From: a virus
Length of the DNA: 21,613 bases
Reading direction: 5' to 3' (one strand)
IMG/VR virus record: IMGVR_UViG_3300030333_002979
Span: 1 to 21,613 of that record
Shown: in pieces, positions 1-21,613 of the stretch
Position numbering within the stretch: position 1 is the stretch's first letter
Layout of the letters: each line of letters opens with the position of its first letter
Program-made: the position numbers and the translations under genes
Notes under the pieces: model-generated
What the model was told of the DNA's origin: nothing
The model's input: only the letters and a program-made list of their open reading frames with translations
Databases searched by the model: none

Positions 1-135
1 GAACGACAAACGCGCTCCGACGTGATGGCTGTCTCAAACATTCTCAAATCGCTCAATTATGAGCGCAAAAAGAAAAGGGTGAACGGAACGCCTCGTTGGG
101 TCTGGTTCCCTCCCTGTTCCCTCCCTGTTCCCTAG
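1..135 (+). CDS. C-terminal fragment of a probable VapE or primase/helicase-like replication protein
   Basis: Frame 1 is open from the first base to TAG at 133-135 (44 codons), and the gene begins upstream of the window. The fragment contains DVMAVSNILKSLNY followed by ERKKKRVNGTPRWVW. A short helical segment, a basic stretch and a V-N-G-x-x-x-x-V-W ending resemble the winged-helix-like C-termini of VapE-type and other phage/plasmid primase-helicase proteins. Such genes often sit just upstream of terminases. The last residues (PPCSLPVP) are encoded by an 11-bp tandem repeat, so the extreme C-terminus may have been altered by repeat expansion. Only the tail of the protein is visible and no catalytic motif lies in the window. 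The assignment is inferred from general resemblance and position. Confidence 0.5.
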   Translation, partial: ERQTRSDVMAVSNILKSLNYERKKKRVNGTPRWVWFPPCSLPVP

Positions 136-293
136 GTGGGAACGCCTCAAAATCCCGTTGCCCGTTGCTTTCTTATACTATGTTCCCTATGTTCCCTATG
201 TTTTATATATAAATATATATATAGGGTATTTATGGGGATATATACCGTTTAGGTAAGTTTATAGATTGCATGGAACGGGATGGAACACGGAAC
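85..293. repeat. Cluster of ten GGAAC/GTTCC pentamers in both orientations
   Basis: GGAAC occurs at 85, 139, 272, 282 and 289. Its complement GTTCC occurs at 105, 116, 127, 182 and 191. The copies at 105, 116 and 127 are phased by exactly 11 bp (unit GTTCCCTCCCT), and those at 182 and 191 by 9 bp (GTTCCCTAT). Fewer than one copy would be expected by chance in about 210 bp. The cluster spans the end of the upstream gene and the gap before the terminase genes, and it flanks an A/T-only run at 201-223. It could be iterons of an origin, a terminase (cos/pac) recognition site, or simple tandem expansion. The sequence alone does not decide. Confidence 0.7.
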
Positions 294-319
294 ACCTTTA
301 TTAATCTCATTTCTGTCTC
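136..319. other. A/T-rich intergenic region between replication and packaging genes
   Basis: These 184 bp carry no convincing reading frame. They hold seven of the ten GGAAC/GTTCC pentamers, and an uninterrupted 23-bp A/T run at 201-223 followed by further AT-rich sequence to about 246. The layout, repeats on both sides of an easily melted tract next to a probable replication gene, fits a replication origin or a packaging site. I see no strong sigma-70 promoter or rho-independent terminator. Confidence 0.5.
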
Positions 320-526
320 ATGTCTGTCTCATTTAAGAACAAGCCTGTAGTGGATCGACTCATCCTTATCCTTGCTCAGGCAAAATATACTGCGGCTGCT
401 ATCGCCGATAATGCTATTGACGATCAAGACCCTATTGACGACGAATCGATAATGATGTTATCCCGTGATTTAAACTCGATTAAAAATTATCTCCACACTG
501 CTTACGAACCAAATTTCAATGAATAA
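320..526 (+). CDS. Hypothetical 68-aa protein upstream of terminase
   Basis: This small protein is of unknown function. It is probably helical with an acidic middle (DDQDPIDDES) and has no membrane segment, cysteine pair or recognisable DNA-binding motif. The ATG at 320 lies in a direct repeat (TGTCTCAT twice, about 10 bp apart) and has no Shine-Dalgarno sequence. The gene ends 14 nt before the small terminase gene and is probably co-transcribed with it. Its place between a replication gene and the terminase would suit an accessory packaging or regulatory protein, but nothing in the sequence shows this. Confidence 0.6.
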   Translation: MSVSFKNKPVVDRLILILAQAKYTAAAIADNAIDDQDPIDDESIMMLSRDLNSIKNYLHTAYEPNFNE

Positions 527-540
527 ACTATATTTAGCCT

Positions 541-864
541 ATGGCTAAGAAATCCACCGATAGAGAAGTTGATTGCAGAGTTAATTCTGTTTATAACTTA
601 TTGATTAACGGGCATAGTAAAACCCAGGTTGTACAGCATTGCGCGGAAAATTACGGCGTCAAATTAAGACAAGCAGAAACATATATCGCCCGCGCCCGCA
701 CACTGGTTCAATTAGATGCTGAAATCGAGAGACCGCAATGGCTCCTGTCTGCACTCAGCCGTCTTCAAAATTATGAATCTCAAGCAGCAAAACGTGGTAA
801 TCATCAGGCAGCACTTCGAGCTGTGGAATTACAAGCTCGGTTATTGAGGTTTGAATTAAGTTGA
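541..864 (+). CDS. terS: Terminase small subunit (TerS-like)
   Basis: This 107-aa protein sits directly before the large terminase. Residues about 15-55 (VNSVYNLLINGHSKTQVVQH, then an exposed helix with AETYIARAR) look like the N-terminal helix-turn-helix of small terminases, which binds the packaging site. The second half is helical and ends in ALRAVELQARLLRFELS, typical of the small-terminase oligomerisation tail. Its role would be to recognise concatemeric phage DNA and direct the large subunit to cut. There is no Shine-Dalgarno sequence before the ATG. Its stop codon overlaps the TTG start of the next gene (TTGA), which suggests translational coupling. Function is inferred from position and this pattern; sequence similarity in this family is weak. 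Confidence 0.8.
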   Translation: MAKKSTDREVDCRVNSVYNLLINGHSKTQVVQHCAENYGVKLRQAETYIARARTLVQLDAEIERPQWLLSALSRLQNYESQAAKRGNHQAALRAVELQARLLRFELS

Positions 865-2222
865 CTTCTTTAATTGCGGGGATATGTGAAAAGGAACCGC
901 TTACCGCTTTTGCTTATCAGTCTTCTATTAATAGTTTGCCTACGGCGGAAGAAGTTAAAGCTCGAATACTTGAAGGACTCTTACCGCATCAGGAGGAGTT
1001 CTGTTTAAATACGGAATCAAGAAAACTGGGTCTTGTTTGCGGCTTTGGTGCTGGCAAAACGCATGGATTGGTTGCTAAGGCTTGCATGATCGCGGCAAAC
1101 AATATTGGTTTTGTTAGTGCTGTCTTTGAGCCAACCGCGCCTATGGTCCGAGATATTCTGATCCGAACGCTTAATGATTTATTGGACCAATGGGAAATTC
1201 CTTTTACTTTTAGAGCAAGTCCGTTGCCTGAATATACGCTTCACTTTGCGGAAGGAAATCATCAAATATTGCTTAGAACAATTTTGACTTACCAGCGTTT
1301 GCGGGGGCAGAATCTCTGTGCGGTTGGATTTGATGAGGCTGACACTATCCCGATGGGAGAAGCTACAAACGCTATGAATATGGCATTAGCCAGATTGAGA
1401 TCAGGGAATAATCAGCAGTTCTATGCTTCAACAACTCCAGAGGGATACGGCTGGGCATTTCATACTTTTGATAAAGAGGCAACAGAAGACACCGCATTAA
1501 TTAGAGCAAGAACGATGGATAATCCTTTTCTTCCTGACGGATTCATTGAAAGTCTTAAATCTAATTATTCAGAGCAGTTGATAAAGGCTTACTTACTTGG
1601 TCAGTGGGTCAACCTGTGTACGGGGCAAGTATATGATCGGTTCTCTAGGGATATTCACGTTAAGGATAATTTGCCTGATTACAGCGAGGAAACTTTAAAA
1701 ATAGGGATTGATTTCAACGTAGATAATACAAATGCTGTTGTATGTGTGCGAGACGGAAACAAGTTGGTCATAATAGACGAAATTGTTAAAGCCCACGACA
1801 CCGACGCACTAGCACAGGAAATCGTAAGGCGTTATCCAAATCGTAAAATTCAGGTATTTCCAGATGCTTCAGGTTCGCAACGCTCGACAAACGCAAACGC
1901 TTCTAGAACCGATATATCCATACTCGAATCTTATGGTTTTACCAACATGTCGCCGCGATCGAACCCCGCGATCAAAGATCGAGTCCAGACTTTGCAAAAT
2001 CTTCTCTGTAACTCAAAAGGGGAATCACGCTTGGAGGTTAGCTCCCGTTGCGGAAGGGTAATCGAGTGCCTTGAACTTCAATCGTGGGATGAGAAAACGC
2101 AACAACCTGACAAGTTAAATGGTTTCGATCACATGAATGACGCATTAGGATACTGTGTATATCGAGAGTTTTCTATTCTGTATGCCCGTGCAGGAAGCAG
2201 AACAGGAATTAGAATTTATTAA
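861..2222 (+). CDS. terL: Terminase large subunit
   Basis: This is the DNA-packaging motor ATPase and nuclease (453 aa). The ATPase part has Walker A GFGAGKT (residues 61-67, Lys66), Walker B AVGFDEAD (Asp158, Glu159) and a coupling motif STTPEG soon after. The C-terminal RNase H-fold nuclease shows GIDFNV (Asp284), VFPDASG (Asp335) and GFDHMNDALGY (Asp423, Asp427), the usual acidic metal ligands. It would dock on the portal, pump DNA with ATP and cut it. The start is taken as TTG at 861: GAGG at 846-849 gives a plausible ribosome site, no in-frame ATG follows before the conserved region, and the TTGA overlap with terS suggests coupling. All catalytic motifs are intact. Confidence 0.95.
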   Translation: MTSLIAGICEKEPLTAFAYQSSINSLPTAEEVKARILEGLLPHQEEFCLNTESRKLGLVCGFGAGKTHGLVAKACMIAANNIGFVSAVFEPTAPMVRDILIRTLNDLLDQWEIPFTFRASPLPEYTLHFAEGNHQILLRTILTYQRLRGQNLCAVGFDEADTIPMGEATNAMNMALARLRSGNNQQFYASTTPEGYGWAFHTFDKEATEDTALIRARTMDNPFLPDGFIESLKSNYSEQLIKAYLLGQWVNLCTGQVYDRFSRDIHVKDNLPDYSEETLKIGIDFNVDNTNAVVCVRDGNKLVIIDEIVKAHDTDALAQEIVRRYPNRKIQVFPDASGSQRSTNANASRTDISILESYGFTNMSPRSNPAIKDRVQTLQNLLCNSKGESRLEVSSRCGRVIECLELQSWDEKTQQPDKLNGFDHMNDALGYCVYREFSILYARAGSRTGIRIY

Positions 2223-2236
2223 GTGAGGTTTTTCAC

Positions 2237-3655
2237 GTGACTTTCAGCGCATACGGCGGTTACAGACAAAACAGAAAGCCAGCGGAAGCGCGTGTTGTTG
2301 AAGTTGACGACCCTAACCAGCAATGGTTAAACATGCAACCGCATTGGGGGCTGATTGAAACCATTATTCAGGGAACTTATGAAATAAGATCTAAGCATAG
2401 AAAGTATTTACCGCAAGAGGAACGTGAGTCGGATCTCAGTTATGATGCAAGACTTAGCAGAAGTGTTTTAAGCCCTTATTTCATCAGAATCGAAAGAATG
2501 TTAGCGGGTATGTTGACCCGTAAGCCAGTGCAATTAAATGACACTCCCGATGAGATAAGAGAAAATTTATTTGATATAGATTTGAATAATAATGATTTGA
2601 ATATCTGGACTTACGAGATGTCGCGTAAGTTGCTCAGATACGGACATGTTGGTGTTCTTGTCGATGCTCCTGCTTTGGAATCAGAAGAAGGCAGGCCTTA
2701 CTGGGTAACATATACACCGAGAGATATTATCGGGTGGAAGACTGAGAAAAAAGAAGGAAAGGACCTTTTAACGCAGTTACGTTTAGTTGAAAGAGTTTTA
2801 ATAGAAGATGGTTTATATGGAGTTAAAGAGGTTGAGCAAGTCAGGGTATTAACTCCTGGGAACTTTGAGATTCATCGAAAGAATAAAGACGGTAAATTTA
2901 AGATTGAGGAGCAAGGTACAACGTCACTAGATGTTATTCCTTTTGCTGTTGCTTACTCAAATAAGGTTGGTTATTTGGAATCACGTCCCCCCATGTCTGA
3001 CGTGGCTGAACTTAACTTGAAGCATTATCAAATTCAGAGTGATTATGACAATATTTTGCATTGCGCTGCTGTGCCAATGCTTTCGATTTTTGGGATGCCT
3101 CCAAGCGATGGTGAAATCAGTGCAGGACCAGGCGAAGCTTTCGCAATGCCAGCGGAGGCAAGAATTGAATACATAGAACCAGCGGGCAATAGCTTTTCAG
3201 CACAACAAGAACGGCTCAAAGAAATAGCATCTCAAATTAATGAACTAGGACTCGCTGCAATTCTTGGTCAAAAGCTGAGTGCCGAGACAGCAACTTCAAA
3301 AGCTATCGACCGTTCTCAATCGGATGCCACTATGTTGGTCGTGGCTCAACAGGTACAGGATTTAATTGATAATTGTCTAAGATTTCATGCTGATTATTTA
3401 GGGCTTGAAAGCGGAAGCTGTTATGTCAACCGTGACTTCATGGCAGCTCGTCTTGACCCTCAAGAAATCGGAAGCTTGCTGCAACTTTATACAGCAGGAA
3501 CTATTTCAAAAGAGACATTATTAACCATGCTCTCGCAGGGTGAAGTGTTACCTGATGAGTTTGATGTTGAGGAAGAATTGGCTGCAACAGAAGGAGCTTT
3601 ATTAGATCCATCACCCGTTGAGATAGGGGAAGAACCTGCTGAAGTAGAGGAGTAG
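2237..3655 (+). CDS. Portal protein, DUF4055 type
   Basis: This 472-aa protein resembles the DUF4055 group of phage portals. The N-terminal part includes KHRKYLPQEERESDLSYDAR and SPYFIRIERMLAGMLTRKPV, the middle has a YGHVGVLVDAP segment, and the C-terminal third is helical with an acidic end (EELAATEGALLDPSPVEIGE). Twelve copies would form the ring at one capsid vertex through which DNA enters and leaves, and to which terminase and then the connector bind. The start is GTG at 2237 with GAGG at 2225-2228. It is followed after 3 nt by the MuF gene, the usual portal-MuF pairing. Confidence 0.88.
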   Translation: MTFSAYGGYRQNRKPAEARVVEVDDPNQQWLNMQPHWGLIETIIQGTYEIRSKHRKYLPQEERESDLSYDARLSRSVLSPYFIRIERMLAGMLTRKPVQLNDTPDEIRENLFDIDLNNNDLNIWTYEMSRKLLRYGHVGVLVDAPALESEEGRPYWVTYTPRDIIGWKTEKKEGKDLLTQLRLVERVLIEDGLYGVKEVEQVRVLTPGNFEIHRKNKDGKFKIEEQGTTSLDVIPFAVAYSNKVGYLESRPPMSDVAELNLKHYQIQSDYDNILHCAAVPMLSIFGMPPSDGEISAGPGEAFAMPAEARIEYIEPAGNSFSAQQERLKEIASQINELGLAAILGQKLSAETATSKAIDRSQSDATMLVVAQQVQDLIDNCLRFHADYLGLESGSCYVNRDFMAARLDPQEIGSLLQLYTAGTISKETLLTMLSQGEVLPDEFDVEEELAATEGALLDPSPVEIGEEPAEVEE

Positions 3656-3658
3656 AAA

Positions 3659-5809
3659 ATGGCTGACCCTAGCGGAACGCCATCAAGTGTCTTCAAACAC
3701 GCTATTAATTTGAATCGTTACGGGTCAGGTGTGGCGAAGAGATTGATTATTGCTTACAACCGCATTCTGGTCGATGCGACGAAAGAATTGCAGTTAATGG
3801 GAGCAAGAGATTATTCAAGTTCTTATAGAGCAAAACGTTTAAGGCAAATTATCGGATCATTAAAAACAAGCCTCGATGGTTGGGCTGGTGATGCAACAAA
3901 ATTTATGACAAAGGATCTTGATGAATTAGCAAAAATAGAAAGTGAATTTGCTTTAGCTCAATTACTTCAGGTGACACCAGACGCTGATGACCTTGTTCGA
4001 GAATTAGAAATCAGTCCAGAATTTGCAAAGGCTGTTGTTACGAAAGACCCCACAGAATTGAACCTTGTCACGACGGAGGCGGGTGATTCTTTGACGGGTA
4101 AAGGCGTTTATAAATTGACTGCAAAGCAAGGAACGCCGATGGTTTTGCCTAATGGCGACACTGTGGAAAAAGCTTTCAGGGGTATTGCTAATACATCAGC
4201 ACAGAAATTCCGTTTAGTTGTCCAAGATGGATTGTTGACGGGCCTATCTACAGACAAGATCGCCCGTCAGATTATAGGAAGACAGGGAGGGATGAATTTC
4301 GCAGCGGGGCAGAAAATAAGTGCCAGAGCTATGGCGTTAGCAGGGGGAGAAAAAGGAACGCGATTGGCGAATCATCAGATTATGTCTTTAGTAAGAACAA
4401 GCGTTAATCAAGTTTCAAACACTGCAAGTCAAGAGACTTATAAAGCGAACTCAGCAATCACTAAAAAATACAGATACGTAGCAACGTTGGATAGTCGTAC
4501 AACTCTTTTATGCGCTTCAAAAGATGGAAAATTATTTGATTATGAAGAAGGTCCAATGCCTCCGCTTCATTTTAATTGCAGGTCAACAACTGTTCCTGTT
4601 ATTGATTGGGATGGATTAGAAAAAGATTATGGGATTGTTGCACCTGACAAAATAGAGGGAGTAGGGCAAGCAAAGAGAGCAAGCAAAGATGGGCCTGTTC
4701 CTGCAAATGAAAAATATGGCGATTGGTTATATAGCAAAAGGGTGAAGGAAGGCAGTAAAGTTTTACCTGGATCTGAGCAGATTGACGCGCTTGGATATGA
4801 TAAAGCCGTTTATTTTAATCGCTTGGCGGCTAGATATAAAGATCCGAACAAGGCAATTGTTAGCTTGGTAAGGGAGGACGGAACAGAGAAGACGTTAGCT
4901 GATTTAAGGCGTGACTATAAATTGAAGAAAGTTGATAAAGCTATTAAGGCCGCAACTAAAGAGGTCCAAGAGAGGCTTCCGTCTGTTGAACAGTTACAGG
5001 TGATCGCTTCTGCTTCTAAGTTAAAGGCAAAAGACGTTCAGCAGACGTTTGATCTAATGGACGAGATGGAAGGCAGTGCTGGTGAAAACGCCCGCAAGTT
5101 ACGTCAATTCACAGAGAAGAAAGGGGTCGCCGCTATTTGGTCTACTGGTAGAGAAGCGACTGTCAGTAGAGCCAAAAGTGAGAAAGGGATGGCCTTCATT
5201 CTTGACAATCCTTATTTAAGAGAAGCCATGAAGAAGGCCGATAAGACAAGGTTCGGTAAGGAATACAAAGAGATCTTCGCAGAAAGAGCGAGGAGAGGCG
5301 GCCCAGGCTATACGGCTAAATCTTATTTCACGATGTATAAGCAAAGAAAAAGCGTTAAAGGCTTCACTTTTAGGGAAGGTTCTAACCATATTGTTATTCG
5401 TAGAGATAGCAAGACTATTGGTGTAACAAAAGCAAGCCAGTTAGGGAAGATAAGAAAGAGCGTAAAAGATGTAATCACTAAGAGATTTGAAGGTGGCCGT
5501 TTCAATTTGGATAGGAGTGCTGGCGGTCAGTTGAGATATACAGAACCAGAAATCACATGGCTGACAACTTATATTCATGAAATGGGTCATCAGGTTCATT
5601 TCGCCGCAAAAGAATTGTCTTACGAGAAGTTTTTTGAAGGAGCTGAGAGAATATGGAAACCTAGCGTGTATGGTGGATCAGATAACCTGGAAAGGTTTGC
5701 AGAGACTTTCGTGCAGTATGTTTTAGCACCTGATAGTCTTAAAAAAGCCTCACCTGAAGCGTACAAATGGGTTGACACAGCCATGACAAAAGCATTGAAG
5801 GCGTTATGA
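3659..5809 (+). CDS. MuF (SPP1 gp7-like) head protein fused to a lethal factor-like zinc metalloprotease domain
   Basis: This 716-aa protein starts at an ATG with a strong GAGGAG ribosome site. Residues about 225-315 form the Phage_Mu_F/SPP1 gp7 domain: RTSVNQVSNTASQETY, then LDSRTTLLCASKDGK (from 277) and PPLHFNCRSTTVPV (His304, Cys307, Arg308). Such proteins bind the portal and enter the capsid in low copy. SPP1 gp7 itself is near 300 aa, so about 400 residues are additional. The C-terminus carries HEMGH (640-644) and, about 35 residues on, NLERFAETF (676-684), then LKKASPEAYKW and a terminal helix. HExxH plus a downstream ExFAExF is the anthrax lethal factor-type zincin pattern, with Glu678 the likely third zinc ligand. 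I infer a protease packaged with the genome and possibly delivered to the host. A maturation role is also possible. Confidence 0.85.
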   Translation: MADPSGTPSSVFKHAINLNRYGSGVAKRLIIAYNRILVDATKELQLMGARDYSSSYRAKRLRQIIGSLKTSLDGWAGDATKFMTKDLDELAKIESEFALAQLLQVTPDADDLVRELEISPEFAKAVVTKDPTELNLVTTEAGDSLTGKGVYKLTAKQGTPMVLPNGDTVEKAFRGIANTSAQKFRLVVQDGLLTGLSTDKIARQIIGRQGGMNFAAGQKISARAMALAGGEKGTRLANHQIMSLVRTSVNQVSNTASQETYKANSAITKKYRYVATLDSRTTLLCASKDGKLFDYEEGPMPPLHFNCRSTTVPVIDWDGLEKDYGIVAPDKIEGVGQAKRASKDGPVPANEKYGDWLYSKRVKEGSKVLPGSEQIDALGYDKAVYFNRLAARYKDPNKAIVSLVREDGTEKTLADLRRDYKLKKVDKAIKAATKEVQERLPSVEQLQVIASASKLKAKDVQQTFDLMDEMEGSAGENARKLRQFTEKKGVAAIWSTGREATVSRAKSEKGMAFILDNPYLREAMKKADKTRFGKEYKEIFAERARRGGPGYTAKSYFTMYKQRKSVKGFTFREGSNHIVIRRDSKTIGVTKASQLGKIRKSVKDVITKRFEGGRFNLDRSAGGQLRYTEPEITWLTTYIHEMGHQVHFAAKELSYEKFFEGAERIWKPSVYGGSDNLERFAETFVQYVLAPDSLKKASPEAYKWVDTAMTKALKAL

Positions 5810-6003
5810 CATTAATGGAACAGGCGGTAGAGGCTGCGGTTACTTTCCCTGCCAACAAAAACGCCCCCAAAGAAGTAAAAGAGATCTTTGCCAAAGCGAA
5901 AGGCAGAGAGAAGGATGATATTGCGTCAACGGTGGAGATTCTTATGGTTAGATCAGGAGGGAAGAAAGAATTGCTATCTATTATCGATCGTTATTGGGAA
6001 TAG
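5806..6003 (+). CDS. Hypothetical 65-aa protein coupled to the MuF-metalloprotease gene
   Basis: The gene overlaps the MuF stop by four bases (ATGA), which indicates translational coupling. The product is a small, mixed-charge, probably all-helical protein (MTLMEQAVEAAV, then PKEVKEIFAKAKGREKDD and LLSIIDRYWE) with no membrane segment or known motif. A second in-frame ATG at 5815 lies at a better distance (13 nt) from GAAGG at 5797-5801, so the protein may start there. A small gene tied to a MuF-effector gene could encode an inhibitor, immunity or loading partner of the protease, but this is inference from position only. Confidence 0.65.
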   Translation: MTLMEQAVEAAVTFPANKNAPKEVKEIFAKAKGREKDDIASTVEILMVRSGGKKELLSIIDRYWE

Positions 6004-6053
6004 CAAAGTTTGACCGTAACGGGTAAACTGTTCTTAACGTTTGATTTAGTAAG

Positions 6054-7247
6054 ATGGCTCGTCGATATGTAAGGGACAAGGCAGGTCGTTTTGCGCCTAA
6101 AGGAGGAGGCAGCAAGGGCAAAGGCGGCAAAATGGGGAAATCTGCCAAGAACGTGAAAGCAAGGGCGGCTTATAAGGAGCAGTCAGGGAAGCTAAGAGAA
6201 GCAAAGAAGATGGGCACGTTTGGGAAAGAAGGATCAAGGGAGCGTAAATATTGGACTAGGCGGTTAGGCGGTGCGAAGTCAGGAATGACTCGCGTAAGTA
6301 ACAGGCTGGCAGGCAAGGGCAAGGGCGCAGCAGCCACAAAAGCGGTAGGAACTGGGCCAAAGCAAACAAGAGGAGTTAAGAAGAAAAGAGGAGCGAAGCA
6401 ATACGACAACACCACTAACCAGATGTTTAGGTCGAGAAAGCTAAAAAGAGATTTAAAGCGTAAATACCCTGAATCGAAAGCAGCTAAACGGGTAGAAGCA
6501 AAAGCAAAGAAGGCTACAGCAGCAAAGAAAAAGGTGGCCGCAAAGAAAAAAACTTACGGAGGCCTAACACCTAAGCAGCAATATAAAGTAGCGACAAGTA
6601 AGGCCCGTGCAGCCAAGTCAGGTTACGCACAAGACAGAGGTCAAGGGTATGACAGAGCTGGGAAGGCCGCAGGAAAAGGAAAAGTAAAGAGGTCCATGAA
6701 ACTTCCTGGAACCGATTCAGCAAGGGGCATTGGTTCAGCTAAGGCTCGGGTGACAAAGCTTCAAAAGAAATTCGGGAAAGGGGCCACAAAAGGGAAAGGT
6801 TATGGTCTATCGAAAAAAGGACAGGCGGCTAAGAGTAAATTCAAAGATTTAAAGAGGCAAAGAGGCGGAGTCACTAAGGGCAGAGGAACGATTGCACAAA
6901 GGAAGAAGAGTTTGAATGTCAGAACGACTCAACAGGCCTTTGGAATGAAGGTTAAAAAGCCAGTAAGTAAGGCGGCTCAGAAGTATATTGGCAAGCAAAA
7001 TGTTGAAGCTTCTAGGGTCGCGGCTTCTAGGGGTAAAGGCAGCAAGGCGAAAAGACGGGCTAGCCAGCAAAGGAGAGGTTCAGCCGCTACAAAGAGAGAT
7101 CGTATCTTAAGAACGGCTGAGAAAAATCTAAGAAAGAGTGGAGGGATCCAAAGCCCAACCTTTGAGAGGAGAAGAAGACGCTATCAGAAGGCCGAGGATA
7201 TTATGACTAAGGCAATGGGCGGAAGTACAGCTTGGAAAAACTTCTAA
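6054..7247 (+). CDS. Extremely basic Lys/Arg/Gly/Ala-rich protein, candidate nucleic-acid-condensing head protein
   Basis: This 397-aa protein opens with MARRYVRDKAGRFAPKGGG. I recall the same opening motif (YVRDxxGRFA) in uncharacterised marine phage proteins. By eye about a third of the residues are Lys or Arg, acidic residues are sparse, and histone H1-like tracts such as AKKKVAAKKKTYGG occur. Repeated KGKG, AKKA and SKAK patterns with few hydrophobic stretches predict an intrinsically disordered chain. No enzyme motif is visible. The frame is long, uninterrupted and sits between the MuF gene and the scaffold, so it is a real gene. A DNA-binding internal head protein, or cargo packaged by charge, is the likeliest role, by inference. 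Its stop overlaps the stop of the convergent minus-strand gene. Confidence 0.75.
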   Translation: MARRYVRDKAGRFAPKGGGSKGKGGKMGKSAKNVKARAAYKEQSGKLREAKKMGTFGKEGSRERKYWTRRLGGAKSGMTRVSNRLAGKGKGAAATKAVGTGPKQTRGVKKKRGAKQYDNTTNQMFRSRKLKRDLKRKYPESKAAKRVEAKAKKATAAKKKVAAKKKTYGGLTPKQQYKVATSKARAAKSGYAQDRGQGYDRAGKAAGKGKVKRSMKLPGTDSARGIGSAKARVTKLQKKFGKGATKGKGYGLSKKGQAAKSKFKDLKRQRGGVTKGRGTIAQRKKSLNVRTTQQAFGMKVKKPVSKAAQKYIGKQNVEASRVAASRGKGSKAKRRASQQRRGSAATKRDRILRTAEKNLRKSGGIQSPTFERRRRRYQKAEDIMTKAMGGSTAWKNF

Positions 7248-7492
7248 TCATCAGCAATAAAATCGTCTAGTGTTTCGAGGTCTTCCATGACGTTGGCCCA
7301 GAACTCAGGCACTAACAACACGTCGTCTTGGCTATCAGCTTTACCTAGTGTAATAACGTCAGCCATTTCGTTTCCTGTGACGACATAGACCATTGTTTCG
7401 TTCCCCTCGCCATCAACATCAGGGACGGAGGCAAGGAGTTCGCGTAATTCTCTAACAGTGAAGCCTTCTTCTTTAATGATTGGGCTAGGCAT
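7244..7492 (-). CDS. Hypothetical acidic 82-aa protein, the only minus-strand gene
   Basis: On the minus strand an AGGAG lies 9 nt before the ATG, supporting a real gene. The protein is strongly acidic: about 21 Asp/Glu against 4 Lys/Arg, with tail EDLETLDDFIADD. The segment FTVRELRELLASVPDVDGEG, followed by a beta-like VYVVTG, resembles small phage proteins with a TVxELxxxLxxxPD pattern (DUF6225-like) that have no assigned function. It converges with the basic-protein gene and shares 4 nt at the stops. It must be transcribed from its own promoter or by antisense reading of the region at 7493-7552. A regulatory or charge-neutralising role is speculation. Confidence 0.7.
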   Translation of the reverse strand: MPSPIIKEEGFTVRELRELLASVPDVDGEGNETMVYVVTGNEMADVITLGKADSQDDVLLVPEFWANVMEDLETLDDFIADD

Positions 7493-7552
7493 GGGGGTTG
7501 ACTCCTAGTAATTTCTGCTAACTTAGTATGAAACTAGCCTTACGGGTTATTC
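7493..7552. promoter_or_regulatory. Divergent intergenic region, possible promoter region
   Basis: These 60 bp separate the minus-strand gene from the scaffold gene and should contain the start signals of both. A TTGACT at about 7498 is followed by TAGTAT, but the spacer of about 20 nt is longer than a good sigma-70 promoter allows. ACGGGTTATTC directly precedes the scaffold ATG, and a similar ACGGGTAA occurs in the leader of the basic-protein gene (about 6018-6025). This shared element may be regulatory. The scaffold gene has no Shine-Dalgarno sequence here. Confidence 0.3.
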
Positions 7553-8245
7553 ATGTCTGAAGAAAACGTTGAACAGTCTACGGCTGTTGATCAATCCGAA
7601 ATTGATGCACTAAAAAGAAGCATTGAAAGCCTAGAAAAGAAAAATTACGAATTGATAGGCAAATTAAAGAAAAAAGAAACGCCTGAAAAACCAAGCGATT
7701 ATGAAGAGCTTGTTGAATTTAAAAGGCAAGCAGAACAAAAAGAGTTAGAGGCTAAGGGTGAATATTCCAAGGCTTTGCAGTCACGGGAGGATCAATTCCG
7801 TAGTGCTGTTAAAGAGAAGGATGACAAGATCAAGAAACTTGAAGCAAAAATCCGAGATCTTGAATTGATTTCACCTGCCCTTTCTGCTTTATCTAATGCG
7901 GTGCATGACACCGATTATGCCCTGGAAAAATTAGGTAAAGATAAGTTTGAAGTAGCAGAAGATGGTTCTGTTATTTATGTTGATGAGTTCAGTAAAATGA
8001 CAATAGAAGAAGCCGTTCAGAAAAAATTAGCAGCTAATGATCGAACAAAATGGGTTGTTAAAAAACCTGTTGCAAGAGGAGGAGGGGCTTCACAGTCAGG
8101 TTCATCGACAGGTAGCGGCGTAGACGAAGGCGACTTAAAACATTTCTTAAAAGGATCTGAAAATTTAAGTGAACAAACCCGAATTTATAAGCAGCAAGGC
8201 CCAGAAGTCTGGAGAAAGCTTAGAGAAATGGCAGAAAGCCGCTAG
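7553..8245 (+). CDS. Capsid scaffolding protein
   Basis: This 230-aa protein has the composition and layout of a phage scaffold. A charged coiled coil spans about residues 16-110 (IDALKRSIESLEKKNYELIG, later EKDDKIKKLEAKIRDLEL). A less charged middle follows, then a Gly/Ser linker (GGGASQSGSSTGSG) and a basic, helical C-terminus (EVWRKLREMAESR) that could bind the capsid protein. It lies immediately before the major capsid gene, the normal position. It would guide procapsid assembly and then leave or be degraded. No dedicated prohead protease is seen between portal and capsid; the only protease-like domain nearby is the MuF-linked zincin. Assignment is by architecture and position. Confidence 0.8.
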   Translation: MSEENVEQSTAVDQSEIDALKRSIESLEKKNYELIGKLKKKETPEKPSDYEELVEFKRQAEQKELEAKGEYSKALQSREDQFRSAVKEKDDKIKKLEAKIRDLELISPALSALSNAVHDTDYALEKLGKDKFEVAEDGSVIYVDEFSKMTIEEAVQKKLAANDRTKWVVKKPVARGGGASQSGSSTGSGVDEGDLKHFLKGSENLSEQTRIYKQQGPEVWRKLREMAESR

Positions 8246-8335
8246 TATATTGATTAATCACTGAAAAATAGGTTACGCCTGTCTAGTGAGTTAATGGGTT
8301 ACGCCCAAACTGCAAAATTATCTGAGTAATTCAAC
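8246..8335 (+). other. Leader of the major capsid gene with a direct repeat
   Basis: This 90-bp gap contains GGTTACGCC twice, at 8271-8279 and 8297-8305, 26 bp apart. It is the longest untranslated leader in the late gene block and lies before the most highly expressed gene. I see no good -35/-10 pair, no hairpin terminator and no Shine-Dalgarno sequence before the capsid ATG. The repeats could be an activator or RNA-binding site. Confidence 0.4.
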
Positions 8336-9367
8336 ATGGCTCCTACAAGACGGAGTGATGTCATCATCCCAGAGGTTTTTGTTCCTTACGTCGTACAGGC
8401 GACCACTAACCTAGACCGCTTTTTGCAGTCTGGAGTTGTACAGCCATTGGCGGAACTGAATGGAACTGAGGGCGGTGACTTCGTAAACATACCTTTCTGG
8501 GGTGCAAATCTTTCAGGAGATCAAGAGGTTCTATCTGATAGCACTTCATTGACACCTGGCAAGATCAGCACAGGCAAGCAAATCGGTGTGCAGCTTCACA
8601 GAGGCCGTGCATTCGAGGCAAGAGATTTAGCATCTATTGCTGCTGGATCTGACGCTATGGCTGCTATCGGCAACAAGCTTGCTGCTTACATTGCTAACCA
8701 AAGACAGAAGGATCTTCTTGCTACTTTAGAAGGTTGCTTCGGATCACTTAACGCTAATGATTCAAACAGTGCATTTTTTGCAATGTGCGTTGATTCAGAA
8801 AGTGGTGATTCACCTGCTGTCTTAAGTCCTAGAACTGTTGCCGCTGCTAGAGCCAAGTTTGGCGAGCAAGGCGATAAGCTTGCTGCTGTTGCTATCCATA
8901 GCAATACTTACTATGACTTGGTTGAGCGTAAGTTGATTGATTACGTTTCTACTGCTGATGCACGTGGCACAACCACAACTCAGTCAGGCGGAACAATGGC
9001 AAACGCTTATGGTGGCGACGACAAAGTTCCTACCTTCTGCGGTTTGAACGTCATCGTCTCAGATGATGTAACCACTACAGGATCAGGTGCAACCACTGAG
9101 TACGCTGCTTATTTCTTCCAGCCTGGTGCTGTAGGAAGTGGCGAACAGGCAGCCTTGGACATTGAGCAAGATAGAGACATCTTGGCTAAGTCTGATGCGA
9201 TCAGTTATGACGCACATTATTGCTATCACCCAGTTGGTAGCAAGTGGGCTGTAACTACAACAAACCCAACCGTTGCACAACTTCAAACTGTTGCAAACTG
9301 GTCTAAGGTTTATGAAAACAAGAACCTCGGTATTGCTCGCGCAACCGTAGTTTCTAACTACGATTAA
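8336..9367 (+). CDS. Major capsid protein (Gp13-like, presumed HK97 fold)
   Basis: This 343-aa protein fits the family of major capsid proteins that begin with a conserved IIPEVFVPYVVQ stretch and SGVVQ, followed by VNIPFWGANLSGDQEVLSD and the LTPGKIS/QIGVQLHRGRAFEARDLA region. The central helix AIGNKLAAYIANQRQKDLL and the later AVAIHSNTYYDLVER also match that family. It would form the icosahedral shell. There is no long N-terminal delta domain, which agrees with a separate scaffold gene upstream. There is no Shine-Dalgarno sequence (leader ends TAATTCAAC before ATG) despite expected heavy expression. Confidence 0.92.
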   Translation: MAPTRRSDVIIPEVFVPYVVQATTNLDRFLQSGVVQPLAELNGTEGGDFVNIPFWGANLSGDQEVLSDSTSLTPGKISTGKQIGVQLHRGRAFEARDLASIAAGSDAMAAIGNKLAAYIANQRQKDLLATLEGCFGSLNANDSNSAFFAMCVDSESGDSPAVLSPRTVAAARAKFGEQGDKLAAVAIHSNTYYDLVERKLIDYVSTADARGTTTTQSGGTMANAYGGDDKVPTFCGLNVIVSDDVTTTGSGATTEYAAYFFQPGAVGSGEQAALDIEQDRDILAKSDAISYDAHYCYHPVGSKWAVTTTNPTVAQLQTVANWSKVYENKNLGIARATVVSNYD

Positions 9368-9380
9368 GGGGTACTAACTA

Positions 9381-9746
9381 ATGACTTCCGTATTTGAAGC
9401 TGTTGGTGGCAAGGCAATTGGTTACGTCTCAGGCGGAGCCGTTACCCAAGCCACTAACAAAGGAACAGGTGTAACGCTTAACACAACAAGCGGTCAGATC
9501 ACCATGAACAACGCTGCGTTGGCTGACGCGGCAGAAGTAACTTTTGTTGTTACTAACGACAAGGTTGCAGCTACTGACACCGTAATGGTCAATCATGCCA
9601 ATACAGGGACCGCTGGAGCTTATGTTGTGCAAGTCACAGCAGTAGCGGCTGGTTCTTTCAAAATTACTGTCGGAAATGTTTCCGGTGGTTCTTTGAGTGA
9701 GGCGATTGTCTTGAATTACAACGTCATCAAAGGGGCTGCAAGCTAA
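9381..9746 (+). CDS. Putative capsid decoration or head-fibre protein
   Basis: This 121-aa protein follows the major capsid gene with a good ribosome site (AAGGGG, 9365-9370). It consists almost wholly of a beta-rich module with GVTLNTTSGQITMNNAALAD and a later ITVGNVSGGSLSEAIVLNYN. I recall similar modules in small structural and fibre proteins of marine phages. It lacks cysteines and membrane segments. Position right after the capsid gene, where decoration proteins such as lambda gpD-type proteins often lie, suggests that it coats the capsid or forms head fibres. The exact structural role is inferred. Its stop overlaps the next ATG by one base (TAATG). Confidence 0.65.
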   Translation: MTSVFEAVGGKAIGYVSGGAVTQATNKGTGVTLNTTSGQITMNNAALADAAEVTFVVTNDKVAATDTVMVNHANTGTAGAYVVQVTAVAAGSFKITVGNVSGGSLSEAIVLNYNVIKGAAS

Positions 9747-9916
9747 TGGGTATGTTCTCTTTTAGGAGAGCAAAGGAAAGGGAGGCTGCTGAAAAAGCGG
9801 CCTCTATTCCACCCGTTGAAACTCCTAAACCAAAGCGCAAGCGTCAACCTAAAACTAAAGTTTCTGATAATGGCAATCACGATAGTGGCGACAGCGGGAG
9901 CTGCGAACGCAAATAG
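9746..9916 (+). CDS. Small basic 56-aa protein overlapping the connector gene
   Basis: The reading frame starts at an ATG coupled to the preceding stop (TAATG) and ends with TAG at 9914-9916. The protein opens MGMFSFRRAKEREAAEKAAS, then a Pro/Lys/Arg-rich stretch (PPVETPKPKRKRQPKTK) and a hydrophilic tail. It is probably disordered. It shares its last 47 nt, in another frame, with the start of the next gene. I recall short proteins with this opening and a KPKRKR tract in the same place in related phages, but no function. It might be a DNA-contacting connector accessory or simply couple translation. Confidence 0.6.
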   Translation: MGMFSFRRAKEREAAEKAASIPPVETPKPKRKRQPKTKVSDNGNHDSGDSGSCERK

Positions 9917-10430
9917 CTACCTCACATTGTCAGACGCTGACGATCTTATTGATGGTCTTGTTAAAGATGATGATGTTGTTGCATGGGCGTCCGCTTCAGC
10001 AGACGATCAAAACCGTGCTTTATATACAGCGACGCAGCGAATTGACCGCGAAAGATTTCTTGGTTCAAAGGCGACTGATACGCAAGCACTGCAATGGCCA
10101 CGCACTGGTGTAAGAAAACCTGATACTTATATCAATACTTATGCAACAGGGTTTCCTTTTCGGATAACCGCTGATTTTTTTACTGATACTGAGATCCCTG
10201 ATCAATTAAAGAAAGCTCAAGCTGTTTTAGCTTGTTATTTGAATAACAACAAAGACTCTTTAAATTTAACAGGATTAGAAGCCTATCAAAGAGTCGGAGT
10301 TGGAGGGGTAGCAGTCGAACCCTATAGGTATGGAGCTGTCGGTTTCAACAATATCCCTCCAATGGTGGAGAGATACTTTGTAGGCATTAGAATGGGGGGA
10401 CCGAGTACCGTATCTATTAAACGGAGCTAA
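9870..10430 (+). CDS. DnaT_2-like head-tail connector/neck protein
   Basis: This protein has the pattern of phage neck proteins labelled putative DnaT-like ssDNA-binding (DnaT_2): ANANSYLTLSDADDLIDGLV, a W in WASASADDQNRALYTATQRI, a DRERFLG loop, then QALQWPRTG. Despite the name these proteins sit in head-completion operons, and a connector role on the portal is likelier than replication. The start is set at ATG 9870, giving 186 aa and the family opening MAITIVATAG. An upstream TTG at 9816 would add 18 residues that lie in the preceding gene and have no family support. The helical C-terminal half includes IPDQLKKAQAVLACYL. Confidence 0.75.
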   Translation: MAITIVATAGAANANSYLTLSDADDLIDGLVKDDDVVAWASASADDQNRALYTATQRIDRERFLGSKATDTQALQWPRTGVRKPDTYINTYATGFPFRITADFFTDTEIPDQLKKAQAVLACYLNNNKDSLNLTGLEAYQRVGVGGVAVEPYRYGAVGFNNIPPMVERYFVGIRMGGPSTVSIKRS

Positions 10431-10432
10431 TT

Positions 10433-10669
10433 ATGGCCTTTGAATTTACATCTGCAACCATCATCACTGACACAAACGCGCATACAGGCCGTTTTGGAAA
10501 AGTTCATGCTTTAGCTGATGCTTCTTGCACTTTTGTTTCTAGTGATCTCACCGAGAATGGCTCTTCAACCATTAATGGAATCACGATGAACGCAGGAACA
10601 GAAATAGAGGATGTTGTTATTACTAGCATTACTTTGGCCAGCGGTCAGGTTGTCGCTTATAGAATCTAA
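10433..10669 (+). CDS. Hypothetical 78-aa structural protein
   Basis: This small beta-rich protein (MAFEFTSATIITDTNAHTGR, FGKVHALADASCTFVSSDL, ending TLASGQVVAYRI) has a clear GGAG ribosome site. No catalytic motif is visible. It lies among neck genes and its stop overlaps the next start by one base. I recall similar short proteins from marine phages between the connector and head-closure genes, sometimes thought to be minor capsid or spike components. The composition suits a small virion beta-barrel or spike, but this is inference. Confidence 0.6.
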   Translation: MAFEFTSATIITDTNAHTGRFGKVHALADASCTFVSSDLTENGSSTINGITMNAGTEIEDVVITSITLASGQVVAYRI

Positions 10670-11031
10670 TGTCGTTTGCTGACGCTTTACAAAAGGCAGT
10701 TAATAAGATCAACCAAATTCCTGGTATAGGAGTTGATGTCACTTTTCGACGTATAACGTTGGGGAGTTATAACACTTCAACAGGTGAGATTGCAGAAACA
10801 GCTTCAGATTCAACAATCAAAGGCGTTTTTGAAGAGGTCACGCAAAGAGAAGTTAATGATTTAGTTCAGGCTGATGACAGGAAGTGCATGATTAGCGCAT
10901 CGTCTGTTAGTAATATCCCAACGACAAAAGATAAGATTGTTTATAACAGTGTCACTTATCAAGTAATTAGCGTAAAGACAGTCTCTCAAGCAGGGGTAGA
11001 TTTAAGTTATGAATTAGTGTTGAGGGCTTAA
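10669..11031 (+). CDS. Probable head-closure (head-tail joining) protein
   Basis: This 120-aa protein begins with a short helix (MSFADALQKAVNKINQIPG), followed by beta strands (DVTFRRITLGSYNTSTGEIA and later IVYNSVTYQVISVKTV). The layout is typical of SPP1 gp16/lambda FII-type stopper proteins: an expected -STGEI- loop, and a C-terminal -YxVixVxxvsxxGv- strand pair. It would bind beneath the connector and keep DNA in the filled head until the tail attaches. It lies directly before the HK97 gp10-like gene and is coupled by one-base overlaps on both sides. The family call comes from position and fold pattern. Confidence 0.65.
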   Translation: MSFADALQKAVNKINQIPGIGVDVTFRRITLGSYNTSTGEIAETASDSTIKGVFEEVTQREVNDLVQADDRKCMISASSVSNIPTTKDKIVYNSVTYQVISVKTVSQAGVDLSYELVLRA

Positions 11032-11525
11032 TGAGAGAGATTCCCCCTGACAAGATTGGCGACTTTGCGGAGGAACTAATCACCGTGTTATTGCGAACAA
11101 CAGTATTAGAATCTGATGCACGCTTGAAGGTTGGGACTCCTGTTGATACGGGGAGACTGCGAGCAGGATGGCAAATAGGAGAGGATATGGAGCCTCAAGG
11201 AGTACCAGTTGGCGAGGCCTTTGGTGACAAGGGAACGGCGAAAATGATTACAAGCCCGTCAGCGAATGCAGTGCGAGTTGTTCGAACGGGGCCAAAAGGA
11301 GTCAACTACACACCTGGCAGGGAGAAAGTGGAAAGTGTTTATACAATTTCAAATAATTTGGAATATGCGGAACCTATTTGCTATGGAACAGGTCGCCCAG
11401 AATCATGGGTAAAGTCAGGGACGACAGGCAGCACACAAAATCCACCGCCTTGGGTAGAAGAGATCGCTAAAAGTATGCAGAAGTATATTGATTATAACTG
11501 GAACAAAATTACAAAGGACAACTAA
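11031..11525 (+). CDS. HK97 gp10-like / lambda Z-like neck or minor tail protein
   Basis: This 164-aa protein has the signature of the HK97 gp10 family: an N-terminal helix, then ARLKVGTPVDTGRLRAGWQI, in which PVDTGRLR is the hallmark. It continues to YTISNNLEYAEPICYGTG and a C-terminal helix preceded by PPPWVEE. These proteins act at the head-tail junction or as tail-completion factors. The gene overlaps its upstream neighbour by one base and lies immediately before the tail terminator, the normal position. The middle insertion (about residues 50-95) is longer than in small family members. Confidence 0.82.
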   Translation: MREIPPDKIGDFAEELITVLLRTTVLESDARLKVGTPVDTGRLRAGWQIGEDMEPQGVPVGEAFGDKGTAKMITSPSANAVRVVRTGPKGVNYTPGREKVESVYTISNNLEYAEPICYGTGRPESWVKSGTTGSTQNPPPWVEEIAKSMQKYIDYNWNKITKDN

Positions 11526-11951
11526 ATGGCTGCTACTAATCTCAATACAGTCAGGTCAACAGTTGAAGGTCGTTTGAAGACTGAACTGGACGGTTCACCT
11601 GCGATTCCTATTGTTTTTAATAATATGCCTTATACCCCGACGCCTAACAGTAGTTGGTGCCAATGTAGTTTCAGCTTTAGCAGTAGTTCTTATTTAACAC
11701 AGGGAGGAACTTCTGGCTCTGCTAATTTATTAACGGGTGTTACTTCAGTCAATATCTTTACCCCCAAGGGAGTTGGCGCAGGGGCAAATTTAACAATTGG
11801 CAAGCGTATTAGAGATCTTTACAATAGGATTAATATCTCAGGCGTTTACTTTGATCCCCCAATCGGGCCTGAAACAATGACAACTCCTTCACCTGAAGGA
11901 TATTATCAAACCCAAGTTAGAATGACTTTTGAAGTCACCGAGGAACTTTAA
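11526..11951 (+). CDS. Tail terminator protein (lambda U-like, DUF4128-like)
   Basis: This 141-aa protein begins MAATNLNTVRSTVEGRLKTE and then has a beta-rich body (SWCQCSFSFSSSSYLTQGG, TSVNIFTPKGVGAGANLTIG) and a helix (KRIRDLYNRI). Arrangement and length fit DUF4128/gpU-type terminators, which cap the finished tail tube and provide the face that meets the head. It has an AAGGA ribosome site and lies between the neck genes and the tube protein. The final codons share a 12-bp direct repeat with the start of the next small gene. Confidence 0.75.
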   Translation: MAATNLNTVRSTVEGRLKTELDGSPAIPIVFNNMPYTPTPNSSWCQCSFSFSSSSYLTQGGTSGSANLLTGVTSVNIFTPKGVGAGANLTIGKRIRDLYNRINISGVYFDPPIGPETMTTPSPEGYYQTQVRMTFEVTEEL

Positions 11952-11953
11952 AC

Positions 11954-12103
11954 ATGGCTCTCACCGAGGAACAGCTTGACGCTATAGAAGCAGTCAAAGG
12001 CAAAAGAAACCCAGCTTTGTGGGACCCTCGTTGCCAACAGTATTTAGAGAATAAAAATAATCCAAAGACTATAAAAACTGTAACTAAGTCCGATAAGGGC
12101 TAA
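11954..12103 (+). CDS. Hypothetical 49-aa protein
   Basis: This short frame has a good ribosome site (GAGGA, 11941-11945) and encodes a hydrophilic protein: MALTEEQLDAIEAVKGKRNP, then ALWDPRCQQYLENKNNPK and a basic tail. Its first codons repeat, in the same frame, the TEE codons that end the tail-terminator gene (TCACCGAGGAAC at 11935-11946 and 11961-11972). No function is recognised. A real small gene is likelier than chance because of the tight spacing and ribosome site. Confidence 0.5.
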   Translation: MALTEEQLDAIEAVKGKRNPALWDPRCQQYLENKNNPKTIKTVTKSDKG

Positions 12104-12132
12104 ACTTCACACATCATTCCCCTATTAATTAA

Positions 12133-12549
12133 ATGGCTGTCTATCGAGGCGAAGAGGGTTCTGTAAAATTCAAGAACGCTTCTGGAACAACTGAAGCAGT
12201 AGTTCAAACGACTGCATGGAGTCTTGACATTTCCAAAGATGTTTTGGACACAACAGTCCATGGAGCCACATCACGTACTTTTGCGGGGTCTTTAATTTCT
12301 GGAACTGGTTCTGTTGAATTTAATTACACAGCAGCGTCAGGGAACGAAACCAAAAATTTATTAGACGACGTTCTAGTGACTGAAGACGCTGCCGACGCTC
12401 AATTTGAGCTTTACATTGACACTTCAGGATCTAAGAAGTGGTCTTTTCTTGGAATCGTTACAGGGATGAGCACCTCTACAACAGTGGGTGACTTAACAAA
12501 AATCACTGCTAACTTCCAGACCAGTGGCGCAATTACTAGCGCGGCTTAA
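12133..12549 (+). CDS. Major tail tube protein (lambda V-like)
   Basis: This 138-aa protein has the pattern of siphovirus tube subunits: MAVYRGEEGSVKFKNA, a strand with TAWSLDISKDVLDTTVHGA, TFAGSLISGTGSVEFNY, a short helix and a C-terminal strand TKITANFQTSG. The segment DISKDVLDTTVHG followed by a glycine-rich loop is characteristic. Hexameric rings of this protein stack around the tape measure. It lies between the terminator and the gpG chaperone. Its length equals the lambda gpV core without the extra C-terminal Ig domain. No Shine-Dalgarno sequence precedes the ATG. Confidence 0.88.
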   Translation: MAVYRGEEGSVKFKNASGTTEAVVQTTAWSLDISKDVLDTTVHGATSRTFAGSLISGTGSVEFNYTAASGNETKNLLDDVLVTEDAADAQFELYIDTSGSKKWSFLGIVTGMSTSTTVGDLTKITANFQTSGAITSAA

Positions 12550-12578
12550 AATCCTAAAAACAACCCCACTTTATTCTC

Positions 12579-12938
12579 ATGGCTTCCAGCGACAAGCAGC
12601 GCACCGTTGACCTGCTCTGCGGTGCTTTTGATTTGAATGATCGCAGGAAATTCGAGCTAACAGACGCTAATGGGGATCATGTTATTGATCTTTATTTCAA
12701 AGCTATAACACGAGCAGATCGTGTCTTATCTATGAAGGCAGCGGGTGATGATGCTTTGAAGGCAAGCACTCAGCTTCTTTGTATAAAAGCAGAGCTAGAA
12801 GATGGAACTAAGGCTTTTTCTCCAGGGGATGCAGTTAAATTGCAGAGAGAATTGCCTGAAAAAGTTTTAAATGATATTGAATTGTTTCTAAATGGATTAG
12901 AGGAAGGAGCAGAAATTGGCGAAATAAAAAAGCTTTAG
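12579..12938 (+). CDS. G: Tail assembly chaperone gpG-like (unshifted product)
   Basis: This 119-aa, mainly helical protein occupies the gpG position between tube and tape-measure genes. It opens MASSDKQRTVDLLCGAFDLN with a small beta part (RKFELTDANGDHVIDLYFKA) and ends in an acidic helix, FLNGLEEGAEIGEIKKL. Chaperones of this kind coat the tape measure and recruit tube subunits, and do not remain in the virion. The last sense codons, AAA AAG, form a slippery site. Most ribosomes stop at TAG 12936-12938 and a minority shift -1 to make the longer GT protein. No Shine-Dalgarno sequence precedes the ATG. Confidence 0.85.
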   Translation: MASSDKQRTVDLLCGAFDLNDRRKFELTDANGDHVIDLYFKAITRADRVLSMKAAGDDALKASTQLLCIKAELEDGTKAFSPGDAVKLQRELPEKVLNDIELFLNGLEEGAEIGEIKKL

Positions 12939-13090
12939 AAGCCGACCAATGGTTCTTTTTTGAGTTTTTCTTAGCAACAGAGTTAGGAATGACTGTTGGT
13001 AGGTTGCGAAGTGAAATAACAGAAGCGGAGTTAATAGCTTTTGCTGCTTATTACGAGTTAAAATCTGACTACGAGAAGCGATCAAGCTAG
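12579..13090 (+). CDS. GT: Tail assembly chaperone gpGT-like, made by -1 frameshift
   Basis: Reading G to codon 118 (AAG ending at 12932), slipping back one base and continuing from 12932 gives a further 52 codons to TAG at 13088-13090, for a 170-aa product. The T part begins ALEADQWFFFEFFLATELGM and continues TVGRLRSEITEAELIAFAAY, the typical lambda T-like/phage minor tail protein T pattern. It has no start codon in a sensible place, so it is made only by frameshifting. In lambda the T domain binds the tube protein while G binds the tape measure. The stop lies 9 nt before the tape-measure gene. Confidence 0.88.
12926..12932 (+). promoter_or_regulatory. Programmed -1 ribosomal frameshift site, A AAA AAG
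   Basis: The heptamer A AAA AAG is in the correct phase (codons AAA AAG preceded by A) two codons before the G stop. It is the most efficient known bacterial -1 slippery sequence (the dnaX type). After slippage, reading resumes with GCT at 12932. A purine-rich, Shine-Dalgarno-like stretch (AGGAAGGAG, 12901-12909) lies about 16 nt upstream and may stimulate slippage. No strong downstream hairpin is obvious. Lambda uses GGGAAAG at the equivalent place. Confidence 0.88.
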
Positions 13091-13099
13091 ACTCTCTTC

Positions 13100-15031
13100 A
13101 TGGCAGTCTCAAATGTAAAATTTAGGGTTGACGCAAGGGATGCGATTGCAAAAATCCGTGAATTAGGGAGTGCTTCGGCACGTTTAGCAAGAGAGAATTT
13201 AAGAACTCAGAAAACATTTGGTAGCTTCCAAGGTGTATTAACAAAACTAGCTTTAGTCGAAACAGGACGGCGCATGACGAACATGGCCGCTTCTTTCAAG
13301 CAAACTCAAATTAGATTGAGGTTGTTATCACAACAATATGGAGAGAACGCAGCAGCACAGCAATTAGCAGCAAGAGCGGCAAAGACTTTTGGATTAAGTC
13401 AAGCGGAAGCGTTGAGCGGTATCACAGATATTTATGGACGTTTAAGGCCGATAGGCGTGACGTTAAAAGAAATTGAGACGACATATATGGGCTTTAACGT
13501 TGCCACTAAACTCGCAGGGGTTAGTGCAGCTCAAGCGTCGGGGGCGTTTTTGCAGTTATCTCAAGCGTTGGGTTCTGGCCGTTTGCAAGGGGATGAATAT
13601 AGGTCGATTGCGGAACAACTACCAATTTTGACTCAGGCGATTGCAAAGGAGATGGGCAAGCCTGTTGGTCAAATCAAAAAGCTTGCTTCAGAAGGAAAAA
13701 TCACAAGTGAAGTTGTTATCAATGCGTTAAGGAAGATAGAACAAGACGGCGGGGCGAGTATTGCAAAATTGATGGCAGAGTCACCTGAACAGCAATTCAA
13801 GAACTTGCAAAACGCAATTGGTGATTTAAGCGTCGAATTGGGCGAGTACTTGATTCCTGCAACAGTAGCGGTCACTCAAGCTTTAACCGCTTTAGTTCGA
13901 GGGGTGCAAGATTTACCTGATCCGGTTAAAGCTACGGCTGTTGCCTTCGCTGCTGTTACAACTGCGGTGGGAATTGCTGTACCTGCTCTTTCGAAGCTGT
14001 TTGATATTTATCGAGCTTTCAGAATCTTTTTATTACGCAAGTTCATCCCAGCTCTTGGCTTAACCAAAGCAGCAATGGGGCCTATTGCTTTAGGTCTAAC
14101 GTTGGTGACTGGAGCTGTTGCGGCGGTTGGGAATCAGTTTGTTCAGAACAAAAGAGATGCTGAAGAGTTTAATGAAGTTCTAAAGGGGACAGATACAGAA
14201 GCTATCAAGGCCGCTATTGCCCTTAGGGAACTGACTATAGCCCAGCTACAAAACAAAATGGCAAGTAGAGTAGGTATGGCAAAAAGCGCGAATAGAAGGA
14301 CAGCGGAAAGAATCAGAGAAGAGCGGAAGGAAATAGAAAAGTTAAATGAACGCTTGCTTGCAATACCAGGGGAATTGGCGGCTGAAAAAATTCAAAAAGC
14401 AAGCGAGGCTATGGGTGCATTGAAAGATATAACAGCACAAACCTCGGCTCAATTCCAAGAGGCTTTTGCCAAAAAATTCAGCACTTACGCTAAGAGCGTC
14501 CACGATTTTGGTGGTCAAGCTGCGGACATAGTGATCAAATCATTCCGTGGGATGGAGGACGCTTTGGTTGCCTTTGTCCAAACAGGAAAACTGTCATTCA
14601 AAGACTTCGCTAATAGCATTATCGCCGACATGATCCGCATTGCAGTAAGACAGGCGGTCATTGCTCCTTTAATGAGTAGCTTCTCCAGTTTCTTGGGCAA
14701 TACGTTTGGGCCAAAGCCAGCCCCTACAGGCCCGATTGCTGACGGGAGTGCTTCCGTTTCTCCTCGAGCCGCAGGCGGACCAGTAAGAGGCGGTAGTCCT
14801 TATATGGTTGGAGAGCGTGGACCTGAATTATTTGTCCCAAACAGATCGGGGAGCATTACACCTAATCATGCGTTGGGGGGGTCAACTAATATCACTGTCA
14901 ATGTGGATGCGTCTGGCAGCGAAGTGGCAGGGGACGATGCACAATCCAACGAATTAGGCAAAATGTTAGCAGCAGCAATTCAAGCTGAACTTGTAAAACA
15001 GCAACGACCTGGAGGTCTATTAGCGGCTTAA
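13100..15031 (+). CDS. Tape measure protein
   Basis: This 643-aa protein determines tail length and is injected first. The N-terminal region (about 1-230) matches the tape-measure N-terminal domain: LGSGRLQGDEYRSIAEQLPI, then LTQAIAKEMGKPVGQIKKLA and GKITSEVVINAL. Two hydrophobic segments follow (about 275-295 and 320-345), then a coiled coil (EERKEIEKLNERLL, about 405-420). Near the C-terminus, FKDFANSIIADMIRIAVRQA and GGSPYMVGERGPELFVPNRS are lambda gpH-like. At about 1.5 angstroms per residue the length predicts a tail near 95 nm. The TTC-rich leader before the ATG has no Shine-Dalgarno sequence. No lysozyme or peptidase domain is seen inside. Confidence 0.92.
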   Translation: MAVSNVKFRVDARDAIAKIRELGSASARLARENLRTQKTFGSFQGVLTKLALVETGRRMTNMAASFKQTQIRLRLLSQQYGENAAAQQLAARAAKTFGLSQAEALSGITDIYGRLRPIGVTLKEIETTYMGFNVATKLAGVSAAQASGAFLQLSQALGSGRLQGDEYRSIAEQLPILTQAIAKEMGKPVGQIKKLASEGKITSEVVINALRKIEQDGGASIAKLMAESPEQQFKNLQNAIGDLSVELGEYLIPATVAVTQALTALVRGVQDLPDPVKATAVAFAAVTTAVGIAVPALSKLFDIYRAFRIFLLRKFIPALGLTKAAMGPIALGLTLVTGAVAAVGNQFVQNKRDAEEFNEVLKGTDTEAIKAAIALRELTIAQLQNKMASRVGMAKSANRRTAERIREERKEIEKLNERLLAIPGELAAEKIQKASEAMGALKDITAQTSAQFQEAFAKKFSTYAKSVHDFGGQAADIVIKSFRGMEDALVAFVQTGKLSFKDFANSIIADMIRIAVRQAVIAPLMSSFSSFLGNTFGPKPAPTGPIADGSASVSPRAAGGPVRGGSPYMVGERGPELFVPNRSGSITPNHALGGSTNITVNVDASGSEVAGDDAQSNELGKMLAAAIQAELVKQQRPGGLLAA

Positions 15032-15034
15032 CTT

Positions 15035-15379
15035 ATGGCAACTTTTCCTAGCATCACCCCTGTTTATGGGATTTCGAAAAAGAGCGAGCCTAATGTTCGT
15101 ACTGTCCAGTTTGGAGATGGATACCAGCAACGATTGACTTATGGGCTGAATCAAAATCTAAAAATCTGGAGGCCTCAATTTCAAAATATTTCTGAAACAG
15201 ATGCTGACACCATCGAAACATTCTTAGATGCCCGAGCGGCTGACAATGCTTCTTTTGAGTGGACTCCGCCGGGAGAGAGTTCAGCCTCAAAATTTATTTG
15301 CTTGTCTTGGACAAAGACAATTCCCTACAAGGATAGAGCAACAATTAAAGCGTCATTCCAAGAGGTAGCAGAACCCTAA
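15035..15379 (+). CDS. M: Minor tail protein M-like (tail tip)
   Basis: This 114-aa protein has the gpM-family pattern: FPSITPVYGISKKSEPNVRT, VQFGDGYQQRLTYGLN and a C-terminal FEWTPPGE followed by FICLSWTKTIPY. VxxxxFGDGYxQR is diagnostic. Lambda gpM is 109 aa. It links the tape measure/tube end to the tip complex with gpL. The gene starts 3 nt after the tape measure stop, and its stop overlaps the gpL start by one base (TAATG). Confidence 0.92.
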   Translation: MATFPSITPVYGISKKSEPNVRTVQFGDGYQQRLTYGLNQNLKIWRPQFQNISETDADTIETFLDARAADNASFEWTPPGESSASKFICLSWTKTIPYKDRATIKASFQEVAEP

Positions 15380-16272
15380 TGGCTTTTACAGCATGGGCAG
15401 CTAGCACTGCATATAGCCTTGGTGATATTCGCCGAGCAACAACAGCACAAGAATCTGGTCTTGTTTTTAAAGTTACAACAGCAGGAACCAGTGGAGGGTC
15501 GGAACCTTCCTGGGGCACGGATGTAGGGAGTGAAACAACAGATAATAATATTGTTTGGACAGCCGTCAGTAGTGTTTATGAAGAACTAAATGTTTTAAAT
15601 CCAAATGCAATTATTGAACTTTTTGAATTACATTTAGACGCAAATTTACATGGATCGACAGATATTTATAGATGGCATAACGGTTGCAAAGCTGACCTTA
15701 CAGGCAACTTAATTTGGGACTCAAATACGTACTATAAACAACCTATAGAGGCTGATGGATTTGAATATACAAACGGGGGTTCTTTGCCTCGGCCAACTTT
15801 GACGATTTCAAATTTAGATGGCACAATGACGACCCTTTTGTTATTAGTTAATGCAACAAGCCCAGGCAGTGACCTGGGAGGGGCAACTGTAAAAAGAATT
15901 AGAACGCTTAAAAAATTTCTTGACGGGGAGGCAACTGCTGACCCATTTGCGACGTTCCCTGAGGAAATATGGTATGTCGATAGAAAAGCGAGCGAGACTA
16001 GAGGAGCCGTTGCTTTTGAATTGGCATCGAAATTTGACCTTGCGGGCGTAATGATTCCAAAAAGACAACTAATAGCAAACGTCTGCCAATGGGGTTACAG
16101 ATCAAGTGAGTGCAGTTATTCCGGGTCTAATTATTGGGACGCAGAAGACAATGTTGTCCCAACTCTTGCTCAAGACCGTTGTGGGAAAAGGTTATCGAGT
16201 TGTAAGAAAAGATTTGGAGATAATGCGGCTTTACCTTTTGGATCATTCCCTAGTGCAGGTTTAACAAGATGA
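15379..16272 (+). CDS. L: Minor tail protein L-like with an extra N-terminal module and Fe-S cysteines
   Basis: This 297-aa protein is a gpL homologue. In the C-terminal third the cysteines are at 236, 245, 268 and 275. The spacings of 9, 23 and 7 residues equal those of the lambda gpL [4Fe-4S] ligands (173, 182, 205, 212), so a cluster is expected. The central region (ELNVLNPNAIIELFELHLDA, GSLPRPTLTISNLDG) fits the family. About 65 residues precede it: TAWAASTAYSLGDIRRATTA, then TSGGSEPSWGTDVGSETTDN and IVWTAV. This is a small carbohydrate-binding-like or phage repeat module with conserved W, Y, G, EPxW and W. It accounts for the length excess over lambda gpL (232 aa). The gene overlaps gpK by four bases. 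Confidence 0.92.
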   Translation: MAFTAWAASTAYSLGDIRRATTAQESGLVFKVTTAGTSGGSEPSWGTDVGSETTDNNIVWTAVSSVYEELNVLNPNAIIELFELHLDANLHGSTDIYRWHNGCKADLTGNLIWDSNTYYKQPIEADGFEYTNGGSLPRPTLTISNLDGTMTTLLLLVNATSPGSDLGGATVKRIRTLKKFLDGEATADPFATFPEEIWYVDRKASETRGAVAFELASKFDLAGVMIPKRQLIANVCQWGYRSSECSYSGSNYWDAEDNVVPTLAQDRCGKRLSSCKKRFGDNAALPFGSFPSAGLTR

Positions 16273-16988
16273 CCCTTGACGAGTCAATAAAAATAGCAGC
16301 GTTGGCTCATGCAAAGGAAGAATCCCCTAAAGAAAGTGTTGGTCTAGTAAACGTTATTAAAGGTCGTCAGCGTTATTTCCCTTGTACTAATTTGGCAGAG
16401 ACTCCAGACGAACATTTTGTTTTAGGACCAGAAGAATATGCAGAGATAGAAGACAAAGGTGAGATTGTGGCAGTCATTCACTCACATCCAAAAACGAATC
16501 ACGCCCCAAGCCCCGCTGATCGTGTTGCTTGTGAAAAATCTGGTTTACCTTGGTATGTTGTCAATCCGAACACTGAAAATTGGGGATATTGCGAACCGTC
16601 AGGATTTGAGCTCCCTTATGTAGGGAGGGAATTCGTGCATGGGATTGTTGATTGTTATTCCTTAATTAGGGACTTTTACAAAAAGGAATTTAATTTGCTT
16701 TTGAATGATTACAACCGTAGAGACCAATGGTGGAACAAAGGAGAAAATATGTATTTAGATAATTTCAAGAAAGAAGGGTTTGAAGAAATAAAAGAAGATG
16801 AGGTCAAATATGGGGATCTTTTTATAATGCAATTAGAAGCACCTGTCCCTAATCACGGCGGGATTTATATAGGCGACAATCTCGTTTTGCATCACGTACA
16901 AGGCCGCCTCTCTAGTCGTGATGTTTATAAGTGGGGAGGCTATTATCACAAGGCGACCTCTAAGGTTTTAAGACATGAAAGTCGTTAA
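16269..16988 (+). CDS. K: Tail tip protein K-like: JAMM metallopeptidase plus NlpC/P60 peptidase
   Basis: This 239-aa two-domain protein matches lambda gpK. The N-terminal JAMM/MPN+ domain has Glu22 and HSHPKTNHAPSPAD, i.e. His71-x-His73-x7-Ser81-xx-Asp84, the complete zinc motif. The C-terminal NlpC/P60 domain has Asp128-Cys129 in GIVDCYSLI, His196 in NHGGIYIGD and His208/209, the expected Cys-His-His set. Both active sites look intact. The protein may cleave peptidoglycan stems during entry or process a tail component. The ATG overlaps the gpL stop (ATGA), and the end overlaps the gpI gene by 14 nt. Confidence 0.93.
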   Translation: MTLDESIKIAALAHAKEESPKESVGLVNVIKGRQRYFPCTNLAETPDEHFVLGPEEYAEIEDKGEIVAVIHSHPKTNHAPSPADRVACEKSGLPWYVVNPNTENWGYCEPSGFELPYVGREFVHGIVDCYSLIRDFYKKEFNLLLNDYNRRDQWWNKGENMYLDNFKKEGFEEIKEDEVKYGDLFIMQLEAPVPNHGGIYIGDNLVLHHVQGRLSSRDVYKWGGYYHKATSKVLRHESR

Positions 16989-17622
16989 GGTTTACGGAGC
17001 TTTAAAAAAGAGACTTGGAGGTATTGGCCGCTTTGAATTTGAAGCGCAAAACCCCGCTCAAGCAATCAAAGCTCTATGCGCTAATTTCCCAGGCTTAGAG
17101 AAATGGTTAATAGATAGTGAACAAGATGGCATTGGTTATAAGGTCACAGTAGGGAAAGAAGAAGTAGGAGAAGATAATTTTGAAACCTTAGCAATACCTT
17201 GGAGTGAGAATGATGTTTTTAAAATCGTTCCAGTAATGACAGGGTCAGGGCGAGGATTCGGGAAAATACTCCTGGGAGCTGCATTAATAACAGCGGCAAT
17301 TGTCTTTGCTCCAGCAGCAGCAGCAGGAGGTGGCTTCATGACAGCAGCGGCAGCAGGAACAAAAATGACCGCGATTGGTCTTACAACACAAATCGCAGGA
17401 TCAATTGGTATTAGCTTGGTATTAGGTGGAGTAGCTCAAATGATTTCGCCAACTCCACAAACTAATCTTGGTCAAAGTAAAGAGGCTGCCCGATTACAGA
17501 ACTACAGTTTTTCGGGAATTGTCAACACGAGTCAGCAAGGTATGCCAATTCCTATTGCCTATGGACGAGTCTTCTGCGGAAGTGCTGTAATTAGTTCAGG
17601 CCTAGATGTAGATCAAGTATGA
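16975..17622 (+). CDS. I: Tail assembly protein I-like
   Basis: This 215-aa protein aligns by eye with lambda gpI. It begins with a ubiquitin-like part (KVVKVYGALKKRLGGIGRFE, AIKALCANFPGLEKWL) ending in IVPVMTGSG. A hydrophobic Ala/Gly-rich segment follows (FGKILLGAALITAAIVFAPA, 92-150), then SLVLGGVAQMISPTPQTN, almost identical to the lambda stretch MVLGGVAQMLAP. The end GMPIPIAYGRVFCGS resembles the lambda VLPVLYGEMRVGS end. It helps assemble the tip with gpJ, gpK and gpL. Its stop overlaps the gpJ start (ATGA). Confidence 0.9.
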   Translation: MKVVKVYGALKKRLGGIGRFEFEAQNPAQAIKALCANFPGLEKWLIDSEQDGIGYKVTVGKEEVGEDNFETLAIPWSENDVFKIVPVMTGSGRGFGKILLGAALITAAIVFAPAAAAGGGFMTAAAAGTKMTAIGLTTQIAGSIGISLVLGGVAQMISPTPQTNLGQSKEAARLQNYSFSGIVNTSQQGMPIPIAYGRVFCGSAVISSGLDVDQV

Positions 17623-20600
17623 GACAAATACAAGGCGCTGGAGGAGGTGGATGTTTTGCAGGTCATACTCCTGTAAAAACTGGTGATGTAGAGAAAAGGA
17701 TTGACCAAATAAAAGAAGGTGATTATGTCTGGAGCTTTGACGATCAAGGGCGAATCCATGAAAGCAAAGTTCTAAAAGTCCATAAGCACGAAAATGAAAA
17801 AATAGTTGAATACAAGTTATGGGGAGGTGTTAGTCTTTGTGCTACTCCAAATCATTGGGTCTTAAATCAATACAATGCTTTTGTTGAAATTGGTAGTCTT
17901 GGTTTTGATGATTGCTTAGTTAGTACAGACGATCACTTATTACCGATAGTCGGGAAAAAGGAATTAGAAAACGGGACTGTTTATAACTTAACGATTGAAG
18001 ATCATCACACCTTTTTTGCTGGTGGTATTCGTGTTCACAACGCCGGACTAGGAATTGCTGGGTCAGGCGGGGGCGGTGGGGGCAAAGGTGGTGGAGGTTC
18101 AACTCATACCCCAACAGAAGCCGATGACTCGCTTCAGTCAAAGCAATTCGCAACTGTTTTAGACCTCCTTTGCGAAGGCCCTATTCAAGGATTAGATGAT
18201 GGATATAAAAGTATTTATCTGAATGGAACACCCGTTCAAAGCGCAAGTGGGAGTAATAATTTCGAAGGCTATTCAATAGCGACAAGAAACGGAACTCAAG
18301 ACCAAACTTATATCCCCGACTCGATGGGAGCACAAAGCGAGAAAGTCGTAGGCGTTGCTGTTACTCAATCGGTTCCTGTTACTCGAACAATTACGGATTC
18401 AGACGTTGATAGAGTCAGGGTCACAATTAAAATTCCTTCGCTTCAGATCATCGAAAACGATGGAGATATAACAGGGCATAGCGTTACTTATCAAATTCAA
18501 GCTCAATACAATGGAGGTGGTTTTAACACCGTCAAGACAGACACAGTAAATGGTAAAACAACAAATGCTTATCAACGTGATTACTTAATTAGCCTTAGCG
18601 GAGCCTTCCCTGTTGATATAAAAGTTGTCAGGACAAGTGCAGATGATTCAAGTTCAAGGCAACAAAGTGCAACTATTTGGACAAGTTACACAGAAATAAT
18701 TGACGAAAAATTACGTTATCCGAATTCGGCTCTCTGTTATCTCAGATTTGACGCAAAGAATTTCAATTCCATTCCATCTAGAAAATACTTAATTAGAGGA
18801 ATAAAAGTAAAAATTCCGCATAATGCAACAGTTGACACAAGCACCCATTTGGGGCGTATCACGTATTCGGGAGTTTTCAATGGAACACTCGGAGCTGCTA
18901 CTTGGACAAATGATCCTGCTTGGTGTTTATATGACCTGCTAACTAATACTCGTTATGGAGCATCTATCCCTGCAAGTTCGCTTGATGTTTATGATTTTTA
19001 TACAATTAGCCAGTATTGTAACGAGCTTGTAGATAATGGGAAAGGAGGTCAAGAGCCTAGGTTCTCACTGAATATCGTGATAAACGCAAGAGATGAAGTT
19101 TATAACGTCATTCAAGAATTAACTTCAATATTCCGAGGGATTAGTTATTACTCAGCAGGCTCACTTGTTTTATTGCAAGATAAGCCTCAAGATAGTCAGT
19201 ATTTAATCGGTCCGAGCAATGTAGTTGGTGGAGATTTTCTATATAGCGGTACTTCACAGAAAGCAAGACACACGACGGCCTCTGTTGGATACCAAACCTA
19301 TGAAAACCTAGGGGAGGTTGAGACTGAGTACGTAGAGGACGCTGATGCTGTTTCAAAATTTGGAGTAATTAATAAAGATATTCGATCAGTCGGCTGTTAT
19401 TCGCAGGGGCAAGCTCACAGAATCGGCAAGTGGCTCTTGTTAAGCGAACAAAATTTAACTCAGACTGTTAGCTTTTCGATTTCGATTGAAAGCGGAATCA
19501 TTCTCCGACCGGGGATGGTAATAGATGTCGCCGATCCTGTAAGAGCAGGGACGCGCCGATCGGGTAGATGTTCCACGGGGTCAACTACAACTCAAGTTAT
19601 TCTTGATAGCTCCACGGACCTAGCTGTTGACCTTGGTAACAGCCCAACAATTTCCGTTTTGCTCCCCAATGGACTCGTTGAGACTAAAACTGTCACGGCA
19701 ATATCAGGTGCGACAGTTTCAATTAGTGGGGCTTTCTCAGAGGCTCCCGCAGCCCAAACTGTTTGGATGATTCAAACGACTGACGTTCAATCTCAGCAGT
19801 ATCGAGTTATTAGTATTGCTGAAAACGCGGATGCTACTTATGCCTGCACAGCTCTTGAATATAACAGCAGCATTTACGCATCTATAGAGTCAGGAATTGA
19901 TCTGACGCAAAGAGATATTACTGATTTATCTGCCGAGCCTGATCCAGTTAGCTCTTTAAGCTTTACCGAGTTTTTATATCAAGATGGTCAAACGGTATTT
20001 TCAGCTGTTGATATCGCTTGGATTAGCCCAAGAACAAGAGTTTCAGAATTTAGAGTCCAATACAAGATAGACAATGACAACTGGACTCAGGTTGTTACGA
20101 CCTCGCCGTCTTACACAATCAGACAAACAAGGCCGGGAACCCTTTCTGTTCAAGTTCAGGCGTACAACTACCTAGGAAAGGGAAGCACTTTCACAACAGG
20201 TTCAACTGACTTGGTGGGGAAAACTGCTGTTCCAGCCAATGTTCAGAACCTTAGTTTCGAAGCTATTGGTCCAAACTCTGGAAGATTGCGGTGGGATCAA
20301 ACGGTTGATTTAGATGTAAAAGTCGGAGGAAAAGTTGCGATCAGGCACAGCTCGAAAACTGACGGCTCTGGAACTTGGGCTAATTCTGTTTCACTCATTT
20401 CAGCTAAATCAGGGGTTCAAACCGAGGCGATTATTCCGCTTGTCGAAGGAGAAGTCTTAGTTCGCTTTGTCGATGATGGAGGCAGAGTTTCGGCTTCTTC
20501 TGCAAGCGTGATTGTTGACTTGCCCGACACGATGAATCAGTTGGGCGTTTTCACAGACAGGGAAGATACGGACAGCCCTCCGTTTCAAGGGACTGCTGTT

Positions 20601-21347
20601 AATTGTCATTATAGCGATACAGAAAGTGCTCTTGTTTTGGACGGTCAAAATATTGATGAGATGCCAGATTTTGATGCGATCGTCAACTTTGATGTTCTAG
20701 GCGATGTTGACTCTTCTGGTACTTATACGTTTGATGAAAAACTTGATTTAGGAGCTATTTATTCTCTTGATTTAAAACGTCATTTTGCAACAGTTGGATA
20801 TTTACCAAATGATCTTTTAGATTCCCGAGCCGCAACTGTTGACACTTTTGCTGATTGGGACGGAGAGGTCCAAAACGTAGATGCAAAATTATATGTCCGT
20901 CAAACTGATAATGATCCAGCTTCAGGGGGCGCAAGTTGGAGTTCTTGGCAAGAATTTGTCAACGGTACATTCCGAGCTAGAGGGTTTGAGTTCAAAACAA
21001 CGATGACAAGTTCAGACACAGACGAATCAATTAAAATCACTGAGCTTGGTTATTCAGCGACACTTCAAAGAAGAACAGAGCAAAGTAATGGGAATATTGC
21101 ATCAGGAGCAGGAACTAAAACTATTACATTCTCACGGCCCTTTTTCGTTGGGACTTCAGCTTTAGGTGGAGCAAATAGCAAGCTTCCAAGTGTCGGAATA
21201 ACAGCTCAGAATATGGCAACAGGTGATTTCTTTGAGATGGGAACAGTTACGGGAAGTCAATTCCAAGTAACATTTAAGAATAGCTCTGGCTCCAGTGTTG
21301 ACAGGAATTTTACTTGGAGTGCTACCGGGTATGGGCTTGGAGCTTAA
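17619..21347 (+). CDS. J: Tail tip (host specificity) protein J-like with an inserted Hint domain
   Basis: This 1242-aa protein is the central tail tip protein. After residue 141 it follows lambda gpJ closely from the start: KGGGGSTHTPTEADDSLQSK, FATVLDLLCEGPIQGLDDGY, TRTITDSDVDRVRV, SYTEIIDEKLRYPN, LYDLLTNTRYGASIP and QGQAHRIGKWLLLSEQN. A fibronectin III-like region (SSLSFTEFLYQDGQ to VQAYNYLGKG) lies near residues 785-865. The C-terminus (SVGITAQNMATGDFFEMG, FTWSATGYGLG) resembles H-type C-terminal binding modules of phage J and fibre proteins. Before this, residues 12-141 form a complete Hint domain, inserted after MRQIQGAGGGG. Without it the protein is about 1,112 aa, close to lambda gpJ (1,132). 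The start is coupled to gpI by ATGA. Confidence 0.93.
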   Translation: MRQIQGAGGGGCFAGHTPVKTGDVEKRIDQIKEGDYVWSFDDQGRIHESKVLKVHKHENEKIVEYKLWGGVSLCATPNHWVLNQYNAFVEIGSLGFDDCLVSTDDHLLPIVGKKELENGTVYNLTIEDHHTFFAGGIRVHNAGLGIAGSGGGGGGKGGGGSTHTPTEADDSLQSKQFATVLDLLCEGPIQGLDDGYKSIYLNGTPVQSASGSNNFEGYSIATRNGTQDQTYIPDSMGAQSEKVVGVAVTQSVPVTRTITDSDVDRVRVTIKIPSLQIIENDGDITGHSVTYQIQAQYNGGGFNTVKTDTVNGKTTNAYQRDYLISLSGAFPVDIKVVRTSADDSSSRQQSATIWTSYTEIIDEKLRYPNSALCYLRFDAKNFNSIPSRKYLIRGIKVKIPHNATVDTSTHLGRITYSGVFNGTLGAATWTNDPAWCLYDLLTNTRYGASIPASSLDVYDFYTISQYCNELVDNGKGGQEPRFSLNIVINARDEVYNVIQELTSIFRGISYYSAGSLVLLQDKPQDSQYLIGPSNVVGGDFLYSGTSQKARHTTASVGYQTYENLGEVETEYVEDADAVSKFGVINKDIRSVGCYSQGQAHRIGKWLLLSEQNLTQTVSFSISIESGIILRPGMVIDVADPVRAGTRRSGRCSTGSTTTQVILDSSTDLAVDLGNSPTISVLLPNGLVETKTVTAISGATVSISGAFSEAPAAQTVWMIQTTDVQSQQYRVISIAENADATYACTALEYNSSIYASIESGIDLTQRDITDLSAEPDPVSSLSFTEFLYQDGQTVFSAVDIAWISPRTRVSEFRVQYKIDNDNWTQVVTTSPSYTIRQTRPGTLSVQVQAYNYLGKGSTFTTGSTDLVGKTAVPANVQNLSFEAIGPNSGRLRWDQTVDLDVKVGGKVAIRHSSKTDGSGTWANSVSLISAKSGVQTEAIIPLVEGEVLVRFVDDGGRVSASSASVIVDLPDTMNQLGVFTDREDTDSPPFQGTAVNCHYSDTESALVLDGQNIDEMPDFDAIVNFDVLGDVDSSGTYTFDEKLDLGAIYSLDLKRHFATVGYLPNDLLDSRAATVDTFADWDGEVQNVDAKLYVRQTDNDPASGGASWSSWQEFVNGTFRARGFEFKTTMTSSDTDESIKITELGYSATLQRRTEQSNGNIASGAGTKTITFSRPFFVGTSALGGANSKLPSVGITAQNMATGDFFEMGTVTGSQFQVTFKNSSGSSVDRNFTWSATGYGLGA
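17652..18041 (+). other. Hint (intein-like) domain within gpJ
   Basis: Residues 12-141 hold all splicing blocks. Block A starts at Cys12 (CFAGHTPVKTGD), block B is CATPNHWVL (Thr76, His79), block F is VYNLTIEDHHTFFAG and block G is GIRVHN ending at Asn141. At 130 aa there is no room for a homing endonuclease. The residue after Asn141 is Ala142, not Cys, Ser or Thr as canonical inteins need. This fits A-type bacterial intein-like domains, which cleave or splice non-canonically. It lies between two glycine-rich runs, which reads as an insertion into a flexible linker. Asn cyclisation would release a gpJ beginning almost where lambda gpJ begins. Confidence 0.88.
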
Positions 21348-21382
21348 AACCGTCTATTATTAAGCCAGCTTGAGAGAGGATT

Positions 21383-21613
21383 TTGGCTGAACACGATTAT
21401 GTGATTGCTAACGGCACAGGTGCAGCCGTAAGAGCAGATATAAACAATGCACTCGCTGCTATTGTTTCTAACAATAGTAAGTCCTCTGATCCCTCTACGA
21501 CGTTTGCATATCAATGGTATGTAGACACTGGAGACAACACCTTATACATCAGAAATTCAGCTAACAATGCTTGGGTTGCTGTCTCTGCTGTCGGTGGAAT
21601 CGGATCGGCAAAT
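21383..21613 (+). CDS. Start of a tail-fibre-like structural protein (runs off the window)
   Basis: The frame is open to the last base (77 codons visible). I recall the opening MAEHDYVIANGTGAAVRADI and a later SNNSKSSDPSTTFAYQWYVD as a common N-terminus of marine phage fibre and structural proteins, which begin MAxHDYxIAN. That match supports the TTG at 21383 rather than the in-frame GTG at 21401. A purine-rich site (GAGAGAGGA, 21372-21380) lies just upstream, though closer than usual. The W-Y/W and L-Y-I-R-N-S-A-N-N-A-W-V repeat unit is typical of adaptor regions that join fibres to the tail tip. Product and length beyond the window are unknown. Confidence 0.75.
   Translation, partial: MAEHDYVIANGTGAAVRADINNALAAIVSNNSKSSDPSTTFAYQWYVDTGDNTLYIRNSANNAWVAVSAVGGIGSAN

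Follow-up and report, generated by a model that had tools for sequence, protein, structure and literature searches.

The region at about positions 85 to 293 very probably serves a marine siphovirus, likely one that infects cyanobacteria, as its replication origin, and comparison of sequences points to the virus's own PrimPol-VapE helicase (Rep) as the protein that reads it. The window, i.e., the whole stretch of virus DNA that was analyzed, comprises positions 1 to 21,613 of IMG/VR record IMGVR_UViG_3300030333_002979. The 3' end of rep overlaps the left edge of the putative origin. This kind of origin is already known, and by analogy the region resembles the SaPI/PICI class. The window also encodes portal, major head, tape measure, and tail-tip genes, as well as a terminase large subunit (861 to 2222, plus strand; identified by sequence matches). 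The host is likely cyanobacterial, because the nearest named phages by terminase sequence are Synechococcus and Prochlorococcus siphoviruses (53 to 55% identity). A nucleotide search of positions 1 to 1000 against named phages gave no match.

The pentamer GGAAC starts at positions 85, 139, 272, 282, and 289, and GTTCC starts at 105, 116, 127, 182, and 191, which accounts for all ten of the copies that the first-pass annotation had placed at 85 to 293. Their density is indeed beyond chance: ten are seen in 220 bp, a number reached by none of 5,000 dinucleotide-preserving shuffles of the 85-to-293 stretch (mean of about 0.5 pentamers, maximum of 4). Across the whole 21.6 kb, every one of the top-density 220-bp segments overlaps this cluster. 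The copies bracket a 23-bp A/T-only run, as had been claimed, and this run, at 201 to 223, is the longest in the window. To its left the pentamers are mostly GTTCC and to its right they are GGAAC only; the arrays around the A/T tract form a broadly inverted pair. The fixed phasing reported for two subsets is real in the window, with 11-bp steps at 105/116/127 and a 9-bp step at 182/191. The 9-bp pair is kept in relatives and the exact 11-bp steps are not, most relatives having 10/12 steps; exact 11-bp phasing was dropped as a functional feature.

The upstream gene, whose stop codon is at 133 to 135, contains the first left copies in its 3' end. Tandem duplication of part of this gene, suggested in the first-pass annotation as a possible seed of the first cluster, would fit with the end of rep running through the left repeats. 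The GGAAC at 85 to 89 (plus strand) lies inside the rep coding sequence, where it spells Gly-Thr codons, and may be part of the coding sequence only, not an iteron. The left iteron cluster (105 to 143, no strand assigned) consists of the three GTTCC copies at 11-bp steps and the GGAAC at 139; its first three pentamers fall in the rep reading frame, and the cluster is conserved among relatives. The central tandem GTTCC pair with a 9-bp period (182 to 195, no strand assigned), the most conserved element of the block, is found immediately left of the A/T tract (201 to 223, no strand assigned), a putative DNA unwinding element. To the right of this tract, a GGTAA element in the context AGGTAAGTTT (252 to 256, plus strand) is possibly a degenerate iteron; it is present in the blocks of relatives, namely, right of the central pair in all 92 blocks with enough sequence. 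The right iteron cluster (272 to 293, plus strand), with GGAAC at 272, 282, and 289, is in the orientation opposite to that of the central pair.

The pentamer positions are conserved in related genomes. In a set of 27 distinct sequences running from rep to the 68-amino-acid open reading frame that follows the block (ORF68; window included, with same-contig duplicates under several locus identifiers left out), 23 carry 9 to 11 pentamers in the same places, 2 carry 6, and 2 carry none. On a wider scale, a GTTCY-N4-GTTCY pair with an adjoining A/T-rich stretch is found at 93 of 100 Rep loci. The pair starts 22 to 87 bp past the rep stop codon in all 93 of these blocks, and the longest A/T run to its right measures 13 to 35 bp. 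In 92 of the 93 blocks the right side holds 2 to 4 RGAAC copies, oriented oppositely, and in 89 it is free of GTTCY. On each of eight long contigs, RGAAC is most concentrated in the block, with 8 to 11 copies per 260 bp versus at most 4 to 6 elsewhere.

Two readings of the repeats had been offered in the first-pass annotation: iterons of an origin that adjoins a replication gene, or sites that the terminase recognizes beside terS. The first of these has held up, as the block appears from these comparisons to track the upstream Rep gene and not terS. Among Rep loci with at least 400 bp of downstream sequence, 91 of 95 carry the pair, and the four that lack it have the most distant Reps (L030, L034, S-LBS1, and S-2L). 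If the region were instead a terminase recognition site, TerS would bind the pentamers and packaging would start there, from a pac or cos site. In the window, terS does follow the cluster at a distance of about 250 bp, and nearly all relatives have terL downstream. A pac or cos site would be expected to track the small terminase subunit, and the block does not do so. A terS match is more than 700 bp away at 24 of the 91 pair-bearing loci and missing from 9 others. The block is intact at 24 loci (L031, L037, and 22 more) where terS is only about 30% identical or lies 0.8 to 1.65 kb past the rep stop; in L031 and L037, terS is about 32% identical and more than 1.3 kb from the ORF68 start, and the block still has 10 and 9 pentamers, respectively. 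Conversely, the motif is altered in L011 and L017/L018, where the central pair reads GTTCT and the Rep tail is 58 to 61% identical, although terS is 93 to 95% identical. The cluster is also missing from 22 terminase-bearing loci without a Rep match, which have at most 3 GGAAC per 220 bp; these loci are partial, and a Rep may be encoded elsewhere. The first-pass annotation had named a lack of the repeats in relatives with the same genes as counter-evidence; they are present with the same Rep and absent where only the terminase is shared. Finally, packaging of the distantly related phage S-LBS1 has been predicted to be of the headful type (PMC6157547), with a terminus at position 25,643, which is about 8.6 kb from its repeats if that paper uses the numbering of the deposited record. 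A packaging signal thus appears improbable as an account of the block.

Within the window, only the 3' end of rep is present, as its last 44 codons and the stop (1 to 135, plus strand; tail ...YERKKKRVNGTPRWVWFPPCSLPVP, from frame translation). Locus L042, which is 100% identical to this product over the 38 residues queried, carries the complete gene, as do L006, L011, and L034, whose proteins have 679 to 692 amino acids in the three scanned. The full-length Reps from L006, L011, and L034 match the Prim-Pol, PriCT_2, and VapE-like domains in Pfam, the last of these with an E value of 2e-61. The sole sequence match of Rep in the PDB is a VapE-type protein, 7pds, the entry title of which is PriRep1 with dsDNA. 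A structure model of the last 110 residues, based on 15 aligned relatives, has a mean pLDDT of 79 (about 90 over residues 31 to 100) and the element order helix (35 to 42), helix (54 to 61), helix (71 to 83), strand (87 to 93), strand (96 to 102). The C-terminal domain is accordingly predicted by the model to be a winged helix. VIA-align against 7pds gives a Z score of 6.4 over 76 residues (rmsd of 3.5), tied with unrelated winged helices; because every row of this comparison is below Z 8, it supports the kind of fold only. Foldseek with the C-terminal domain returned no match at an E value of ≤0.001. A search with a Rep peptide pattern in a genome collection of 84,980 species gave 40 pattern matches, none of them a relative, and no prophage copy was found in this way.

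By analogy with SaPI/PICI and SCCmec, the Rep winged helix would bind each GGAAC/GTTCC pentamer, and the opposed arrays would set one Rep assembly on each flank of the A/T tract, the two facing each other. The tract would then melt and ring-shaped VapE helicases would load on the strands, steps suggested by the same analogy, and the fused PrimPol domain might prime synthesis. Analogous cases are the P4 alpha protein with its iterons and the SV40 T antigen with its GAGGC pentamers. A related sort of phage origin is said to have been proposed by Foley in 1998 for a Streptococcus thermophilus phage.

The closest parallel in layout is with the SaPI/PICI elements, in which the origin follows the initiator helicase gene directly on its 3' side, short iterons in two sets flank an AT-rich stretch, and the C-terminal domain of Rep recognizes the origin (PMC6092414, PMC7581432). 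The block shares with them the position immediately 3' of the initiator gene and the two iteron sets around an A/T tract. The initiator is likewise of the VapE/PriRep kind with a predicted C-terminal winged helix, its resemblance to PriRep1 being one of fold kind only. In contrast to the PICIs, which are satellites that borrow the capsid of a helper phage, the viruses considered here carry their own capsid and tail genes. Further differences are the priming domain, which here is Prim-Pol plus PriCT_2 fused to VapE, and the iteron core, a GGAAC/AGAAC pentamer with a 9-bp central pair. In SCCmec, the C-terminal domain of the Cch2 helicase is described as binding 5-nucleotide iterons (AAGTG) directly downstream of its gene (PMC7581432). 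The block resembles that putative origin in having short iterons directly downstream of a helicase gene. As outlined there, the Cch2 system has three direct iterons only, a helicase of the D5/Primase_Cterm type, and a separate polymerase-primase, whereas here there are about ten iterons in two opposed arrays with an A/T tract.

Another comparison is with the protein ORF904 of the archaeal plasmid pRN1, which combines PrimPol, helicase, and winged helix in one polypeptide and has its origin 3' of the gene (PMC4234260). Rep matches that description in uniting PrimPol, helicase, and a predicted winged helix, with the putative origin again 3'. The pRN1 origin, as presented in that source, is a hairpin without iterons, and a stem-loop origin of this type, in which the repeat sequence would be incidental, might be envisaged here as well. 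Owing to the inverted arrays, the window strand does fold better than its shuffles (z score of −3.1), as does L011 (−2.9), and hairpins have been proposed for phage BIP-1, in which a PriCT_2 domain occupies the corresponding place (PMC4234260). The pRN1 hairpin model is unsupported because relatives do not keep the hairpin potential, z scores being only −1.8 in L006 and +0.3 in L138; what is conserved is the sequence, step, and orientation of the pentamers. Of the alternatives weighed here, this one appears the least credible.

More distant Reps appear to share the layout with other motifs. The nearest named phage by Rep is S-LBS1 (MG271909; 52.7% identity over 84%), whose repeats lie between rep and the end of the record, with terS opening the record. 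As in the window, repeat arrays are thus found 3' of Rep and before terS; unlike the window's pentamers, their core is CCTAACC/AGGTTGGG. CCTAACC at 9-bp steps is followed by an A-rich stretch and then by AGGTTGGGC, again at 9-bp steps, in the opposite orientation. Seven copies of AGGTTAG/CCTAACC are found in 278 bp, a count not reached in any of 2,000 shuffles. The last 127 bp of the S-LBS1 record (L102) exactly duplicate an internal stretch of the repeat region (5173 to 5299 and 5427 to 5553). This duplicate is probably an assembly overlap, and that part of the deposited genome may be incomplete, which makes the repeat count for S-LBS1 uncertain. In the main text of the S-LBS1 paper (PMC6157547), neither "repeat" nor "iteron" occurs. 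In L034 and L030, ATCCTA-type 9-bp steps precede an A/T tract, and the L034 motif alone does not stand out clearly from chance (its count is reached by 54 of 2,000 shuffles for CCTAC and by 205 of 2,000 for ATCCT). Cyanophage S-2L (MW334946), whose Rep is about 30% identical, has 8 GGCAC/GTGCC copies in 359 bp after the PrimPol gene (L104, 4165 to 4523), with no such count in 2,000 shuffles; this cluster is a candidate origin in a 2-aminoadenine phage.

Within the main set of relatives, the central pair and Rep vary together. The Rep tail reads RKKKR or RKRKR, and both fifth bases of the central pair switch from C to T with the Rep substitution K663R (L006 numbering). All 35 loci of the K type, to which the window's Rep belongs, have GTTCC/GTTCC and all 52 R-type loci have GTTCT/GTTCT, an agreement of 87 of 87. 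The count started from 91 Reps with at least 280 amino acids and comprises those with a readable wing residue and central pair; L030, L034, L102, and L132 were left out. On a tree built from Rep residues 340 to 600 only, i.e., with the C terminus excluded, each trait (pair base and wing residue) changes 4 times. There are 3 supported independent pairs, all concordant (sign test, P = 0.25), and the sign test cannot reach 0.05 because there are only three such pairs. The K/R-C/T switch therefore has three or four independent events behind it, as judged from the tree.

Mere linkage predicts that many neighboring bases should differ between the two types, and only a few differences are fixed. In an alignment of 84 loci with blocks of at least 270 bases (250 variable columns), the fixed differences are limited to the fifth base of each central pentamer and a single indel column, and about twenty further columns differ at the 90% level. 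When the Reps are grouped by motif, 3 of 357 variable columns are disjoint, those for residues 614, 663, and 678. Residue 614 (W/Y) is in the first helix of the winged helix and residue 663 (K/R) is in its first wing strand, so that in the model both belong to the predicted winged helix; residue 678 is part of the variable tail, where gene and left repeats overlap. Only the central pair obeys a strict code, because several R-type genomes (L138, L145, and L134) keep GGAAC, not AGAAC, in the right cluster; bases of the left cluster switch mostly but not always. Transfer as a single cassette explains part of the covariation, because the wing codon and the central pair are close in the DNA. In L148, the helicase domain groups with R-type Reps and the tail and iterons are K-type, which suggests that the reader domain and the origin can move together as one cassette. 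A tentative generalization, for which the odds are somewhat less than even, is that marine free-living phages use a SaPI/PICI-type replicator in which very few winged-helix residues determine specificity (central iterons GTTCC for W614/K663, GTTCT for Y614/R663) and which has switched type several times. Co-infecting relatives would then belong to different origin-recognition types.

GC skew favors an origin at the block and is partly confounded by gene direction. It was calculated for eight contigs of 34 to 44 kb over 2 kb on each side of the block (1.55 kb on the right in G008). In all eight, the skew is zero or negative to the left and positive to the right. The distance of the detrended cumulative minimum from the central pair is 15, 17, 17, 41, 269, 568, 1846, and 1848 bp, i.e., within 41 bp in four contigs and about 1.85 kb off in two; detrending treats the contigs as circular, and only in G001 do the ends overlap (by 99 bp). 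The raw minima are within 14 bp of the block only in G001 and G010; they are 0.7 to 2.2 kb from it in G002, G009, and G011 and near contig ends in G007, G008, and G012. Rep is co-directional with the right-hand genes, and its third-position skew is negative in five contigs and slightly positive in three; it is below that of the right-hand genes in six of the eight, the exceptions being G009 and G011.

The segment between the right iterons and the terminase genes holds a second conserved repeat. CTCAT occurs three times at 11-bp steps (306, 317, and 328; 306 to 332, plus strand) and runs into the start of ORF68 (320 to 526, plus strand), a small ORF that lies between the candidate origin and terS and is missing from some relatives. 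Of 92 related blocks, 87 show an 11-bp CTYA step farther right, past the last of the right iterons. The small ORF in the terS position (541 to 864, plus strand) matches an unnamed PHROG and is not a partner of the repeats. These CTYA repeats beside a small ORF could be regulatory, which bears on a further reading of the block as an operator or promoter array, through which a repressor or activator, perhaps Rep, would control the terS/structural operon or rep itself. Inverted repeated operators are common upstream of operons, and Rep could autoregulate. Against this, positions 1 to 900 contain no sigma-70-like site on the plus strand and one weak site on the minus strand, fewer than in shuffles, although cyanobacterial or phage promoters may differ. 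Moreover, the genes that follow the block vary while the block stays constant, and an A/T tract between opposed arrays, 3' of an initiator gene, is the SaPI/PICI origin layout. A regulatory role in place of an origin is accordingly given little credence, about as little as a packaging signal.

If the block is an origin, it provides a concrete candidate origin-initiator pair for widely sampled marine siphoviruses whose replication is apparently unmapped; in the open-licence literature on origins of cyanophages and Synechococcus siphoviruses, no origin described for these viruses was found. A layout described as peculiar to satellites (PICIs) would thereby appear in viruses with their own structural genes. 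The two types would also amount to a natural experiment in which initiator and origin change together, with one base in two tandem iterons set against two residues of the reader domain.

Two other features of the window concern its structural genes. The gpJ-like tail-tip ORF (17619 to 21347) has a Hint/intein-like domain near its N terminus (residues ~9 to 144; PT-HINT, 8e-8; Intein_splicing, 1e-7), which, judging from these matches, is possibly an intein in a tail protein. An 82-amino-acid ORF on the minus strand (7244 to 7492) is found amid the plus-strand structural genes.

Follow-up and report, generated by a model that had tools for sequence, protein, structure and literature searches.

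The gene located at positions 6054-7247 (plus strand) of a viral DNA stretch of 21,613 nucleotides (IMG/VR record IMGVR_UViG_3300030333_002979; hereafter the window) encodes a strongly basic protein in which a short N-terminal tag, near-invariant across phages over its first ~13 residues, is joined to a body built from shuffled cassettes whose modules are under purifying selection. Our reading, to which we give an even chance, is that the product is a capsid-internal, tag-directed, DNA-binding polycation that is ejected by a cyanosiphovirus-type phage; encapsidation, DNA binding and injection are what we infer from the comparisons described below.

The open reading frame begins with ATG and specifies 397 amino acids (K 78, R 45, A 53, G 52, E 10, D 9 and no Cys), of which 31% are K+R and 5% D+E, giving a net charge of +104 and a pI of 11.7. 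The first-pass annotation had called this frame as an ultra-basic protein of 397 residues, dominated by K, R, G and A and with few acidic residues, and its coordinates and composition agree exactly with these values. Homologues were gathered in two ways, by sequence similarity and by synteny via the major capsid protein (MCP); L-numbers (L001, L023 and so on) label the viral contigs or loci compared. The annotation had named frameshifts in homologues as the sign of a non-coding frame; in 28 homologues of the basic gene, the start is conserved and the frames are open. Pairwise dN/dS (omega), taken over the well-aligned parts, is 0.08-0.17, about 0.1, and the differences between the window and L001 at codon positions 1, 2 and 3 number 24, 20 and 89, third positions being dominant. 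The low dN/dS together with the third-position bias rules out a non-coding frame, and 6054-7247 is a real gene.

As had been proposed, the gene lies within the head gene cluster; its place there is between MuF/g65 and scaffold/MCP. The gene order is TerS-TerL-portal-MuF-g65-basic gene-m82 (minus strand)-scaffold-MCP, beyond which lie connector and tail genes. The neighbours on the plus strand include the large terminase (861-2222; phrog_2, 5.4e-43), the DUF4055 portal protein (2237-3655; phrog_145, 1.9e-113), a minor head protein of MuF type whose C-terminal region is variable and HExxH metallopeptidase-like (3659-5809; PF04233, 8.6e-13; phrog_241, 1.6e-90), the small gene g65, which overlaps the end of the MuF gene (5806-6003), the scaffolding protein (7553-8245; phrog_206, 1.3e-22) and the Gp13-like MCP (8336-9367; PF20036, 2.8e-13; phrog_247, 5.6e-80). 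Among named phages, the cyanophages KBS-S-2A (MCP 74%), S-H1 (66%) and MED4-184/P-HS2 (60%) come closest in MCP and portal. Because of this affinity, the window is classed by sequence as the head cluster of a cyanosiphovirus-type phage, any host assignment being indirect. A sigma-70 promoter scan of the MuF-scaffold slot found none, and the genes named in the window do not include a separate prohead protease. In the cultured cyanophages, several small genes, most of them basic, stand one after another in the MuF-scaffold slot instead of the single tagged gene (7841-8715 in MED4-184, L059; 5964-6702 in KBS-S-2A, L057; 7072-7955 in S-H1, L058). Between L010 and L019 the basic gene, m82 and the scaffold gene are 100% identical and the MCP gene only 93%, which suggests that a recombination junction lies between these last two genes. 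Further downstream, the J-like central tail-tip protein of the window (17619-21347, plus strand) carries near its N-terminus, at residues 19-144, an intein/HINT-like domain that begins CFAGHTPV, ends VHNAG and matches PT-HINT (8.3e-08) and Intein_splicing (1.1e-07).

The tag comprises amino acids 1-19 of the basic protein (MARRYVRDKAGRFAPKGGG; 6054-6110, plus strand), with the core M[AG]RxYxRDxxGRF[AS]xxG, present a single time in the window and absent from each of 100 shuffles. Viral contigs were scanned with a DNA pattern that allowed for all codons of M[AG]RxYxRDxxGRF, with only few residues admitted at position 4, and at least 120 stretches were matched, related phages included. A control pattern of the same make-up with scrambled residues gave 0 matches in viral contigs, and the tag pattern itself was found in 0 of 84,980 genomes of prokaryote species. 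These counts bear out the annotation's point that the YVRDxxGRFA opening is common to otherwise dissimilar basic phage proteins. When position 8 was freed in the pattern, Asp was found in 114 of 115 matches, the exception resembling a chance match; when position 5 was freed, Tyr was found in 114 of 121, the remaining matches (Q, F) being likewise, for the most part, tagged basic proteins. Common to the 64 representatives of tagged clusters, whose mean column identity is 10%, are M1 A2 R3 Y5 R7 D8 G11 R12 F13, all of them columns of the search pattern, although freeing position 5 or 8 barely raised the number of matches. Of the 137 tagged ORFs listed, 135 have A or S at position 14 and 133 have G at position 17, neither being demanded by the pattern. 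Arg7 is written with all six codons and synonymous codons are free to vary, which indicates that the tag is conserved as a peptide and not as DNA. The exact pattern is absent from the three complete cultured relatives (KBS-S-2A, S-H1 and MED4-184/P-HS2), and the tag is therefore not essential to this head type.

The tagged set comprised 137 non-redundant ORFs, about 28 of which came from an MCP-based fetch that is biased towards head genes and the rest from the blind pattern. All 137 ORFs listed are strongly basic, with a net charge per residue of 0.14-0.32, and none contains Cys (33,264 residues). The idea that zero Cys is unique to tagged proteins was rejected because the tape measure protein is likewise Cys-free (0/21,673); the scaffold has 4/19,282, and MCP, TerL and portal are unlike them. 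The head role supposed in the annotation is supported by context, since head or packaging genes occur on the same stretch as 134 of the 137 tagged ORFs listed (about 28 being from the head-biased fetch). Among the matches listed, the slots occupied are TerS-TerL (32), MuF-scaffold (26), TerL-portal (18) and portal-MuF (10), counts that refer to ORFs and not to independent events. A phage can carry several tagged genes, up to three or four. Other candidates were discarded: the tag-like match in L181 is internal to a larger ORF, and those in L185 and L180 are chance matches. Inside the tagged proteins of L077, L163 and L172, a degenerate stretch resembling the tag appears a second time (RLTRDNAGRITSVGG...GATARGGRL), as would result from a fusion of two tagged genes.

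Behind the tag, the body of the window protein is divided, in plus-strand order, into module A, of helical-hairpin type and common to L012, L013, L014 and L022 (aa 20-86, GKGGKMGKSAKNVKARAAY...GGAKSGMTRVSNRL; 6111-6311), module C (aa 88-138, RGVKKKRGAKQYDNTTNQMFRSRKLKRDLKRKYPES; 6315-6467), a Lys/Ala-rich linker deduced from the alignment (aa 139-168; 6468-6557), module F (aa 169-331, GYGLSKKGQAAKSKFKDLKRQRGG...TTQQAFGMK; 6558-7046) and module E, a C-terminal helical hairpin (aa 332-397, RGSAATKRDRILRTAEKN...AEDIMTKAMGGSTAWKNF; 7047-7244). Module C (YDNTTNQMFRSRKLKRDLKRKYPES) reappears at aa 131-181 in L023/L024, 359-391 in L010/L019 and 234-266 in L012; module F lies behind other modules in L008, L056 and L004; and displaced copies of module E are found at 147-212 in L020, 245-306 in L009 and 280-345 in L014. 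In L008, L009, L014, L020 and the window, the modules that precede the C-terminal RGSAATKRDRILRTA...GGSTAWKNF module differ. In total, 52 pairs of displaced modules were recorded (at least 30 aa and at least 55% identity, related sequences counted). Neighbours whose scaffold genes are 97-99% identical may share only the first ~65-130 nt of the basic gene, and in several pairs the shared 5' block stops just past the tag. L021 and L023, with 98% identical scaffolds and 100% identical m82, share the basic gene over nt 1-75 only; L001 and L006 are 99% identical in the scaffold, 94% upstream and 97% downstream, and only 10% of the basic gene can be aligned. The bodies are shuffled cassettes whose modules are under purifying selection. 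The comparison of the opening with the variable tail, which the annotation had recommended, thus yields a near-invariant opening and swapped bodies, and the opening behaves like the tag it was suspected to be, conserved at the protein level across six Arg codons and joined to exchangeable bodies.

Structure prediction with AlphaFold2 gave no global fold (mean pLDDT 54 for the window protein and 57 for that of L014), and confidence was low for the tag and the middle parts. In the L014 model, module A is predicted as helices at 32-87 (block pLDDT mostly 67-85), and module E is the best predicted part, with block pLDDT of 65-85 at 341-390 in the window model and 73-90 in L014. The description of the product as a disordered polycation therefore holds for its strong charge and fails as the whole story, since the modules are discrete, selected and, in some cases, predicted to be helical hairpins. 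A Foldseek search with the L014 model returned no match at E <= 0.001, generic helical hairpins only. Searches of Pfam, PHROGs, NCBIfam and PDB with the window protein, the 64 tagged representatives and a profile produced isolated chance-level matches only; one chance-level PHROG of unknown function aside, neither the representatives nor the window protein matched PHROGs or Pfam. The statement that no characterised member is known agrees with this lack of a curated family match in the four collections, where no nucleoid-protein family was matched significantly either, and the label 'histone-like' is consequently not retained as a family assignment. A tblastn comparison of three tagged proteins and the tag with 50,697 phage records found none, a negative that is weak and no proof of absence because the low-complexity filter of BLAST was on.

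The basic gene is followed by m82 (7244-7492, minus strand), which encodes a convergent acidic protein of 82 aa and whose stop overlaps that of the basic gene by 4 nt. The net charge of the m82 family ranges from -12 to -17. Among 54 deduplicated MuF-to-scaffold loci, 24 have tag and m82, 28 have neither, 2 have the tag only and 0 have m82 only; m82 is present only where a tagged gene fills the MuF-scaffold slot, and tagged genes in other slots are without it. The tag/m82 label switches several times on the scaffold tree, and near-identical scaffolds occur with tag and m82 (L038/L039/L055) and without them (L041/L045/L051/L054). Corrected for phylogeny, the link is supported by 2-3 concordant and 0 discordant independent pairs (p >= 0.25), so few that it is not significant, and the association suggested by these sequences is regarded as suggestive. 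A match of m82 to Pfam NAP (E = 0.03) was rejected as a product of acidic-tail composition, and most acidic ORFs on the strand opposite other tagged genes were set aside as antisense shadows. Those beside the tagged genes of L105, L120, L142 and L169 look real: each is an unrelated convergent acidic ORF of its own (e.g. MNKDQLRIQIAKAYKEMEIAIEAF...), with a net charge of -6 to -11, located downstream on the opposite strand in L120, L142 and L169. These ORFs hint that tagged genes may repeatedly be accompanied by an acidic partner.

Exchange also affects the MuF gene, whose C-terminal region differs among relatives (window and L001-L056). Most long MuF versions have an HExxH peptidase-like region, with ATLF-type matches in L008 and L009; the MuF of L004 has, judged by eye, an ADP-ribosyltransferase-like region and no HExxH; and other relatives have a short MuF with no extension. 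In most relatives, a long, C-terminally extended MuF is followed by a g65 gene of 60-75 aa, whose identity between groups is often only about 22-37%. By analogy with the literature on MuF toxins, g65 may act as an immunity-type partner to the C-terminal region of MuF. A required processing of the polycation by the MuF metallopeptidase was rejected, because L004, L038, L039 and L055 encode tagged proteins next to a MuF without HExxH.

The reading that we prefer, an ejected polycation directed to the capsid interior, would work as follows. During assembly, the invariant N-terminal peptide (core MARxYxRDxxGRF) would serve as a targeting tag and dock the protein on a lineage-specific part of the procapsid, namely the scaffold, the portal, MuF or the inner face of MCP. 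The exchangeable, strongly basic modules would bind the DNA inside the capsid and pass with it into the host, and once there, module-specific contacts may protect the DNA or blunt first-line host defence; such contacts would lead to the body being swapped by recombination downstream of the fixed tag. m82 is probably a dedicated partner of the version found in the MuF-scaffold slot, acting as a charge-neutralising chaperone or an antidote. A capsid-targeting signal with an ejected cargo is suggested by the invariant peptide, the exchangeable bodies, the linkage to head genes in every slot, the absence from cellular genomes and the lack of Cys. Against ejection, head-cluster position alone also fits a late protein that stays outside the virion. 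To a broader reading we grant, taken as a whole, slightly less than an even chance: these phages would have an undescribed cargo system in which one tag brings recombining Cys-free polycations, several per phage, into the capsid interior, one version forms a mobile cassette together with a convergent gene for an acidic neutraliser, and the whole, built of shuffled modules that include helical hairpins, is an independently evolved counterpart, in uncultivated cyanosiphovirus-like phages, of the internal proteins of T4.

It is unlikely, in our judgement, that the protein is a pure charge neutraliser, confined to the capsid and condensing or packaging the genome without injection or host action, in the manner of protamine or adenovirus core proteins. 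The net charge of +104 per chain, the K/A/G/R composition, the head operon and the basic nature of all 137 listed bodies regardless of their modules fit such a role. However, charge alone needs neither modules at omega about 0.1 shuffled as units nor several different tagged proteins per phage, and close relatives with the same head lack a tagged protein. Purifying selection within modules, combined with module swapping, favours specific contacts over simple charge neutralisation. More doubtful still is a late polycation, made in the infected cell and absent from the virion, whose binding partners are nucleic acids, ribosomes or defence complexes of the host and which is restrained by m82 as a toxin is by its antidote. 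The occurrence of m82 with the tag only (24 of 54 deduplicated loci with both, 0 with m82 alone) and a hypervariability typical of host-conflict genes are in its favour, whereas the strict link of the tag to head and packaging genes in every slot and the lack of any match in 84,980 prokaryote genomes fit a virion role better, and tagged genes outside the MuF-scaffold slot have no m82. We attach little credence to a procapsid assembly accessory, whose tag would bind the scaffold and whose body would organise it and then leave or stay in traces: the tagged gene often adjoins the scaffold gene, the products are Cys-free like the scaffold and the tag goes with one head lineage, but the same tag is found in four slots, often distant from the scaffold, and scaffolds that are 97-99% identical are paired with completely different bodies. 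Finally, a spurious frame or a composition artefact, as low-complexity K/A/G content and the lack of a database family might imply, is refuted by the dN/dS, the third-position bias and the conserved start and frames of the homologues, and has virtually no probability left.

The ejected polycation that we favour has parallels in known systems. In the T4 internal proteins IPI, IPII and IPIII, only the capsid targeting sequence is conserved and the bodies differ, and once injected these proteins disarm specific host nucleases (PMC3012670, PMC12373910, PMC9391042); their Lys residues touch DNA phosphates (PMC3012670). Likewise, the tagged proteins carry unrelated bodies (10% mean column identity among the 64 representatives) on one short conserved N-terminal signal, their set and number vary between close relatives, and their loci recombine and get lost. 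Unlike those of T4, they belong to a different lineage of phages with another type of head, their tag is basic too, and the bodies are modular, reach 529 aa and occupy several head-operon slots. The window protein and the 64 representatives have no homology to T4 internal-protein families in PHROGs or Pfam, so that the tagged proteins would work alike but cannot be counted as members of that group. A second parallel is gp44 of phage 80alpha, which is encoded between the portal and scaffold genes and is a basic DNA-binding ejection protein (17.5% K+R, about 2 copies per virion), carried in the head, that enters the cell alongside the genome and protects its ends (PMC7290940). The window gene also lies between portal and scaffold and its product, judged from its sequence, is basic; unlike the tagged proteins, gp44 has no tag family and no module shuffling reported. 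By position, the MuF protein of the window, and not the basic gene, is the likely counterpart of gp44, which we take to be MuF-type.

MuF polymorphic toxins (PMC5576092) and polyvalent proteins (PMC5512222) combine a fixed head-delivery part with a swapped effector in head gene clusters. The tagged protein is similarly made of a fixed and a swapped part in the head cluster, and the MuF of the window itself has a variable C-terminal peptidase-like region. Unlike these proteins, the basic protein has no MuF domain or recognisable enzymatic or effector domain in Pfam, and its delivery part, compared with that of MuF toxins, would span only about 13-19 residues. The small ORFs of KBS-S-2A, S-H1 and MED4-184/P-HS2 share the MuF-scaffold position and are short and mostly K/R-rich, but they are separate genes without the tag and without detectable homology to the tagged modules.

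The exchange of whole bodies at 97-99% scaffold identity places the basic gene among the parts of the head cluster that change fastest, and the bodies are therefore good candidates for host-specific or anti-defence factors. If our reading is true, these phages would have a second tag-and-cargo packaging system, unrelated to that of T4, and the tag would be short enough for trial as a tool to load proteins into siphovirus heads. The tag, if it is a capsid-targeting signal, would provide a sequence handle for the proteins that uncultured phages inject, and with it for their host takeover and counter-defence in the first minute.
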